Below are positions 1-64,000 of a stretch of 64,000 nucleotides of DNA, in pieces (the stretch's first letter is position 1; each line of letters starts with the position of its first letter). Origin of the DNA: Amycolatopsis tolypomycina (GTDB lineage Bacteria > Actinomycetota > Actinomycetes > Mycobacteriales > Pseudonocardiaceae); contig NZ_FNSO01000004.1 in assembly GCF_900105945.1 (NCBI RefSeq), positions 3,224,001 through 3,288,000 of the forward strand, in the 5' to 3' direction. The translations under genes and the position numbers were made by a program. The notes beneath the pieces are model-generated. The model saw nothing but the letters and a program-made list of their open reading frames with translations, did no database searches and was not told where the DNA came from.

Positions 1-681
1 TACGTCGGCTCCGGCGAGCTCGACCTCGGCATCACCGGCCGAGACCTCGCGCTCGACTCCGGCGCGCCCGTGGAGGAGATCCAGGCGCTCGGCTTCGGCG
101 GCTCGACGTTCCGCTACGCGGCCCCGGCCGGCCGGGACTGGAAGCCGGCGGACCTGGCGGGCAAGCGGCTGGCGACGTCGTACCCGCGGCTGGTCCGCGA
201 CGACCTCGCCCGCCACGGCGTCGAAGCCGAGGTGATCCGGCTCGACGGCGCGGTGGAGATCTCGATCCAGCTCGGCGTGGCGGACGCGATCGCGGACGTC
301 GTCGAGTCCGGCCGGTCGCTGCGGCAGCACAACCTGGTGGCGTTCGGCGACCCGATCTGCGTGTCGGAAGCGGTGCTCCTGCAGCGGCGGGGCACCGAGG
401 AGAGCAAGGCGAAGTCGCAGCTGGCGGCGCGCCTGCGCGGGGTCGTGTTCGCGCAGCAGTACATGATGCTGGACTACGACTGCCCGCGGACGCTGGTCGA
501 ACGCGCGATCGCGATCACGCCGGGCCTGGAGTCGCCGACGGTCGCCCCGCTGGCGCACGAAGACTGGGTCGCGGTGCGGGCGATGGTGTCGCGCAAGAAG
601 GTCAACCTCATCATGGACGAGCTGGCCGAGGTCGGCGCCAAGGCGATCCTGGCCTCGGACATCCGTTCCTGCCGCCTCTGA
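1..681 (+). CDS. hisG: ATP phosphoribosyltransferase HisG, 5' end outside window
   Basis: This is the C-terminal 226 residues of HisG, which joins ATP and PRPP in the first step of histidine synthesis in the cytoplasm. The open frame enters from base 1, reading [18 protein letters not shown], a typical HisG substrate-binding stretch. The end, from about residue 160, is the ACT-like regulatory domain of long-form HisG that binds histidine for feedback inhibition, with the typical segment [19 protein letters not shown]. The start codon and roughly the first 60 residues lie outside the window. It converges on the ParA-like gene, with a strong dyad in the gap. Confidence 0.93.
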
Positions 682-709
682 TCCACCGACGACGGCCTCC
701 CCGCATGAA

Positions 710-756
710 ATGAACGACTCGTTCATGACGTCCGACGTCATGAACGAGTCGTTCAT
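710..756. terminator. 23-bp perfect inverted repeat between convergent genes
   Basis: The arms at 710-732 and 734-756 are exact reverse complements with one unpaired base. The centre reads GTTCATGACGTC-c-GACGTCATGAAC, and each arm contains a smaller dyad of its own. It lies between the ends of hisG and the ParA-like gene, so a bidirectional terminator is the simplest reading. There is no T-run, as usual in actinobacteria. A second element with the same central 29 bases lies at 44199-44251. Confidence 0.6.
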
Positions 757-762
757 GACGTT

Positions 763-1698
763 TCAGCGGGGGCGGTTGGGCTTCTTGGGCAGCAGGTCGT
801 AGAGGCCCTTGCGGGCGCCGTTGTCGTTGACGTTGCGGGCCACCGCGACCTCGGAGATGAAGTCCTCGAAGACGAACTCCTCGTCGGCCGGGATCACCGC
901 CGGGGCGGCGTTCTGCTCCAGGTGGCCGTCGAGGGTTTCCGCGATCTCGCGGAAGGACAGCGCTTGCAGCGTCTCCGGCGCGTAGGTCGTCACCGGGACG
1001 CCGTGTGCCGCCGCCTCGTTCATCACCACGCCCAGCGGCAGGTGCGAGAGCATCGGGATGCCGAAGTCGTACATCTCCTGCAGGGCCGCGGCCGCGTAGT
1101 GCGAGATCGGCCGCCGGTAGAGGCTCGGGACCAGGCCGAACCAGGACAGCGGCTGCCGTCCGACGGTCTGCTCGACGTACCGGACCTGGTCGGCCAGCAG
1201 CCGCAGCGCGCGGATGCTGGTCTTGTCCGGCTGGACCGGCACCAGGATGCCGTGCGAGGCCGCCAGCGCGTTGTTCGTCAGCACGTCCAGTGCGGGCGGG
1301 CAGTCGATGACGCAGTGGTCGTAGTTGGCGAACTGGATGACCCGGGCGAGCTGCCAGCCGGGGACGCGGAACGAGTCGAGCCGCCGGATCAGGTCGAACA
1401 TGCCCGGTGACGTCGGCACGACGTCGAGGGCGCCGCCGCGGCCGAGGTTGCTGCGCGGGTGCGGGACGACGAGCTCCTCGATCGGGCCTTTCCACGTCTT
1501 GGCCAGCGCCTTCGCCAGGCTCGGCTGGTCCGCGGCCACCTCGGACAGGCCGAGCATCTCGGTCGTCGCGTGGCCTTGCGGGTCGAGGTCGACCAGGAGC
1601 ACCCGGCGGCCCCGCTCGGCCAGTGCGGCCGCGGTGCCGACGCTCAGTGAGGTCTTGCCGACCCCGCCTTTCTGGTTGACCACCGAGGTGATCTGCAT
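763..1698 (-). CDS. ParA/MinD-family ATPase
   Basis: A 311-residue ParA-type ATPase. The deviant Walker A motif KGGVGKT is at residues 10-16, followed by LLVDLDPQG (34-42) and a later VIDCPPAL motif. Such proteins position DNA or protein cargo through ATP-driven dimerisation. No parB-like partner is visible, and the chromosomal parAB locus normally sits near the origin, so this is probably an orphan paralogue. The start is ATG with a GAGGAG-like ribosome site just upstream. It lies 64 nt downstream of the thioesterase gene on the same strand and may be co-transcribed. Cargo unknown. Confidence 0.85.
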   Translation of the reverse strand: MQITSVVNQKGGVGKTSLSVGTAAALAERGRRVLLVDLDPQGHATTEMLGLSEVAADQPSLAKALAKTWKGPIEELVVPHPRSNLGRGGALDVVPTSPGMFDLIRRLDSFRVPGWQLARVIQFANYDHCVIDCPPALDVLTNNALAASHGILVPVQPDKTSIRALRLLADQVRYVEQTVGRQPLSWFGLVPSLYRRPISHYAAAALQEMYDFGIPMLSHLPLGVVMNEAAAHGVPVTTYAPETLQALSFREIAETLDGHLEQNAAPAVIPADEEFVFEDFISEVAVARNVNDNGARKGLYDLLPKKPNRPR

Positions 1699-1762
1699 GC
1701 CGGAGCGCTCCTCAAGTCGGTCGTTCCGCGAAGGTTATTGGATGCGGGCCCGTTGTGGGTGG

Positions 1763-2554
1763 CTATCCGGCCCCGGCCTGTCGCGGCCGGACCATCAGGG
1801 CCTGCGCGCCGGTGGCCACCGGGCCGCCGGCGTCGTGCAGGATGCTCGTCGCGGTGCCGATGCCGTGCTTGCCGACGAGCGTGACCGCGTCGAGGCCGAT
1901 CCACTCGCCTTCGGGCACCCGCCGCAGGTGCACGGTGAGTTCGGAGTTGATGAACCACCACTTGCGCGGGTCGAGGTAGTTGGAGACGCCGTTGCCGGAG
2001 TCGGCGACGGTGAACAGCCGTTGCAGGCCGCTCGGCTCCTCGCCGTCGACCAGCGGGACGCGCTGGCGGGCCCACACCGCGGCCGGGCCCGGCACGTCCA
2101 TGCCGCCGCGCACCGCGCGCCATTCCATCGCGTCGAGGTAGCCGCCCTGCCAGCCGTCCGGCCACGGCGACTCGCCGACGCTGTCCGGCCCGGGCAGCAG
2201 GGGACCGGCGTCGGTGCCGGCTTCCGCCGTGTCCGACGTCGCGATGCGCCACGCCGACGCCCGCGCCACGACGCGCTCGGCGCTGGCCAGCTCGGCCTGC
2301 AGCAGCTCGACCGACCGGCCGGGGCGTTCGATCCGGGCCCGCGCGGTGAGCTCCGCGACCGGCGCCGGGCCGAGGATCTCGACGGTCACGCGCGCGAGTG
2401 CGGCCGGGTGCGCCGTTTCGACGGTTTCGAGGGCCCGGACCAGCAACGCCGACGGCGGGCCGAAGTGCTGGGCGTCCGGCGTCCACGGGCCGGCGGTGTG
2501 GGCGGTCGCGGAGAACCGGCCTTCGCCGAGCGGGACGTAGAAGGCGTCGGCCAT
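1763..2554 (-). CDS. TesB-like acyl-CoA thioesterase family protein
   Basis: A 263-residue protein with the look of a double hot-dog thioesterase: an N-terminal half with FGPPSALLVRALE and a C-terminal half with a KWWFINSELTVHL stretch, where TesB-like enzymes position acyl-CoA. It probably hydrolyses an acyl-CoA, but no catalytic residue can be assigned with confidence by eye. Its ATG overlaps the stop of the upstream nuclease gene by one base (TGATG), so the two are likely translationally coupled. A larger open frame extends upstream, but the coupled ATG is the natural start. Confidence 0.75.
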   Translation of the reverse strand: MADAFYVPLGEGRFSATAHTAGPWTPDAQHFGPPSALLVRALETVETAHPAALARVTVEILGPAPVAELTARARIERPGRSVELLQAELASAERVVARASAWRIATSDTAEAGTDAGPLLPGPDSVGESPWPDGWQGGYLDAMEWRAVRGGMDVPGPAAVWARQRVPLVDGEEPSGLQRLFTVADSGNGVSNYLDPRKWWFINSELTVHLRRVPEGEWIGLDAVTLVGKHGIGTATSILHDAGGPVATGAQALMVRPRQAGAG

Positions 2555-3453
2555 CAGTCGGCCCTGTCCAGGGGTGTCTCCTCGCCCGCGTCGGGCTCCG
2601 GCCAGCCGGGGTACGCGGGTGGGGTGCCGCCGTACTCCGGGCAGTGGGCCTGGTGGTCGCACCAGTTGCACAGTTTGCTCTTGTTGGGCCGGAAGTCGCC
2701 GGTTTTGCCCGCTTTGAGGATGGCCTGCCAGATGGCTTCCAGCGTGCGCTCGAAGCGCAGCAGCTCGGCCTCGTCGGGCGTGTAGGCCAGCGATTGGCCG
2801 TCGGTGAGGTACATGAGCTTCAGCTGGCGGGGGACGATCCCGCGCAGCCGCCACAGGACCACGGCGTAGAACTTCATCTGGAACATCGCCTTGGCCTCGC
2901 CGATCTCGCGCGGCGCGGCCCCGGTCTTGTAGTCGACGACCCGGATCTCGCCGGTCGGCGCGACGTCGAGGCGGTCGATGTAGCCGCGCAGCAGGACGCC
3001 GGAGCCGAGCTCGATCTCGACGTGCAGCTCGCAGGCCTCGGGTTCCAGGCGCCGCGGGTCTTCGAGTTCGAAGTAGGCGTCGAGGAGCTTTTCGGCCGAC
3101 CGCAGCCAGTCGGCGTGGTCTTCGGGTTTCTCGCCGTCGAACAGCTCGGTCCACTCCGGACGGTCGGCGGAGAGGTCGGTCCACGCCGGACCGAGCAGCT
3201 CGCGCGCCTGTGCGGGGACGCGTTCGGCGGCGGGGAGGGCGAAGAGCCGTTCGAGGACCGAGTGGACGAGCGTGCCGCGCAGCTGGGCCTTGGTCGGGAC
3301 CTCCGGCAGCCGGTCGACCGCGCGGAACCGGTAGAGCAACGGGCACTGCTTGAAGTCGCTGGCCCGTGACGGCGACAACGCGGGCCGCCGCCGCACTTCG
3401 GTGGCGACGGCGGCGGCTGGGGTGTCGGTGGTGACGGTGTCGGCGTCGGGCAT
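2554..3453 (-). CDS. RecB-family (Cas4-like) exonuclease
   Basis: A 299-residue PD-(D/E)XK nuclease. H64 (TLVHSVLE), D160 (YIDRLD), the DYK triad at 174-176 (VVDYKTG) and QMKFYA at 192-197 form the RecB/Cas4 nuclease core. C37, C262, C265 and C271 match the four-cysteine iron-sulphur arrangement of AddB/Cas4-type nucleases. It corresponds to the Rv2119 position in M. tuberculosis (from memory). The ATG lies six bases after TACGCT, so the mRNA is probably leaderless; the promoter resembles a PafBC site (separate entry). A role in DNA end processing or repair is inferred. Confidence 0.82.
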   Translation of the reverse strand: MPDADTVTTDTPAAAVATEVRRRPALSPSRASDFKQCPLLYRFRAVDRLPEVPTKAQLRGTLVHSVLERLFALPAAERVPAQARELLGPAWTDLSADRPEWTELFDGEKPEDHADWLRSAEKLLDAYFELEDPRRLEPEACELHVEIELGSGVLLRGYIDRLDVAPTGEIRVVDYKTGAAPREIGEAKAMFQMKFYAVVLWRLRGIVPRQLKLMYLTDGQSLAYTPDEAELLRFERTLEAIWQAILKAGKTGDFRPNKSKLCNWCDHQAHCPEYGGTPPAYPGWPEPDAGEETPLDRAD

Positions 3454-3459
3454 GGGCAG

Positions 3460-3482
3460 AGCGTAACGCCGGGGTCCGACAG
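3460..3482 (-). promoter_or_regulatory. Candidate PafBC-like leaderless promoter of the RecB-like nuclease
   Basis: On the minus strand the sequence reads CTGTCGGAC, eight bases, TACGCT, six bases, ATG. The mycobacterial PafBC-dependent promoter is TTGTCRNTG-N8-TANNNT. This site has the exact N8 spacing and a good -10, but differs from the consensus at the first base and at the TG ending the upstream element. Moderate match only. Confidence 0.45.
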
Positions 3483-3525
3483 TTCCGGCGACCGCAACGC
3501 CCGCCACCCGCCCCGCGACCCCAAA

Positions 3526-3638
3526 CGCCCCAATGTGGCGTTCGGTGCGCTGGACGCACCCAATGTGGCGTTCGGTGCGTTGAGCGCACCCAATGTGGCG
3601 TTCGGTGCGTTGAGCGCACCCAACGCCACATTGGGGCG
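3526..3638. repeat. Three tandem 30-bp units closed by an inverted copy (palindromic element, copy 1)
   Basis: Units starting CAATGTGGCGTTCGGTGCG occupy 3531-3560, 3561-3590 and 3591-3620. They end in an inverted partial copy, so 3526-3542 pairs exactly with 3622-3638 (17 bp). Each unit also carries an inner GGTGCG/CGCACC dyad. There are no spacers, so it is not a CRISPR array. It lies in the 255-nt gap between two divergent genes. A related copy is at 40183-40269. Confidence 0.85.
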
Positions 3639-3696
3639 CATCGGGCGGGCGCGACACCCGTGGGGGCGGATCACCCGGTACCCACACCCGGGGCTC

Positions 3697-3702
3697 TAGG
3701 CT
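3697..3702 (+). promoter_or_regulatory. -10 hexamer TAGGCT, leaderless start of the site-2 protease gene
   Basis: TAGGCT ends seven bases before the ATG at 3709, leaving six bases between. This places the transcription start at or next to the start codon. No ribosome-binding site precedes the ATG. Confidence 0.5.
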
Positions 3703-3708
3703 CTCCGC

Positions 3709-5756
<2,048 letters not shown>

Positions 5757-5760
5757 GGCA

Positions 5761-6543
5761 GTGCCGCCGCGCCGCAAGGCCGGACTGGCGGTGGCTGCGG
5801 TCGTCGTGGCCGTCCTCGTGGTGCTGTGCGTGGGCTTCGCGCCGTCGTGGCTGGTCGGCCACGTACCCGGGCTGGGGGCGGCGGAGCGGTTGAAGGCCGT
5901 CAACGACGTCCGCGCGACTCTGCTGCAGGCGCTCGGTGGCCTTCTCGCCCTGGCCGGCGTCGGGCTGGGTGCGGTCCTCACGTCCCGGCAGCTGGTGCTC
6001 AACCGCGTGAGCCGGTCGATCGACCTGTTCACCAAGGCGATCGACCAGCTCAGCGCGGAGCGGGAACCGACCCGGCAGGGCGCCGTATACGCCCTGGAAC
6101 AGCTGGCGGAGCTCGATCCCCGGTACCGCGGTCACGTCCACGCGCTGCTGGCTTCCTTCATCCGCGGCCGGGCACCGTGGCAGCCCGGGACGGCGCGTCG
6201 TGACGGCGGTCCGGCTGACGACGTCGCGGCCGCGCTCGCGGCGCTGGGCCGGGGCGGGATGATCGAACCGGGTGCGGCGTCCGAGCTGGAACGCGTTGAC
6301 CTCCGGGGCGCCGACCTGACCGGCCTCGCGATCCCGCGGGTCTGCTTCGCGGGGGCCAACCTGGAAGGCGCGGTGCTGCGGAACGCGAACCTCGCCGACG
6401 CCACCCTGACCGGCGCGATCCTGCGGGACGCCGACCTACGCGGGGCCGACCTCACCGGCGCCGACCTGGCGGACGCGGACGTGACCGGGGTCCGCGCCGA
6501 CGCTGCCACCCGCTGGCCCGGCGGCTTCACCCTGACCGGCTAG
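5761..6543 (+). CDS. Membrane-anchored pentapeptide-repeat protein
   Basis: A 260-residue protein beginning at GTG four bases after trmI. It has a membrane segment at residues 8-28 (AVAAVVVAVLVVLCVGF) and a second at about 55-75. From about residue 180 there is a run of A(D/N)LxxA-type pentapeptide repeats (GADLTG, GANLEG, NADLRG-like units), which fold as a right-handed quadrilateral beta-helix. Function unknown; some relatives mimic DNA or regulate membrane processes. Close spacing implies co-transcription with trmI. Its stop overlaps the stop of the convergent gene by four bases. Confidence 0.8.
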   Translation: MPPRRKAGLAVAAVVVAVLVVLCVGFAPSWLVGHVPGLGAAERLKAVNDVRATLLQALGGLLALAGVGLGAVLTSRQLVLNRVSRSIDLFTKAIDQLSAEREPTRQGAVYALEQLAELDPRYRGHVHALLASFIRGRAPWQPGTARRDGGPADDVAAALAALGRGGMIEPGAASELERVDLRGADLTGLAIPRVCFAGANLEGAVLRNANLADATLTGAILRDADLRGADLTGADLADADVTGVRADAATRWPGGFTLTG

Positions 6544-6989
6544 CCCGGCACGCACCAGCGGCCGTTCTCCTTGTGCAGCGGGAACGGCGTGTCCTTGACC
6601 CCGCCCGCCGCCTCGACGTGCACCTTTGCCGTCGCGGACTCGCCGCGTAGCTCCGGGGGTGCCAGCAGTTTCACCTTGACCGGGCCGGCCGCGTCCCACA
6701 TCCGCTGCAGGCCCGCGAGCGCCTCGGCCGTCTGCGGGCGGCAGGTGAGCTTGCCGAACGCCGCCGAGTCGTGGCGGGCGATCGCGTCGACGATCGCGCC
6801 GGCCAGCACCGCCACCGCCGCCGTGTCGGCCTCGTCGGGGGCCGGCGGCACCGACGGGCGGGTCGACGGCGCCGGCGGGTCCGAGGCCGGGGGCGGCGAG
6901 CCGGCGGGCGCGACGAGCAGCAGCCCCAGCACCACGCCTGCCCCGGCCGCGCCGAGCAGGACCAGCCCGGCGGCGAGCGCGCGGTTCAC
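6540..6989 (-). CDS. Small secreted or membrane-anchored protein, related to its upstream neighbour
   Basis: A 149-residue protein with an N-terminal hydrophobic segment (residues 5-27, LAAGLVLLGAAGAGVVLG), a Pro-rich linker (29-50) and a compact C-terminal domain of about 90 residues ending in ENGRWCVPG. The C-terminal domain is like that of the gene at 7003-7929, which ends ESGLWCLSN, and both have a Cys in the middle (LTCRP, TICRS). I infer a duplicated extracytoplasmic domain held by one disulphide. Function unknown. Only 13 nt separate it from the upstream gene, so they are probably an operon. Confidence 0.7.
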   Translation of the reverse strand: MNRALAAGLVLLGAAGAGVVLGLLLVAPAGSPPPASDPPAPSTRPSVPPAPDEADTAAVAVLAGAIVDAIARHDSAAFGKLTCRPQTAEALAGLQRMWDAAGPVKVKLLAPPELRGESATAKVHVEAAGGVKDTPFPLHKENGRWCVPG

Positions 6990-7002
6990 CGCCGCGGGAG
7001 GG

Positions 7003-7929
7003 TCACGCGCCGTCCGCCTTGACGTTGGACAGACACCAGAGCCCGGATTCCTTCTGCGCCGACATCGTGCCGACCTTGGTCTTGGTGCCGTCGGTGGCCG
7101 AGTAGCGGACGGTGGCCTTGTCGCCGGACTCCGCCGCCGTGCCGGTCAGCTTGACCGTGACGTTGGGGATGTCGCCCGTGGTGCCGTCGTGGACGCTGCG
7201 GCAGATCGTGTCGTCGAGCGCCTTCTCGTCACTGGCGTTGTAGGCCGTGATGGTCGCGTCGAACAGCTCCTGGGCGCTGGGCTTACCGCCGGGGGCCGGG
7301 CCGCCCGCGGGCTTGCTCGTCTTCGACGTCGGGCTGGTCGGCGTGGTGCTCTTGGGCTTCGGGGTGGACGCCTTGGGGGCCGTCGTCGGGGCCGGCGCCG
7401 AGCTGCTGGTCGCGGGCGGCGCGGCGGCCTGCTGGTCGTCACCCTGGTTGGCGAGGACCACCGCGGTCACCCCGCCGCCGACCAGGACGACCGCGGCGGC
7501 CGCGATGCCGACGATCAGGCCGGTCTTCTTCTTGGGCGGGGGCGCCTCGCCGAAACCGCCGCCGTAGGAGTCGTAGCCGCCGAAGTTCTGGGGCGGCTGG
7601 CCCCACTGGTCCTGCTGGCCGTACTGGGGGTAGCCCTGCTGGGGCTGAGGGCCCGTCTGCGGCTGGTAACCGCCCTGGCCGGACTGGTCGTACCCGCCCG
7701 GCTGCCCGTACTGCTGGGTGCCGTCATAGCCGCCGGGCCGGCCGTACTGCTGGGTGCCGTCGTAGGGGCCGGGCTGCCCGAACTGCTGCGTGCCGCCGTA
7801 GCCGGGCTGGGCCTGCGGGCCGCTCTGGGGGTAGCCGCCCTGCTGCGGCTGGCCGTACGGCCCGGGCTGCTGCCCGTAGCCGCCGGGCTGCTGGCCGTAG
7901 CCGCCCGGTTGCTGCGGCGGGTAGGTCAT
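7003..7929 (-). CDS. Gln/Gly/Pro-rich membrane protein with extracytoplasmic domain
   Basis: A 308-residue protein. Residues 1-130 are low-complexity repeats of the GGYGQQPG and [11 protein letters not shown] type, presumably cytoplasmic and disordered. After a basic PPKKKTG comes one membrane segment (about 138-160, [23 protein letters not shown]). A Ser/Thr/Pro-rich linker leads to an outer domain of about 95 residues ending [15 protein letters not shown]. The architecture is common in actinobacteria. The domain is related to that of the downstream gene. Function unknown. Confidence 0.75.
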
Positions 7930-8297
7930 GACGGGTTCCCCCTAGCGTTCTTCGAGTAGCGCCCGGCCGTCGCGGCCGGGTACAGCGTCGCCCGATGCTA
8001 GCCACCGGCCCGGCCCGCCGCGCGGTTAGGGCGGAACTGGCCGGAATTGCCCGGCTTGGGGGCCGCGGTTGGGGCCCCGGCGGCCGGGGTACTCCCGACG
8101 TGCTTGCTTCGTCCCGGCCCGGACGGACCCGCGACACACCGGCGCCACGGCACCGAAATGGCCGCTTGCGCTGCGGGAATGTCCGTGCTGGATGCGGCAG
8201 GCGAACCGCGACGCGCCGATCTTGTGATCCGGAAAGGCCTTTTCTTGTCGGTGATCGCCGGTACCGTGGAATGAAAAGCACTCCGAGGAGGTGCCCG
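7930..8297. other. 368-nt divergent gap before arc
   Basis: No convincing gene lies here; open frames on both strands lack recognisable features. It must hold the promoter of the minus-strand Gln-rich gene. It also holds the arc promoter at 8245-8267 and the arc ribosome site GAGGAG at 8285-8290. Confidence 0.6.
8245..8267 (+). promoter_or_regulatory. PafBC-type DNA-damage promoter of arc
   Basis: The sequence reads TTGTCGGTG (8245-8253), exactly eight bases, then TACCGT (8262-8267). It matches every specified position of the RecA-independent, PafBC-dependent promoter pattern TTGTCRNTG-N8-TANNNT known from mycobacteria. A start about seven bases downstream would give a leader of roughly 24 nt that includes the GAGGAG ribosome site of arc. 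PafB and PafC are encoded 19 kb downstream. Confidence 0.7.
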
Positions 8298-10100
8298 ATG
8301 CATCATGACCTTCCCGGAGGTCGGCGCGAGGAGGCCGACCCTTCAGCAACATCAGGAGCTGGGACGACGGCGGACGAGCAGGCTCGGCAGATCCGTTTTC
8401 TCGAGGAAGAAGTGGCGCTGCTGCGCCGCAAACTGACGGACTCGCCCCGGCAGAACCGCGTTCTCGAACAGCGGCTCGCCGAGGCCTCGGAAAGGGTGAG
8501 CCAGCTCACCGAACGCAACACCAAACTGGTCGAAACCCTGCGCGAAGCGCGAGGACAGCTCCTCGCCCTCCGCGAGGAGGTCGACCGGCTGGCCCAGCCA
8601 CCGTCCGGCTACGGCGTCTTCGTCGAGGCGTACGAGGACAACACGGTGGACGTCTTCACGGCCGGCCGGAAGATGCGGGTGTCGGTTTCGCCCGCGGTCG
8701 AGCTCTCGTCGCTGCGCCGCGGTCAGGCGCTGCGGCTCAACGAGGCGCTCACCGTGGTCGAGGCCGGCGGCTTCGAACGCACCGGCGAGGTCTGCGCGTT
8801 GCGTGAGGTGCTCGCCGCCGACGTCGAGGGCGGCAGCCTTCGCGCGCTGGTGGTCGGGCACGCGGACGAGGAGCGGGTGGTCCTGCTCTCCGACCTGCTG
8901 GCCGAGCAGCCGCTCAAGCCGGGCGACTCGCTGCTGGTCGACTCCAAGGCCGGCTACGCGTACGAGCGCGTGCCGAAGGCGGAGGTCGAGGACCTGGTGC
9001 TGGAGGAGGTGCCCGACGTCCGCTACGAGGACATCGGTGGCCTCACCCGGCAGATCGAGCAGATCAGGGACGCGGTCGAGCTGCCGTTCCTGCACGCCGA
9101 CCTGTACCAGGAGTACCAGCTGCGGCCGCCGAAGGGTGTCCTGCTCTACGGCCCGCCGGGCTGCGGCAAGACGCTCATCGCCAAGGCGGTGGCGAACTCG
9201 CTGGCCAAGAAGGTGGCGGCGGCGCGGGGCGAGAACGAGGACGGGAAGTCCTACTTCCTGAACATCAAGGGTCCCGAGCTGCTCAACAAGTTCGTCGGGG
9301 AGACCGAGCGGCACATCCGCCTGATCTTCCAGCGGGCGCGGGAGAAGGCCTCCGAGGGCACCCCGGTGATCGTGTTCTTCGACGAGATGGACTCGATCTT
9401 CCGGACCCGTGGGTCGGGCGTGTCGTCCGACGTCGAGACCACGATCGTGCCGCAGCTGCTGTCGGAGATCGACGGTGTCGAGGGCCTGGAGAACGTCATC
9501 GTCATCGGCGCCTCCAACCGCGAGGACATGATCGACCCGGCGATCCTGCGGCCGGGCCGGCTCGACGTCAAGATCAAGATCGAGCGTCCGGACGCCGAAG
9601 GCGCGAAGGACATCTTCTCCAAGTACCTGGCCGAAGGCCTGCCGATCCACGCCGACGACCTCGCCGAGTTCGGCGGCGACGCCAAGGCGACGTTCGACGC
9701 GATGATCCAGCACACCGTCGAGCGGATGTACGAGGAGAGCGACGAGAACCGGTTCCTCGAGGTGACCTACGCCAACGGGGACAAGGAAGTCCTGTACTTC
9801 CGCGACTTCAACTCGGGCGCGATGATCCAGAACATCGTGGACCGGGCGAAGAAGTCGGCGATCAAGTCGGTGCTGGAGACCAAGCAGCCGGGTCTCCGCG
9901 TGCAGCACCTGCTCGACGCGATCGTCGACGAGTTCGCGGAGAACGAGGACCTGCCCAACACCACCAACCCGGACGACTGGGCCCGGATCTCCGGCAAGAA
10001 GGGCGAGCGGATCGTCTACATCCGCACGCTCGTCACCGGCAAGAACCAGGACTCGGGGCGGGCGATCGACACCGCCACGAACACCGGTCAGTACCTGTAG
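8298..10100 (+). CDS. arc: Proteasome-associated AAA ATPase ARC/Mpa
   Basis: A 600-residue hexameric unfoldase that recognises pupylated proteins and feeds them into the 20S proteasome. A coiled coil spans about residues 27-100 and binds Pup; two OB folds follow (about 101-240). The AAA domain has Walker A GPPGCGKT at 285-292, Walker [11 protein letters not shown] near 355-364 and the arginine-finger region LRPGRLD. The C-terminus GQYL carries the penultimate Tyr that docks into the PrcA rings. ATG 8298 has GAGGAG seven bases upstream. The gene has its own PafBC-like promoter and is separated from dop by inserted genes. Confidence 0.96.
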
Positions 10101-10110
10101 TTGCGAAGCG

Positions 10111-10142
10111 CGATGGGCGGCTGCCGCGGCAGCCGCCCATCG
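10111..10142. terminator. Perfect 32-bp palindrome between arc and the DMT gene
   Basis: Sixteen-base arms (CGATGGGCGGCTGCCG and its complement) meet with no unpaired base, 10 nt after the arc stop and 6 nt before the end of the convergent gene. A bidirectional terminator is likely. Confidence 0.75.
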
Positions 10143-10148
10143 GCGTGT

Positions 10149-11066
10149 CTAGCTGCGGACGAGTTCGGGTTCGGTCTTGCGCCGCCGCAACCGTCCGTGG
10201 GCCGCGAGGATCCCCAGTACCACGAGCAGGGCCCCGGCCGGCTGGTTCCAGCTCACCGGTTCGCCCAGCACGAGCACCCCGAGCAGCACGCCCACCACCG
10301 GCGTCAGGTACGTCACCGCCGAGGCGTTGGCCGCACCCCAGGCGGCGATGATCCGGGTGTTCCAGGCGTAGGCGATGCCGGTGCCGAAGACGCCGAGCGC
10401 GATCATGCTCGCCACCACCGGCAGGTCGAGGCGCGCCGGCGTCGCCGCGACCGCCGGGGCCAGCAGGGTCAGCAGCACCGTCGCCGACGCCGTCTGGCCG
10501 AAGGCCACGACCACCGGGTCCGTCCCACGAGGTGAGACGAACCGGCGCAGGTACACGAAACACGCGCCGTAGCACGTCGTCGCGCCGAGGCAGGCGAGCT
10601 GGGCGGTCAGCTGGTGGGACACGTCGATGCCGTGCCACACGCCGACGATGGTGAGCACGCCGGCGAACCCGAGCAGCAGGCCGAGCACCCGCGGCGGGGT
10701 GAACCGTTCCGCCGGCAGCGCCGCGGCCGCCAGCAGCATCGTGACCAGCGGCGTCGTCGCGTTGAAGATACTGGCCAAACCGGACGAAATGTACTGTTCC
10801 GCCCACGAGAACAGCAGGAACGGCACCACGCACAGCAGCACCGACACGACCGCGAGGTGCCCCCACAGCACCGGATCGCGGGGGAGCGGCCGCCGGCGCG
10901 CCAGCAGGATGACGCCCAGCGCAAGGGCGCCCAGCGCGACGCGGGCGAGCGCGACCTGGCCGGGGGAGAGCCCGCCCAGGCCCACCTTGATGAACAGGAA
11001 ACTCGCACCCCACACGATCGCCAGCAGCGCGAACCGCACCGTGACCCCGAAATCCGTCCGTCGCAT
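10149..11066 (-). CDS. EamA/DMT-superfamily transporter
   Basis: A 305-residue inner-membrane protein with about ten hydrophobic helices in two EamA repeats (roughly residues 5-140 and 150-290). Conserved features include WGASFLFIKVGL near the N-terminus and TPVVGVLLGVLVLGEP near the end. Family members export amino acids or other small metabolites, but the substrate cannot be read from sequence. I chose ATG 11066; a TTG at 11078 would add four residues. A GGTATAGG-type dyad lies 59 nt upstream of the start. Confidence 0.85.
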   Translation of the reverse strand: MRRTDFGVTVRFALLAIVWGASFLFIKVGLGGLSPGQVALARVALGALALGVILLARRRPLPRDPVLWGHLAVVSVLLCVVPFLLFSWAEQYISSGLASIFNATTPLVTMLLAAAALPAERFTPPRVLGLLLGFAGVLTIVGVWHGIDVSHQLTAQLACLGATTCYGACFVYLRRFVSPRGTDPVVVAFGQTASATVLLTLLAPAVAATPARLDLPVVASMIALGVFGTGIAYAWNTRIIAAWGAANASAVTYLTPVVGVLLGVLVLGEPVSWNQPAGALLVVLGILAAHGRLRRRKTEPELVRS

Positions 11067-11124
11067 GGCCGCAGTCAATCCGCCGCACCGGCCGCGAAGC
11101 CAGTGCTTTTCGGACGCTGCGCCG

Positions 11125-11142
11125 GGTATGACCGCCTATACC
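11125..11142 (-). promoter_or_regulatory. GTATAGGCGGTCATAC dyad upstream of the DMT gene
   Basis: Read on the minus strand this 18-bp site is a near copy of the GTATAGGTCGTTATAC element at 12452-12468 and 32781-32797 (13 of 16 positions agree). It overlaps the last codons of the upstream LLM gene and lies before the DMT start. An operator or promoter is possible; no regulator is assigned. Confidence 0.3.
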
Positions 11143-12014
11143 GTCGGCAGCAGCGCTTCGGTCAGCCGGCGCCAGTGCGGCATGGCCGAGGTGCCCGGCT
11201 CGACGCCGATGACCTGAACACCGACGTGGTCGGCGCCCGCCTCCAGGTGCCGCCCCAGCTTCGCGGTGATCGTCTCGAGGTCGCCCCAGTACACGAGGTC
11301 GTCGACGATGCGGTCGCCGGCGCCGCTGATCTCTTCTTCGGTGTAACCGAGCCGGCGGAACTTCGCGATGTTGTACGGCGTGGTGAGGTACACGTGCAGG
11401 TGCTTGCGGGCGATCTCGCGGGCCTGGGCCGCGTCCGTCTCGAACAGCACCGCGTGCTCGACGCCGAGGAACGGTTCCGCGCCGAGGATCTCCCGCGCCT
11501 GCGCCGTGTGCTCCGGGGTCACGTGGTAGGTGTGCGCGCCCGCCGAACGGTCGCGGGCCAGCTCCAGCATCTTCGGGCCGTACGCGGCGAGGATCCGGCG
11601 GATCGGGGCGCGCGGTGCCGGGTTGGTCTTGGGGTCGGCGTCCAGCTCGTCGAGGTAGTCGTTCATCGCCTGAAGCGGCTTCGCGCCCGGCTTCCCGGCG
11701 CCGAAGCCCAGGCCCAGCAGGTGGCGGTCGGGGTAGGCGTCGGCCAGGAGCAGGGCCGCGCCGCGGGTCCACCGCGCCTCGCGGGACCAGATCTGCGCGA
11801 TGCCGTTGACGACGGTGAGGCGTTCGGTGGCGGACAGCAGGAACCCGGCGTGCGTCAGGGCTTCCCGGCCCACGGTCTCCGGGATCCAGATCGCCGGCCA
11901 GCCGAGTTCTTCCAGTTCCTGCACCGAATCGCGGATCAGGGTCGCCGGCTGGTCCTCGAAGTCGAACGTCCAGATCCCGTAGCGGCCGAGCCGCATGTTC
12001 TCGATCGTACCCAT
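11136..12014 (-). CDS. LLM-class flavin/F420-dependent oxidoreductase
   Basis: A 292-residue TIM-barrel protein of the luciferase-like monooxygenase class. Typical elements are RYGIWTFDFED at the start, ELEELGWPAIWIPET, LGLGFGAGKPG and LAAYGPKMLELA. In actinobacteria this subclass generally uses F420, transferring hydride to unknown substrates. Starts at 12014 (MGTIENMRLG) or 11996 are both possible. The divergent or nearby ArsR gene on the same strand, 61 nt upstream, could control it. Substrate unknown. Confidence 0.82.
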   Translation of the reverse strand: MGTIENMRLGRYGIWTFDFEDQPATLIRDSVQELEELGWPAIWIPETVGREALTHAGFLLSATERLTVVNGIAQIWSREARWTRGAALLLADAYPDRHLLGLGFGAGKPGAKPLQAMNDYLDELDADPKTNPAPRAPIRRILAAYGPKMLELARDRSAGAHTYHVTPEHTAQAREILGAEPFLGVEHAVLFETDAAQAREIARKHLHVYLTTPYNIAKFRRLGYTEEEISGAGDRIVDDLVYWGDLETITAKLGRHLEAGADHVGVQVIGVEPGTSAMPHWRRLTEALLPTV

Positions 12015-12075
12015 GAATCGAAGTATCGCAGATTTACGATACGACTCGCCAGTGTGGTGGGCGAGCCGGGGGGGG

Positions 12076-12429
12076 TCAGAGGGAGTGGCCGAGCGCCGCG
12101 ACGAACTCGGCGATCCGGGCCTCGTCGCGCTTGTAGTGCGTCCACTTCCCGACGCGCGTCGCCTGGACCAGCCCGGCCCGCTGCAGCACCGCCATGTAGG
12201 CCGACACGGTCGACTGCGCCAGCCCCAGCTTCTCCTGGATGTGGCTCACGCACACGCCCACTTCGACCGGATCGGCGATCGCCCGCTCGACCGGGCTCTG
12301 CCTGTTCGAGAAGTGCCGCTCCGGCTCCCGCAGCCACTGCAGCACCTGCAGCCGGACGGGGTTCGCGAGCGCCTTGAACACGTCGAGCAGCTGCTCGACG
12401 TCGGCCTGGGATCCGGTGCGCATCGTCAT
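12076..12429 (-). CDS. ArsR-family winged-helix transcriptional regulator
   Basis: A 117-residue regulator. The winged helix covers about residues 9-95, with LLDVFKALANPVRLQVLQWL as the first helices and LGLAQSTVSAYMAVLQRAGL as helix-turn-helix. No clear metal-binding CxC motif is present, though a Cys sits in VCVSH, so the signal need not be a metal. The start is ATG 12429 (an in-frame ATG at 12423 is also possible). It is divergent from the small gene at 12477, and the 47-nt gap holds several TATA-containing dyads that could be its operator. Confidence 0.87.
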   Translation of the reverse strand: MTMRTGSQADVEQLLDVFKALANPVRLQVLQWLREPERHFSNRQSPVERAIADPVEVGVCVSHIQEKLGLAQSTVSAYMAVLQRAGLVQATRVGKWTHYKRDEARIAEFVAALGHSL

Positions 12430-12451
12430 GGTGTCGCTCCCAGTATATCGG

Positions 12452-12469
12452 CGTATAACGACCTATACT
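12452..12469. promoter_or_regulatory. CGTATAACGACCTATACT: shared dyad and -10 of the 12477 gene
   Basis: CGTATAACGACCTATAC here is identical to 17 bases at 32781-32797. The last six bases, TATACT (12464-12469), form a strong -10 seven bases before GTG 12477, so that gene is probably leaderless. An adjacent GTATATCGGCGTATA (12443-12457) gives the region repeated half-sites. It is a plausible ArsR operator, but the copy at 32781 has no ArsR gene beside it. Confidence 0.45.
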
Positions 12470-12476
12470 CACCGGC

Positions 12477-12812
12477 GTGACCGAAGAATCCCGGCCCCGC
12501 GCGCCCATCACCGAAGCCGACGTCCTGGCCTGGCTCGAGACGACGGCCGCCGCCGTCGAAGCGGGGGAGGTGAGCGCCCAGGAGCTCATCGACATGCTCG
12601 GCGAGCTGCGCCGCGCGTCGGCGGCCTGCGCCGACGCGTCGGACTGGCTGCTGCTCGCGGCCCGGGAGGGCGGCGCCAGCCTGCGTCAGATCGCCCCCGT
12701 CTTCGGCAAGGGCTACGTCCGGGCGCCGGCGGCACGCCTCGAGAAGCTGCACCGCCAAGCCCAGACGGCGGGGCAGTGGCTGGCCATCCTGCGGCACAAG
12801 CAGACCGCATGA
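12477..12812 (+). CDS. Small hypothetical protein with HTH-like segment
   Basis: A 111-residue acidic protein, probably all helical: an N-terminal pair of helices (ITEADVLAWLETTAAAVEAGEVSAQ is split across residues 11-35) and a C-terminal stretch where GASLRQIAPVFGKGYV resembles a helix-turn-helix. I do not recognise a named family. GTG 12477 is supported by TATACT seven bases before it (leaderless). The IS110 element begins within a few bases of its TGA, so any natural terminator or downstream gene may have been displaced. Confidence 0.6.
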   Translation: MTEESRPRAPITEADVLAWLETTAAAVEAGEVSAQELIDMLGELRRASAACADASDWLLLAAREGGASLRQIAPVFGKGYVRAPAARLEKLHRQAQTAGQWLAILRHKQTA

Positions 12813-12814
12813 GT

Positions 12815-14134
12815 TTCCTAAGTCAACCCTTCCACTGTGTTGATCTTGGTGGTGGTGTGGTGGATGGCAGGGTCGTAGCAGGTTCTGTCGCGCCAGCAGG
12901 CCCAGATGACGCGCAGCCAGGCGCGGGCCAGGATCCGCACCGCGTGGGGGTGGCGTTTGCCTCGGGAACGCGCGTTGTTGTAGATCGTGGCGGCCCAGTC
13001 GCTGTCGTGCCGGCTGTTGTCGGCGAAGGTCATCAGGGCTTGCCGGGCTCGGCGGTTGACCGCGTGCCGGAAGTTGACCTGGCGGTGTTTCCCGGATTCC
13101 TTGGTGACCGGTGCCGCACCGGTCTCGGCGGCCAGTTGCGCGCAGCCGTTGGCGCGTTCGAGCATGGGGCCGATCTCACCGATGACTTGACCGAGGTTGA
13201 CGGAGCCGATCCGGGGCAGTCCGGCGATCAGTTCGGCCCAGGGATGCGTCTTGACTGCCTCGGCGATGGCGGCATCCAGTTCGCGGATGGTGACACGCAG
13301 GGACCGCACCAGCTGCACTTGGACACCGACCAGCCGGGTGATCACAGTCCGGCCCAGCCGGGAGGCCGCCGCGGGGGCGGTGCGCAGCCGCTCGATCAGC
13401 GCACTGCCGGGTCGTTTGCCGGAGTAGCCGTGGCGTTTGCAGAACGCTTCCAGCCGGCCGGCGGTCAAGCGGGCCGCGTCCGCGGGCGTGGGGTAGCGGT
13501 CCAGGAAGGCCAGGGCGATGTCACTGTCCAGGCTTGCGAACACGGCTTTCCCGCCGGGCCAGTGCTCATCCAGCAGCGCAGCGAGCTGGTTGACCGCCGC
13601 GACGCGCGCTTCGACGTGGTCGGCGCGTTGCCGGGTCAGCGCTTGCAGCTCCAGTGTCTCGGGCAGCGTGGGTGTCAAGGTCCGCAGCTGGTGGCCGTCG
13701 GTGCGCAGGTAGTCCGCGAGTTTGAACGAGTCGCCGGGGTCGCTTTTGGCCCGGGCTGCGCCCCAGCGGGGCCGGACGGCGTTGAAGGCGTTGGGGTGTA
13801 TGGGAATCACGGGGTGCCCAGCAGCCAGCAGCCGGTCCACGACCAGTCCCCGGGTGGTCTCGATCGCTACTGGCAGCCCGGCCGGATCGCCGTGGCGGCG
13901 CAGCCTGGCCAGGGTGCCGGCAATTCCGGTTTCGGCGTGGGCCAGCGCCCATCGGTCGGTCCTCGTCCCGGCCTGGTCGATCACGGTCACATCGTGCGAG
14001 CCGCTGGCCCAGTCCCATCCCGCGAACACGCGCGCGGTGCTCCTTCTCTGACGGTGAAGGACCCGCTCGGTGGTGAGGACGCTGTCCGGAAGCTCATTAA
14101 TCGGCCCTCGGCCAGGTCGGGGCATGTTCCTAAG
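12815..14134 (-). mobile_element. IS110-family insertion sequence (ends approximate)
   Basis: One transposase gene with little sequence beyond its stop, as is usual for IS110. The octamer TTCCTAAG occurs at both 12815-12822 and 14127-14134 and may mark the ends, but an 8-base match is weak, and the element may extend further right, to about 14260. No terminal inverted repeats are visible, as expected for this family. It sits between the small gene at 12477 and an aldo/keto reductase. Confidence 0.6.
12818..14029 (-). CDS. IS110-family transposase (DEDD recombinase)
   Basis: A transposase of 403 residues from GTG 14029. Its RuvC-like domain shows the acidic residues in FAGWDWAS (start), VAIETT and KSDPGDSFKLAD; the C-terminal Tnp_20 domain has LPRIGSVNLGQVIGEIGP and TKESGKHRQVNFRHAVNRRARQAL. 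GTG 14029 is preceded, ten bases upstream, by AGAAGGAG on the minus strand and gives the usual family length; ATG 14125 would add 32 non-conserved residues. The reading frame is intact, so the element may be active. IS110 recombinases are guided by a bridge RNA encoded beside the gene. Confidence 0.88.
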   Translation of the reverse strand: MFAGWDWASGSHDVTVIDQAGTRTDRWALAHAETGIAGTLARLRRHGDPAGLPVAIETTRGLVVDRLLAAGHPVIPIHPNAFNAVRPRWGAARAKSDPGDSFKLADYLRTDGHQLRTLTPTLPETLELQALTRQRADHVEARVAAVNQLAALLDEHWPGGKAVFASLDSDIALAFLDRYPTPADAARLTAGRLEAFCKRHGYSGKRPGSALIERLRTAPAAASRLGRTVITRLVGVQVQLVRSLRVTIRELDAAIAEAVKTHPWAELIAGLPRIGSVNLGQVIGEIGPMLERANGCAQLAAETGAAPVTKESGKHRQVNFRHAVNRRARQALMTFADNSRHDSDWAATIYNNARSRGKRHPHAVRILARAWLRVIWACWRDRTCYDPAIHHTTTKINTVEGLT

Positions 14135-14274
14135 GCCGGTAAAGCGGCCTCGGCCCGGCGGGGCTGGCAGTACTCATGCTGGCCGTCAAGCGGCACGCAC
14201 GCTAGGCCATGCACCCACCGGGACCGAGTGGTCACAACCCTATCGGTTCGGGCTGCAGAAGGGATGGTGGCCTA
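14030..14274 (-). ncRNA. Candidate bridge-RNA region of the IS110 element
   Basis: In IS110-group elements the RNA that pairs with donor and target DNA is transcribed from the non-coding end upstream of the transposase. Here 245 nt separate the chosen GTG from the next gene, enough for a 150-200-nt RNA, with several GC-rich inverted segments (for example near 14135-14185). I could not identify the two pairing loops, so this is a location call only. Confidence 0.3.
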
Positions 14275-15207
14275 ATGAGCACGCGGATCGCGCTGGGGCT
14301 CGCGGCGCTGGGCCGCCCCGCGTACATCAACCTGGGCAGCGAAGGGGCGTTGCCGGCGGTGCGGGACGTCGCCTCGATGCGCGCGGCGACGTTCGCGGTG
14401 CTCGACGACGCATATGCCGCGGGTATCCGGCACGTCGACGTCGCCCGCTCCTACGGGCGTTCCGAGGAGTTCCTGGCCGGCTGGCTCGCCGAGCGCGGCC
14501 ACCGGGGGATCGAGATCTCCAGCAAGTGGGGCTACGCCTACGTCGGACAGTGGCGGCTCGACGCCGACGTGCACGAGGTGAAGGAGCATTCGGCGGCGCG
14601 GTTCGCGACGCAGTGGGCGGAAACCCTGGCGCTGCTGGGGGATCGGGTCGGGCTCTACCAGGTGCATTCGCTCACTGTGGACAGTCCGCTGTTCGCCGAC
14701 GAGCCGTTGCTCGAAGCGCTCGCGGAGCTGGCGGCGAACGGGGTCGCGGTCGGGTTTTCCACGTCCGGGCCGGCTCAGGCGGCCGCGATCGAGCGGGCGT
14801 TCGCGCTGGAAGCGGGCGGGCGGCCGGTGTTCTCGGCGGTGCAGTCGACGTGGAACGTCCTGGAGCCGTCCGCGGGCCCGGCGCTGGCCACGGCGCACGC
14901 GGCCGGTAAGCGGGTGCTGGTCAAGGAAACCCTGGCCAACGGCAGGCTGGCGGTCGAGGCGCCGGCCATCGTGCGCGAGATCGCGGCCGCGCACGGGACC
15001 GGGCCGGACGCGGTCGCGGTGGCCGCGGTGCTGGCCAACGACTGGGTGGACCGGGCGGTCATCGGCCCGGCGAGCCCGGCGCAGCTGGCGGCGAACCTGC
15101 GGGGTGCCACGCTTTCGCTGAGCACGGAGGAGGAGGCCGCACTCGCGGGCCTGGCGGAGAATCCGGAGCAGTACTGGCGACACCGGTCCTCGTTGCGGTG
15201 GGACTGA
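14275..15207 (+). CDS. Aldo/keto reductase
   Basis: A 310-residue (alpha/beta)8-barrel NADPH-dependent reductase. The catalytic tetrad is visible: Asp and Tyr in HVDVARSYGRSEEF, Lys in ISSKWGYAYV and His in YQVHSLTVD. The C-terminal NADP-binding stretch has AVIGPASPAQLAANL. The substrate is unknown; the family reduces aldehydes and ketones. ATG 14275 fits the domain start. The upstream region belongs to or adjoins the IS110 element, so its expression may depend on sequences brought in by the insertion. Confidence 0.87.
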   Translation: MSTRIALGLAALGRPAYINLGSEGALPAVRDVASMRAATFAVLDDAYAAGIRHVDVARSYGRSEEFLAGWLAERGHRGIEISSKWGYAYVGQWRLDADVHEVKEHSAARFATQWAETLALLGDRVGLYQVHSLTVDSPLFADEPLLEALAELAANGVAVGFSTSGPAQAAAIERAFALEAGGRPVFSAVQSTWNVLEPSAGPALATAHAAGKRVLVKETLANGRLAVEAPAIVREIAAAHGTGPDAVAVAAVLANDWVDRAVIGPASPAQLAANLRGATLSLSTEEEAALAGLAENPEQYWRHRSSLRWD

Positions 15208-15259
15208 GGCGCTGCACTACTCTGCGCAGGCACAAGCGGACGTTGGGAGGCCGGAACTC

Positions 15260-15874
15260 GTGCGTCATCGGCAGGCGATCGCGGTGGCCGCGGTCGCGTT
15301 GGTCGGCCTCACCGGCTGCGACGGGCCCGACCCGAACAACCTCGAGACGTACTACGACGATCCGGTGACCACGTCGGCGCCGGTCCCGGCGCCCACGCAG
15401 GTGCGGGTGAGCCAGGCCCAGGCCGCGCCGGTGAAACCGCCGGTTCCCGAGCTCGGGCCGCTCGCGGAGCGGGCGCTGCTGACCGACGCCGATGTCGCGG
15501 AGGAAGGCGTCGAGCGGGTTTCCGGCGAGGCTTCGGGGTGCCTGGCGGACGGGCCGTCGGCGGGCAGCCGGACGGCGACCTGGCGCTACCCCGGCGCGTC
15601 GCTGCTGAGTCACCGTGTCCTCGCGTTCCCGGACTCCTCGGCCGCCCAGGCCGTCGCGGAGAACGAGTGCCCGGGCAAGACCGTGAGCTTGCCCGTCCAG
15701 CCCGGCGTCGAACGGCAGCAGGCCTGGCGCGACGGCAAGACCTGCACCGTGCTGCTGGCGAAGGGAAGCCTGGTGTCCGAGCTGACGGTCTCGGCGAGCA
15801 CGGAGGCCCGGGCGGTGGAGGCGGCGAAGCGCCTGCTGCCCGCGATGACGGCGAAGCTGACCGCTCAGCCGTAG
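15260..15874 (+). CDS. Predicted lipoprotein
   Basis: A 204-residue protein with an N-terminal lipoprotein signal: basic MRHR, a hydrophobic stretch and the lipobox LTGC, giving Cys20 as the lipidated residue. A Thr/Pro/Ala-rich linker follows, then a domain with three Cys (SGCLAD, NECPGK, KTCTVL). The 'sensor domain' style lipoproteins of actinobacteria look similar. Function unknown. GTG 15260 has GGGAGG 8-13 bases upstream. The 3' end overlaps the convergent NUDIX gene by ten bases. It occupies a position near lppK in the M. tuberculosis order, but I cannot claim homology. Confidence 0.72.
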   Translation: MRHRQAIAVAAVALVGLTGCDGPDPNNLETYYDDPVTTSAPVPAPTQVRVSQAQAAPVKPPVPELGPLAERALLTDADVAEEGVERVSGEASGCLADGPSAGSRTATWRYPGASLLSHRVLAFPDSSAAQAVAENECPGKTVSLPVQPGVERQQAWRDGKTCTVLLAKGSLVSELTVSASTEARAVEAAKRLLPAMTAKLTAQP

Positions 15875-16383
15875 CGGCGGAACCATTCCCGGACGCCTTC
15901 GCGGCCGTCGGGGATGAAGGGCAGCTGCGGGGCCGGGTCGTCGACCCACGCGCGCAGCTCGTCGAGGGGGATCCAGCGGCCTTCGACGACTTCTTCGGCC
16001 TGGTGGGTGATCGGGCCGTCCCAGCGGACCTCGAAGGCGAAGTTGTGGCAGCGGTTGCGGCCGTCGTCGTAGACCTTGGTGAACAGGGGCACGGGTTCCA
16101 CGCCTTGGACGCCGAGTTCTTCGGCGAGTTCGCGGCGGGCGCACTCGGCCGGCGTCTCGCCCGCGGCCACCATGCCGCCGGCCCAGCAGTCCCAGGTGGA
16201 GGGGAACACGTCCTTCCCGGGGGTGCGGAGGTGCACGTAGACCGCGGTTCCGTCACCCGAACGGACCAGGACGACGCCGGCGGCGTGCCACAGCGCGCCG
16301 GCGCGGACCCGCGCGCGGGTCGTGCTGCCGACGACGGCGCCGGCCTGGTCATAGAGGGCAACGAGTTCGTCACTGCCTGGCAT
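15865..16383 (-). CDS. NUDIX hydrolase
   Basis: A 172-residue pyrophosphohydrolase. The NUDIX box is GGMVAAGETPAECARRELAEEL, whose REL/EE glutamates bind the catalytic metal. Upstream elements such as AAGVVLVRSGDGTAVYVH and CWAGG fit the fold. The C-terminal part (IPLDELRAWVDDP) resembles IPP isomerase-like or YfcD-like NUDIX proteins, but the substrate is not determined. It starts at ATG 16383, 41 nt from dop and divergent to it. Confidence 0.85.
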   Translation of the reverse strand: MPGSDELVALYDQAGAVVGSTTRARVRAGALWHAAGVVLVRSGDGTAVYVHLRTPGKDVFPSTWDCWAGGMVAAGETPAECARRELAEELGVQGVEPVPLFTKVYDDGRNRCHNFAFEVRWDGPITHQAEEVVEGRWIPLDELRAWVDDPAPQLPFIPDGREGVREWFRRYG

Positions 16384-16412
16384 GGGTGCATCGTTCCACT
16401 AGGGCGACCCCG

Positions 16413-16418
16413 TAGGGT
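16413..16418 (+). promoter_or_regulatory. -10 hexamer TAGGGT, leaderless start of dop
   Basis: TAGGGT is followed by six bases and then ATG 16425; there is no ribosome-binding site. The same spacing occurs at pafA, pafB and other genes in the window. Confidence 0.5.
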
Positions 16419-16424
16419 GGGGAC

Positions 16425-17927
16425 ATGCGGCGGATCATGGGAACCGAAGTCGAGTACGGCATCTCCGTGCCGGGCGACGCGACGGCGAACCCGGTACTCA
16501 CCTCGACCCAGGTCGTGCTGGCCTACGCGGCGGCGGCGGACATCCCGCGCGCCCGGCGGGCGCGGTGGGACTACGAGGTGGAGAGCCCGCTGCGGGACGC
16601 GCGCGGGTTCGACCTGACCGGCCCGGGCGGGCCGGGGCACGACCCCGACGTCGAGGACCTGGGCGCGGCGAACGTCATCCTGACCAACGGGGCGCGGCTG
16701 TACGTCGACCACGCGCACCCGGAGTACTCGGCGCCCGAGGTGACGAACGCGCGCGACGCGGTCATCTGGGACAAGGCGGGCGAGCGGGTGATGGAGGAGG
16801 CGGCGATGAAGGCCGCGTCCGTGCCGGGCCAGCCGCAGCTGCAGCTGTACAAGAACAACGTCGACGGCAAGGGCGCGAGCTACGGCACGCACGAGAACTA
16901 CCTGATGGCGCGGTCGACGCCGTTCACCGCGGTGATCGCCGGGCTGACGCCGTTCTTCGTGTCGCGGCAGGTCGTCACCGGCTCGGGCCGGGTCGGGATC
17001 GGCCAGCAGAGTGAAGAGGCCGGGTTCCAGCTCTCCCAGCGTGCGGACTACATCGAGGTCGAGGTCGGCCTGGAGACCACGCTCAAGCGCGGGATCATCA
17101 ACACCCGCGACGAGCCGCACGCGGACGCGGACAAGTACCGCAGGCTGCACGTCATCATCGGCGACGCGAACATGTCGGAGTACTCGACGTACCTGAAGGT
17201 CGGGACGACGGCGCTGGTGCTCGACCTGATCGAGTCGGGCATCCGGTTCGACGACCTGAAGCTGGACGAACCGGTCAAGGCGGTGCACCAGATCAGCCAC
17301 GACCCGACGCTGAAGAAGCAGGTCGCGCTGGCCAACGGCAAGAAGTACACCGGGCTGGACCTGCAGTTCGCCTACCACGAGATCGCTTCGCAGAACCTCG
17401 AGCGCACGGGCGCGGACGAGGCGTCGAAGGAGGTCCTGCGGGTCTGGGGCGAGGTGCTGGACGCGCTGGCGCGCGACCCGCAGGAGTGCGCCGACCGGCT
17501 GGACTGGCCGGCGAAGCTGCGGCTGCTGGAGGGCTACCGGCAGCGGGACAACCTGGCCTGGGGCGCGCCCCGGCTGCGGCTGGTCGACCTGCAGTATTCC
17601 GACGTCCGGCTGGCGAAGGGCCTGTACAACCGGCTGGTGACGCGCGGGTCGATGAAGCGGCTGGTGACCGAGGAAGAGGTGCAGGCCGCGGTGACGACGC
17701 CGCCGTCGGACACCCGGGCCTACTTCCGCGGCCGGGCGCTGGAGAAGTACGCGACCTCGATCGCGGCGGCTTCGTGGGATTCGGTCATCTTCGACGTGGG
17801 CAAGGAGTCGCTGGTGCGGATCCCGACCCTCGAGCCGCTGCGGGGGACGAAGGCGCACGTCGGCAAGTTGCTGGACAACGCGGCGACGGCGGAGGAGCTG
17901 GTGGAGGCGCTCACCGGTTCGGACTAG
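16425..17927 (+). CDS. dop: Pup deamidase/depupylase Dop
   Basis: A 500-residue carboxylate-amine ligase-like enzyme. It binds ATP through the N-terminal GTEVEYG (E8, E10), and D95 in [10 protein letters not shown] is the predicted nucleophile. The Dop-specific loop (about residues 64-80, [13 protein letters not shown]) distinguishes it from PafA. In most actinobacteria Dop converts the C-terminal Gln of Pup to Glu and also strips Pup from substrates. Because the Pup encoded next door already ends in Glu, depupylation and Pup recycling would be its main role here. It is followed by pup after 85 nt. Confidence 0.95.
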
Positions 17928-18012
17928 GCGGTTGGCACACCGATCGCGGCGTAGCCCCGAATGTCGGGGTCGCTGGGTAGGCTAGGAAACATCAGCCACA
18001 CCGGGAGGCGAG

Positions 18013-18207
18013 ATGGCCCAGGAAAAGATCGAAAAGCACGGCGGTGGTGACTCCGACGAGGAGTTCGAGGACACCGGCGCGGCGGGTCAGGAGCGGCGCG
18101 AGAAGCTCGGCGAGGACGTGGACACGATCCTCGACGAGATCGACGACGTGCTCGAGGAGAACGCCGAGGACTTCGTCCGGGCCTACGTCCAGAAGGGCGG
18201 CGAGTAG
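18013..18207 (+). CDS. pup: Prokaryotic ubiquitin-like protein Pup, ending Gly-Gly-Glu
   Basis: A 64-residue disordered acidic modifier that PafA attaches to lysines to mark proteins for the proteasome. The central helix-forming stretch (ILDEIDDVLEENAEDFV) binds the Arc coiled coil. The last codons are GGC GGC GAG TAG, so the C-terminus is GGE, not the GGQ of mycobacteria; it can be ligated without deamidation. ATG 18013 has GGAGG four bases upstream. A 111-nt gap with a 7-bp stem (18258-18264 with 18276-18282) separates it from prcB. Confidence 0.96.
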   Translation: MAQEKIEKHGGGDSDEEFEDTGAAGQERREKLGEDVDTILDEIDDVLEENAEDFVRAYVQKGGE

Positions 18208-18318
18208 CCGCCCCGGGCACCGCGCCCCCGCCGACCGTTCAGCAGGCGGCCGGGGCTCCGCGTGACGGCTGGCCGCACGCGGGGCTCCGGCCCGCACAGA
18301 TGGGATTTTTGAGCACGT

Positions 18319-19173
18319 ATGGACAACACCAGGGGCATCTCGGGTCCCGCCCTGCCTGCGGCGTACTTCTCCTCGGCGACGTCGTCGTTTTCGGACTTCC
18401 TGCGCGTGCAGGCGCCGGAGCTGCTGCCCGAGCGGCGCGTGGCGCCGGGCGCGGCCGAGCTGGGCATCCCGCACGGGACGACGATCGTCGCGTGCACGTT
18501 CGCCGGCGGTGTGCTGATCGCGGGTGACCGGCGGGCGACGTCGGGGAACCTGATCGCGAGCCGCGACATCGAGAAGGTGCACGTCACCGACGAGTACTCG
18601 GCGGTCGGCATCGCGGGCACGGCGGGGCTGGCCGTGGAGATGGTGCGGCTGTACGCGGTCGAGCTGGCGCACTACGAGAAGATCGAGGGTGTTTCGCTGT
18701 CGCTGGACGGCAAGACGAACAAGCTGGCCGGCATGGTCAAGGCCAACCTCGAGATGGCGATGGCCGGGCTGGCGGCGATCCCGTTGTTCGTGGGCTACGA
18801 CCTGGAGGCCGAGGACGCCAAGCACGCCGGCCGGATCGTGTCGTACGACGCCGCGGGCGGCCGCTACGAGGAGCACGGCGGCTACTCGAGCATCGGCTCG
18901 GGCTCCCTGTTCGCGAAGTCGGCGCTGAAGAAGCTGCACGACCCGGACGCCGACGTCGAGGGCGCGGTGCGGGTCGCGGTCGAGGCCCTGTACGACGCGG
19001 CGGACGACGACACGGCCTCGGGTGGCCCGGACCTGGTGCGCCGGATCTTCCCGAGCGTGGTGACGATCACGGCGGAGCGCGGCGCGGTCCAGCTGTCGGA
19101 GTCGGAGACCGCGGCGGTGGCCGAGGCCGTGGTGGCGGGCCGGATCGAGCGCCAGCAGCGCCGGCTGTCCTGA
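18319..19173 (+). CDS. prcB: Proteasome subunit beta PrcB
   Basis: The 284-residue catalytic subunit precursor of the 20S proteasome. A propeptide of about 53 residues is removed autocatalytically before Thr54 in [10 protein letters not shown], which becomes the N-terminal nucleophile. Supporting active-site residues appear as GDRRAT (Asp) and IEKVH (Lys), and the SGGPD segment near the end carries conserved residues. Fourteen copies form the two inner rings. No clear Shine-Dalgarno precedes ATG 18319. It is followed by prcA after 54 nt. Confidence 0.96.
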
Positions 19174-19227
19174 CGCGGGGCTGGGACCAGTGAACGTAGG
19201 AACACCGAAAGACCTGGAGCGCACACC

Positions 19228-20022
19228 GTGACGATGCCGTTGTATGCCTCTCCCGAGCAGCTGATGCGGGAGCGTTCCGAGCTGGCGCGCAAGGGCATCG
19301 CGCGCGGCCGGAGCGTGGTGGTGCTGAAGTACTCGGGTGGCGTGCTGTTCGTGGCGGAGAACCCGTCGGCGACGTTGCACAAGGTTTCCGAGATCTACGA
19401 CCGCATCGGTTTCGCCGCGGTCGGGCGCTACAGCGAGTTCGAGAACCTGCGCGTGGCGGGCATCCGCCACGCGGACCTCAAGGGCTACCAGTACGACAGG
19501 CGTGACGTGAGCGCCCGCGCGCTGGCGAACGCGTACGCGGCGACGCTGGGCAGCATCTTCACCGAGCAGCTGAAGCCGTTCGAGGTGGAGGTGTGCGTCG
19601 CGGAGGTCGGCGCGAGCTCGGCGGAGGACCAGCTGTACCGCCTGACGTACGACGGTTCGATCTTCGACGAGCCGCAGTACGTGGTGATGGGCGGCCAGAA
19701 CGAGAAGATCGCGGCCAAGCTGAAGGAGACGTTCGAGGACGGCCTGGACCTCCAGGCGGCCCTGGGCGTGGCGGTGGCGGCCCTGAGGGCACCGAGCCAG
19801 CCGGCCCCGGCCACGTCATCGGGCTCGTCGTCGTCCTCGTCGGCGAGCGCGTCCTCGAACGGCAACGGCGACGCGGACCCGATCAAGCTGGAGGTGGCGG
19901 TCCTGGACCGCGACCGCCCCCGCCGAGCATTCCGCAGGCTGACGGGAGCAGCACTGGACACCCTGCTGCCGGTCCCGGACCCCCAGGGCGAGGAGCCCGA
20001 GAGCAAGCCGGAAGCGGAGTAG
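19228..20022 (+). CDS. prcA: Proteasome subunit alpha PrcA
   Basis: The 264-residue outer-ring subunit. The N-terminal [21 protein letters not shown] is the gate and assembly segment; [20 protein letters not shown] starts the proteasome fold. The C-terminal 70 residues are Ser/Ala-rich and low-complexity, a variable tail in this family. The pocket between alpha subunits receives the C-terminal QYL of Arc. GTG 19228 has CTGGAG nine bases upstream. A strong hairpin follows at 20033-20073. Confidence 0.96.
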
Positions 20023-20032
20023 AAAGCAGAAC

Positions 20033-20073
20033 AGAAGCGGGGCGCGGCCAACACAAGGCCACGCCCCGCTTCT
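20033..20073. terminator. Terminator hairpin after prcA
   Basis: Seventeen-base arms (20033-20049 and 20057-20073, one mismatch) with a 7-nt loop lie between prcA and the convergent esterase gene. A bidirectional terminator closing the pup-prcB-prcA unit is likely. Confidence 0.8.
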
Positions 20074-20105
20074 GCGTGCGGGAACCACACCCCGGCAGAA
20101 CTGAC

Positions 20106-21317
20106 TCAGGAAGCCGCGGGAGGCGTCCGGAACGTCTGATCGGCAAAGGCCAGCAGATACGGCAGAGTCGCCCGCGCGGTGTGCCAGGTGTGGTTGAACC
20201 CCCGCTCGGCATGCACGACAGCCTCCTGCCCCCGAGCATGCAGCGCATCCGCGATCCGCCGGGCCGTCGCGACGTCGGTCGGCGCCCCGGTCCCCACCGT
20301 CAGCATCACCGAGATCGGCGCCGCGAACTTCATCGTCGGCAGGTACCGCCGCGGCGTGTTGGCCGCGATGGCCGCCTGGTTGCCGTCGAGGATCCCGACC
20401 GAGTCGTTGAGGTCGTCGTACGGGAGGGCGATCAGCAGCGTGGCGAACTCGTCGACGTGGTGCAGCCCGATGTTGAGCGCCCCGAAACCCCCGCCCGACA
20501 TGCCGCCCAGCGCCCGGTGGGTGCGGTCGGCCAGGGTCCGGTACCGCTGGTCGATCGCCGGCACCACGGTCCCGGCCAGGTAGCTCTCCAGCTGCGGGCC
20601 GCCGGGCACGTTCAGGCACTCCCAGTCCGTGCTCGGGTTGCCGGCGGTCATGTCGACGCTGACCACGATCATCGGCGCGATCACGTTCGCCTGCTGCAGC
20701 GCGAGCAGCGACCCCGGCGCGTCGCCGGAGGTGAGCCAGTCCCGGGGACCGCCGAAGGGGTAGCCGTGGATGAGGTAGACGACCGGGTAGCGGCGGCCCG
20801 GGTCGGTGTCGTACCCGGGCGGCAGGATGACGTAGTTGCTCCCCGGCGGAATCCCGTGGGCCGGGTCGGCGAGGGTGACGACGTCGATCCGCTGCCCGGC
20901 GGTGACCGTGCCGAGATGCGCAGCGGACGGCGAGGAGGCCGAGGAAGACGACGGCTCCGGCGCCTCCTTGCCGTCGTCGAGCAGGCGGCCGGCGAAGTTG
21001 ACGACGCCGGGGCCGCGCTGCAGGAGGCGGGCCAGGTCGTCGGAGGTGCGGACGTACCCGACGTAGCTGTTCAGCGCGGTGACCGCCGCCAGCAGCAGGA
21101 GCACGCCGAACGCCGTGAAGCCCCAGCGCCGGACGCGGCGGCGGTACCACAGCGCGACCACGAAGGCCAGGACGGCGACGGCGGCCGAGCCGAACCCGAG
21201 CCAGATCAGCGGTGACTCGAGCGGGCCCAGGTCGCGGGCGCGCGCGGTGACGTCACCCGGCAGCACCGGGTCGGTCGCAGCCCGGTGGATGACGCTCGCC
21301 AGGCCGTGCCCGTCCAT
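20106..21317 (-). CDS. Membrane-anchored alpha/beta-hydrolase esterase (esterase D/antigen 85-like)
   Basis: A 403-residue protein. Two or three N-terminal membrane segments (within residues 33-110) anchor an extracytoplasmic alpha/beta-hydrolase. The oxyanion region is YLIHGYPFGGPRDW, the nucleophile is the Ser in GGMSGGGFGALN, and the catalytic His is probably in GFNHTWHTAR. This resembles esterase D and mycolyl-transferase-type folds with an appended membrane part. Possible roles are trimming or transfer of cell-envelope esters, but the substrate is unknown. ATG 21317 begins the membrane segment; the open frame extends further without support. Confidence 0.78.
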   Translation of the reverse strand: MDGHGLASVIHRAATDPVLPGDVTARARDLGPLESPLIWLGFGSAAVAVLAFVVALWYRRRVRRWGFTAFGVLLLLAAVTALNSYVGYVRTSDDLARLLQRGPGVVNFAGRLLDDGKEAPEPSSSSASSPSAAHLGTVTAGQRIDVVTLADPAHGIPPGSNYVILPPGYDTDPGRRYPVVYLIHGYPFGGPRDWLTSGDAPGSLLALQQANVIAPMIVVSVDMTAGNPSTDWECLNVPGGPQLESYLAGTVVPAIDQRYRTLADRTHRALGGMSGGGFGALNIGLHHVDEFATLLIALPYDDLNDSVGILDGNQAAIAANTPRRYLPTMKFAAPISVMLTVGTGAPTDVATARRIADALHARGQEAVVHAERGFNHTWHTARATLPYLLAFADQTFRTPPAAS

Positions 21318-21421
21318 CGAATCCCCGCTCGTCCCCTGGTGCGGGCACGAGCGCCCGCCACTCGGTCGCGAAGCTAGCCGCGGGTCGCTGTGGGTTCGTT
21401 GAGAGAAGGTAAAGCAACCTT

Positions 21422-22903
21422 TTACGGACGGTAGATCGTGAGGGCGCTGGGCCGCGACCGGAAGCGGAACCGGTTGCCGAGCGGGCCGACCTCGCCGTCG
21501 GTGGCGACGCGGCGGTTGCCGTCGAGCAGCTCGACCTCCAGCTCGGGCAGGTCGAGCTCCTGGTAGACGTGGCTGGCGGCGAGGCTGCGGGTGATCATCG
21601 CGAGCAGGAACCGGGCCCGCGAATAGGGCAGGTCGGCCCGCAGGTAGCGGATGTCGAGCAGGCCGGTGTCCAGTGCGGGCCGCCGGCTCGGGGCGAACCC
21701 CTTCGGCGCGTACGTGCCGTTGCCGACGAACAGCAGCCAGACCTGGGTGCGCTTGCCGTTGAGCCGGACGGTCAGCGGCTTGGCGTTCCGCAGCGTCCTG
21801 GCCAGCGCGATCGCCGCCGACGGCCACTTCGGGTGCTTTTCCTGCAGCTTCTCGCGCAGCCGCACCATCTCGGGGTAGCCGCCGAGGCTGGCGGTGTTGA
21901 CGAACCAGCGGTGGTCCGCGCCGCCGGGGCCGTCGATCCGGACCTCGCCCAGGTCGATGCCGACGGCGTTGCCGACCTCGGTCGCCGCGTCGGCGTCGGG
22001 CATGGCACGCACGCCGACGTCGCGGGCGAAGTGGTTGAGCGTGCCCGCCGGGATCAGGGCGAGCGGCAGGTCGTGCTCGGCGGCGATGGAGGCCACCGCG
22101 GCGACCGTGCCGTCCCCGCCCGCGACGCCCAGGGCGCGGACCGTGCCGCGGGCGTCGATCTCGGCCTCGAGCTGGGCGCGGAGGTCCTGCTTGGGGTCCG
22201 GGTAGATCAGCGCCGCCTTGGGCCAGGCGAAGCGGACGTCGTCGGTCGGGTCGTGGGTCGCCACGCCGGAGCTGGGGTTGACGACGACGAGCATGTCCTC
22301 GCCGTCGACCATCTCGGGCGCGTCGGCGTCGTGGGCCGTGCGGGCCGGGACGTCGTCGTGCAGCGGCCACCAGTGCCGGGTGGCCAGGCCGACGCCGACA
22401 CCGATGCTCAGCCCGACGCCGACGTCGGAGGGCCAGTGCACGCCGGTGTGGACCCGCGAGTAGGCCACGGCCAGCGCCAGCGGGGCGACGGCGAGCCCGG
22501 CGCGGGGCGACTCCATCGCCACGGCCGTGGCGAAGGCTGCCGCGGACGCCGAGTGCCCGGAGGGGAACGACGAGGACGTGGGCCGTTTCCGCAGGCGGCG
22601 GTGCATGGGCACCTCCTCCTCGGCGGGGCGGCGGCGGGGGAACAGCGGCTTGCCGACGAGGTTCGCGGCGGCGCTGGCCCCGGCGATCGCGACGACCCCG
22701 CGCAGCGCGGCGCGGCGGGTCTCGCCCTGGCGGGTGGCCAGCAGCGCGGCGACGCCCCACCACAGCCGGGACTTGTTCGCCGACCTCGACAGCGCCATCA
22801 GCGCGTCGTCGGCCCGGGAGGCGGGCAGCGAGGCGCTGCGCCGCATCAGGGCGCGGTCGGTCCGGCCGACCCGCCGGAAGGCCCGGATGAGCTGGTGTGA
22901 CAA
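21422..22903 (-). CDS. Fusion of PAP2 phosphatase and diacylglycerol kinase-like domains
   Basis: A 493-residue two-domain protein. Residues 70-185 form a PAP2 phosphatase with [20 protein letters not shown] and [13 protein letters not shown], which are the three conserved phosphatase blocks. From about residue 205 there is a lipid-kinase catalytic domain: [24 protein letters not shown] and [15 protein letters not shown]. The two activities act in opposite directions on lipid phosphates. Such fusions occur in actinobacteria, but the lipid is not established. The start is GTG or ATG near 22903; it is divergent from pafA across 143 nt. Confidence 0.85.
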
Positions 22904-23034
22904 GAGGTCCGCCTTCCGCGTGCCGTCAAGAGCCGTGCTCCAATCGTGCCGTATTCAGGGTGAATTCACCGTCTGTGGCGTACTGGGGGCGTGTCGACGC
23001 CCGAACGGCGCACCGTTGGCGGGGGTCCAGCGCC

Positions 23035-23040
23035 TACTCT
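23035..23040 (+). promoter_or_regulatory. -10 hexamer TACTCT, leaderless start of pafA
   Basis: TACTCT is followed by six bases (GGTGGA) and ATG 23047. The GGTGGA could act as a very short ribosome site only if transcription starts earlier. Confidence 0.5.
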
Positions 23041-23046
23041 GGTGGA

Positions 23047-24405
23047 ATGCAGCGGCGGATCTTTGGCATCGAGACCGAGTTCGGGGTCACGTGCACCTTC
23101 CACGGACAGCGCAGGCTCTCGCCCGACGAGGTGGCGCGGTACCTGTTCAGGCGGGTCGTGTCGTGGGGACGCTCCTCCAACGTGTTCCTGTCGAACGGCT
23201 CGCGGCTCTACCTCGACGTCGGCTCGCACCCCGAGTACGCGACGGCCGAGTGCGACGACCTGGTCCAGCTGGTCACGCACGACAAGGCCGGTGAGCGGAT
23301 CCTCGAGGACCTGCTGGTCGACGCCGAACGGCGGCTCGCCGACGAGGGCATCGGCGGCGACATCTTCCTGTTCAAGAACAACACCGACTCCGCGGGCAAC
23401 TCCTACGGCTGCCACGAGAACTACCTGGTGACGCGCGCGGGCGAGTTCTCCCGGATCGCGGACGTGCTCCTGCCGTTCCTGGTGACGCGCCAGCTCATCT
23501 GCGGGGCAGGCAAGGTGCTGCAGACCCCGCGCGGCGCGGTCTACTGCCTCTCCCAGCGTGCGGAACACATCTGGGAGGGCGTCTCCAGCGCCACGACCCG
23601 CTCGCGGCCGATCATCAACACGCGTGACGAGCCCCACGCCGACGCCGAGCGCTACCGGCGCCTGCACGTCATCGTGGGCGACTCGAACATGGCCGAGCCG
23701 ACGACCATGCTCAAGGTCGGCTCGGCGAACCTGGTGCTCGAGATGATCGAGGCCGGCGTCCAGTTCCGCGACTTCACCCTCGACAACCCGATCCGGGCGA
23801 TCCGCGAGATCAGCCACGACCTCACCGGCCGCCGCCAGGTGCGGCTGGCCGGCGGGCGCGAGGCCTCGGCGCTGGACATCCAGCGCGAGTACCACGCCCG
23901 GGCGCTCCAGCACATCAAGGACAACGGCACGACGGCGGCGAACGAGCGGGTCGTCGAGCTGTGGGGCCGCGCGCTGGACGCGGTCGAGCAGCAGGACTTC
24001 GGCAAGATCGACACCGAGATCGACTGGGCGATCAAGCACCGGCTGGTCGAGCGCTACCGGCACAAGCACGACCTCGACCTGTCCAGCCCGCGCATCGCCC
24101 AGCTCGACCTGGCCTACCACGACATCCGCCGCGGCCGGGGCATCTTCGACCTGCTGCAGCGCAAGGGCCTGGTCCGCCGGGTCACCGACGACGGCGAGAT
24201 CGAGGCGGCCAAGGACACCCCGCCGCAGACGACCCGGGCGAAGCTGCGCGGCGACTTCATCGCCGCCGCCCAGGCAGCGGGCCGCGACTTCACGGTCGAC
24301 TGGGTGCACCTGAAGCTCAACGACCAGGCCCAGCGCACGGTCCTGTGCAAGGACCCGTTCCGCTCGGTCGACGAGCGCGTGGAGCGCCTGATCAGCTCGC
24401 TCTAG
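23047..24405 (+). CDS. pafA: Pup-protein ligase PafA
   Basis: The 452-residue ligase that phosphorylates the C-terminal Glu of Pup with ATP and joins it to a substrate lysine. FGIETEFG (E9, E11) binds the ATP-magnesium; D57 in [12 protein letters not shown] is the predicted base; [18 protein letters not shown] and REISHD are shared with Dop. It lacks the long Dop loop after residue 37. Unusually for the tight dop-pup-prcBA array, it is separated from prcA by two minus-strand genes. The mRNA is likely leaderless. A GC-rich hairpin follows. Confidence 0.96.
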
Positions 24406-24414
24406 CCCGGCCTG

Positions 24415-24451
24415 CCCGCCCGGCGTTTTCCTACGAAAGTCGCCGGGCGGG
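24415..24451 (+). terminator. Hairpin after pafA
   Basis: CCCGCCCGGCG (24415-24425) pairs exactly with CGCCGGGCGGG (24441-24451) around a 15-nt loop, ten bases after the pafA stop. It overlaps the promoter space of the next gene (ATG 24470). Confidence 0.7.
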
Positions 24452-24469
24452 TGCGGCAGGATCGGCCGC

Positions 24470-25492
24470 ATGCGTGTCGTGCTGCTCGTGCTCGCCCTGC
24501 TGGTCTCGATCGCGGCTCCGGCGTCGGCGGGGGAGCGTCCGCCACGGTGGGAGCTCAAGCCGACCGGCGTCACGGCCCAGTTCCGCGGCCTGTCGGCGGT
24601 CAGCGCCCGGGTGGCGTGGGTCAGCGGCACGCAGGGCACGGTCCTGCGCACCACCGACGGCGGCGCGACCTGGAAGTCCGTGGGGCCGCCCGGCACCGAG
24701 ACGCTCCAGTTCCGGGACATCGAGGCCTTCGACGCCGACCACGCCGTGATCCTCTCCATCGGGCCGGGCACCGACTCCCGCGTCTACCGGACCGACGACG
24801 GCGGCGCCCACTGGCGCCAGACGTTCCAGAACACCGACGCGGCGGCGTTCTACGACTGCCTCGCCTTCTTCGACCCGTGGCGCGGCCTGGCGATGAGCGA
24901 CCCGGTCGACGGCCGGTTCCGGGTTCAGGCCACCTTCGACGGCGGCCGCAGCTGGCGGCCGGTCCCCGACAGCGGCTTCCCGCCCGCCCTGCCCGGCGAG
25001 GCCGGGTTCGCGGCCAGCGGTCAATGCCTCACCACGGCCGGCCCGTTCGACGCCTGGCTCGCGACGGGCGGCGGCGCGACCGCCCGCGTCCTGCACTCCC
25101 GCGACGGCGGATGGCACTGGACGGCGTCGGACACGCCGTTGCCGAGCAGCCCGTCGGCGGGCGTGTTCGCCCTCGCCTTCCGCTCGCCGTCGCAGGGCAT
25201 CGCGATCGGCGGCGACTTCGCGAACCCGACGGCGCCCGGCCCGGCCGTCGCGCTCACCCGGGACCGCGGCCGCACCTGGACCACCCCGGGCCAGTACCCG
25301 GCGGGCTACCGCTCCGGGCTGGCCTGGCGCGGCGGGACGGTGCTGGCGGTCGGCCCGGGCGGCAGCGACCTCAGCCCGGACGGCGGGCGGCACTGGACGT
25401 CGTTCGACACGGGCAGCTTCGACAGCGTGGACTGCGCCGGGACCGCCTGCTGGGCCAGCGGCGCCCAGGGCCGCGTCGCCCGGCTTCGCTAG
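24470..25492 (+). CDS. Secreted BNR/YCF48-like beta-propeller protein
   Basis: A 340-residue exported protein. The signal peptide spans residues 1-20 (LLVLALLVSIAAPASA, cleavage after ASA). Repeated DGGxxW motifs (TTDGGATWKS, TDDGGAHWRQ, FDGGRSWRP, RDGGWHWTA, DGGRHWTSF) mark the blades of a propeller like those in sialidase/BNR and YCF48 proteins. No Asp-box glycosidase active site is evident, so a binding or structural role is likelier. The 3' end overlaps the convergent SDR gene by four bases. Confidence 0.83.
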   Translation: MRVVLLVLALLVSIAAPASAGERPPRWELKPTGVTAQFRGLSAVSARVAWVSGTQGTVLRTTDGGATWKSVGPPGTETLQFRDIEAFDADHAVILSIGPGTDSRVYRTDDGGAHWRQTFQNTDAAAFYDCLAFFDPWRGLAMSDPVDGRFRVQATFDGGRSWRPVPDSGFPPALPGEAGFAASGQCLTTAGPFDAWLATGGGATARVLHSRDGGWHWTASDTPLPSSPSAGVFALAFRSPSQGIAIGGDFANPTAPGPAVALTRDRGRTWTTPGQYPAGYRSGLAWRGGTVLAVGPGGSDLSPDGGRHWTSFDTGSFDSVDCAGTACWASGAQGRVARLR

Positions 25493-26187
25493 AGCACCTG
25501 GCCGGTCGGGCGGACGAGGATCTCGTTGACGTCCACCGACGGCGGCTGCTGGAGGGCGTAGAGCACCGCGCGGCCGACGTCGTCCGGCTGCAGGTTCGGC
25601 TTCTTGCGCTGCTCGTCGCTGAGGATGTCGGTGTCGGTCATTCCGGGGTTGATGAGCGTGACGCGCACGCCGGTGCCGACGGCCTCCTCGCGGATGGCGC
25701 CGGCCATCCCGGTGACGGCCCACTTGGTCACCGAGTACAGGCTCGCGTTGCGGATGTACCGGCCGGCGACGGAGCCGGTGATGAGCAGGTGGCCGGAGGT
25801 TTCCTTGAGCGCGGGCAGGGCGGCGCGGGCGGTGTAGGCCGCGCCGAGGACGTTCGTGCGGACCATGGGTTCCCATGCGGTGGGATCGGGGTCGTCGTCA
25901 CCGAAGAAGGAGGTCCCGACGCCGATCCCGGCGTTGGCGAAGGCGGCGTCGAGCCGCCCGAACTTTCCGACGGTCTCGGCGACGGCCCGCGAGATGGCCG
26001 GCCAGTCCCCGACATCGGCGGCGAGGGCGATGGCACGGTCGTCGCCGAGTTCGGCGGCCAGGGGAGCGACGGACTCGGCCCGGCGGGCCACGAGAGCGAC
26101 CTTGAACCCGGCCGCGGCGGCCAGACGCGCGGTGGCGGCGCCGAGGCCGCGGGAAGCGCCGGTGATGAGAAGAACGCGATCATCCAT
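25489..26187 (-). CDS. Short-chain dehydrogenase/reductase
   Basis: A 232-residue classical SDR. The cofactor motif is TGASRGLGAAT (residues 8-18), NAG appears in FANAGIGVG, and the catalytic triad is Ser in ITGSVAGRYI with YSVTK. It reduces or oxidises an unknown alcohol or ketone with NAD(P). It lies nine bases downstream of the oxidoreductase gene at 26197 on the same strand, implying an operon of two reductases controlled from the 27121-27211 gap. Confidence 0.88.
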   Translation of the reverse strand: MDDRVLLITGASRGLGAATARLAAAAGFKVALVARRAESVAPLAAELGDDRAIALAADVGDWPAISRAVAETVGKFGRLDAAFANAGIGVGTSFFGDDDPDPTAWEPMVRTNVLGAAYTARAALPALKETSGHLLITGSVAGRYIRNASLYSVTKWAVTGMAGAIREEAVGTGVRVTLINPGMTDTDILSDEQRKKPNLQPDDVGRAVLYALQQPPSVDVNEILVRPTGQVL

Positions 26188-26196
26188 GCGTCCAGG

Positions 26197-27120
26197 CTAG
26201 GGAGTCAGGACGAGCCGGCCACGCAGTCCGCCCGCGGCCAGCCGTTCGTGGGCGGCGGCCGCCTCGGTCAGGGGCAGGACTCCGGCGACGCGCAGGGGGA
26301 GCGTGCCGTTCTCCGCCAGCCGGGCCAGCTCGGCCAGGCGTTCGCCGTCGGCGCGGATCCAGACGTGGCGGACCCGGATACCGCGCAGGGGGATCGGGGC
26401 GGCGCCCGCGGCGAAGGCCACGAACTCGCCGCCGCCGCGGACCGCGTCGAGGGCGTCCAGGCCGAGGAGGGCGGTGTCGAGCGCGGCGTCCACGCCGCCC
26501 GGGACCGCCTCGCGCACCCGATCGGCCAGTGCCGGGCCGCGCGGGACGAACTCGTCCGCGCCGAACGCCCGGACCTGGGGTTCGTCACCTTCGGCGGCGA
26601 CGGCGACGACCCGGAGCTTCCGGGCGCGCGCAAGGGCGACGGCGTACCCGCCGACCGCGCCCGCCGCACCGGTGACCAGGACGGTTCCGGTGGTTTCGAC
26701 GAGCTCGAGCGCCTGGGCGGCGGTGAGCGCGTTCAGGGGCAGGGTGGCCGCTTCGACCGGCGGAACACCCACCGGTGCCGGCGCGACCGCCGACGCGTCC
26801 AGGACGATGTGGTCGGCGTAGGCGCCCAACGGAGTGGCGATGCGGTCGCGCAGGCCGATCACGGCATCGCCCACCCGGAACCCGCTGTCGCCGGCGTCGT
26901 CGATCGACCCGGCGACGTCCCAGCCCAGGCCGAGCACCTCCCGCGGCGGCACCACCCCCGCCGCACTCAGCATCCCGCTCCGCGTCGCGAGATCGACCGG
27001 GTTCACCGCGGCCGCCGCCACCCGGATCCGCACCTGGCCCGGTCCCGGCTCCGGGACCGGGACCTCGATCAACTCCAGCACTTCCGGCCCGCCGAACCGG
27101 CGGATCACCATCGCCCGCAT
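26197..27120 (-). CDS. Zinc-independent MDR-family NADPH:quinone-type oxidoreductase
   Basis: A 307-residue medium-chain dehydrogenase. The N-terminal GroES-like domain includes AVNPVDLATRSG; the Rossmann motif is VTGAAGAVGGYAVALARA. The Cys/His zinc ligands of alcohol dehydrogenases are absent, as in quinone oxidoreductases. ATG 27120 has an AAGGAGG ribosome site just upstream (minus strand). It is divergent from an HxlR regulator, the usual arrangement for redox-responsive quinone reductases, so the regulator probably controls it. Confidence 0.87.
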   Translation of the reverse strand: MRAMVIRRFGGPEVLELIEVPVPEPGPGQVRIRVAAAAVNPVDLATRSGMLSAAGVVPPREVLGLGWDVAGSIDDAGDSGFRVGDAVIGLRDRIATPLGAYADHIVLDASAVAPAPVGVPPVEAATLPLNALTAAQALELVETTGTVLVTGAAGAVGGYAVALARARKLRVVAVAAEGDEPQVRAFGADEFVPRGPALADRVREAVPGGVDAALDTALLGLDALDAVRGGGEFVAFAAGAAPIPLRGIRVRHVWIRADGERLAELARLAENGTLPLRVAGVLPLTEAAAAHERLAAGGLRGRLVLTP

Positions 27121-27144
27121 CCGAACCTCCTTCCCCGCGAACGT

Positions 27145-27163
27145 ATGGGGAGCTACTCTCCAT
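27145..27163. promoter_or_regulatory. Candidate HxlR operator in the divergent gap
   Basis: ATGGGGAG-cta-CTCTCCAT is an imperfect dyad (7 of 8 arm positions pair) located centrally between the oxidoreductase and HxlR genes. Dyads of this size are typical for winged-helix dimers. Assignment rests on position only. Confidence 0.4.
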
Positions 27164-27211
27164 CGGGAAGTACGCACTCGCAGGTGCCCACCCCACCAGG
27201 AGGTACGCCCG

Positions 27212-27643
27212 GTGCCCACGCGCACGGCGGAACAGCGGCGCCAAGCCGAAAAAGCCGCCTACGACGCCTACCTGGCCGCCTGTCCCACCCGGAAGCTGCT
27301 CGACGAGATCGCCGGCAAGTGGGTCAGCCTGATCCTCGTCGCGCTCGGTGACGGTCCGCTGCGCTACAGCGACCTTTCGCGGCGCATCGCCGGGGTCAGC
27401 CAGAAGATGCTCACGCAGACGCTGCGGGTGCTCGAACGGGACGGTCTCGTCCGCCGCGAGGTGACCCCGGCGGTGCCCGTTCGCGTCGACTATTCCCTTA
27501 CGCCGCTGGGGGAATCGCTGCGGGCGCTGATGGCCGGGTTCAAGGACTGGGCCGAGACCAACTTCGAAGCCGTCGACGCCGCGCGCGCCGACTACGACGC
27601 GCGCACCCCGGACCTCACGATCGGGCCGGGCGGCGCGGGCTAG
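27212..27643 (+). CDS. HxlR-family transcriptional regulator
   Basis: A 143-residue winged-helix protein. CPTRKLLDEIAGKWVSLIL starts the family domain with its conserved Cys, here Cys24, which serves as a redox or electrophile sensor in relatives such as YodB and HypR. RRIAGVSQKMLTQTLRVLERDGLV is the recognition region. GTG 27212 has CAGGAGGT eight bases upstream. It is divergent from the quinone-type reductase, and thiol-stress control of the two reductases is a reasonable inference. Confidence 0.87.
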   Translation: MPTRTAEQRRQAEKAAYDAYLAACPTRKLLDEIAGKWVSLILVALGDGPLRYSDLSRRIAGVSQKMLTQTLRVLERDGLVRREVTPAVPVRVDYSLTPLGESLRALMAGFKDWAETNFEAVDAARADYDARTPDLTIGPGGAG

Positions 27644-27646
27644 GCT
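27641..27646 (+). promoter_or_regulatory. -10 hexamer TAGGCT, leaderless start of pafB
   Basis: TAGGCT overlaps the stop of the HxlR gene and ends seven bases before GTG 27654. No ribosome-binding site is present. Confidence 0.45.
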
Positions 27647-27653
27647 CTACCGG

Positions 27654-28637
27654 GTGTCCACCGCACGCGCCGAACGGCTGGTCAATCTGGTGCTGGCCCT
27701 GTTGTCCACGCGGCAGTACCTCACTGCCGAGAAGATCCGCGGCATCGTGCCCGGATACGGCGACGCGGCCAGCGACGACGCCTACTTCCGGATGTTCGAA
27801 CGGGACAAGACCGAGCTGCGCGAGCTCGGCATCCCCCTGGAGACCGGCCGCAACTCCGCGTTCGACGCCATCGAGGGCTACCGCATCGCCCGCCGCGACT
27901 ACGAGCTCGGCGAAATCGACCTCGCGCCCGACGAAGCCGCCGCCGTCGCGCTGGCGTCGCGGCTGTGGGACTCCCCGGAGCTCACCGGCCAGGCGCAGGG
28001 CGCGCTCGTGAAGCTGCGGGCCGCCGGGCTGGAGGTCGACGACCAGGCGCCCACCGTCGTCGAGCCGCGGGTGCGCGCCGAACCGGCGTTCGGGCCGCTG
28101 CTGGCCGCGGTCCAGAACGGCCAGGCCGTGCGCTTCGAGTACCGCCGCAGCGGCTCCCCGGAGCGGATCATGCGGACCCTCGAACCGTGGGGCGTGGTCT
28201 CGTGGCGGGCTCGCTGGTACGTCGTCGGGCACGACCGCGACCGCGGCGCCACCCGCTGTTTCCGGCTCTCCCGCGTCACCGGGCAGGTCCGCGCCGTCGG
28301 GAAGCCCGGCGAGGTGCAGCGACCCGAGGGTGTCAACCTGCTCAAGCTGGTCACCTCGACGGTCGAGAGCGAACCGGCCCCGGTCACCGTCGCGCGGGTG
28401 TGGGTCGCCGACGGCCGCGCGGCCGGGGTCCGCCGCCGCGGCACCGTGGTCGGCCGGGCCACCGTCGACGGCGAAGAGGGCGACCTCGTCGAGATCGGCC
28501 TGCTCTACCCGGAGTCGGCCGCCGACTGGATCAGCGCGCAGGGGCCCGACGTCGTCGTGCTCGAACCCGACGTGCTGGCCAAGAGCGTCCAGGACCGCCT
28601 CGAAGCCGTCGTCGCCCGGCAGGTGAGCGCGCGGTGA
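27654..28637 (+). CDS. pafB: DNA-damage-response regulator PafB (WYL domain)
   Basis: A 327-residue regulator. An N-terminal winged helix (about residues 1-65, RLVNLVLALLSTRQYLTAEKI) is followed by a WYL domain (about 145-240, with FEYRRSG, EPWGVV and RWYVVGHD) and a C-terminal extension. In mycobacteria PafB and PafC form a heterodimer that activates sigma-A promoters bearing TTGTCRNTG-N8-TANNNT after DNA damage. Its stop overlaps the pafC start by four bases, so the two are made together. Such a promoter lies before arc in this window. Confidence 0.94.
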   Translation: MSTARAERLVNLVLALLSTRQYLTAEKIRGIVPGYGDAASDDAYFRMFERDKTELRELGIPLETGRNSAFDAIEGYRIARRDYELGEIDLAPDEAAAVALASRLWDSPELTGQAQGALVKLRAAGLEVDDQAPTVVEPRVRAEPAFGPLLAAVQNGQAVRFEYRRSGSPERIMRTLEPWGVVSWRARWYVVGHDRDRGATRCFRLSRVTGQVRAVGKPGEVQRPEGVNLLKLVTSTVESEPAPVTVARVWVADGRAAGVRRRGTVVGRATVDGEEGDLVEIGLLYPESAADWISAQGPDVVVLEPDVLAKSVQDRLEAVVARQVSAR

Positions 28638-29614
28638 GCGGGTCCACCGACCGGATGCCGAGGCTGCTCGCGCTCGTGCCGTACCTGCTGGCGCGCCCGG
28701 GCGTGCGCATCGACGACGCGGCGCAGGATTTCGACGTTTCGCCGAAGCAGCTGCGCAAGGACCTCGAGCTGCTGTGGATGTGCGGGCTGCCCGGTTACGG
28801 CCCGGGCGACCTGATCGACCTGTCCTTCGAGGGCGACACGATCGTCGTCACGCACGACGCCGGGATGAACCGCCCGCTGCGGCTGACCGGCGGCGAGGCG
28901 ACCGCGCTGCTGGTGGCGCTGCGGGCGCTCGCCGAGACGCCGGGCGTGGTCGACGGCGACGCCGTCCGCCGCTCCATCGCCAAGATCGAGGCCGCCGCCG
29001 GGCAGGCCCAGCCGGCCGGCGTGGTCGTCGGCGGGGGAGTGCGGGAGGGCAAGAAGACCGCGCGGACCCGCGAGGAGGTCGCCCGGGCGCTGCAGCACGG
29101 GCGGGCGCTGCGGATCCGCTACTACACCGCCTCGAAGGACCAGATCACCGAGCGCACGGTCGATCCGATGCGGCTGCTGATCGTCCAGGCGGTCGGCTAC
29201 CTCGAGGCGTGGTGCCGCCGCGCCGAGGGCGTCCGGCTGTTCCGGCTCGACCGGATCGACGAGCTGGCGATCCTCGACGAGCCGTCGCGGCCGCCCGCGC
29301 ACGCCCATCCCACGGACATTTCCGAGGGCGTGTTCCGGGAACGGCCCGATCAGCGGGAGGCGGTCCTGGTCCTCGACCCGGACGCACGCTGGGTAGCCGA
29401 GTACTACCCGTGCGAGGAGCTCGACGAGCTCGACGGTGGCCGGCTGCGGATCCGGATGCGCTACGCCGACCAGTCGTGGATGGTGCGCCTGGTGCTGGGG
29501 CTGGGCGGGGAAGCGCTGGTGGAGAGCCCGGCGGACCTCGCGTCCGATGTCGGCCGCCGAGCCGCCGACGCCGTGGCCCGAGCCCGTCACCTTCCGTCAA
29601 CCTGCGACCACTAG
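28634..29614 (+). CDS. pafC: DNA-damage-response regulator PafC (WYL domain)
   Basis: The 326-residue partner of PafB. GTG 28634 lies in the GTGA overlap with the pafB stop. The N-terminal HTH covers about residues 8-60 (LLALVPYLLARPGVRIDDAA, then VSPKQLRKDLELL), and the WYL domain about 150-230 (IRYYTASKDQ, VQAVGYLEAWC, FRLDRI). The C-terminal domain follows. It acts with PafB on damage-inducible promoters, probably sensing single-stranded DNA through the WYL domain as recent work on the family suggests. Confidence 0.94.
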   Translation: MSGSTDRMPRLLALVPYLLARPGVRIDDAAQDFDVSPKQLRKDLELLWMCGLPGYGPGDLIDLSFEGDTIVVTHDAGMNRPLRLTGGEATALLVALRALAETPGVVDGDAVRRSIAKIEAAAGQAQPAGVVVGGGVREGKKTARTREEVARALQHGRALRIRYYTASKDQITERTVDPMRLLIVQAVGYLEAWCRRAEGVRLFRLDRIDELAILDEPSRPPAHAHPTDISEGVFRERPDQREAVLVLDPDARWVAEYYPCEELDELDGGRLRIRMRYADQSWMVRLVLGLGGEALVESPADLASDVGRRAADAVARARHLPSTCDH

Positions 29615-29617
29615 GCT
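29612..29617 (+). promoter_or_regulatory. -10 hexamer TAGGCT, leaderless start of the 29624 gene
   Basis: TAGGCT overlaps the pafC stop and is followed by six bases and GTG 29624. This gives the small membrane-protein and tat genes a promoter separate from pafBC. Confidence 0.45.
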
Positions 29618-29623
29618 GACGGC

Positions 29624-29851
29624 GTGCCGTACCTGCCCACCGCTGTGCTCATCGTGCTCGGCCTCGCCGTCCTCGTGGTCCTGCTGGTGCGGACCGTCAA
29701 GGTCTTGCGTGCCTTCCGGCAGACCGCAAGCATGGTGGCTACGAACACCCAGGACCGGGCGGGGCTCGTCCGTGCCCGGGCGGCGGGGTTGCGCGTCGCT
29801 TTCGCGCAGCGCCGTTTCAAGCAGCGCCGCCACAAAGCGGAAAACCAGTAA
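29624..29851 (+). CDS. Small membrane protein between pafC and tatA
   Basis: A 75-residue protein with one N-terminal membrane helix (about residues 6-28, TAVLIVLGLAVLVVLLVRTV) and a basic cytoplasmic tail (RRFKQRRHKAENQ). I do not recognise a family. The position, 31 nt before tatA, and the one-helix plus basic tail layout suggest a link to the Tat operon, but this is only context. Probably transcribed leaderless from TAGGCT at 29612. Confidence 0.65.
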   Translation: MPYLPTAVLIVLGLAVLVVLLVRTVKVLRAFRQTASMVATNTQDRAGLVRARAAGLRVAFAQRRFKQRRHKAENQ

Positions 29852-29882
29852 CATCCCTACCAGACGCAGATAGGAGGCCACC

Positions 29883-30197
29883 ATGCTGAACGGATTGCAG
29901 CCGTGGCATTTGATCATCTTGGTGCTCGTCGTCGTGCTGCTGTTCGGGGCCAAGAGGCTTCCCGACGCGGCCCGGTCCATCGGCAAGTCCATGAAGATCT
30001 TCAAGGCCGAGACCAAGGACCTCACCGGCGACAAGGCCGCGGCGCACGAAGACGCCGAGCCCGCCGACACGAAGCAGATCCCGGCCAAGCCCGTCACGCC
30101 CGCTTCGACCGACCAGCAGGTCGCCGACCTGCAGCGGCAGCTCGACGAGCTGAAGAAGCAGCAGGCCGCCGACCAGCCGCAGAAGAACGTCAGCTGA
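29883..30197 (+). CDS. tatA: Sec-independent translocase subunit TatA
   Basis: A 104-residue pore-forming Tat subunit. The N-terminal helix [27 protein letters not shown] is split at the conserved FGAKRLPD hinge (residues 21-28), followed by the amphipathic helix [14 protein letters not shown] and an acidic, Gln/Lys-rich tail. It works with TatC to export folded proteins. AGGAGG stands just before ATG 29883. An 11-bp hairpin lies between it and tatC. Confidence 0.95.
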
Positions 30198-30231
30198 GCG
30201 GCTGCTAGCCACACCTGGTCCCCACGTCCAC

Positions 30232-30257
30232 GGAGCGCGCCGAACCCGGCGCGCTCC
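30232..30257 (+). terminator. Hairpin between tatA and tatC
   Basis: GGAGCGCGCCG (30232-30242) pairs perfectly with CGGCGCGCTCC (30247-30257) with a 4-nt loop. It lies 35 nt after tatA and 30 nt before tatC. A partial terminator or mRNA-stabilising stem would help make TatA in excess of TatC. Confidence 0.5.
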
Positions 30258-30286
30258 GGCGGACTCCGACGAGAACGGAACAACCC

Positions 30287-31258
30287 GTGGCGGAACCCGC
30301 CTTCGGAAACGGTGACAGCCGCCGGTCGAAGCGGCGCAAGCGCAGCCGTCGCAGCAACCCCGACGGCACGATGACGCTCATCGAGCACATCTACGAGTTC
30401 CGCCGCCGTCTCGGCTTCGCGCTGCTCGCGGTCGTGCTCGGCGGGATACTCGGGTTCATCTGGTTCGGCACCAAGATCGGGCCGATCCCGTCGCTCGGCG
30501 ACCTCGTCAAGGACCCGTACTGCGCCATCCCGCCGGATCGGCGGCTCGACAGCGCCGAAGGCTGCCGGCTGCTGCAGACCGTGCCGTTCGAAGCGTTCAT
30601 GACGCAGCTGAAGGTCGGCATCGCGGCCGGGGCCGTGCTCCTCTCGCCGGCCTGGCTGTACCAGATCTGGGCGTTCATCGCGCCCGGCCTGTACAGCAAG
30701 GAGCGCAAGTACGCGCTGACCTTCGTCGGGTTCGCGTCGGTGCTGTTCGCCACGGGCGCCGTGCTCGCCTACATCCTCTTCCCGCACGCCCTGCAGCTGC
30801 TGATGGGCTTCGGCCAGGACGCGTTCGTCACCGCGCTGACCGCGGACAAGTACATCTCGTTCCTGCTGTCGCTGCTGATCATCTTCGGGATCAGCTTCGA
30901 GCTCCCGCTGCTGGTGGTGATGCTCAACCGCGTCGGCGTGGTCAAGTACGTGCAGCTGAAGAAGTGGCGGCGCGGCATCGTGTTCGCGCTGTTCGTCTTC
31001 GCCGCGTTCGCCACCCCGGGCTCGGACCCGTTCTCGATGCTCGGCCTCGCCGGCGCGCTCACCGTGCTGTTCGAGATCGCCGTGCAGCTGGCCCGCTTCC
31101 ACGACCGCAAGCTCGAAAAGGAGCGCGGCGACGAGGGCTGGGACTCCCTCGCCGACGACGAAGCCGCGCCGTTCGACTACACGCCGAGCACCATCGACGA
31201 CGAGCCGTCCGCCCCGACCGCGTCCGGCGGCCGGTCGAGCACCGACGACGTCACCTAG
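30287..31258 (+). CDS. tatC: Sec-independent translocase subunit TatC
   Basis: A 323-residue membrane protein with six helices, the receptor for twin-arginine signal peptides. The cytoplasmic N-terminal loop has TLIEHIYEFRRRLGFALLAV, with the signal-binding Glu in YEFRRR, and the first periplasmic loop has PFEAFMTQLKVGIAAG. There is a 25-residue basic N-terminal extension and an acidic C-terminal tail of about 60 residues. Its stop shares one base with the start of the lipid kinase gene. Confidence 0.95.
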   Translation: MAEPAFGNGDSRRSKRRKRSRRSNPDGTMTLIEHIYEFRRRLGFALLAVVLGGILGFIWFGTKIGPIPSLGDLVKDPYCAIPPDRRLDSAEGCRLLQTVPFEAFMTQLKVGIAAGAVLLSPAWLYQIWAFIAPGLYSKERKYALTFVGFASVLFATGAVLAYILFPHALQLLMGFGQDAFVTALTADKYISFLLSLLIIFGISFELPLLVVMLNRVGVVKYVQLKKWRRGIVFALFVFAAFATPGSDPFSMLGLAGALTVLFEIAVQLARFHDRKLEKERGDEGWDSLADDEAAPFDYTPSTIDDEPSAPTASGGRSSTDDVT

Positions 31259-32139
31259 TGGGGCTGCACGCCGCGCTCGCCGTGCACCCGGCGTCGGGGC
31301 ACGGCGCGGCCGCCCGGATCGCCGACACCGTGGCCGAGCGGCTGCGCACGGCGGTCGACCGGCTCGACGTGCTGGTCGCCCACAGCGTCGAGGAGTCCCG
31401 CGCGCTGATGCGGTCGTCGCAGGCGGCCGGGCTGGACGTCCTGATCGTGCTCGGCGGCGACGGTGCCGCCCACCAGGGCGTCCAGTTCTGCGCGAACAAC
31501 GACGTGGCGCTCGGCCTCGTCCCGGCGGGCACCGGCAACGACTTCGCCCGCGCCCTCGGCATCCCCGGTGAGCCGCTCCCGGCGGTCGACGCGCTGGTGG
31601 CGGCCCTGCGCTCGGGTGCCCGGCGGCGCATCGACCTCGGCCGCGTGGGCGACACGTGGTTCGCGACGGTGCTGTGCGCGGGGTTCGACGCGAGCGTCAA
31701 CGAGCGGGCCAACCGGATGCGGTGGCCGTCCGGGCCGCGCCGCTACGACGTGGCGATCCTGGCCGAGCTGGCGGCGTTCCGCTCCCGCCCGGTGGTCGTC
31801 GACACGGGCACCGAGCGCCTGGAGCTCGACGCGACGCTGGTGGCGATCGGCAACACCCGGTTCTACGGCGGCGGCGTCCCGATCTGCCCGACGGCCGACC
31901 CCGAGGACGGCGTCTTCGACGTGACGATCATCGGCCACGCCACCCGCCGCGGCCTGATCCGCATGCTCCCGGGCCTGCGCACGGGCAACCACGTGACCCA
32001 CCCGGCGGTCCGCACGCTGCGCGCCCGCGCGGTGACCCTGGTCGGCAACACCTGGCCCGCCTACGCCGACGGGGAGCCCCAAGGCACGGTCCCGGTGACG
32101 GCCAGCTGCGTCCCAGGCGCCCTCACCGTCCTGGCCTGA
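31258..32139 (+). CDS. Diacylglycerol kinase-family lipid kinase
   Basis: A 293-residue protein of the DagK/YegS family. Catalytic motifs are VHPASGHG at the start, VLGGDGAAHQGV (residues 60-71) and LVPAGTGNDFARALG (about 80-94). It phosphorylates diacylglycerol or a related lipid at the inner membrane face. GTG 31258 overlaps the tatC stop by one base, so the genes are coupled. It is one of two proteins with this domain in the window (the other is the PAP2 fusion). Confidence 0.9.
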   Translation: MGLHAALAVHPASGHGAAARIADTVAERLRTAVDRLDVLVAHSVEESRALMRSSQAAGLDVLIVLGGDGAAHQGVQFCANNDVALGLVPAGTGNDFARALGIPGEPLPAVDALVAALRSGARRRIDLGRVGDTWFATVLCAGFDASVNERANRMRWPSGPRRYDVAILAELAAFRSRPVVVDTGTERLELDATLVAIGNTRFYGGGVPICPTADPEDGVFDVTIIGHATRRGLIRMLPGLRTGNHVTHPAVRTLRARAVTLVGNTWPAYADGEPQGTVPVTASCVPGALTVLA

Positions 32140-32170
32140 GTAGGGCACTTTCACGTGAAAGTGCCCTACT
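32139..32170. terminator. Perfect 32-bp palindrome AGTAGGGCACTTTCAC plus complement
   Basis: Sixteen-base arms meet with no loop base at 32154/32155. It starts on the last base of the lipid kinase stop codon and ends two bases inside the convergent membrane-protein gene's stop region. A bidirectional terminator is the simplest reading; the CACGTG centre is unusual. Confidence 0.65.
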
Positions 32171-32744
32171 AGCGGTCGTAACCGCCGGCCCGCGCCACCA
32201 GGTGCCGGAAGTGCGCCGGGGTCAGCAGGCGGCCCGTGTCGGCGAAGTACACGCCGCCGCAGCGGTGGCAGAACCAGCCCTGCTCCCACACCTGCTGGGC
32301 CGCCGGTACCCCGCGCCGCTGCCGCCGGTGTGCCCGCACCCGGCGGACGTACAGCCAGACCAGCACACCCGCGGCGATGTACACCGCGAACGCCGGCAAC
32401 GAGAGCATCGCGAACCCCAGTGCCTTCGCCGCCGCGCCGCCCGGGGGCGGGTCGTCGGCCGCCGAGAACGGCAGCAGCAGGAAACAGCTGCCGACCAGGG
32501 CCAGCAGGATCGCCGCCGCCACGAGGCCGCCGCCGCGGCGCGGGGGAGGGAAGGGGTCGAGCGACCGGGCGACCGCGGTCACGGAAATTCCGCTGACCTG
32601 GCTGTTCGTCACGATCACGCCGTCGCCGGCGGGCACCGCGACCGCCGGGCCCTGGCCGCGGAAGAACGAGTGGCCGCCGTGGTAGGCCGCGGGCACGTGC
32701 TGCACCTGGTCCAGGAGGCCACAGCTCGGGCACGGTTCGGTCAT
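32169..32744 (-). CDS. Membrane protein with zinc-ribbon cysteine pairs
   Basis: A 191-residue protein of unknown function. CPSCG (residues 5-9) and CHRCG (about 161-165) look like two halves of a zinc ribbon brought together from the ends. Between them are two membrane helices (about 77-97, VAAAILLALVGSCFLLLPF, and 111-133). The C-terminal segment has GVYFADTGRLLTPAHF. It is divergent from helY, and the gap carries the GTATAACGACCTATAC element. Confidence 0.68.
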   Translation of the reverse strand: MTEPCPSCGLLDQVQHVPAAYHGGHSFFRGQGPAVAVPAGDGVIVTNSQVSGISVTAVARSLDPFPPPRRGGGLVAAAILLALVGSCFLLLPFSAADDPPPGGAAAKALGFAMLSLPAFAVYIAAGVLVWLYVRRVRAHRRQRRGVPAAQQVWEQGWFCHRCGGVYFADTGRLLTPAHFRHLVARAGGYDR

Positions 32745-32780
32745 GCCCGCTCCGACGCGCCCACCCGGCCACGGGTTCCC

Positions 32781-32797
32781 CGTATAACGACCTATAC
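32781..32797. promoter_or_regulatory. CGTATAACGACCTATAC element, second exact copy
   Basis: Seventeen bases are identical to 12452-12468. It lies 37 nt before the membrane-protein gene start and 57 nt before helY, in a divergent gap, as at 12452. An operator or promoter is likely; the binding factor is not known. Confidence 0.4.
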
Positions 32798-32824
32798 CGC
32801 GGGTCGATGTACGCAACGTGCGAA

Positions 32825-32847
32825 CTGTCGGAGGGGTGTGAAACCCT
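32825..32847 (+). promoter_or_regulatory. Weak PafBC-like leaderless promoter of helY
   Basis: CTGTCGGAG, eight bases, AACCCT, six bases, GTG. The upstream element and spacing match those before the RecB-like nuclease, but the -10 lacks the first T of TANNNT. Low confidence alone; the parallel with 3460-3482 adds weight. Confidence 0.3.
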
Positions 32848-32853
32848 GACGAG

Positions 32854-35631
32854 GTGGCCAGTAGCCCTTCTCCGTCCCCGGCCGAGGCCTATGCGGCCTC
32901 CGCGCGCCGCGGGAAGTACCCCCAGCTGACGCGCTTCGCCGCGGAGGTGTCCTTCGAGTTCGACCAGTTCCAGATCCGCGGGTGCCAGGCCCTCGAAGAC
33001 GGTCACGGTGTGCTGGTCTGCGCGCCCACCGGGGCGGGCAAGACCGTGGTCGGCGAGTTCGCCGTGCACCTGGCGCTGGCCGAGGGCCGCAAGTGCTTCT
33101 ACACGACGCCGATCAAGGCGTTGTCGAACCAGAAGTACGCCGACCTCGTGGCCCGCTACGGCAGCGACGCCGTCGGCCTGCTGACCGGGGACACCTCGAT
33201 CAACGGCAACGCGCAGGTGGTCGTGATGACCACCGAGGTGCTGCGCAACATGCTCTACGCGGGCTCGTCGACGATCACCGACCTCGGGTACGTCGTGATG
33301 GACGAGGTCCACTACCTGGCCGACCGGTTCCGCGGCGCGGTCTGGGAAGAGGTGATCCTGCACCTGCCCGAGCACGTCCGGGTGGTCGGGCTGTCGGCGA
33401 CGGTCAGCAACGCCGAGGAGTTCGGCGAGTGGCTGGTGGAGGTGCGGGGCGACACGACGGTCGTCGTCGACGAGCACCGGCCGGTGCCGCTGTGGCAGCA
33501 CATGCTGGTGGGGAACCGGCTGCTCGACCTGTTCGCCGGCGACGACGTGCACGCGCCGAACGCCGAGCTGCGGATCAACCCGACCCTGCTGCGGCGGACC
33601 GAGGAGATCGGCCGCCAGTACGCGCCGGCGGGGTTCCGCGGGCCGAGGAACCGGCGGGGTGCGCCGCCGCGGATGCCGCGGTTCCGGCCGCCCTCGCGGG
33701 TCGACGTCGTCGAGCAGCTGGACCGGGCCGGGCTGCTGCCGGCGATCGTGTTCATCTTCTCCCGCGCGGGCTGTGACGCCGCGGTGGCGCAGTGCGTGCG
33801 GTCCGGGCTGCGGCTCAACGGGCCGGGCGAGGTCGAGGAGATCCGGCGGGTCATCGAGGAGCGCACGGCGGACCTGCCCGAGGGCGATCTCGGCGTGCTC
33901 GGCTACTGGGAGTGGCGGGAGGCGCTGGAGCGCGGCATCGCCGGGCACCACGCGGGGCTGCTGCCGGCGTTCAAGGAGACCGTGGAGGAGCTGTTCGTCC
34001 GCGGGCTGGTGAAGGTCGTGTTCGCGACCGAGACCCTGGCCCTGGGGATCAACATGCCGGCCCGCACGGTCGTGCTCGAGCGGCTGGTGAAGTACAACGG
34101 CGAGGCGCACGTCGACCTGACGCCGGGGGAGTACACGCAGCTCACCGGCCGGGCCGGGCGGCGCGGGATCGACGTCGAAGGGCACGCCGTCGTGGCGTGG
34201 CAGCCGGGGGTGGACCCGAAGCAGGTCGCCGGGCTGGCGTCGACGCGGACCTATCCGCTGCGGTCGTCGTTCCGGCCGGGGTACAACATGGCGGTCAACC
34301 TGGTGGCCCAGGTCGGGGCGGCGGAGGCGCGGGAGCTGCTGGAGCAGTCGTTCGCGCAGTTCCAGGCCGACCGGTCGGTGGTGGGGACCGCGCGCCGGAT
34401 CGAGCGGAACAAGGAGGCCCTGAAGGGCTACACGGCCGCGGTGACCGGTGATTTCGACGAGATGCTGGAGTACGTCGAGCTGCGCGCGAAGATTTCGGCG
34501 CGGGAGAAGGCGTTGTCGCGGCAGAACACGGTCGCGCGCCGGGCGGGGACCGCGGAGTCGCTGGAGAAGCTGCGCAAGGGTGACGTCATCGCGGTGCCGG
34601 CGGGCCGGCGGGCGGGGCTGGCCGTGGTGGTCGACCCGGGGCTGGACCCGATCCGGGAGCCGCGTCCGGTGGTGGTGACCGAGGACCGGTGGTCGGGGCC
34701 GCTGTCGGTGGCGGACTTCCCCGGTCCGGTGGAGGCGCTGGGGCGGATCAGGCTGCCCAAGCACGTCGAGCTGCGGTCGCCGCGGGCGCGGCGGGACATC
34801 GCCTCGACGTTGCGGAACGCCGGGATTTCGTTGCCGGGGCGGCAGAAGCGGCGGTCGGGGGCGAACGAGGACGGGGAGCTGGCGGCGTTGCGGCGGGCGT
34901 TGCGCGCGCACCCGTGCCACGGGCTGGCCGAGCGCGAGGCGAACCTGCGGTGGGTCGAGCGGTACCAGCGACTGGCCGCGGAGACGCAGCAGCTGGAGCG
35001 GAAGGTCGCGGCGACGACGCACTCGCTGGCGCGGGCCTTCGACCGGATCCTGGCTTTGCTGGGTGAGCGCGGCTATCTGGGTCCGGAGTCGGCCGGGGAC
35101 GGCGAAGACCGCGTCACCGAGCACGGGCGGCGGTTGACCCGGCTCTACAGCGAGTCGGACCTGCTGGCCGCGGAGTGCATCCGGCACGGGGTGTGGCGCA
35201 AGCTCAACCCGGCCGAGCTGGCGGCGGTCGTGTCGACGCTGGTGTTCGAGGCGCGCCGGGACACCGCCGGCGAGCCGCGGCTGCCGGGTGGGGCGGTGCC
35301 GGAGGCGTGGCAGGAGACGGCGCGGCTGTGGGTGGAGCTGACCGAGGACGAGCGGCGGCACCGGCTGGACCGCACCCGGGAGCCCGACGCCGGGTTCGCG
35401 TGGCCGGTTTATCGCTGGGCGCGGGGTGAATCCCTGGAGAAGGTGCTGACCGCGGCGGAGGCCAACGGGCAGGAGCTGTCGGCGGGTGACTTCGTGCGCT
35501 GGTCGCGGCAGGTGATCGACCTGCTCGACCAGATCCGGGACGTGCTGGGCAAGGCGGATCCGGTGGGTGCGGCGGCGGCCGACGCGGTGAAGGCGCTGCG
35601 GCGTGGCGTCGTGGCCGCGGGCGCGGCGTGA
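32854..35631 (+). CDS. helY: HelY/Mtr4-like DExH-box helicase
   Basis: A 925-residue superfamily 2 helicase of the Ski2/Mtr4 type. Walker A is PTGAGKT at 58-64, DEVH at 150-153, the SAT motif is in VVGLSATVSNAEEF, and motif VI is LTGRAGRRGID. The C-terminal part from about residue 700 has the DSHCT helical domain (HPCHGLAEREANLRW). In Ski2-like proteins it unwinds RNA or DNA; the bacterial role is unsettled, possibly RNA turnover. GTG 32854 follows a -10-like sequence by six bases. Position equals Rv2092c. Confidence 0.9.
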   Translation: MASSPSPSPAEAYAASARRGKYPQLTRFAAEVSFEFDQFQIRGCQALEDGHGVLVCAPTGAGKTVVGEFAVHLALAEGRKCFYTTPIKALSNQKYADLVARYGSDAVGLLTGDTSINGNAQVVVMTTEVLRNMLYAGSSTITDLGYVVMDEVHYLADRFRGAVWEEVILHLPEHVRVVGLSATVSNAEEFGEWLVEVRGDTTVVVDEHRPVPLWQHMLVGNRLLDLFAGDDVHAPNAELRINPTLLRRTEEIGRQYAPAGFRGPRNRRGAPPRMPRFRPPSRVDVVEQLDRAGLLPAIVFIFSRAGCDAAVAQCVRSGLRLNGPGEVEEIRRVIEERTADLPEGDLGVLGYWEWREALERGIAGHHAGLLPAFKETVEELFVRGLVKVVFATETLALGINMPARTVVLERLVKYNGEAHVDLTPGEYTQLTGRAGRRGIDVEGHAVVAWQPGVDPKQVAGLASTRTYPLRSSFRPGYNMAVNLVAQVGAAEARELLEQSFAQFQADRSVVGTARRIERNKEALKGYTAAVTGDFDEMLEYVELRAKISAREKALSRQNTVARRAGTAESLEKLRKGDVIAVPAGRRAGLAVVVDPGLDPIREPRPVVVTEDRWSGPLSVADFPGPVEALGRIRLPKHVELRSPRARRDIASTLRNAGISLPGRQKRRSGANEDGELAALRRALRAHPCHGLAEREANLRWVERYQRLAAETQQLERKVAATTHSLARAFDRILALLGERGYLGPESAGDGEDRVTEHGRRLTRLYSESDLLAAECIRHGVWRKLNPAELAAVVSTLVFEARRDTAGEPRLPGGAVPEAWQETARLWVELTEDERRHRLDRTREPDAGFAWPVYRWARGESLEKVLTAAEANGQELSAGDFVRWSRQVIDLLDQIRDVLGKADPVGAAAADAVKALRRGVVAAGAA

Positions 35632-35790
35632 ACTCCGTGTTAGGCCTGCTCCAAGCGGCGGAAGCGGTGAGCGTGGCCACGTGTGCTCGGCTCCGACCTG
35701 TGGTTGGATCGCTTGCGACACCGTCCGTATGCGGCTTTACGGCGGTTTCGGGGTGGACAGCGTGATGAGTGAAGCAGGCGGAGGCAGACG

Positions 35791-36579
35791 ATGAGCACGC
35801 CGTATGGCGGCAACGACCCACAGCAGCCCCAGTACGGGCAGCAGCCGGGCGGCGCGTACCCGCCGAGCGGCCCGCAGGAGCAGCCGCAGTGGGGGCAGCC
35901 GCAACAGCCTTCCTACGACCCGAACCAGCAGCAACCCCCGAACCAGCAACAGCCGTGGGGCCAGCCGCAGCAGCCCCAGCACCCGCAGCAGTGGGGGCAG
36001 CAGCCGGGCGGCTACGCCCCGCCGCAGCAGCCGCAGTGGGGCCAGCAGCCGCCGCCCTACGGGCAGCAGCCCGGCGGTGGGTATCCGCAGAGCGGGCCGC
36101 AGGCCCAGCCGCAGTACGGGCAGCAGCCCGGTGGGGCGTACCCGCAGAGCGGGCCCCAGGCGCAGCCGCAGTACGGGCAGCAGCCGCCGGGCGGCCAGTA
36201 CGACTACGGCCAGCAGTTCCCCGGTGCGGGCGCCCCGGAGGGTGAGCAGCCGGCGAAGTCGAAGAAGGGCCTGCTGATCGGGGTCGTCGCGGCGATCGCG
36301 GCGGTGGCGGTGTTCCTCGTGCTCGGGTTCGTCGCGCCGGGGTTCCTGAAGACGCAGGTCTTCAACAACACCCAGATGCAGACCGACGTGCAGAAGCTGC
36401 TGACCGAGACCTACAAGATCGACGGCGTCACCGGCGTCACCTGTCCCGCCGAGCAGAAGGTGGAGGACGGCGCGAAGTTCGAGTGCACCGCCACGATCGC
36501 CGGCAAGCCGCAGCAGGTGCCGATCACGGTGAAGGGTGACGGCGGGAACTACGAGGTTTCCCCGCCGGTCGCCAAGTAG
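35791..36579 (+). CDS. Gln/Pro-rich membrane protein with DUF4333 domain
   Basis: A 262-residue protein. Residues 1-155 are low-complexity YGQQPGG and PQQPQWGQQ repeats. A basic AKSKKG precedes one membrane helix (about 156-178, LLIGVVAAIAAVAVFLVLGFV). The outer domain of about 80 residues is DUF4333, with two Cys in VTGVTCPAEQKVEDGAKFECTAT-type spacing. Such proteins sit at the actinobacterial envelope; function is unknown. It takes the Rv2091c position after helY. A hairpin follows. Confidence 0.82.
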   Translation: MSTPYGGNDPQQPQYGQQPGGAYPPSGPQEQPQWGQPQQPSYDPNQQQPPNQQQPWGQPQQPQHPQQWGQQPGGYAPPQQPQWGQQPPPYGQQPGGGYPQSGPQAQPQYGQQPGGAYPQSGPQAQPQYGQQPPGGQYDYGQQFPGAGAPEGEQPAKSKKGLLIGVVAAIAAVAVFLVLGFVAPGFLKTQVFNNTQMQTDVQKLLTETYKIDGVTGVTCPAEQKVEDGAKFECTATIAGKPQQVPITVKGDGGNYEVSPPVAK

Positions 36580-36588
36580 CGGGTGCGC

Positions 36589-36620
36589 AGCCCGGCCGCC
36601 GCTTATCCGGTGGCCGGGCT
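36589..36620 (+). terminator. Hairpin after the DUF4333 gene
   Basis: AGCCCGGCCGCC (36589-36600) pairs with GGTGGCCGGGCT (36609-36620), one mismatch and an 8-nt loop, ten bases after the stop. Confidence 0.65.
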
Positions 36621-36646
36621 TCGTCGTTTCCCGAGATGATCGGGGG

Positions 36647-37849
36647 ATGAGCGACTTCGAGATCCGGACCCTGGACACCGAGGAGCACCGGGCGGTGAGC
36701 AACCTGTTCCGGGAGACCGTGCACATGCCGCCGTCCGACGACGCCGAATGGGTGTACGCGGCGCGGTACTACCAGCCCGGTGGCGCGCTCGGGGCGTTCG
36801 ATCCGGAGCTCATCGGCACAGCGCGGCTGTTCGACGCGGAGCTGACGGTGCCCGGTGGGGCGCGCCGGCCGACGGTGGGTGTCACCTCCGTGGGAGTGCG
36901 TGCCGACCGCACCCGGCGGGGTGTGCTGCGGGCGTTGATGACGGCGCAGCTGGAGGACTGCGCCGCGCGCGGGGTGGTGTTCGCGAACCTGCTCGCGTCC
37001 GAAGCCGGGATCTACGGCCGGTTCGGCTACGGCCTGGCGACGCGGTGCCGCAGCTACCGCGTGGACGCGCGCCGGGCGCGGCTGCGGCCGGACGCCCCGG
37101 CGGGCGGGGACCTGGAGCTGCTGGACCTGGACCGGGCCCTCGAGGTCTGTCCCGGTGTGTACGACGGCCTCGAGCGCCGGCCGGGGATGATGTCCCGGCC
37201 CGAGGTGCTGTGGCGGCTCTACGAGATGCAGCTGCGGCGGCACACCACGCCGGCGAAGGCGGTCGTGCACCACGGCCCCGGCGGGCCGGACGGGTTCGCG
37301 GTCTACCACGTCGAGGGGGCGACGGCGCACCCGTGGACCACGACGCTGGAGGTGTCGGACCTGTTCGCCGGCTCGGCGACGGCGTACGCGGGACTGTGGC
37401 GGTTCCTGCTCGGCATCGACCTGGTGGACCGGGTCGCCGCCGAGTCGCGGCCGCTCGACGATCCGATCGAGCTGCTGCTGGCCGACCACCGCAGCGGGAA
37501 GGTCGAGGGGATCTCCGACGAGCACTGGCTCCGGCTCGTCGACGTCGGCGAGGCTCTGTCCGCGCGGGCGTACGGGCACGCCGACCCGGTGGTCGTCGAG
37601 GTGACGGACCCGCTGCTGCCCGGCAACAGCGGCGCCTACCTGATCACCCCGGACGGCGCCGGGCGCACGGACCGCCCGGCCGGGCTCCGGATGGACGTCA
37701 CCACACTGGCCATGATCTACCTCGGCACCTGGACGCCGTCGGCGCTGGCGGACGCGGGCCGGATCGAGGTGCGTGACCCGGCCGCGCCGGCGGCCGCGGA
37801 CCTGCTCTTCGGCACGCGCGTCGCGGCCTGGAGCGGCAGCTACTTCTGA
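36647..37849 (+). CDS. Eis-like GNAT N-acetyltransferase, first of two
   Basis: A 400-residue protein with the Eis layout: a GNAT domain (about 1-135), a second degenerate GNAT domain and a C-terminal SCP-like domain. The acetyl-CoA loop is VGVRADRTRRGVLRALM (about residues 82-98), and YGRFGYG provides the catalytic Tyr. The chain ends in Phe, whose carboxylate acts as general base in Eis. Eis enzymes acetylate aminoglycosides and protein lysines; substrate here untested. It is followed by a homologue after 54 nt. Confidence 0.85.
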   Translation: MSDFEIRTLDTEEHRAVSNLFRETVHMPPSDDAEWVYAARYYQPGGALGAFDPELIGTARLFDAELTVPGGARRPTVGVTSVGVRADRTRRGVLRALMTAQLEDCAARGVVFANLLASEAGIYGRFGYGLATRCRSYRVDARRARLRPDAPAGGDLELLDLDRALEVCPGVYDGLERRPGMMSRPEVLWRLYEMQLRRHTTPAKAVVHHGPGGPDGFAVYHVEGATAHPWTTTLEVSDLFAGSATAYAGLWRFLLGIDLVDRVAAESRPLDDPIELLLADHRSGKVEGISDEHWLRLVDVGEALSARAYGHADPVVVEVTDPLLPGNSGAYLITPDGAGRTDRPAGLRMDVTTLAMIYLGTWTPSALADAGRIEVRDPAAPAAADLLFGTRVAAWSGSYF

Positions 37850-37903
37850 GGTTTGCGGAAAACCGCATTCCGGGCCGGCCCGGCACGCGGCAAGATCGGG
37901 AGC

Positions 37904-39118
37904 ATGACCGCCTTCGACGTTCGCCCGATCACCGAGGAAGAGCGGCGCAGCACGTTCGACGTGCTGCGCCGCGCGTTGCACACCCAGCGCGTCACCGACG
38001 AGCGCTGGGCGCGGGTCGGGGAGTCCTGGCCCGCGGCGCACAAGTTCGGTGCGTTCGAGGGCAGCAGCCCGATCGGGATCGTCAGCTCCTACGACACCGA
38101 GCTCGCCGTCCCGGGCGGGCGGACACTGCCGGTGGCGGCGGTGGAGGGCGTCGGGGTCCGGCCCGACCGGACCCGCCGCGGGGTGCTGACCGCGATGATG
38201 GCCGCGCAATTGGCCGACTTCGCCGCGCGGGGAATGCCGCTGGCCGTCCTGCACGCCAGCGAACCGACGATCTACGGCCGGTTCGGCTACGGGTCGGCCG
38301 CGCTCGGCAAGACCCTGCGGGTGGCGCGGCCGGCGGCTCGGCTGCACGAGCGCGTCGCGGCCGGCGGCGAGGTCCGGCTGCTCTCGCCGGAGGAGGCGGT
38401 GAAGGAGATTCCCGGGCTGTACCGGCGGATCGGGCTGCACCGGCCGGGCATGATCGGGCGTCCGGAGCAGTGGTGGCCGATCTCGCACGACCGGCCGGTG
38501 GTCGACGGCGAGCACCTCGTCGCGGTCCACAGTGGACCGGACGGCGACGACGGCTTCGTCGTGTACGCCACGGTCAGCAGGCGGCGGTTCGAGGCGCCGG
38601 ACGACGGCGCGGTGCTGGACGTGCACGACCTGCACGCCGCGAACCCCCGGGCGCGGGCCGCGCTGTGGCGGTACCTGCTGTCGGTGGACCTGGTTTCCGG
38701 GGTGCACGCCCGCTTCCGCCCGGTCGACGAGCCACTGGCCCTGATGCTGACCGACCACCGGCACGCGGCCACCCTCGCCGTCGAGGACGACCTGTGGCTG
38801 CGGCCGGTCGACGTTGCGGCGGCGCTCGCCGGCCGCACCTACGGCACGGCAGGCCCGGTGGTGCTGGCGGTGACCGACCGGCAGCTGACGGCCAACACCG
38901 GGCACTACGAGGTCGGCCCGGACGGCGCCCGGCGCACCGACGCGGCCGCGGACCTGGCCCTCGACGTCGACACCCTCGGCATGCTCTACCTCGGCCACTG
39001 GAGCGCGACGACGCTGGCGGAGGCGGGCCGCGTCGACGTCCGCGACCCGGCGGCGCCCGGGCGAGCCGACGAGCTGTTCACCACGCGGACCGCACCGTGG
39101 TGCGGCACGCACTTCTAG
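37904..39118 (+). CDS. Eis-like GNAT N-acetyltransferase, second of two
   Basis: A 404-residue homologue of the preceding gene, matching throughout: VGVRPDRTRRGVLTAMM, YGRFGYGSAAL, HRPGMIGRPEQWW and a C-terminal THF. The two are probably products of an old tandem duplication, clearly diverged in the first 60 residues. The start is ATG 37904. Its stop overlaps the stop of the convergent exonuclease gene by four bases. Target unknown. Confidence 0.85.
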   Translation: MTAFDVRPITEEERRSTFDVLRRALHTQRVTDERWARVGESWPAAHKFGAFEGSSPIGIVSSYDTELAVPGGRTLPVAAVEGVGVRPDRTRRGVLTAMMAAQLADFAARGMPLAVLHASEPTIYGRFGYGSAALGKTLRVARPAARLHERVAAGGEVRLLSPEEAVKEIPGLYRRIGLHRPGMIGRPEQWWPISHDRPVVDGEHLVAVHSGPDGDDGFVVYATVSRRRFEAPDDGAVLDVHDLHAANPRARAALWRYLLSVDLVSGVHARFRPVDEPLALMLTDHRHAATLAVEDDLWLRPVDVAAALAGRTYGTAGPVVLAVTDRQLTANTGHYEVGPDGARRTDAAADLALDVDTLGMLYLGHWSATTLAEAGRVDVRDPAAPGRADELFTTRTAPWCGTHF

Positions 39119-40062
39119 GCGCCGGGCAGGGCCTTGAGCAGCCGTTCGACGGAGTTGCCGAGGTTCCACCGTTCGGCCAGCTCGGCGACCCGCTCGGGGT
39201 CGGCGGGCGTCGCGGGGACGGTGTCGGGCCGGGACTGCTCGACCGGCGCGTCGACGGCCACCCGGACCACGGTCGGGGCGACGGCGAGGTAGTCGGCGGC
39301 GTCCTTCAGACGCAGCCGGGTCTTGAGCGGGAGGGCGGAGTCGCCGGTTTCGCCCGCCTCGACGAGCGCTTCGAGCGAGCCGAACTGCGTGATGAGCTTG
39401 GCGGCGGTCTTCTCGCCGATGCCGGCGACGCCGGGCAGGCCGTCGGAGGGGTCGCCGCGCAGGGCGGCCATGTCGGCGTAGGCGGGCCCGGCGGTGTCGA
39501 GGGGCAGGCTGTACCGTTCGGCGATTTCGGCAGGCCCGAGGATTTCGGCCTTGGCCCAGCCCTTGCCGACGTAGATGACCGAGGTCGGTGTGGGTTCGGC
39601 GCGCACGAGCTGGAAGAGGTCCCGGTCGCCGGTGATGACCTCGACCGGGGCGGCCTTTTCGCGGGTGGCGAGCGCGCCGATGACGTCGTCGGCCTCGTAG
39701 CCGGCGGCTTCGGCGGTGGCGAACCCGAAGGCTTCGAGCAGGTCGAGGATGATCGGCACCTGCGGGGTGAGGGTGTCGGGCACCTCCTCGACGTCGGGCG
39801 CGTCGCCGCCGGTTTCTTCGGCGACCCGGTGCGCCTTGTAGCTGGGCAGCAGATCGGTCCGGAACTTCGGTCGCCAGTCGGCATCCAGGCAGCAGACCAG
39901 CCGCGCGGGCCGCCGGTCGGTGAGGATCCGCGCGATGGTGTCGGCGAACCCGCGCACGGCGTTGACCTGAGTGCCGTCGGCGGCCCGCATGGAGTCGGGC
40001 AGGGCGAAGAAGGCGCGGAAGTAGAGGCTCGCGGAGTCGAGCAGGGCAAGGGATCCGGTCAC
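39115..40062 (-). CDS. 5'-3' exonuclease (Pol I-like N-terminal nuclease, stand-alone)
   Basis: A 315-residue FEN/PIN-type exonuclease lacking any polymerase domain. Acidic metal ligands appear in ALLDSASLYFRAFFA (Asp9), CCLDADWRPKFRTDLLP, GYEADDVIGALA and VITGDRDLFQL. The helix-hairpin-helix GLPGVAGIGEKTAAKL binds DNA. GTG 40062 is preferred; GTG 40068 is two codons longer. It corresponds to Rv2090. It likely removes RNA primers or flaps as a back-up to Pol I. Confidence 0.9.
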   Translation of the reverse strand: MTGSLALLDSASLYFRAFFALPDSMRAADGTQVNAVRGFADTIARILTDRRPARLVCCLDADWRPKFRTDLLPSYKAHRVAEETGGDAPDVEEVPDTLTPQVPIILDLLEAFGFATAEAAGYEADDVIGALATREKAAPVEVITGDRDLFQLVRAEPTPTSVIYVGKGWAKAEILGPAEIAERYSLPLDTAGPAYADMAALRGDPSDGLPGVAGIGEKTAAKLITQFGSLEALVEAGETGDSALPLKTRLRLKDAADYLAVAPTVVRVAVDAPVEQSRPDTVPATPADPERVAELAERWNLGNSVERLLKALPGA

Positions 40063-40182
40063 CCGCACAGCCTGCCACGCCCACGGCCGCCGTTGGCGGT
40101 AGCCACGCGACTGGGCACGGGAGGAGGTGGCCGGCAGGTCGGCCGCGTCCGCGCACCGGCGCGGCTGAAGCTGTGGTCCCCA

Positions 40183-40269
40183 TGCGCCCCAATGTGGCGT
40201 TGGTTGCGTTGGACGCACCCAATGTGGCGTTCGGTGCGCTGGACGCACCGAACGCCACATTGGGGCGCA
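40183..40269. repeat. Nested palindromic element, copy 2
   Basis: Two units of the CAATGTGGCGTT type end in an inverted copy. The outer arms 40183-40201 and 40251-40269 pair exactly (19 bp), and an inner dyad pairs 40218-40238 with 40244-40264 (21 bp) around a 5-nt loop. It lies in the 341-nt gap between the exonuclease and pepE-like genes, which are divergent. The rest of that gap shows only the pepE -10. Copy 1 is at 3526-3638. Confidence 0.85.
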
Positions 40270-40390
40270 AGAGCCGGGCTCTCCCGCGGGCCAGGGCGAC
40301 GGGTCGCCGCCGTGCCCGGTGGGCGCCGCTCGCGTCACCCGGCTCGGCATGTCGGGGCCCCGGGCGCCGTCCTCATCGCCGTCGCCCCAC

Positions 40391-40396
40391 TAGGCT
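40391..40396 (+). promoter_or_regulatory. -10 hexamer TAGGCT, leaderless start of the PepE-like gene
   Basis: TAGGCT is followed by seven bases and ATG 40404; no ribosome-binding site is visible. Confidence 0.5.
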
Positions 40397-40403
40397 CGGC
40401 CTC

Positions 40404-41546
40404 ATGTCGCGCCGATCCCTTCACACTCCCGCTCCCGATGCCGCCGCCCTGCGGGTGCGGCTGGACCGTGCCCGTGCCGCCGCGGCTGCCGCGGGTACCG
40501 ATGCCCTGCTGATCGCGCCCGGCTCCGACCTGCGGTACCTGCTCGGGCAGGCCGGGGGGTCCTTCGAGCGGCTCACCACCCTCGTCGTCCCCGCCGAGGG
40601 CACGCCCGCGCTCGTCGTGCCGAAGCTGGAAGCGCCCGGGTACGCCGACGTCCCCACCGATGACCTCGGCGTCGAACTCCTCACCTGGGTCGACGGCGAC
40701 GACCCCTACAAGCTCGTCGCCGACCGGCTCGGCAAGCCCGGCCGCGTTGCCGTCAGCGACTTCACTCCCGCCTTGCACGTGCTCGCGCTGCGGGCCGCCC
40801 TCGGCACCGCCGAGCAGACCCTCGCCGGGCCCGTGGTCCGGGAGCTGCGGATGCGCAAGGATGCCGCCGAGATCGCGTCGCTGCGCGAGGCCGGCGCGGC
40901 GATCGACCGGGTGCACGCCCGGGTCCACGAGTGGCTGCGGCCGGGCCGGACCGAGGCGGAGGTCGGCGCCGACATCGCCGCGGCCATCGTCGAAGAGGGG
41001 CACGTCCAGGCGGACTTCGTGATCGTCGGCTCCGGGCCGAACGGGGCCAGCCCGCACCACGACGTCTCCGAGCGCGTCATCGAAAAGGGTGACGTCGTGG
41101 TCGTCGACATCGGCGGGCCGCTGCCGGCCGGCTACAACTCCGACTCCACCCGCACCTACGCCGTCGGCACCCCGCGCGACGCCGACGTGGCCGAGACCTA
41201 CGCCGTGCTGCAGCGGGCCCAGGCCGCCGCGGTGGCCGCCGTCAAGCCGGGTGTCACCGCCGAGGCCGTGGACGCCGCCGCGCGGGACGTCATCGCCGAG
41301 GCGGGCTTCGGGGAGTACTTCATCCACCGGACCGGCCACGGCATCGGCCTGGACGTGCACGAGGAGCCGTACATCATCGCCGGGAACGCGCTGCCGCTGG
41401 AGCCGGGCATGGCCTTCAGCGTCGAGCCGGGCATCTACCAGCCGGGCCGGTGGGGCGCCCGGATCGAGGACATCGTGATCGTCACCGAAGACGGCGTCGA
41501 GTCCGTCAACAACCAGCCGCACGAGCTCGTCGTGCTGGACGCATGA
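40404..41546 (+). CDS. M24 Xaa-Pro aminopeptidase/dipeptidase (PepE-like)
   Basis: A 380-residue metallopeptidase with a creatinase-like N-terminal domain (about 10-145) and a pita-bread catalytic domain. Metal ligands are the two Asp in VVVDIGGPLP and YNSDSTRTYA, the His in HRTGHGIGLD, and the Glu in VEPGIYQPG and GARIEDIVIV. It removes N-terminal residues before proline or cleaves Xaa-Pro dipeptides. Position equals pepE (Rv2089c). Its stop overlaps the AsnC-type regulator start by four bases (ATGA), so they are coupled. Confidence 0.9.
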   Translation: MSRRSLHTPAPDAAALRVRLDRARAAAAAAGTDALLIAPGSDLRYLLGQAGGSFERLTTLVVPAEGTPALVVPKLEAPGYADVPTDDLGVELLTWVDGDDPYKLVADRLGKPGRVAVSDFTPALHVLALRAALGTAEQTLAGPVVRELRMRKDAAEIASLREAGAAIDRVHARVHEWLRPGRTEAEVGADIAAAIVEEGHVQADFVIVGSGPNGASPHHDVSERVIEKGDVVVVDIGGPLPAGYNSDSTRTYAVGTPRDADVAETYAVLQRAQAAAVAAVKPGVTAEAVDAAARDVIAEAGFGEYFIHRTGHGIGLDVHEEPYIIAGNALPLEPGMAFSVEPGIYQPGRWGARIEDIVIVTEDGVESVNNQPHELVVLDA

Positions 41547-41998
41547 CCACCGGCGGCCTGGAGCCGCTGGACCAGTCGATCGTCCAGGAGCTCGCGGCGG
41601 ACGGGCGGCGCAGCTTCACCGACCTCGCCGAGCGCGTCGGGCTGTCGGTGTCGGCGGTGCACCAGCGGGTGCGCCGCCTCGAGCAGCGCGGGGTCATCCT
41701 CGGCTACACCGCCCGGCTCGACGGCGAGCAGATCGGCCTCCCGCTGACGGCGCTGATCTCGCTGACGCCCAACGACCCGGCGGCGCCGGACGACTACCCG
41801 CAGCGGATCCAGCACATCAAGGAGATCGAGTCGTGCTACTCGGTGGCCGGCGACGAGTCCTACATCCTGCTAGTGCGCGTCCAGTCGCCGCTGGCGCTGG
41901 AGGACCTGCTGCGGCGGATCCGGGAGGCCGCCAAGGTGTCGACGCGCACGACGGTGGTGCTGTCCACTCCGTTCGAGGGACGTTCGCCCACGTTCTGA
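41543..41998 (+). CDS. Lrp/AsnC-family transcriptional regulator
   Basis: A 151-residue regulator. Residues 8-70 form the HTH (LDQSIVQELAADGRRSFTDLAERVGLSVSAVHQRVRRLE is the classic order of helices), and residues 75-145 the RAM effector domain (GLPLTALISL, CYSVAGDESYILLVRV). Such proteins sense amino acids, so control of the coupled peptidase is plausible. The stop codon is inside the palindrome 41992-42022. Confidence 0.9.
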   Translation: MTTGGLEPLDQSIVQELAADGRRSFTDLAERVGLSVSAVHQRVRRLEQRGVILGYTARLDGEQIGLPLTALISLTPNDPAAPDDYPQRIQHIKEIESCYSVAGDESYILLVRVQSPLALEDLLRRIREAAKVSTRTTVVLSTPFEGRSPTF

Positions 41999-42022
41999 CA
42001 CCAGCGCCGCTGGTGTCAGAAC
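41992..42022. promoter_or_regulatory. 15-bp perfect dyad: AsnC-gene terminator and/or TA operator
   Basis: GTTCTGACACCAGCG (41992-42006) pairs exactly with 42008-42022. It contains the AsnC-gene stop. The right arm overlaps the -35 position for TACGGT (42034-42039), which is seven bases before ATG 42047. It could be a terminator, and also the operator through which the downstream antitoxin represses its own leaderless promoter. Confidence 0.55.
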
Positions 42023-42046
42023 AAGGTCGCTGGTACGGTAAAAGGT

Positions 42047-42271
42047 ATGGCAACACGTAAGGTCACGCTTTCGCTCGACAGCGGCGCGCTGGAATTCGCC
42101 GAACGAGCCGCGAAAGCCCACGGAATCTCGGTCTCGTCCTGGCTGTCGAAGGCAGCCAGGCGCGAGGCGGTACGCACGGGTTACACCCCGCAGAAGCCGG
42201 AACCGGCCGCCGCGGAATCGGACGAGGCCGAGCGGAGCGCGGCGGAAAAGGATCTGCGTGCGCAGGGGTGA
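42047..42271 (+). CDS. Probable RHH-type antitoxin
   Basis: A 74-residue protein. RKVTLSLDSGALEFAERAAKAHG gives a beta strand then helix, and GISVSSWLSKAARREAV a second helix, the ribbon-helix-helix pattern of CopG-like antitoxins. The C-terminal 30 residues are Glu/Ala-rich and probably disordered, as in toxin-neutralising tails. It overlaps the next gene by 14 bases. Transcription probably begins at the ATG (TACGGT seven bases upstream). Confidence 0.65.
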   Translation: MATRKVTLSLDSGALEFAERAAKAHGISVSSWLSKAARREAVRTGYTPQKPEPAAAESDEAERSAAEKDLRAQG

Positions 42272-42557
42272 AGTCTGGACGTACCACCCCCCGACCGAAC
42301 CGGCCCGGCAGCGCACCGTGGTGCTGCTGTCCTCGGACGGGGTGAACGAGTCCGAGCGCCCCTGGCTGCTCGGCACCGAACTCCTCGACCGCGACCCCAT
42401 GGACATCCTCGGTGTCGCGATCGACGCCCGCTACTGGGTCTCCACGCTCAACCTCACCCGGCTCTACCGCCCGTGGTTCGACGAGCGGATCGCCGAGATC
42501 GACCAGGACGTGCAGGAACGCATCGACATCGCGCTGCGGGCCGCGCTCGACCTGTGA
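42258..42557 (+). CDS. MazF/PemK-like toxin candidate
   Basis: A 99-residue protein that begins MRRGEVWTYHPP and continues RTVVLLSSDGVNES, the opening pattern of MazF/PemK ribonucleases (RGEVW, then vvvls.d..N). The length is right for the family. The typical Arg/Thr catalytic pair cannot be placed confidently. GTG 42258 overlaps the antitoxin gene. The last 104 bases overlap the 3' end of the convergent MFS gene. If active it would cleave mRNA or tRNA. Confidence 0.6.
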   Translation: MRRGEVWTYHPPTEPARQRTVVLLSSDGVNESERPWLLGTELLDRDPMDILGVAIDARYWVSTLNLTRLYRPWFDERIAEIDQDVQERIDIALRAALDL

Positions 42558-43677
42558 GACCGGCCGCCAAGGCGCACAGGGCGAACCCCGCGCCGAGGAC
42601 GCTGGAACCCGCCCAGCCGGCCACGGCGAACGCGGCCGTCGTCGCGGTGGCGCCCAGTGCCGAGCCGAGCGAGTAGAAGAGCATGTAGCCGCCGATCACG
42701 CTGCTGCTCGCGTCCGGGTGCGCGGCGGTCAGCAGGTGCTGGTTGCTCACGTGCACCGCCTGCACGGCGAAGTCGAGCACGACCACGCCGGCCACGACGA
42801 ACCCCAGCGACCACGACGCCTGCCCGATCGTCGCCCACGAGACGGCGAGCAGGGCGAGGGCGCCGACGGTGACCGCGCGCGCGAACCCGGCGTCGGCCCA
42901 GCGGCCCGCGCGGGCCGCCCCTGCCGCGCCGACCAGGCCGGCGAGCCCGAACAGGCCGATCTGCGCCTCGGTCAGGTGCCACGGCGCGGCGGCCAGCGGG
43001 AGCGCCAGTCCGCTCCACAGCGTGCCGAACGAGGCGAACAGGAAGAACGCGACCAAGCCGCGCGAGACGAACAGCCGCTCGCGGACCAGCCCGCCCAGCG
43101 ACGCCAGCGTCTCCCGGTACGAGGAACCTCCGGGGCGCGGGTCGGGTGGCAGCGTCTTCAGCACCAGCCCCGCCAGCGTCACCAGCAGGACCGCGAGCAC
43201 GACGTAGACGCTGCGCCAGCCCCACGCCGTGGCCAGCGCGCCGGCCGCGACGCGTGCGCCGAGGATGCCGAGGACGACCCCGGAGGTCACCGCGCCGAGG
43301 GTGCGGCCGCGTTCGGCTGGTGGGGCGCTCGCCGCGGCGTAGGCGACGGTTGTCTGGACGACCACGGCGAACAGCCCGGCGACGGCCAGCCCGGCCAGCA
43401 GCACCCACAGCTCGGTCGCGGCCGCGGCGACGATCGTGCCCGCCGCCGTGAGGACCAGGTGTCCCGCGATGAGCCGGCGCCGGTCCTTCAGGTCGCCCAA
43501 GGGAACCAGCAGCGCCAGTCCCGCGAGGTAGCCGAGCTGGCCGGCCGCGACGAGCCAGCCCAGGTCCGCCGGCGGCACGTCCAGGTCCGCGCCGATCCCG
43601 GCGAGCGCGGGCTGAGCCGCGTAGATGCTCGCGACCGCCACCGCGCACACCGCGGCAGGCAAGGCGTTCCGGCTCAT
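42454..43677 (-). CDS. MFS drug-exporter-like transporter
   Basis: A 407-residue transporter with 12 hydrophobic helices. The motif A region is LVPLGDLKDRRRLIAG between helices 2 and 3, and AAASAPPAERGRTLGAVTSGVVLGI resembles the family motif C region. Efflux of a small molecule is likely. The last 35 residues after the final helix are Arg-rich (CRCVPARPGRSRRSARRTTGG) and are encoded antisense to the toxin gene, so the original stop may have been lost. It is divergent from an HxlR regulator by 48 nt. Confidence 0.83.
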   Translation of the reverse strand: MSRNALPAAVCAVAVASIYAAQPALAGIGADLDVPPADLGWLVAAGQLGYLAGLALLVPLGDLKDRRRLIAGHLVLTAAGTIVAAAATELWVLLAGLAVAGLFAVVVQTTVAYAAASAPPAERGRTLGAVTSGVVLGILGARVAAGALATAWGWRSVYVVLAVLLVTLAGLVLKTLPPDPRPGGSSYRETLASLGGLVRERLFVSRGLVAFFLFASFGTLWSGLALPLAAAPWHLTEAQIGLFGLAGLVGAAGAARAGRWADAGFARAVTVGALALLAVSWATIGQASWSLGFVVAGVVVLDFAVQAVHVSNQHLLTAAHPDASSSVIGGYMLFYSLGSALGATATTAAFAVAGWAGSSVLGAGFALCALAAGLTGRARPAARCRCVPARPGRSRRSARRTTGGRAG

Positions 43678-43725
43678 CCCGCTCCAATCAGTAGCATATT
43701 GCAACTAATCCGACCGTACGGCAGA

Positions 43726-44205
43726 ATGGTTTCGAACAGCAACTCTTTCGGAGGTGTGGTGACCGAGGACTGGACCGACCCGAGCTGCCCGGTGGCGCGC
43801 ACGCTCGACCTCGTCGGCGACCGCTGGAGCTTGCTCGTGGTGCGCGACGCCATGGACGGCGCTCGCTCGTTCACGGACTTCCAGCAGCGCACCGGGATCG
43901 CCCGCAACATCCTCACCGACCGGCTCCGCCGCCTGGTCGACCGCGGCGTCCTCGACCGGCGGACCGCGCCGTCCGGACGGCGCCAGGTCTACGTGCTGAC
44001 CCCGGCCGGGCGTGACCTGTTCACGGTCGTCGTCGCCCTGCGGCAGTGGGGCGAGCGGCACGCCTTCGCCGCCGGCGAGGCGCACTCGGTGCTCGTCGAC
44101 GAACACGGCGTCCCGCTGCCGCCGCTGCAGGCAAGGGGTTCGGACGGCACCCTGGCCGGCGTGGACACGACGTCGGTCCGCAAGGTCCCGCCACCGGTGT
44201 CATGA
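43726..44205 (+). CDS. HxlR-family transcriptional regulator
   Basis: A 159-residue winged-helix regulator. CPVARTLDLVGDRWSLLVVRD is the family signature with its N-terminal Cys, and RTGIARNILTDRLRRLVDRGVL the recognition helix region. ATG 43726 is chosen; GTG 43759, with GGAGG four bases upstream, would remove 11 residues. The AT-rich 48-nt gap to the divergent MFS gene should contain its operator. Its stop lies in the palindrome 44199-44251. Confidence 0.85.
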   Translation: MVSNSNSFGGVVTEDWTDPSCPVARTLDLVGDRWSLLVVRDAMDGARSFTDFQQRTGIARNILTDRLRRLVDRGVLDRRTAPSGRRQVYVLTPAGRDLFTVVVALRQWGERHAFAAGEAHSVLVDEHGVPLPPLQARGSDGTLAGVDTTSVRKVPPPVS

Positions 44206-44251
44206 AAGGGTCGTTCATGACGTCTGACGTCATGAACGACCCTTTCATGAC
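44199..44251. terminator. 26-bp perfect inverted repeat between convergent genes
   Basis: Arms 44199-44224 and 44226-44251 pair exactly with one central base. The central 29 bases (TCGTTCATGACGTC, one base, complement) equal those of the element at 710-756, but the outer arm sequences differ. It spans the HxlR stop and ends seven bases from the SGNH gene stop. A bidirectional terminator is likely. Confidence 0.65.
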
Positions 44252-44258
44252 GTGCGGG

Positions 44259-45338
44259 TCAGCGGGCGACGACCTCCGGGACGGCGTGGAGCTTGCCGTC
44301 CGCGCCGGCGAGGCAGGTGGCGTTGCCCTCCTTGGCCGCGACGAACTCCGTCAGGCAGTTGGCGATGGCCGCGTGGCCGGCGGCGTTGGGGTGGAACGAC
44401 TCCTGCAGCGCGTGCCCCGCGCGCTCGACGTGGCCGAGGTCGGCCAGCTGCAGCGTCAGCCGGGTGAACCACTCCGTCGCCGGGTTCGCGCCGCCGCTGC
44501 ACGCCTCGTGCTTGAGGCCCGCCTTGGCCAGGTCCAGGAACCGGGCGCCGGCCTGCTGGGCGGCCGCCTTGAGCCCCGAGGACAGCACGCCGATGCCGGT
44601 CTGGGCGATCCAGCGCAGGTCCTCGGTCCGGAACGGGCAGCCGTTGAGGGTGCGCAGGTCCTCGGGCAGGTCCGGGCCGATCGGGGCCGCGTAGGACTGC
44701 AGGATCAGCTGGTAGTCCGCGGGGACGTAACCCGCCTGCGCCAGCACCGCCTTCACGTCCGAGACCGCCTTCGCCACCTTCGGCACCATCGCGTCCACTT
44801 TGGACTGCCAGGTCTGCTTCAGCGCGGTGCTGCACGGCGGGCCGCCGGCGTTGAACCACGCCTTGAAGCACTCGTTGACCTGGTTGGAGAACTTCGGCTC
44901 GTCGTTCGCGCCGACCGCGATCACCACCGCCGCCACCCGGTGGTCCTTCACCAGCGCGGCCAGCTGCTGCGCCTGCGAACCCTCGGTCCACTGCTTGGCG
45001 TCGCCGAGCGCGACCTGCTCGGCGGGCGCGCCGGAGCAGCCGAAGTTGACGTGCGCGGTGACGCCCGGGACGGCGACCTTCTCGACGAACGCGTTGGGGG
45101 AGCGGTGGCACCAGTTGCCGCCCTGGCCGTTGGTGGCCGCGGTGTACTGGCCGGCGCCCTCGCCGGACACGGTGCTGTCACCCATCGCGACGACGGTGAG
45201 CGGGCCGGTGCCCGGCGGGCCCTGCCGCGGCTGCGGCTGCCCGGGTTTGCTTTCGGAGCCGAAAAAGACGAAGAAGCCGGCCAGCAAGGCCACGCACGCG
45301 AGGACGAGGGCTCCCCAGTACCACCGAAGACGTCGCAT
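44259..45338 (-). CDS. Membrane-anchored SGNH/GDSL hydrolase
   Basis: A 359-residue exported hydrolase. A signal anchor covers residues 7-27 (YWGALVLACVALLAGFFVFF). Block I is VVAMGDSTVSGEG with the nucleophile Ser, block II the Gly in NFGCSGAPAE, block III AVGANDEP with its Asn, and block V SFHPNAAGHAA with the catalytic His; the usual Asp before His is replaced. Several Cys suggest disulphides outside the cell. It probably hydrolyses an ester or lipid. Confidence 0.85.
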   Translation of the reverse strand: MRRLRWYWGALVLACVALLAGFFVFFGSESKPGQPQPRQGPPGTGPLTVVAMGDSTVSGEGAGQYTAATNGQGGNWCHRSPNAFVEKVAVPGVTAHVNFGCSGAPAEQVALGDAKQWTEGSQAQQLAALVKDHRVAAVVIAVGANDEPKFSNQVNECFKAWFNAGGPPCSTALKQTWQSKVDAMVPKVAKAVSDVKAVLAQAGYVPADYQLILQSYAAPIGPDLPEDLRTLNGCPFRTEDLRWIAQTGIGVLSSGLKAAAQQAGARFLDLAKAGLKHEACSGGANPATEWFTRLTLQLADLGHVERAGHALQESFHPNAAGHAAIANCLTEFVAAKEGNATCLAGADGKLHAVPEVVAR

Positions 45339-45381
45339 CGCCGTCGATTCTACGGATCGCCCCGGCGGCGGACACGGTGCG

Positions 45382-46014
45382 TCACCGCAGCCAGGTCCGC
45401 GCCAGCCGGACGAGCGACCGCGCCAGGGTCGCCCGGTCGAGCTCCCGGTCCCGGAGCCAGTGCCGGACCTGCTCGGCCGACAGTGCCGCGAGCAGCACGT
45501 CCGCGGCGATCTCGGCGTCGGCCGCGCCGCCGGCGTCGAGCAGGTGCCGGCAGTGCTGCCGCCACAGCGCGTGCGCGCCGGTCCGGAACCGCGCCCCGGT
45601 CGTGGCGGTCTCCGACAGCAGCACGAGATCCAGCTGCCGGTCCAGCAGGTCCAGGTAGGCCTCGACGAACGCGCCGAGGCGGTCCGCGGGGTCCGCGCCG
45701 GGGCCCAGCGGCGGCGGGCCGGAGAGGATCCGCTCCTGGAGTTCGCGTTCGCGCTGGTCGAGCAGGGCCATGGCGAGGCCGCCCTTGTCGCCGAAGCGGC
45801 GGTAGAGCGTGCCTTTGCCGACCCCGGCGGCGCCCGCGACGTCGTCCATGGTCACCGCGTCGACACCGCGTTCGGCGAACAGCTGCTCGGCGGCCGCCAG
45901 GACGCGGATCCGGTTGCGGGCCGCGTCCGCCCGCTCGCGGACGGGCGCGCCGAGGAGCGGCAGCTCGGCCGGCGTTGACGAAACGGACTGCGGTCCGCTA
46001 CGGTTCGAGGACAT
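45382..46014 (-). CDS. TetR-family transcriptional repressor
   Basis: A 210-residue regulator. The HTH spans about residues 33-80 (VLAAAEQLFAERGVDAVTMDDVA, then GVGKGTLYRRFGDKGGL). The ligand domain follows. It is divergent from the FMN reductase gene, with a CGGACT-ct-AGTCCG dyad in the gap and a degenerate second copy inside its own first codons, the classic self-regulating arrangement. Confidence 0.9.
   Translation of the reverse strand: MSSNRSGPQSVSSTPAELPLLGAPVRERADAARNRIRVLAAAEQLFAERGVDAVTMDDVAGAAGVGKGTLYRRFGDKGGLAMALLDQRERELQERILSGPPPLGPGADPADRLGAFVEAYLDLLDRQLDLVLLSETATTGARFRTGAHALWRQHCRHLLDAGGAADAEIAADVLLAALSAEQVRHWLRDRELDRATLARSLVRLARTWLR
45984..45997. promoter_or_regulatory. Second TetR half-perfect operator
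   Basis: CGGACTGCGGTCCG is a one-mismatch version of the dyad at 46018-46031, 34 bp away centre to centre (about three helical turns), inside the start of the TetR coding region. Confidence 0.4.
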
Positions 46015-46017
46015 AAG

Positions 46018-46031
46018 CGGACTCTAGTCCG
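46018..46031. promoter_or_regulatory. TetR operator candidate CGGACT-ct-AGTCCG
   Basis: A perfect 6-bp dyad with a 2-nt centre lies four bases from the TetR start codon and 45 nt before the reductase. The position suits repression of both genes. Confidence 0.55.
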
Positions 46032-46076
46032 ATTCTTCGCCCGGCGAAAGCCGGCACCCCTTCGAGGAGCAGGGCC

Positions 46077-46706
46077 ATGCCCGATCTGCTGCACATTTCC
46101 GCGTCCCCCCGCGGCGAAGCGTCCGAGTCGCTGCAGCTGGCAGCTACTTTCCTGGACACCTACCGCAGCCTGCACCCGGCCGCCGACATCGACGAATGGG
46201 ACCTCTGGGACGGCTCGCTCCCGGAATTCGGCCCGGCCGCGGCCCGCGCCAAGATGACCGTCTTCGGCGGCGGCACCCCGCAGGGCGAAGAGGCCGAAGC
46301 GTGGGCCGCGGCGCAGGCGGCGTTCGCGCGGTTCGACGCCGCCGACCGGATCCTGTTCAGCGTGCCGATGTGGAACTCCGGCGTGCCGTACGTGCTCAAG
46401 CAGTTCGTCGACGTCGTGTCCCAGCCCGGCTGGATCTTCGGCGTCGACCCCGCCACCGGCTACCGGCACCTCCTGGCAGGCCGCGGCAAGCGCGCCGCGG
46501 TCATCTACACGAGCGCGGTGTGGGCACCCGGCCTCGGTCCCGAGTTCGGCGCGGACTTCCAGGCGCCGTTCTTCACCGGCTGGCTCAACTGGACCGGCAT
46601 CGACGACGTCACCGAGATCCGGTTCCACCCCACCCTCACCGGCGACGCCGGCGAACTCGGCCGGATCGCCCGCGAAGCCGCCCGCGACGCCGCCAAGACC
46701 TTCTGA
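46077..46706 (+). CDS. FMN-dependent NAD(P)H:quinone/azo reductase (AzoR-like)
   Basis: A 209-residue flavodoxin-fold reductase. HISASPRGEASES near the N-terminus binds the FMN phosphate, and VPMWNSGVPYVLKQFVDVVSQPGWIF holds the isoalloxazine ring region. It reduces quinones, azo dyes or nitroaromatics with two electrons. ATG 46077 is preceded by GAGGAGCAGGG. It is divergent from, and probably repressed by, the TetR protein. Confidence 0.88.
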   Translation: MPDLLHISASPRGEASESLQLAATFLDTYRSLHPAADIDEWDLWDGSLPEFGPAAARAKMTVFGGGTPQGEEAEAWAAAQAAFARFDAADRILFSVPMWNSGVPYVLKQFVDVVSQPGWIFGVDPATGYRHLLAGRGKRAAVIYTSAVWAPGLGPEFGADFQAPFFTGWLNWTGIDDVTEIRFHPTLTGDAGELGRIAREAARDAAKTF

Positions 46707-46724
46707 AGGGAATCGGGTGAGCGG

Positions 46725-47627
46725 TCAGCCCGCCTGGGTCAGGTCCGTGGCCGCCGCCAGCTCGGCCGCGAGCTCCGCGATCGCCGGCACCGCCGGGTTG
46801 TCGTTGCCGGGCCGCCACACCAGCTCCGTCCGGGCGACGTCGCCGTCCAGGGGCACGAACGCGACGCCGGTGCGGCGCAGGCTGTGCGACGAGCGGGTCA
46901 GCCGGGTCACGCCGACGCCCGCCGCGACCAGCCCGAGCAGGCCCTGCACGGTGGCTGCCCGCTGCACCACCCGCGGCGTGAAGCCCGCGGCGGCGAAGTC
47001 GGCGTCGTAGCTGCGGTGCCACGGTTCCCAGCCGGCACGCGGGGTCAGCACCCACGGCTCGCCGGCGAGGTCGGCCAGCTTCAGCGACGGCCGCCCGGCC
47101 AGCGGGTGCTCCGCGGGCAGCACCGCGCACACCGGCTCGGTCAGCAGCGTCCGCGACACCAGCCCGGCCACCAGCGGCGGCCGGGTGAACGCCAGGTCGA
47201 ACCGGTCCTCGCGCAGGCCGTCGACGAGCTCGGCGATCGACGCCTCCGCCGTCGTCACCGCCAGCTCGGGAAACCGCTCCCGCACCGCGCGGACCACCGG
47301 CGGCAGCAGGTAGTTCGCCGTCGTGGCCAGGAAAACCAGCCGGACCTCGCCGAGCTCGCCGCGCGCCGCCCGCCCGAGCGTCGCGACGGCTTCGTCGGCG
47401 CGGGCCAGCACGGCACGGGCCTCGGGCAGGAAGAGCCGGCCGACGGCGGTGAGCCGGGCCCCGCGCGCGTCGCGGTCGAACAGCCGCACGCCGAGTCCCC
47501 GTTCGAGCACGGTGATCTGCTGGGACAGCGACTGCTGCGCCAGGTGCAGCCCGGCGGCGGCGCGGGTGAAGCTGGTCGCCTCGGCGACGGCGACGAAGGA
47601 GCGGAGCTGCCGCAACTCGGGAGTCAC
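46725..47627 (-). CDS. LysR-family transcriptional regulator
   Basis: A 300-residue LTTR. The HTH covers residues 2-60 (ELRQLRSFVAVAEATSFTRAA, then LAQQSLSQQITVLERGLGV). The effector domain runs from about residue 88. GTG 47627 is the usual LTTR start distance from the helix. It is divergent from the SDR gene at 47727 across 99 nt, so it likely controls that reductase. Confidence 0.9.
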   Translation of the reverse strand: MTPELRQLRSFVAVAEATSFTRAAAGLHLAQQSLSQQITVLERGLGVRLFDRDARGARLTAVGRLFLPEARAVLARADEAVATLGRAARGELGEVRLVFLATTANYLLPPVVRAVRERFPELAVTTAEASIAELVDGLREDRFDLAFTRPPLVAGLVSRTLLTEPVCAVLPAEHPLAGRPSLKLADLAGEPWVLTPRAGWEPWHRSYDADFAAAGFTPRVVQRAATVQGLLGLVAAGVGVTRLTRSSHSLRRTGVAFVPLDGDVARTELVWRPGNDNPAVPAIAELAAELAAATDLTQAG

Positions 47628-47726
47628 AGGCTCAGACTGTAGCCGCGGCAGGACATCGGTGTTGGCGGCCCGGTCGTGATCCACTCCACGATGGGAAGGG
47701 AGGAAACCACTGGGAGGACACGGAAG

Positions 47727-48566
47727 ATGACGAACACCGACGGCCGCGTCTGGCTGATCACCGGCTGCTCCGCCGGCTTCGGCCGGGAGATCGCGCTGGC
47801 CGCACTCGCCGCGGGTGACCGCGTGCTGGCCACCGCCCGCCGCCCGGAAACCCTGGCGGACCTGCAGGAACGCGGCGGCGACCGGCTTCGCACCGCGGCG
47901 CTGGACGTCACCGACGCCGGGCAGGTCGACACGGCGGTCAAGGCCGCGCTCGAGGCGTTCGGCCGGATCGACGTCGTGGTCAACAACGCCGGCAGCGGCT
48001 CGGTCGGCGCGGTCGAAGAACTCACCATGGACGAGCTGCGCGCGCTGCTGGAGGTCATGTTCTTCGGCGCGGTCGCGGTCACCAAGGCGGTGCTGCCGCA
48101 CCTGCGCGCGCAGGGCAGCGGCACGGTCGTGCAGATCAGCTCGATGGGCGGGCAGCTGTCCCCGCCCGGCTACGGCGCCTACTGCGCGGCGAAGTTCGCG
48201 CTGGAAGGCATATCCGAGGCACTGGCCGCGGAGGTGGCGCCGTTCGGGGTGCGGGTGCTGATCGTCGAGCCGGGCGCGTTCCGCACCGAGTTCGGCGGCG
48301 GCCGCATGCACCGCTCCCGCACGATCGACGCGTACGCGGCCTCGACCGGCGCCACGCGAGCGGCGGTCGACACCATGGACGGCACCCAGCCCGGCGACCC
48401 GGCCAAGGCCGCCGCGGCGATCGTCCGCGCGGTGCGCAGCGACGACGCCCCGCTGCGCCTCGCACTGGGCGCGGACGCCGTCGACGCGATCCGCGCCCAC
48501 CACCAGGCCGTCGCGGCGGACCTCGCCGCCTGGGAGGAGGTCAGCCGGGCCACCGCGCTGGACTAG
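47727..48566 (+). CDS. Short-chain dehydrogenase/reductase
   Basis: A 279-residue SDR. The cofactor motif is TGCSAGFGREIA (residues 13-24), with ATARRPETL favouring NADP. VVNNAGSGSVG, the catalytic Ser in QISSMGG and YGAYCAAKFALEG complete the active site. The C-terminus is typical of 'oxidoreductase, SDR family' proteins found beside LysR genes. The substrate is unknown. Confidence 0.88.
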   Translation: MTNTDGRVWLITGCSAGFGREIALAALAAGDRVLATARRPETLADLQERGGDRLRTAALDVTDAGQVDTAVKAALEAFGRIDVVVNNAGSGSVGAVEELTMDELRALLEVMFFGAVAVTKAVLPHLRAQGSGTVVQISSMGGQLSPPGYGAYCAAKFALEGISEALAAEVAPFGVRVLIVEPGAFRTEFGGGRMHRSRTIDAYAASTGATRAAVDTMDGTQPGDPAKAAAAIVRAVRSDDAPLRLALGADAVDAIRAHHQAVAADLAAWEEVSRATALD

Positions 48567-48982
48567 GACCGGGCGAGCACCGCGGGACCCGTGCCAGCGC
48601 CTTGGCGGTGCCGGCGGGGAGCCGAGGTCACCGTCGTGGGACGGGCGCCCGGGCTGCGGCCCGGCACGCAGGCCGCTCGGCCGGCCCGCGGCCGCTGAGG
48701 GACCCCACTGGGCCCGCTCCGCGGCAAGCCGTAGGACGCCCGGCCAGTGCGGCGTCAGCGGACCGGCGTCGGCAAGCGCGATGCGCCGCGAATCGACCGA
48801 CCGGTGGTCGCACAGCCGGGTGGGGCTGATCGGCGACGCGGCGTACTGCTCGTCGCCGATGTCCGGCGGCGGCACCGGGCCGGCCCTGGTCGGCGCCTCC
48901 CTGCCGGCCGGCGAACTCGCCGCCGCCGGGTGCGGCAGCGGGGTTCGTACGTCGACGGCCCCTCGGCCAGGGCTCCCCGCGC
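48567..48982. other. 416-nt gap holding only the monooxygenase remnant
   Basis: Apart from the fragment at 48781-48945 I see no supported gene. The GC-rich stretch 48600-48780 has open frames on both strands without recognisable motifs. Confidence 0.55.
48781..48945 (+). pseudogene. Remnant of a FAD-dependent monooxygenase
   Basis: The frame reads DRWSHSRVGLIGDAAYC, then SPMSGGGTGPALVGASL and AGELAAAG. This is the conserved GD-motif and ribityl-binding block of UbiH/PHBH-type FAD monooxygenases. Neither the N-terminal GxGxxG nor the rest of the domain can be found nearby, and the frame soon loses family character. It is probably a decayed or deleted gene. Confidence 0.65.
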
Positions 48983-49651
48983 TCAGTCCAGCAGCGCGGT
49001 GAGCACCCCGTCGAGCAGGCGGACGCGGCGGTCGGCGATGCGGTGGACCTCGTCGTCGTGGGTGGCCACGATCACGGCCGCCCCCTCCGAGGCGCACTGG
49101 CGCAACAGGCGCAGGACCCGGGGCGTCGAACCGGCGTCCAGGTGCGCCGTCGGCTCGTCGGTGAGCAGGACCCGCGGGCGCCCCGCCACCGCGCGGGCCA
49201 GTGCCACCCGCTGCTGCTGCCCGAACGACACCTCCAGGGGGTAGCGGTCGCCCAGCTCGCCGATGCCCAGCTCGTCGAGCAGGCCCGTGACCCGCTCGGC
49301 GATCGCCGACGGCGCCGGGCGGGGGACGTCCGACCGCAGCCGCAGCGGCAACGCCACGTTCTCGGCGATCGTCAGCTCGTTGGCCAGCCCGAGCGCCTGC
49401 GGCAGCACCGCGCACGTGTGCCACGGCGGCGCGCCGCTGATCGGGACGCCGTCCAGCAGCACGCGGCCGGAGTCGGGGGAGTCGAACCCGCACAGCAGGG
49501 CCAGCAGCGCGCTCTTGCCCGACCCCGACCGGCCCGAGACCGTCACCAGCTCGCCCGCGCCGACCCGCAGCTCCAGCCCGCGCAGCACCTCGATGTCGCC
49601 GCTCGGGTGGGCGAAACTGCGGCGCAGCCCGACCGCTTCCACGAGTGTCAT
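48983..49651 (-). CDS. ABC transporter ATP-binding protein (MacB/LolD-like)
   Basis: A 222-residue ATPase. Walker A is SGRSGSGKSALL, the Q-loop is in AVLPQAL, the signature region is VSFGQQQRVALARAVA (SFGQQ, a variant of LSGGQ) and Walker B is VLLTDEPTAHLD. The start overlaps the end of the upstream ATPase gene by four bases. Together with it and the FtsX-type permease it forms one export or envelope-remodelling system. Confidence 0.9.
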   Translation of the reverse strand: MTLVEAVGLRRSFAHPSGDIEVLRGLELRVGAGELVTVSGRSGSGKSALLALLCGFDSPDSGRVLLDGVPISGAPPWHTCAVLPQALGLANELTIAENVALPLRLRSDVPRPAPSAIAERVTGLLDELGIGELGDRYPLEVSFGQQQRVALARAVAGRPRVLLTDEPTAHLDAGSTPRVLRLLRQCASEGAAVIVATHDDEVHRIADRRVRLLDGVLTALLD

Positions 49652-50340
49652 GCCGGCAGCTCCCGTTCTTCGACGCCCTCGAGCGCGCCCTTGTGCAGCC
49701 GGGCCACCCGCGAGCCGAGGTCGATGAGGCGTTCGTCGTGCGAGGCGGCCAGTACCGCGAAGTCCTGGTCCACCAGGTACCGCAGGGTGTCCAGCACCAG
49801 GTCGGCCGACGCCTCGTCCAGCTGGGACGTCGGCTCGTCGGCGAGGATCACCGTCGAACGCGCGGCCAGCACGCACCCGAACGCCAGCCGCTGCTGCTGG
49901 CCACCCGAGAGCGCGGTGATCTTCCAGCCGCCGGTGCCGTGCAGGCCCAGCTGCCCGAGGATGTCCTCGGCGTTGCACTCGGTGCCTGCCGCCTCGGCCG
50001 CGGCGTGCAGGTTCTCCGCCACGGTCAGGTAGCCCAGCAGGTTGTCCGCCGGGTTCTGGAACACCAGCCCCAGGTGGTGGCGCCGCAACGCCCGCCGCTC
50101 GCGGTGCTTGAGCTTGCGGACGTCGGCGCCCTGGAACGTCAGCGTGCCGCGCGCGGGCTGCTCGAACAGCCCCAGCACCCGCAGCAGCGTCGACTTCCCC
50201 GACCCGGACGGCCCGGCGAGCACGGTCATCCCGCGCGCCGGCACGTCGAGGCTGACGTCGTCGACACCGGTGACGACCCCGGCGGGTGTCTGGTAGTCGA
50301 CGCCGATGCCGCGCAGGGAAAAGATGGGCTTCTCAGGCAC
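49648..50340 (-). CDS. ABC transporter ATP-binding protein (MacB/LolD-like)
   Basis: A 230-residue ATPase. Walker A is AGPSGSGKSTLL, the Q-loop is LVFQNPADN, the signature is ALSGGQQQRLA and Walker B is TVILADEPTSQLD. It overlaps the permease gene by eight bases and the second ATPase gene by four. A pair of non-identical ATPases with a single fused permease suggests an asymmetric transporter. Confidence 0.9.
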   Translation of the reverse strand: MPEKPIFSLRGIGVDYQTPAGVVTGVDDVSLDVPARGMTVLAGPSGSGKSTLLRVLGLFEQPARGTLTFQGADVRKLKHRERRALRRHHLGLVFQNPADNLLGYLTVAENLHAAAEAAGTECNAEDILGQLGLHGTGGWKITALSGGQQQRLAFGCVLAARSTVILADEPTSQLDEASADLVLDTLRYLVDQDFAVLAASHDERLIDLGSRVARLHKGALEGVEERELPA

Positions 50341-52951
50341 GGATCAGCTCCGCGGTCCGGGCGGTGCGCACCGAGCGCACCGCGATCCAGCCGGCGAGGG
50401 CGACCACCGCCACGCCGATCACGACGACGGTCAGCACGAACGGCAGCGGATCGGGCAGCTCCGACCGCGGCGCGAGGAACGTCGCCGGGTCGAACCGGGG
50501 CACCGACAGGCCCGCCACCGAAACCCCGCACACGACCCCGACGACGATCGCCAGCCCGCTCAGCGCGCCCAGCTCCATCAGGTGACTGGCCAGCAGCGTC
50601 CGCGGCCGCATGCCCATCCGCAGCACCAGCGCCCCGGCCAGGGCGTTCTGCCGCCGCCGGACCTCCACCGCCACCAGCAGCGCCAGCACCGCCACCACAC
50701 CGAGCACCGCGCCCAGCAGCGCCACGAACGAGAACGTCCACGACACCACGAAGAACGGCAGACCGTCCAAAGCGGACTCCCGGCTGACCCGGTTCGGGAT
50801 GAACACCCCCGCCGCCCGCAACGCCGCGGTCGCCTCCGCCATCGGCGCCGTCGTCAGCACGCTCCACTTCGGAACGCCGTCCAGCTGCGCGTGGCTGAAG
50901 AGCGTGCGCGAGACGACGTAGCCGGGGGAGGTGCCGATCATCGGGAACACCGGCAGGTCGCCCGCGACGACGGCGTCCGGCAGGCCGTCGGGCAGCTTCG
51001 CGTCCTGCTTGGCCGTGTGCCCGACGCGGATCACCGGCGTGCCGCGCGGGTCCGGCCGCGAGATCTGCTCGAGCAGCCCGGCCAGGTCGTCGCCGGGGAT
51101 GCGGTCCGTCGCGGCCCCGCGGGCGAACGTCGCCGGGTCGACCACCAGCACCACGCTGCCGGTCCCGGTCAGCTCGCCGACCACCGTGCTGTTCCCCGCC
51201 AGCGACGCGGGCATCGCGACCTTGCCCATGCCGATCGGGCTGTCGGTGTCGAGGCGGGCGTTGCTGCCGACGAAGATCGCCGACTTGGTCTCGAGGGCGG
51301 CCTCCTGGCCGCGGGCGATGCCGATGCCGGTGGCCAGCGTGCCGATGGCGAGGGTGCCGATGACGAGCACCCCGGTCACCGGGGCACGGGCGCCGGCCAG
51401 CCGCCGGATCGCCAGCTGCAGCGCCGGGCGCGACCAGAACCGGGCCCGGTGCGAGGCGTGCAACGCCAGCCACGCCAGCCGCGCGGTCAGCAGGCCCACG
51501 GTCAGCACCACGAACACCGGGTAGGTCAGCGCCAGCGGATCCACCTGCGGCAGCGGATTGCCCAGCCGCGACGCCGTGCCGTAGCGCGCCAGCCGCGTCC
51601 AGCCCAGCCACGCCATGCCCGCCGTCGCCAGCTCCCACGGGAAGAACGCCAGCCACCGCACCCGCCTGCCGCCGCGGCGCACCCGGCCCAGCTCGAACTC
51701 CCGGTGCACCCGCACCGCGACGACCAGCGCCAGCAGCACCAGCGACACGACGAGCGTCCCGGCGGCGGCCCCGGCGGCCTGCAGCTCGGCCGCCGGGTCC
51801 GGCGCGCCGGGCGGGCCGTACACGCCGAGCAGCAGCCGTGCCGCGGCCGCGCCGGCCGCCCCGCCGAGCAGGATCGGCAGGCCCAGCTCCGCGACGGCGA
51901 GCCCGCCGAGCGCCGCCGGGCCGCTGCCGCGCGCGGACAGCAGCCGCAGCTGCGCGTGCCGCCGCTGGTACCACTGCAGGGCCACGGTGCCGAGGCCGGC
52001 GCAGCCGACCAGGACGCTGATCAGCGCCAGCGGGAGGATCGAGACGAACACGTTGTCCCGCGCCTGGCGGGCGATCTGCACCGAGCGCTCGAACGTCGGG
52101 ACGTCGGCGGCGATCAGCGAGCCGAGGCCCTGCGCGGTCAGGTCCGCGCGGACGTCGGCGACGAGGTCCTTCGAGCGCTGCAGCAGGTCCTCGGCCGCGC
52201 TCAGCGTCGTCGGCGCCGGCTCGTAGAAGGAGACCTGGAAGTACTGCAGCGTCGGCAGGCCGATGGCCTTGACCGTGTCGTCGAAGGTCTTGCGGTCGGT
52301 GGCGAAGACGATCGAGTCGATCGGGTCGTTGGCCAGCCGGTCGACGACCGCCCCGGACTGCTGGGAGCACCACCACCGCGGCGGCGGGTCGAGCAGGTCG
52401 CGGTAGATGCCGGTGACCTGCGGCAGCGGCACGCCCTGCAGGCTCGGTCTCGTGCCGATGCCGATGTGCTCGGCGTCGGCCACCACGTTGCCCAGCCACA
52501 GCCCCGGCGCCCGCGTGCCCTGCTGCAGCGTCAGGTTGTCCAGGCCGGCCTGGTCGCGGTAGCCGAGGCGGATCTTGTAGTGCGGGTCGCCGTTGAACTC
52601 GGTGCCCGGCAGCACGGTGGTGAACTGGCCGACGACGGGGGCGCCGAACCCGTGGGCGGCCGCGTGCCGCTGGATCGCGCCGGTCACCGCCGGGACGTCC
52701 TTGACCGGCATGTTGCCCTTGCCGAACGCCGGGCCGTAGCTGTCCGGGCAGGTGACGCCCGTCTGGTACTGCACCGTCGCGCCGCCGGCCGCGGACGCCT
52801 GCAGCACCGCGGCCGTGCCGAGGAAACACGCCAGCAGGGCGGTCACGGCCGCCACGACCAGCGTCAGCGGGCTGGAGAGGGCGGCCTTCGGGGCCGCTCG
52901 CCACGGCTTGGTCACTCTGCGTCGTCCATTCTTCCCCCACATCACCCGCAT
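50333..52951 (-). CDS. FtsX-like ABC transporter permease, large
   Basis: An 872-residue permease. An N-terminal helix (about residues 28-50) precedes a large extracytoplasmic region, then clusters of helices near residues 300-470 and 530-560, and a second extracytoplasmic region before the last FtsX-like helices near 740-865. It appears to be a fusion of two FtsX/MacB-type units. It probably extracts lipids or peptides rather than moving small solutes. Starts at 52951 or 52942 are possible. Confidence 0.85.
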   Translation of the reverse strand: MRVMWGKNGRRRVTKPWRAAPKAALSSPLTLVVAAVTALLACFLGTAAVLQASAAGGATVQYQTGVTCPDSYGPAFGKGNMPVKDVPAVTGAIQRHAAAHGFGAPVVGQFTTVLPGTEFNGDPHYKIRLGYRDQAGLDNLTLQQGTRAPGLWLGNVVADAEHIGIGTRPSLQGVPLPQVTGIYRDLLDPPPRWWCSQQSGAVVDRLANDPIDSIVFATDRKTFDDTVKAIGLPTLQYFQVSFYEPAPTTLSAAEDLLQRSKDLVADVRADLTAQGLGSLIAADVPTFERSVQIARQARDNVFVSILPLALISVLVGCAGLGTVALQWYQRRHAQLRLLSARGSGPAALGGLAVAELGLPILLGGAAGAAAARLLLGVYGPPGAPDPAAELQAAGAAAGTLVVSLVLLALVVAVRVHREFELGRVRRGGRRVRWLAFFPWELATAGMAWLGWTRLARYGTASRLGNPLPQVDPLALTYPVFVVLTVGLLTARLAWLALHASHRARFWSRPALQLAIRRLAGARAPVTGVLVIGTLAIGTLATGIGIARGQEAALETKSAIFVGSNARLDTDSPIGMGKVAMPASLAGNSTVVGELTGTGSVVLVVDPATFARGAATDRIPGDDLAGLLEQISRPDPRGTPVIRVGHTAKQDAKLPDGLPDAVVAGDLPVFPMIGTSPGYVVSRTLFSHAQLDGVPKWSVLTTAPMAEATAALRAAGVFIPNRVSRESALDGLPFFVVSWTFSFVALLGAVLGVVAVLALLVAVEVRRRQNALAGALVLRMGMRPRTLLASHLMELGALSGLAIVVGVVCGVSVAGLSVPRFDPATFLAPRSELPDPLPFVLTVVVIGVAVVALAGWIAVRSVRTARTAELIRA

Positions 52952-53167
52952 GGCCGCACGCTACCGGCGTCCCGGCCGCCTTGGAACGTTTTTGGCACGA
53001 TCGTTGTGCGCACAGTCGATCTTGCCCACCGGTCGGGAACGCCCACAGGGCAAGGAAAAGGGCTGGGACGTTCGGCCGCAGCCGGTTGGGCAACACGGAG
53101 GTTGGCCGGGCCGCCGCGGACCGCAAGACTTCCGGGGAAGATCGTCCGCCCGCGAGGAGGAAACCCG

Positions 53168-53701
53168 ATGCCTCACATCCCGCTCGACCCGCAGCTGCCC
53201 GGGATCCGGTCGCTGATGGCCTTCCGGCCGGAGACCGCCGTCCCGCTCAACCACTTGGCGCAGACCCTGCTGCGCGGCCCGAGCAGCCTGACCGTCGGCG
53301 AGCGCGAACTGATCGCGGCGGTGGTCTCGAACGGCAACGAGTGCCGCTTCTGCCACGGCAGCCACGCCGCCGCCGCGGCCGAGACCCTCGACGGCGGCCG
53401 CGCGGTGGTCGACGCGGCCTGCGCCGGCGTCGACGACGCCCCGGTGGGGGAGAAGCTCAAGGCCCTGCTGCGGATCGCCCTCGCCACGCGCGAAACCGGC
53501 CGCGCCGTCACGCCGGAGCTGATCGCGGCGGCCCGCGCGGAAGGCGCGACCGACGTCGAACTGCACGACACGGTCCTGATCGCCGCGGCGTTCTGCATGT
53601 TCAACCGGTACGTCGACGGCCTCGCCACGGTGGCCCCCGACGACCAGGCGGTCTACGACCAGATCGGGAAGGTGCTGGCCGCCGAGGGCTACGGCCGCTA
53701 G
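53168..53701 (+). CDS. AhpD-like carboxymuconolactone decarboxylase-family protein
   Basis: A 177-residue helical protein. The active-site motif ECRFCHGSH (about residues 58-66) carries the CxxC pair and His of peroxidase-related AhpD proteins, which reduce peroxides using the dithiol. GAGGAGG stands eight bases before ATG 53168. It is divergent from the ABC permease. The reductant partner is not encoded nearby. Confidence 0.86.
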   Translation: MPHIPLDPQLPGIRSLMAFRPETAVPLNHLAQTLLRGPSSLTVGERELIAAVVSNGNECRFCHGSHAAAAAETLDGGRAVVDAACAGVDDAPVGEKLKALLRIALATRETGRAVTPELIAAARAEGATDVELHDTVLIAAAFCMFNRYVDGLATVAPDDQAVYDQIGKVLAAEGYGR

Positions 53702-53757
53702 GACCGGGTTCCGGCGTCGGCTACGCTCCCGCCCGGATCATTGAGGGGGGAGCTTCG

Positions 53758-54513
53758 ATGTGGCGGTTCGTCAAGCCTGCGCTGTGGACGTTCGGGGTGC
53801 TCGCCACCGCCGGGCTCGCGTTCTGGCTGGTGCTGGCCATGAACATCCCGTACAAGAGCGCCGCCGCGCCGGACACCACGCCGGAAACCACCTCGGCGAG
53901 CACCACGGCGCCGCCCCCGTCCGGGCCCACGATGGACACCGCGTATGTCACCGACGTCCGGCCGGGCCCGGACGACCGCACCGTGCTGCTGCACGTCACC
54001 CTGCCCACCTGCGTCGAAGTACCGGAGACCAAGGTCGCCGATGGCAACGACCGGGTCGACGTCGACGTCCGGTTCCGGCGGCCGGGCGGCGGCGCGGACT
54101 GCCCGCCGGCCCCCACCGACGTCCCGGTCCGGCTGCGGACACCGATCGGCCTGCGGCCGGTGTTCGTCAACACCAGCGACAGCTGGGGACAGGGGCCCGG
54201 CGGCTGGCGGCGGTGCGACCGGTTCCTCAGCTGCACCCCGCCCGCCGACCACTGCGACCCGCGGTGGATCGGGCACCTGGAGGCCCGCGCGGAAGCCGAG
54301 TTCTCCGGCACCACGCGGGCGTGCGACCAGCACTGGCTGATCCACGACCTGCAGCGGCACAGTGCCGAACCGCCGCACCGGGTCGTCTACCGCTGGGCGG
54401 GTGACACCTGGGCGGACTTCGCCTCGCCGAAGGGCGGCGGCTGCGGCGAAATCCTGGCCGCCGAACCGAAGTTCCCCACCGCGCTCTGCAAGGATCTCGC
54501 CCCGCCCGCGTGA
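53758..54513 (+). CDS. Membrane-anchored Cys-rich exported protein
   Basis: A 251-residue protein with an N-terminal helix (about residues 8-30, ALWTFGVLATAGLAFWLVLAM), a Thr/Pro linker (40-58) and an outer domain with eight cysteines that could form four disulphides. I recognise no family. ATG 53758 has GGGGGGAG seven bases upstream. It is a stand-alone gene. Confidence 0.65.
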   Translation: MWRFVKPALWTFGVLATAGLAFWLVLAMNIPYKSAAAPDTTPETTSASTTAPPPSGPTMDTAYVTDVRPGPDDRTVLLHVTLPTCVEVPETKVADGNDRVDVDVRFRRPGGGADCPPAPTDVPVRLRTPIGLRPVFVNTSDSWGQGPGGWRRCDRFLSCTPPADHCDPRWIGHLEARAEAEFSGTTRACDQHWLIHDLQRHSAEPPHRVVYRWAGDTWADFASPKGGGCGEILAAEPKFPTALCKDLAPPA

Positions 54514-54685
54514 CGCTACTGGAGCACCGCGACCCGGCCGTCAGGTTCGCCAGCGGGGCCCGCACCGGCCACGGCACTCGTCGAAATAGGGCCGAACGGA
54601 CTATCGGGGGCGCGGCTTTCCGCATACGGAAGCGGTTTGGAAGCCGGATCCCGCACAATACGGGGGAACGCGAAGGAGCCCAACG

Positions 54686-54853
54686 ATGAAACGTGCTGTA
54701 GCTGCCGCTCTGCTCACCGCGGCCGCGCTCGCCGTGCTCGCCCCCGTGGCGTCCGCGGCAAGCGGACCCTCGAGCGACCCGAACCCGGTCGGCGGGATCG
54801 GAGGCGGTCCCTACATCGGCGACGTGCCGAAACCCGGCCCTGGGGGCCAGTGA
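54686..54853 (+). CDS. Small secreted Gly/Pro-rich peptide
   Basis: A 55-codon gene: a signal peptide of about 24 residues (MKRAVAAALL, hydrophobic core, PVASA-A) and a mature peptide of about 31 residues rich in Gly, Pro and Asp (NPVGGIGGG, GDVPKPGPGGQ). AAGGAG (54673-54678) stands seven bases before ATG. There are no Cys, so it is not a disulphide-rich peptide. Function unknown. Confidence 0.65.
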   Translation: MKRAVAAALLTAAALAVLAPVASAASGPSSDPNPVGGIGGGPYIGDVPKPGPGGQ

Positions 54854-54881
54854 CCCCGGCGGTCACCGCCGGACGCCCGCT

Positions 54882-55817
54882 TCAGGGCACCAGCACCACG
54901 CGGCCCGGGCGGCTCCACGCCCGGGCCGCTTCTTGTAGCGGGACGCGCTCGAACCCGGCCGTCAGCGCCCCCGCCACCGTCTGCTCGACCACCGTCAGCA
55001 GTGCTTCCCGGCGCTCGTCGGCGGTGAGCTCGTTGTTCGTGTACCCGAGGATCCGCAGTGACCGGCTGCGCAGCACCGCCGAGGGGACCGGGCACACCTC
55101 GCCCGCGGCGCTGCCGAGGTTGACCAGCCGCCCGCCCGGCCGCAGGGTGCGCAGCGCCGCCGCGGCCGGGAGCCCGCACACCGGGTCCAGCACCAGGTCG
55201 ACCGGGCCGGCCACCGCACCGAGCCGCCGGGCCAGCCCCTCGACGTCTTCGCCGTCCTCGAGCCGGATGGTGCCGTCCGCCCCGAACCGGCGGGCCCGCT
55301 CCAGCGCGGCTTCCGAGCGCGCGCACGCGACGACCCGGCCGGCCCCGGCCACCCGCGCCAGCTGGACGGCCGACTGCCCGACCACCCCGCCCGCGCCGAG
55401 CACCAGCACGGTCTCGCCCGCGGCCAGCTCTCCCTTGCCCGTCAAGCACATCCACGCCGCCACCGCGGACAGCCCGAGCGCCGCGACCAGCGTGTGATCG
55501 GCCTGTGCGGGCAGTTCGACCACGTCGGCGGCCGCGGCCACCGCGTACTCGGCCATGCTGCCGTCACCCGGCCGCATGCCCGCCGCGGTCGCGAACCAGA
55601 CCGGTTTCCCCGCCAGCAGGCCCACTCCCTGCACCCCTGGCACGTACGGCGTGGCGGGCACGCCGAAGTAGGACGTGCCGGACGCGCAGAGCAGGTCGAG
55701 CGGGGTGATCGGCGCCGCGGTGACCCGCACGGCGACCTCGCCGGGCGACGGCGTGGGTTCCGCCCGGTCGGTCACCACCGGCGGCTGCCCGGCCGCCCGG
55801 ATCTCAGCCGCGCGCAC
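54882..55817 (-). CDS. MDR-family zinc-independent oxidoreductase
   Basis: A 311-residue quinone-oxidoreductase-type protein. GroES-like part: APITPLDLLCASGTSYFG. The Rossmann motif is VLGAGGVVGQSAVQLARVAG and the cofactor loop CARSEAALERARRFGAD. Zinc-ligand cysteines are absent. It is the last gene of the minus-strand catabolic cluster, six nt after the dioxygenase, and could reduce a maleylacetate-like or quinone intermediate; this is inference from context. Confidence 0.83.
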   Translation of the reverse strand: MRAAEIRAAGQPPVVTDRAEPTPSPGEVAVRVTAAPITPLDLLCASGTSYFGVPATPYVPGVQGVGLLAGKPVWFATAAGMRPGDGSMAEYAVAAAADVVELPAQADHTLVAALGLSAVAAWMCLTGKGELAAGETVLVLGAGGVVGQSAVQLARVAGAGRVVACARSEAALERARRFGADGTIRLEDGEDVEGLARRLGAVAGPVDLVLDPVCGLPAAAALRTLRPGGRLVNLGSAAGEVCPVPSAVLRSRSLRILGYTNNELTADERREALLTVVEQTVAGALTAGFERVPLQEAARAWSRPGRVVLVP

Positions 55818-55823
55818 CGGCGG

Positions 55824-56684
55824 TCACACCGGCTGCAGGACGAAGTCGTAGCGGGCCTCGAGCCACGGCTGCGCCGACGTGCCGCCGTCCGGTGTCGGCC
55901 CGGGATCGCGCGGCTCGAAGGCGACCACCAGCTCCCGCTTGGTGCCGAACACGACGTCGCTGTCGAGGTACTGCGCGCCCTCCTGGAACAGGTGGGTGAT
56001 CAGCGGCTCGTACCCGGCGGCGTTGAGCAGGAAGTGCACGTGCGCGGGCCGGTAGTGGCTGATGTCGGTGCTGCGGATGAGCTCGCCGACCGGGCCGTCC
56101 ATCGGGATCGAGTACCCCTTCGGCGCGATGGTCCGCACGCAGTAGGTGCCGTCGGCGCGGCTGGTGTACTTCGCGCGCAGCCGGGCCTCGTCGACCTCCG
56201 GCAGCTGTGACTCGTACGCGCCTTCTTCGTCGGCCTGCCAGACGTCGAGGACCGCGCCGACGACCGGGAAGCCGTCCAGGCCGCGGACCGTGCCCGTGAT
56301 GTAGAGCGGCGTGCCGGGCAGTCCGTCGGACATGTCGCCGCCGAACGGCATCTCCGGTGAGCCGTCGATGTGGAACGGGCCGAGCACGGTGGCCGGCGTC
56401 GCCTTGGCGTCGAAGGCGTGGTTCATCTGCACCACCAGCATGCTCAGGCCGAGCACGTCGGAGGCGAGGATGAACTCCTCGCGCTTCTCGTCGCTGATCT
56501 GGCCGGTCGCGGTCAGCCACCGCATCGCGGCCATCCACTCGGGCTCGCTCAGCCGCACTTCGCGGGCGAAGGCGTGCAGGTGACGCACGAGCGCCGCCAT
56601 CACCTCGGCCGTCCGCGGGTCGTGCGCGCGCGCCCACCGCTGCGCGGCGAGCTCGGTGATGTTGTCCTCGGTGACCAGCTGCAT
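55824..56684 (-). CDS. Intradiol ring-cleavage dioxygenase (hydroxyquinol/catechol 1,2-dioxygenase type)
   Basis: A 286-residue non-haem Fe(III) enzyme. The N-terminal helical linker domain covers about residues 1-95, followed by a beta sandwich. Iron ligands are probably the Tyr in EEGAYESQ, the Tyr in FRTIAPKGY-like CVRTIAPKGYSIP, and the two His in HYRPAHVHF. It cleaves between the hydroxyls of a catechol or hydroxyquinol to a muconate or maleylacetate. ATG 56684 has GAGAGGA just upstream. The next gene upstream ends 11 nt away. Confidence 0.88.
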   Translation of the reverse strand: MQLVTEDNITELAAQRWARAHDPRTAEVMAALVRHLHAFAREVRLSEPEWMAAMRWLTATGQISDEKREEFILASDVLGLSMLVVQMNHAFDAKATPATVLGPFHIDGSPEMPFGGDMSDGLPGTPLYITGTVRGLDGFPVVGAVLDVWQADEEGAYESQLPEVDEARLRAKYTSRADGTYCVRTIAPKGYSIPMDGPVGELIRSTDISHYRPAHVHFLLNAAGYEPLITHLFQEGAQYLDSDVVFGTKRELVVAFEPRDPGPTPDGGTSAQPWLEARYDFVLQPV

Positions 56685-56695
56685 CGGCGTTCCTC

Positions 56696-57490
56696 TCACG
56701 CGTGCGGATCCGGCGGGACCGACCGGTTGTTCAAGTCGACGGACAGGAAGATGTCGTTGGCGACGGGGTGGCGCAGCTCCTCGGCCAGCTGGCCGATCAG
56801 CCCCGCGGTCCTGGCCAGCAGCGCGAACCCGCGCAGCAGCTGCAGCGGCAGCCCGAGGTCGGCGAGCGCGGCGCCGCAGACGCCGGCGCCGTTGAGCGGC
56901 AGCGTCTTGCCCAGCACCCGCGGGTGCACCCGGCCGATCGCGGCGAACAGCTCCAGGTGCGGGCCGCGCAGGCCCTCTTCGTCGGCGATGGCGAACAGCC
57001 GCGGGGTGCGCGGGTCGCCGTCCTTGTGCACGTGGTGGCCGAGCCCGGGGACGAACTTCCGTTCCGCACGGCGCTTTTCGACGGTTTCGAGCGCGAGCGC
57101 GTCCCAGCCGCCGTCGCCGTCCGGGAGGGTGTCCACTTCGGACAGCACGTCGTGCAGGAATCGGCCGCAGTCCTCGGTGACGCCGAGGAAGCGCGACCCG
57201 CCGCCCAGCAGCCCGGCCGCCAGGGCGCCCTGGACCGAGTCCGGTGCGGACAGGTACGTCAGCCGCGTGACGATCGCGGTGGGGGTGAAGCCGTGGTCGG
57301 CCAGCGCGGCCAGCACCGCCTCGAAGACCCGGGTTTCCCCGGGGGACGGACGGCGTTGCGTGGCCAGCCAGAAGGCGAGCTCGCCGAACCCGACGGTGCC
57401 CATGACGTCTTCGGCCAGATCGTGGCCGAGCAGCGTGATCTTGTCCTTTGTGGACGCGCCGAGGGCGGTTTCGTAGGCCGGGTCAGCCAT
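56696..57490 (-). CDS. Citrate synthase/citryl-CoA lyase-like protein
   Basis: A 264-residue short member of the citrate synthase superfamily. FVPGLGHHVHKDGDPRTPRLF is split here as the counterpart of the GxGHRVYKxxDPR active-site block, giving His and Asp; an earlier His region is LSAPDSVQGALAAGLL. Short forms lack the first domain of citrate synthase and act as lyases on citryl-CoA, citramalyl-CoA or similar thioesters. It overlaps the CoA transferase gene by eight bases, so lysis of a CoA thioester made by that enzyme is the likely job. Confidence 0.8.
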   Translation of the reverse strand: MADPAYETALGASTKDKITLLGHDLAEDVMGTVGFGELAFWLATQRRPSPGETRVFEAVLAALADHGFTPTAIVTRLTYLSAPDSVQGALAAGLLGGGSRFLGVTEDCGRFLHDVLSEVDTLPDGDGGWDALALETVEKRRAERKFVPGLGHHVHKDGDPRTPRLFAIADEEGLRGPHLELFAAIGRVHPRVLGKTLPLNGAGVCGAALADLGLPLQLLRGFALLARTAGLIGQLAEELRHPVANDIFLSVDLNNRSVPPDPHA

Positions 57491-58640
57491 CGGCGGCCTC
57501 CGTCAGCCACGCCCGCAGTTCGGCGCCGTGTTCGTCGAGCTCCGGCGGCGGCAGCCGGTAGCCGGCCGGGGTCGCGGAGAACCGGATGGGGTGGCGGGTC
57601 GTCGGAACCGCGCGAGCGCCCTCGCCGACCTCGACGATCGGGTCCAGCCCGAAGCGTTCGGCCATCGCGAACCCGCCGTCGATCGTGTTGATCGGTCCAC
57701 ACGGGACACCGACCTCCGTCAGCGCGTCGAACCAGTCCACCGCCCCGCGTTTCGCCAGCCGCTCGACGAGGATCGGCCGGAGCTCTTCGCGGTTCTTCGT
57801 CCGGTCGGCGTTGCGGGCGAACCGCGGGTCGTCGGGGATGCCGGGCAGGTCGAGCACCTCGCACAGCCGCCGGAACTGCCCGTCGTTGGCCGCGGCGACG
57901 ATCAGGTCGTTGTCGGCCGTCGGCAGCGGCTCGTAGGGGAAGACGCTGGGGTGGGCGTTGCCCATCCGGTACGGCACCACACCGCCGGCGGCGTAGGCCG
58001 AGCTGTGGTTGACCAGCCCGGTCAGCGCCGAGGACAGCAGGTTGACCTCGACGTGCTGGCCTTCGCCGGTCGCGTCACGGTGGCGCAGCGCGGCCAGGAT
58101 GCCGATCACCGCGTGGTTGCCCGCCATGACGTCGAACACCGAGATCCCGGCCCGGTACGGCGGGCCGTCCGGATCGCCGGTCAGGCTCATCAGGCCCGAG
58201 ATCGCCTGCACCATCAGGTCGTAGCCGGGTACGTGCGCGCCCTCGCCTGCCCCGAACCCGCTGATCGACGCGTAGACGCTGCCGGGGTTGACCGCGCGGA
58301 CCGCGGCGTAGTCCAGGCCGTACTTGGCCAGCCCGCCGGGCTTGAAGTTCTCGATCAGCACGTCCGCACGGGCCGCCAGCTCGCGGGCGACGACGGCGTC
58401 GGCCTCGTCGCGCAGGTCGAGCGCGATGGACCGCTTCCCGCGGTTGACGCCCAGGTAGTACGTCGAGACGTCCCCGCGCACCGGCGGCATCCACGTGCGG
58501 GTCTCGTCGCCCTGCGGGCCCTCGACCTTGACGACGTCGGCGCCCAGATCGGCCAGCAGCATCGTGGCGTACGGGCCGGCCAGCACCCGCGAGAAGTCCG
58601 CGACCAGCAGCCCGGACAGCGGGCCGGTGGGGGGTTCCAA
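57483..58640 (-). CDS. Class III (CaiB/BaiF) CoA transferase
   Basis: A 385-residue CoA transferase. It begins GPLSGLLVADFSRVLAGPYATMLLADLGADVVKVE; the catalytic Asp is probably in GYDLMVQAISGLMSLTG. It moves CoA between carboxylic acids without a covalent thioester pool. It is the first gene of the minus-strand operon, preceded by the GTCCGTCAGACGGAC dyad, and probably activates the organic acid that the citrate-lyase-like protein then splits. Confidence 0.88.
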   Translation of the reverse strand: MEPPTGPLSGLLVADFSRVLAGPYATMLLADLGADVVKVEGPQGDETRTWMPPVRGDVSTYYLGVNRGKRSIALDLRDEADAVVARELAARADVLIENFKPGGLAKYGLDYAAVRAVNPGSVYASISGFGAGEGAHVPGYDLMVQAISGLMSLTGDPDGPPYRAGISVFDVMAGNHAVIGILAALRHRDATGEGQHVEVNLLSSALTGLVNHSSAYAAGGVVPYRMGNAHPSVFPYEPLPTADNDLIVAAANDGQFRRLCEVLDLPGIPDDPRFARNADRTKNREELRPILVERLAKRGAVDWFDALTEVGVPCGPINTIDGGFAMAERFGLDPIVEVGEGARAVPTTRHPIRFSATPAGYRLPPPELDEHGAELRAWLTEAADG

Positions 58641-58659
58641 GACCAGGTCCTCGCCTTCT

Positions 58660-58674
58660 GTCCGTCAGACGGAC
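58660..58674. promoter_or_regulatory. IclR-type operator candidate before the CoA transferase operon
   Basis: GTCCGTC-a-GACGGAC is a perfect 15-bp dyad 20 nt upstream of the operon start. A dyad with the same outer arms (GTCCG N5 CGGAC) lies before the amidohydrolase gene. Confidence 0.6.
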
Positions 58675-58710
58675 TGTTGTCCGCCAGTCTGCGACAGGCC
58701 GCGGCTGCGG

Positions 58711-59523
58711 TCAACCCGCCGTGCCGCTCACGACCACGTGGGGGACCTCGTCGAGCCGGGCGAAGTCGGCGCTGATCTCCCCGGCGGTCTGCAGCAGCAG
58801 CGGCAGGTGGTGCTCCAGCAGCCGCTCGACCGGGGTTTCCGCGGCGTGGCAGTTGACGTTGACGCCGGCGATCACCCGCCCGGACCCGTCGCGCAGCGGC
58901 GCGGCCACCGACCGGATGCCCAGCGTGAGCTGCTCGTCGGTGAGCGCCCAGCCGCGGGCCCGCACCTCGCGCAGGGCGGCGTCCCGCTCGGTGCGGTCCG
59001 GCTGCCAGCGCGGGACCAGCCCCGACCGGCTCGCCTCCGCCAGCACCGCCTCCAGCTCGTCCGGCGGCAACGCGGCCAGCTGCACCTTGCCCAGCGACGT
59101 CGGCAGCGCCGGGAAGCGGGTCCCGATCTGCACGCTCAGGCCCACGATCTTCGGCACCGCGACCCGGGCGACGTAGACGATGTCGGAGCCGTCGAGCTGG
59201 GCGATCGAGCACGACTCGTTCGTGCGCGCGACCAGCCGTTCCAGGTGCGGCCGGGCGACGTCCCACAGGCCGGTGGAGCGCACGTAGGCGACCCCGAGGT
59301 CGAGCACCCGCGGCGTCAGCGAGTAGTCGCGGCCGTCGGTGCGGACGTAGCCGAGCTCTTCGAGGGTCAGCAGGATCCGGCGGGCGGTCGGGCGGGCCAG
59401 GCCGGTGGCCGTGGCGACCTCGGCCAGCGTCATCGCCCGCCGGCCCGGCCGGAACGCCGTGATCACCTCGAGCCCGCGCGCCAGTGCCTCGATGAAGTCG
59501 GGACCGGTTCCCTCGCGTGGCAT
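58711..59523 (-). CDS. IclR-family transcriptional regulator
   Basis: A 270-residue regulator. The winged helix covers about residues 10-75 (SRGLEV-like ALARGLEVITAFRP, then GLARPTARRILLTLEELGYV). The ligand-binding domain follows, with SCSIAQLDGSDIVYVARV and PTSLGKVQLA as typical blocks. PcaR/PobR-type members control aromatic degradation. It lies between the CoA transferase operon and the divergent amidohydrolase; both flanks carry the same dyad, so it is the likely controller of both. Confidence 0.9.
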   Translation of the reverse strand: MPREGTGPDFIEALARGLEVITAFRPGRRAMTLAEVATATGLARPTARRILLTLEELGYVRTDGRDYSLTPRVLDLGVAYVRSTGLWDVARPHLERLVARTNESCSIAQLDGSDIVYVARVAVPKIVGLSVQIGTRFPALPTSLGKVQLAALPPDELEAVLAEASRSGLVPRWQPDRTERDAALREVRARGWALTDEQLTLGIRSVAAPLRDGSGRVIAGVNVNCHAAETPVERLLEHHLPLLLQTAGEISADFARLDEVPHVVVSGTAG

Positions 59524-59611
59524 GCGACCTCCCTCTGCAAGTCCCTGGCAGCGTAGCGGCGGGGATTGACACCGGCGCAGCACTGGGCAAAGGTGACTGC
59601 GCCCACCAAGT

Positions 59612-59626
59612 GTCCGTGGAGCGGAC
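59612..59626. promoter_or_regulatory. IclR-type operator candidate before the amidohydrolase
   Basis: GTCCG-tggag-CGGAC, 15 bp, has arms and spacing identical to the dyad at 58660-58674. It is 25 nt before ATG 59651. Confidence 0.55.
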
Positions 59627-59650
59627 GAGTGTACGCAAACGGAGGCAGTC

Positions 59651-61075
59651 ATGTCCGGATCGATCGTCCTGCGGGGTGGCACGGTGCTGACCCTCGACGA
59701 CGCGCGCCGCGTCCTGCCCGGCGAAGACGTCCTGGTCGAGGGCGACCGCATCACCGCGATCGGACCGGCGCTCGACGTGCCGGCGGGCACGACCGAGATC
59801 GACGCCACCGGCGGCATCGTCATGCCCGGGATGATCGACACCCACCGCCACCTCTGGCAGACCGCCATGCGCGGCTACGGCGCCGACTGGACGCTGACCC
59901 AGTACTTCGTCTGGTACTACCTCGAGTGGGGCAAGGTGTTCCGCCCCGAGGACATCCACGCCGGCAACCTGCTCGGCGCGTGGGAAGCCCTGGAGGCCGG
60001 CGTCACCACCACTGTCGACTGGTCGCACGGCCTGCAGACCACCGAGCACGCCGACGCGGCGGCCGACGCGCTCGAAGCCGTCCCCGGCCGGTTCGTCCTC
60101 GCCTACGGCAACATCCAGGACGCCCCGGCGAACTGGACGGCCACCCGGGAGTTCCGCGACTTCGTCTCGCGGCGCACCGGCGGCGACGGCGGCCTCGAAG
60201 GCTTCCAGCTCGCCTTCGACGTCACCGGCGACCCGGCGTTCCCCGAGAAGCCGGCGTTCGAGGTGGCCCGCGAGCTCGGCGTGCCGGTGACCACGCACGC
60301 CGGCGTCTGGGGCGCGACCGGCGACGACGGGATCCGGCTGATGTACGACCACGGGTTCATGGCCCCGGAGACCGTCTACGTCCACGGCGCGTCGCTGTCG
60401 GCCGACTCCTACCACCGCATCGCCGCCACCGGCGGGTCGGTGTCGGTCTCGACCGAGAGCGAGCAGAGCGCCGGCCAGGGCTACCCGCCCACCTGGGCGC
60501 TGCGCAAGTACGGCATCCCGGTGTCGCTGTCGATGGACACCTCGGTGTGGTGGAGCGGCGACCTCTTCTCGGCCATGCGCGCCACCCTCGGCGCCGACCG
60601 GTCCCGCGAGCACCTGGAAGCGCACGCCAAGGGCGACACCGTGACGCACGCGGCACTGCGCGCGGAACAGGTCGTGGAGTGGGCCACCCGCGGTGGCGCC
60701 GCGGCGCTGGGGCGCTCGGACCTCGGCAGCCTCGAAGTGGGCAAGAAGGCCGACGTCGTCCTGCTGAAGAACGACGACTCGCCGGCGTCGTTCCCGCTGC
60801 TGAACCCGTACGGCCACGTGGCGTTCCAGGCCCAGCGCGGCGACGTCCACACCGTCCTGGTCGGCGGCCGGGTCGTCAAGCGCGACGGCAAGCTGGTCGC
60901 CGCCGACCTGCCCGCCGTCCGGCAGCGCGTCGAGGAGACGGTCGGGTACCTGCGGGCGCAGCTGGGGGAGGAGGCGTGGTGGCAGGGGATGAACCCCGAC
61001 GTCCCGGAGACCAAGATCCTCGACAACCCCTACACCTACACCGACTACCAGAGCGACCGCACCCACGGCGGCTGA
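59651..61075 (+). CDS. Amidohydrolase of the ATZ/TRZ (chlorohydrolase/deaminase) type
   Basis: A 474-residue metal-dependent hydrolase. DTHRHLWQ (about residues 63-70) gives the HxH metal ligands, TTHAGVWG and VYVHGASL the further His, and SMDTSVWW the catalytic Asp. A composite beta-sandwich surrounds the barrel, ending with GKKADVVLLKND. Family members deaminate or dechlorinate nitrogen heterocycles. The substrate is unknown, but co-location with ring-cleavage genes fits an entry step. It is 127 nt divergent from the IclR gene. Confidence 0.85.
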   Translation: MSGSIVLRGGTVLTLDDARRVLPGEDVLVEGDRITAIGPALDVPAGTTEIDATGGIVMPGMIDTHRHLWQTAMRGYGADWTLTQYFVWYYLEWGKVFRPEDIHAGNLLGAWEALEAGVTTTVDWSHGLQTTEHADAAADALEAVPGRFVLAYGNIQDAPANWTATREFRDFVSRRTGGDGGLEGFQLAFDVTGDPAFPEKPAFEVARELGVPVTTHAGVWGATGDDGIRLMYDHGFMAPETVYVHGASLSADSYHRIAATGGSVSVSTESEQSAGQGYPPTWALRKYGIPVSLSMDTSVWWSGDLFSAMRATLGADRSREHLEAHAKGDTVTHAALRAEQVVEWATRGGAAALGRSDLGSLEVGKKADVVLLKNDDSPASFPLLNPYGHVAFQAQRGDVHTVLVGGRVVKRDGKLVAADLPAVRQRVEETVGYLRAQLGEEAWWQGMNPDVPETKILDNPYTYTDYQSDRTHGG

Positions 61076-61077
61076 GC

Positions 61078-61083
61078 TACCGT
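61078..61083 (+). promoter_or_regulatory. -10 hexamer TACCGT, possible leaderless start of the 61092 gene
   Basis: TACCGT overlaps the region just past the amidohydrolase stop and ends eight bases before GTG 61092. Confidence 0.35.
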
Positions 61084-61091
61084 TGCCGTCC

Positions 61092-61586
61092 GTGGTCCAG
61101 GTCTTCGTCCAGCCCGCCTACGGCACCGCGGACGCCCGCCGCTACGGCGCCGAATCCCTCGAGAAGACCGTGGCCTTCGGTGCGTACGCCGATCTCCTCG
61201 ATCCCGCCGACCTCGCCCGGCTGAACGCGCTGCACCCGGGTGGCCGGGCCCGGTTCTGGGGCGCCAAGGACAAGTACGACCGCCGGATGGACACCGTGAC
61301 CACCGGCGACGTCGTGCTCTTCACCGGCCGCAAGCACGTCCAGGCCACCGCCGAGGTCGGGCACGGGTTCCGCAACCCCGCCTTCGCACGCCGCCTCTGG
61401 GCCCCGGACCCGGGGAAGTGCCTGTTCAGCAACGTCTACAGCCTGCGCCGCTACCGCCGTGTCGGGCTGCCCTACGAAGCCGTCTGGGCGCTGCCGGGCT
61501 TCACCCCCGGCGACCACTTCATGGGCCTGCGGTTCCTCGACGCGGCGAAGTCCGCCGCCGTACTGGACCTGCTCGCCGCGCACTGA
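61092..61586 (+). CDS. Small EVE/PUA-like domain protein (tentative)
   Basis: A 164-residue single-domain protein. GDVVLFTGRKHVQATAEVG, FRNPAFARRLW, CLFSNVYSL, VGLPYEAVWALPGF and FMGLRFLD follow the order of blocks in the EVE-like domains fused to McrA/McrBC-type nucleases that read modified bases (gDrvlfy..g.y...V, np..A..lW, IffL, ipy..l, GfR.vd). No nuclease is attached. GTG 61092 follows a -10; TTG 61083 is an alternative. The assignment is by pattern only. Confidence 0.45.
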   Translation: MVQVFVQPAYGTADARRYGAESLEKTVAFGAYADLLDPADLARLNALHPGGRARFWGAKDKYDRRMDTVTTGDVVLFTGRKHVQATAEVGHGFRNPAFARRLWAPDPGKCLFSNVYSLRRYRRVGLPYEAVWALPGFTPGDHFMGLRFLDAAKSAAVLDLLAAH

Positions 61587-61587
61587 G

Positions 61588-61620
61588 CGAGCCGGGTCCG
61601 CGCGGTGCGGACCCGGCTCG
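61588..61620. terminator. Hairpin between convergent genes
   Basis: CGAGCCGGGTCCGC (61588-61601) pairs exactly with 61607-61620, with a 5-nt loop, directly after the stop of the EVE-like gene and 15 nt before the end of the Asp-rich protein gene. Confidence 0.8.
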
Positions 61621-61635
61621 GCTTCGACCAGCGGA

Positions 61636-62403
61636 TCAGTCGTCGTCTTCGGCGGTTTCGCTGTCGACGTCGTGGTCGACGACCCAGTCGTCGTCGTCCG
61701 CTTCCGTGGCGTCGGCCACCGAGGTGACCGAGTGCGCCGCGGCCCCGCCCACACCGGCCGCGGTGTACCAGGCGTGGTAGCCCGCGTAGTCCGGCACGGC
61801 CACCGCGTGCGCACCCTCCGACGATGCGCCGAACGGGCCGGCCGTCAGCTTCTCCGCCTGGTAGACGGCGTGGTGCTCACCCGCGTGGCTCACCACGTGC
61901 GCCGACGTCGCGCCGTCCACGCCCGCCGACTGCTGCTCGGCGTGGTAGCCGACGTCGCTGTCGTCGTCATCGCCGTCATCGTCGTCGGTGTCGTACACCG
62001 GGCGGATCACGTGGCCGGCCGGCTCCTGGTCCACCGGGTCGGGGTGGCTCATGACGTGGTGGTGGGTCACGGCCGGGCCGTCGTAGTCGTCGTCCGCGTC
62101 GCAGTCGCAGTCGTCGTCCCCGTCGTACCAGTCGTGGCCGGACTCGCCGCTGTGCGTCACGGCGGCGCCGCCGATGCCGGCCACGGCCGAGTTCTGCTCG
62201 GACCAGTGGTGGCCCCACCAGGTCGTGCCTTCCTCGGTGTCGGTCGTGCCCGCACCACCGATGCCGGCCCAGCTGCTGGAGGTCTCGGCGCTCCAGGAGT
62301 CGTGCGGCCAGCCGAGCGGATGAGCGGTCGCCGGCCCCGCGATGACGAGGGAAAGCGGCAGCGCGAAAGCGCCGGCGACAGCCAGTCGTCGCAATGTGGA
62401 CAT
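61636..62403 (-). CDS. Secreted Asp/His-rich repeat protein
   Basis: A 255-residue exported protein. The signal peptide ends near residue 27 (LSLVIAGPATA-HPLGW). The mature part has imperfect repeats: AGIGGAGTTD, AGIGGAAVTH, AGVDGATSAH, AGVGGAAAHS, each near a Trp/Tyr-His-Ala-rich segment. Between them lie Asp runs (YDGDDDCDCDADDDYDG; DTDDDDGDDDDSD). Calcium or transition-metal binding is plausible. No family recognised. ATG 62403 begins the signal. Confidence 0.68.
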   Translation of the reverse strand: MSTLRRLAVAGAFALPLSLVIAGPATAHPLGWPHDSWSAETSSSWAGIGGAGTTDTEEGTTWWGHHWSEQNSAVAGIGGAAVTHSGESGHDWYDGDDDCDCDADDDYDGPAVTHHHVMSHPDPVDQEPAGHVIRPVYDTDDDDGDDDDSDVGYHAEQQSAGVDGATSAHVVSHAGEHHAVYQAEKLTAGPFGASSEGAHAVAVPDYAGYHAWYTAAGVGGAAAHSVTSVADATEADDDDWVVDHDVDSETAEDDD

Positions 62404-62856
62404 GATTTCTCGGGGTTCCTTCCTGAGTGCGACACCGGGTTTCATTCGGGGGCCCGGCCGTCGGGGCAGAAGTTCTGTCCGAGAGGTGACGCTACCGCCG
62501 CGACAGGGCGTTGACCTGCGCAAATACCCGATCGGTGCGCCGGAACCGCCATGCGGAGGACAACGGTGGAATGGGGTCGGACCAGTCTAGTTCGCCGCCG
62601 CGGGAGCGGTCGTGACGAATGGCGTCGAATCACTCGCTCAGGTAGTTCCCTGTTTAACGGAAAAAATGTGGGTCCCGGCGCCGGGCCGGGGCCGCCGGTC
62701 GACCGCTGCCGCCTTCGGCCGGTCGGGCGACCCGGACGCGGCAGGCGGCCCAGCCGTGGTGCGCCGGTGTCGGGTCGCCGGAGCCGGGCGCCGACGGGGC
62801 AATCCGGCCGGAAGCCGCCGTCGCACCACGATAACAGAGCCTTCCACCGATTGTTC

Positions 62857-62877
62857 CCACGATTATCATAGTCGTGG
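62857..62877. promoter_or_regulatory. Dyad CCACGA-tTATcATAg-TCGTGG
   Basis: A 21-bp near-perfect dyad around a central C in an AT-rich stretch about 100 nt before the beta-helix gene. Position and symmetry suggest a repressor or activator site; the factor is unknown. Confidence 0.4.
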
Positions 62878-62966
62878 ACTAATCACTGTATTTTTCGTTA
62901 CCTGGTACACCCGAAAAGCGTGGCAATGGACTCGATCGGACCAAGACCGTTGCGCAGTCAATTGCG

Positions 62967-62972
62967 TACGTT
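62967..62972 (+). promoter_or_regulatory. -10 hexamer TACGTT, leaderless start of the beta-helix gene
   Basis: TACGTT is followed by six bases (CACTGC) and ATG 62979. No ribosome-binding site is seen. Confidence 0.4.
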
Positions 62973-62978
62973 CACTGC

Positions 62979-64000
62979 ATGTCGCCGATCAGATCCATTC
63001 TGGCTGTCGTTCTGCTGGCCGCGTTCGTCGTGCCGCCCGGCCCCGTCGCGGCCGCGGCCGCGGTGACGCCGGGACCGGTGTGCGACCACCAGCCGGTGGC
63101 CAACGTGACGGCACCCGCGGGCGCCGTCACCGTCGACGCCGCGGTGCCCGGCGACCTCTACCGCAAGTCGCAGGAGTCCCCGCCCGGCACGACGTTCTGG
63201 CTGCCGCCGGGCACGCACAAGCTGGCGGCGGACCCGTTCGGGCAGGTCATCCCGAAGGACGGCAACGTCTACCTCGGCGCGCCCGGCGCGGTGCTCGACG
63301 GGCAGGGCATCAACCGGGCGGCGTTCACCCAGCAGGCGAAGGACGTCGTCATCCGCGGGCTCACCATCCAGAACTTCGTCGCCCCGCAGGACCAGGGCGT
63401 GGTGAACCACGATTCCGGCGAGCACTGGATCATCGAAAACACGACCGTGCAGAACAACAAAGGCGCGGGAATCATGGCAGGCGCGCGCCAGGAGCTGCGG
63501 CACAGCTGCCTGCGCAACAACGGGCAGTACGGCATGAACGCCTATCGGTCCGACAGCACGATCACCGCGTTGATCGTCGAGGGCAACGAAATCGTCGGCA
63601 ACAACACCGACGACTGGGAAACGCGCAGCCCCGGCTGCGGCTGCAGCGGCGGGATCAAGTTCTGGGTCGTCGACAAGGCCGACGTCCGCGGGAACTGGAT
63701 CCACCACAACCACGGCGCCGGCCTGTGGGCCGACACCGACAACAACGACTTCCTCATCGAGCACAACCTCATCGAGGACAACGACGCCGAGGCGCTGTTC
63801 TACGAGATCAGCTACAACCTGGTGTTCCGCGACAACGTGCTGCGCCGCAACAGCCTGGTCGCGGGCAAGCGCCGCGCCGACAAGGGCGACAACTTCCCGG
63901 TGGCGAGCGTGTACCTGTCCGAGTCGGGCGGCGAGCCGCGGGTGCCGGGCCGGACCTACCTCGTCGACATCTACGACAACACCTTCGAGGACAACTGGTC
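62979..64000 (+). CDS. Secreted right-handed parallel beta-helix protein, 3' end outside window
   Basis: The first 340 residues of an exported protein. The signal peptide covers about residues 1-27 (SILAVVLLAAFVVPPGPVAAAA). From about residue 75 there are beta-helix coils with repeated NN and I/V patterns: DVVIRGLTIQNFV, WIIENTTVQNNKG, LIVEGNEIVGNNT, DVRGNWIHHNHGAG, FLIEHNLIEDNDA. The fold is shared by pectate lyases, epimerases and other polysaccharide-active enzymes. ATG 62979 starts the signal; the frame stays open to the window's end. Confidence 0.83.
   Translation, partial: MSPIRSILAVVLLAAFVVPPGPVAAAAAVTPGPVCDHQPVANVTAPAGAVTVDAAVPGDLYRKSQESPPGTTFWLPPGTHKLAADPFGQVIPKDGNVYLGAPGAVLDGQGINRAAFTQQAKDVVIRGLTIQNFVAPQDQGVVNHDSGEHWIIENTTVQNNKGAGIMAGARQELRHSCLRNNGQYGMNAYRSDSTITALIVEGNEIVGNNTDDWETRSPGCGCSGGIKFWVVDKADVRGNWIHHNHGAGLWADTDNNDFLIEHNLIEDNDAEALFYEISYNLVFRDNVLRRNSLVAGKRRADKGDNFPVASVYLSESGGEPRVPGRTYLVDIYDNTFEDNW

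Follow-up and report, generated by a model that had tools for sequence, protein, structure and literature searches.

The PafBC-dependent DNA-damage promoters of mycobacteria carry the sequence TTGTCRNTG-N8-TANNNT. PafBC, together with single-stranded DNA, joins RNA polymerase at promoters by sigma adaptation, and its complex with the polymerase at promoter DNA forms only with single-stranded DNA (PMC11804915, excerpt). In Mycobacterium smegmatis, deletion of pafBC lowers RecA, and the levels of Mpa, Dop, PrcA and PrcB are unchanged without pafBC; the excerpted text names a damaging agent for neither observation, reports that PafBC affected none of the proteasome components under the conditions used, and calls a more direct link between PafBC and the proteasome still to be scrutinised (PMC5656591). 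The Pup-proteasome system of this species returns RecA to its starting level after stress, 26 proteins of the regulon are pupylated, and the association of pafBC with the proteasome is explained in the same review through the degradation of regulon members (PMC8223512, excerpt). RecA-NDp promoters also precede recA and the UV-inducible SCO6735 in Streptomyces coelicolor (PMC5087735, excerpt), and an initial search in Streptomyces venezuelae reportedly failed to detect conservation of the M. smegmatis PafBC motif (PMC9380542, excerpt). A link from a PafBC damage promoter to the proteasome is not shown by work in mycobacteria, where PafBC is best studied, and in the literature that we searched, no PafBC box upstream of arc or pup is described for any non-mycobacterial species.

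We analysed a stretch of 64,000 nucleotides from Amycolatopsis tolypomycina (hereafter the window; Table 1), in which an earlier note had proposed that a full-consensus promoter of this kind drives arc. The motif is indeed there: TTGTCGGTGATCGCCGGTACCGT, at 8245-8267 on the forward strand, reads TTGTCGGTG-N8-TACCGT with zero mismatches at the fixed positions, and it is the sole match in the 64 kb at zero or one mismatch. Shuffled windows gave means of 0.00 matches at zero mismatches and 0.10 at one, and the exact motif did not occur in any of 100 shuffles. The site has the sequence features of a PafBC promoter, with a box that matches both TTGTCRNTG and TGTCGG and a spacing to TANNNT of 8 nt from the former and 10 nt from the latter. 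The last base of the -10 hexamer lies 30 nt upstream of the arc ATG, with a GAGGAGG ribosome-binding site in between, and no TTGACA-type promoter (-35) was found from 7900 to 10300 at the search threshold. The arc product shares 99 % identity with its Amycolatopsis rifamycinica counterpart. Both neighbouring genes (7003-7929 and 10149-11078) lie on the minus strand, which makes arc a predicted single-gene unit. An SOS-like palindrome was considered and rejected, as the generic form GAACNNNNGTTC has three matches in the window (0.71 expected), none of them near arc; a dyad in the arc spacer (CGGTGATCRCCG), inspected by eye, shows substitutions without clear compensation.

The same locus encodes PafB and PafC, as had been claimed. 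The N-terminal HTH of PafB received no Pfam call, yet it lies inside the stretch aligned to PDB 7p5x, and both proteins also match chains of 9fnd; we take the two entries to be PafBC with RNA polymerase.

Table 1. Positions of the predicted promoter elements and of the genes discussed in the text, numbered from the first letter of the window.
Feature	Position	Strand	Remarks
RecB/AddB-like PD-(D/E)XK nuclease	2554-3453	-	PF12705; TIGR02786 match far below cut-off; predicted target of the 3460-3482 box
Relaxed PafBC box CTGTCGGAC-CCCGGCGT-TACGCT	3460-3482	-	6 nt before ATG, predicted leaderless
-26 type PafBC box TTGTCGGTG	8245-8253	+	exact match, conservation
arc spacer ATCGCCGG	8254-8261	+	near-invariant in family; in 7/11 named mycobacterial loci
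-10 hexamer TACCGT of predicted arc promoter	8262-8267	+	predicted transcription start ~8273-8276
arc (mpa), proteasome-associated ATPase	8298-10100	+	TIGR03689, E 3e-255
IS110-type transposase	12818-14125	-	between arc and dop; PF01548, PF02371
dop	16425-17927	+	TIGR03688; no exact box upstream in window
Relaxed PafBC box ATGTCGGGG-TCGCTGGG-TAGGCT	17961-17983	+	29 nt before pup (TGTCRG-N10-TANNNT)
pup	18013-18207	+	TIGR03687
prcB, 20S beta subunit	18319-19173	+	TIGR03690
prcA, 20S alpha subunit	19228-20022	+	TIGR03691
pafA, Pup ligase	22897-24405	+	TIGR03686; no exact box upstream in window
pafB, WYL-domain regulator	27654-28637	+	WYL, WCX; PDB 7p5x chain AY, E 2e-87
pafC	28634-29614	+	HTH_PafC, WYL, WCX; PDB 7p5x chain AX (PafC), E 7e-81

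As controls we used the promoters of uvrB and radA, at 30 loci each out of 46 family genomes, of which 27 and 28 were analysed; the second genome of our own genus was dropped from each set, as were two uvrB loci (G028, where the contig is cut, and G012, with its box 60 nt away) and one radA locus with no box (G004). At these promoters the NTGTCGG box and its spacing to TANNNT are largely kept, while positions 8-9 and the spacer vary. Pairwise identity at box positions 3-7 is 0.96 for uvrB and 0.97 for radA, values favoured by taking the best match near the start at each locus, and that of the spacer, which this choice does not favour, is 0.51 (27 sites) and 0.43 (28 sites). The relaxed form NTGTCRG-N10-TANNNT, which is the one reported in mycobacteria (PMC8151990, excerpt), is matched by 27/27 uvrB and 24/28 radA sites, and the strict TTGTCRNTG form by only 7 of the 27 and 5 of the 28.

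Of 148 family genomes that contain arc, we read the upstream region of the gene in 90, representing all 46 genera, a genus being scored as positive if any genome read has the box. The strict box is found in 30 of these genomes (17 genera) and the relaxed one in 60 (28 genera), so that 29 of the 46 genera carry one form or the other; the PafBC spacing together with TGTCRG is retained in 28. Even better kept is the core GATCGCCGGTACCGT, of which 42 genera have at least 12 of the 15 positions; the spacer ATCGCCGG occurs unaltered in 32. Where the intact box is missing (17 of the 46 genera), the core is still present in 13. Pairwise identity of the arc spacer reaches 0.92, as against 0.51 at uvrB and 0.43 at radA, whereas at box positions 3-7 it is 0.85, below the 0.96 and 0.97 of the controls. 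The position immediately preceding the box carries 0.09 bit of information, positions 1 and 2 carry 0.90 and 0.99 bit, and the values for positions 3-23 range from 1.29 to 2.00; the one prominent base farther upstream is a C at -5 (1.31 bit, 37/42). Box position 1 is T or A at arc in 41 of 42 genera, while C is commonest there at uvrB and radA; more broadly, this position is mostly A or T at both arc and pup and mostly C or T at the two repair genes.

This conservation implies that the arc site is under selection, though of another kind than the uvrB and radA promoters. A kept box with a free spacer, which is a diagnostic rather than a defining feature of PafBC promoters, is not what we see at arc. 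The proposal that a PafBC promoter drives arc is partly supported: the box is real, well placed and kept in 29 of 46 genera, but its manner of evolution departs from that of the uvrB and radA promoters. Because the frozen spacer and the T or A at position 1 differ from those promoters, the arc site probably overlaps with a constitutive core or with the site of a second factor.

Outside the family, the exact box was found in 0 of 48 usable genomes (49 read of the 127 with arc, less L280, whose contig begins near the gene so that its positions were misindexed). Among 80 of the 594 named arc loci, the box is present in 29 of 41 Pseudonocardiaceae and in 2/2 Actinopolysporaceae, and absent from the Mycobacteriaceae (0/11), Nocardiaceae (0/15), Gordoniaceae (0/1), Nakamurellaceae (0/1) and three unplaced loci (0/3). 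Relaxed matches in 4 of 6 named Geodermatophilaceae were not counted, because TATAGATT makes their -10 ambiguous and because these sites share a spacer of their own. AATCGCCGGTAGCGT is retained at arc in three genomes of family f2, which belong to the 48, and in most named mycobacteria. This distribution suggests that the core promoter is old and that the Pseudonocardiaceae added a PafBC box to it, although the box may instead have been lost elsewhere. A second regulon sharing the frozen element was also considered and was rejected, since exact GTGATCGCCGGTANNNT occurs once per genome, at arc, in 5/5 genomes; at one mismatch there are 3-14 further matches per genome, which in our own genome partly belong to a dispersed repeat.

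Another relaxed box lies before pup. The earlier note had placed the unfoldase, and not obviously the 20S genes, under damage control; this restriction is not supported, as the box ATGTCGGGG-N8-TAGGCT precedes pup-prcB-prcA and occurs in more families than the arc box, so the 20S genes are probably to be included as targets. The stretch between dop and pup was readable in 45 of 46 family genomes and in 20 of 29 loci from other families (29 of the 89 non-family genomes with dop); at the remaining loci no pup was recognised after dop. Among the 45 family genomes 19 have an exact box, at a distance of 28-54 nt from pup, as do 10 of the 20 others, at 27-86 nt; nine more family genomes have it with one mismatch at the same distance. 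The non-family boxes come from families f18 (6/7), f17 (2/2) and f2 (2/6, both genus g48), with none in the other five readable genomes (f3, f7, f9, f14). In f18, whose Pup begins MATKDTGGGQQKAT and which presumably corresponds to Streptomyces, six genomes (L373, L375, L378, L380, L381, L382) have a conserved ATGTCRGAC-N8-TAGGGT before pup, in spite of the reported negative initial search for the PafBC motif in S. venezuelae (PMC9380542). Named loci with a readable pup carry the box in 3 of 13 cases (an Actinophytocola, a Pseudonocardiales bin and a Geodermatophilus); the ten without it are two mycobacteria, five rhodococci, two Blastococcus and one unplaced bin.

First-order resampling of the dop-pup stretches gave mean counts of 0.024 for the family and 0.006 for the others (largest 2 and 1), a summed chance of about 0.03. 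The box was found in 0/65 cases on the reverse strand, 0 times inside the anchor genes (360,268 bases, both strands counted) and rarely upstream of dop (2/59). The latter two are the family genomes L338 and L348, where the relaxed box ends 6-7 nt short of dop, and dop may join the PafBC regulon in single lineages. In the 31 family sequences that deviate from the pup box at no more than one position, a selection that favours the box, identity is 0.94 at positions 3-7 and 0.63 in the spacer, in both cases between the values for arc and for uvrB and radA. On a dop tree of 50 genomes the pup box requires 12 changes.

In the 44 genera readable at both sites, 17 have both boxes, 15 neither, 11 only that at arc and one only that at pup (Fisher p 4e-4); tolerating a single mismatch in the pup box weakens the association, the counts becoming 24, 9, 4 and 7 (p 0.006). 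Co-evolution of the two boxes was nevertheless rejected, since the dop tree offers only 2-4 independent pairs, too few despite the raw p of 4e-4, and the co-occurrence is not significant once relatedness is considered. It may reflect shared descent.

In the window the relaxed box NTGTCRG-N10-TANNNT has three matches (arc, the RecB/AddB-like nuclease and pup) against 0.17 expected. Since the motif is common in the genome, three boxes in 64 kb are unsurprising on their own, and our case rests on conservation. The predicted nuclease target lies about 5 kb upstream of arc. A search of the complete genome (10.36 Mb) returned 39 exact motifs and 0 of the reversed pattern. All 39 read TTGTCGGTG; 53 more sites have another base at position 1, in 47 cases C. 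Directly behind exact sites, judging from automatic gene starts that are unreliable and were taken as hints only, are uvrB and radA (above family cut-offs), a uvrA fragment, and PhoH-like and DnaN-like genes scoring below family cut-offs; many of the genes so placed are not repair genes. recA has TTGTCGGTC-N8-TAGCGT about 95 nt upstream of its domain match. At uvrB, radA and several other sites (including L025, L036, L016, L028, L031, L034 and L038) a start codon follows the -10 by 6-7 nt, and these mRNAs are therefore probably leaderless.

By eye, ten of the 39 exact sites (L001, L002, L004, L005, L013, L017, L018, L022, L029 and L030) belong to one dispersed intergenic repeat, in which the motif is followed directly by ggaa..cggggggcgccccc; the count of 39 consequently overstates the number of gene promoters. 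This element has a PafBC-like promoter before a GC-rich palindrome and is possibly a mobile or REP-like repeat spreading damage promoters. Two further exact sites, L007 and L012, each lie some 235 nt in front of a transposase-like gene (IS110 type by eye), an arrangement that would couple transposition to DNA damage.

We consider it fairly probable, on comparative grounds, that arc has an old core promoter combined with a PafBC box and that pup-prcB-prcA is a second predicted PafBC target. The frozen arc spacer counts against this reading, because PafBC alone does not explain it, as do the 12 changes of the pup box on the dop tree and its presence in only 3 of 13 named loci. In the most serious alternative, a constitutive promoter or some other regulator's operator spans roughly GTCGGTGATCGCCGGTACCGT at arc, its likeness to a PafBC site being secondary or left over and PafBC doing little. 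The spacer and -10 are better conserved than the box, the core persists in the 13 genera without an intact box, the spacer occurs without the box in seven of 11 named mycobacteria, and the restriction of the exact element to arc in 5/5 genomes indicates that it is not a shared regulon motif. Against this alternative, 28 of 46 genera retain TGTCRG at the PafBC spacing, conservation drops just upstream of box position 1, save for the C at -5, and the same genera tend to have the pup box. We regard it as the less likely reading.

That PafBC binds the arc and pup sites and merely sets their basal level, with no response to damage, appears improbable: it would fit the lowered RecA of the M. smegmatis pafBC deletion, for which the excerpt names no damaging agent (PMC5656591), but it sits badly with the need of the PafBC-polymerase complex for single-stranded DNA (PMC11804915, excerpt). 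A chance match is hardly credible at all. Although arc is a single site in a motif-rich genome, its position and sequence are fixed across dozens of genera and 100 shuffles of the window give none, so that it is in practice refuted.

If arc is indeed an old core promoter with a PafBC box, the core ATCGCCGG-TACCGT would provide basal sigma-A transcription, as its conservation suggests, and PafBC would add induction. Bound to RNA polymerase, PafBC would likely raise transcription of arc and of pup-prcB-prcA, whose box may evolve more like those of repair genes, upon a damage signal in the form of single-stranded DNA. The products of all four proteasome genes (arc, pup, prcB and prcA) would then rise along with uvrB, radA and recA, and the cell would likely make more proteasome machinery under DNA damage. 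Since RecA and further proteins of the PafBC regulon are reportedly removed by the Pup-proteasome in M. smegmatis, such co-induction would form a self-limiting loop, with repair proteins and the system that degrades them under one regulator. A bolder version, to which we give somewhat less than even credence, extends this to an incoherent feed-forward timer in many Actinomycetes: in response to one damage signal PafBC would switch on repair genes and simultaneously the machinery for the subsequent removal of their products, namely Pup and the 20S core, joined in Pseudonocardiaceae by the unfoldase. Of the two boxes, that at pup would then be the widespread part of the wiring, the arc box an addition in Pseudonocardiaceae, and mycobacteria would have lost the wiring or never had it. 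If true, direct transcriptional control of pup-prcBA and arc by PafBC in non-mycobacterial species would be a simple reason for the shared neighbourhood.

The predicted arc promoter resembles the mycobacterial RecA-NDp promoters (recA, uvrA) in its -26 box, in the 8-nt spacer after TTGTCRNTG and in its TANNNT -10; as in those promoters no -35 was found, and the same regulators are encoded nearby. It differs from the RecA-NDp promoters of repair genes in its downstream gene, which encodes a proteasome component, and in its frozen spacer. The two proteasome promoters, arc and pup, also stand apart in their preference for A or T at position 1 and in their predicted leaders of about 20-24 nt, whereas uvrB and radA look leaderless here. 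With mycobacterial mpa promoters the arc site shares the spacer ATCGCCGG, which is joined there to TAGCGT or TAGCTT in the seven of 11 named loci; it differs from them in the exact PafBC box, found before mpa in 0/11 named loci and before pup in 0/2. In genus g47 the exact pup box occurs in 0/4 genomes, two of the four having it with one mismatch. If mycobacteria are without these boxes, their unchanged proteasome levels are what one would expect. As in M. smegmatis, where the Pup-proteasome removes regulon proteins, the same regulator and the same degradation system lie in one locus; but while the link in that species is the degradation of regulon members, the arrow predicted here is reversed, running from PafBC to the degradation genes.
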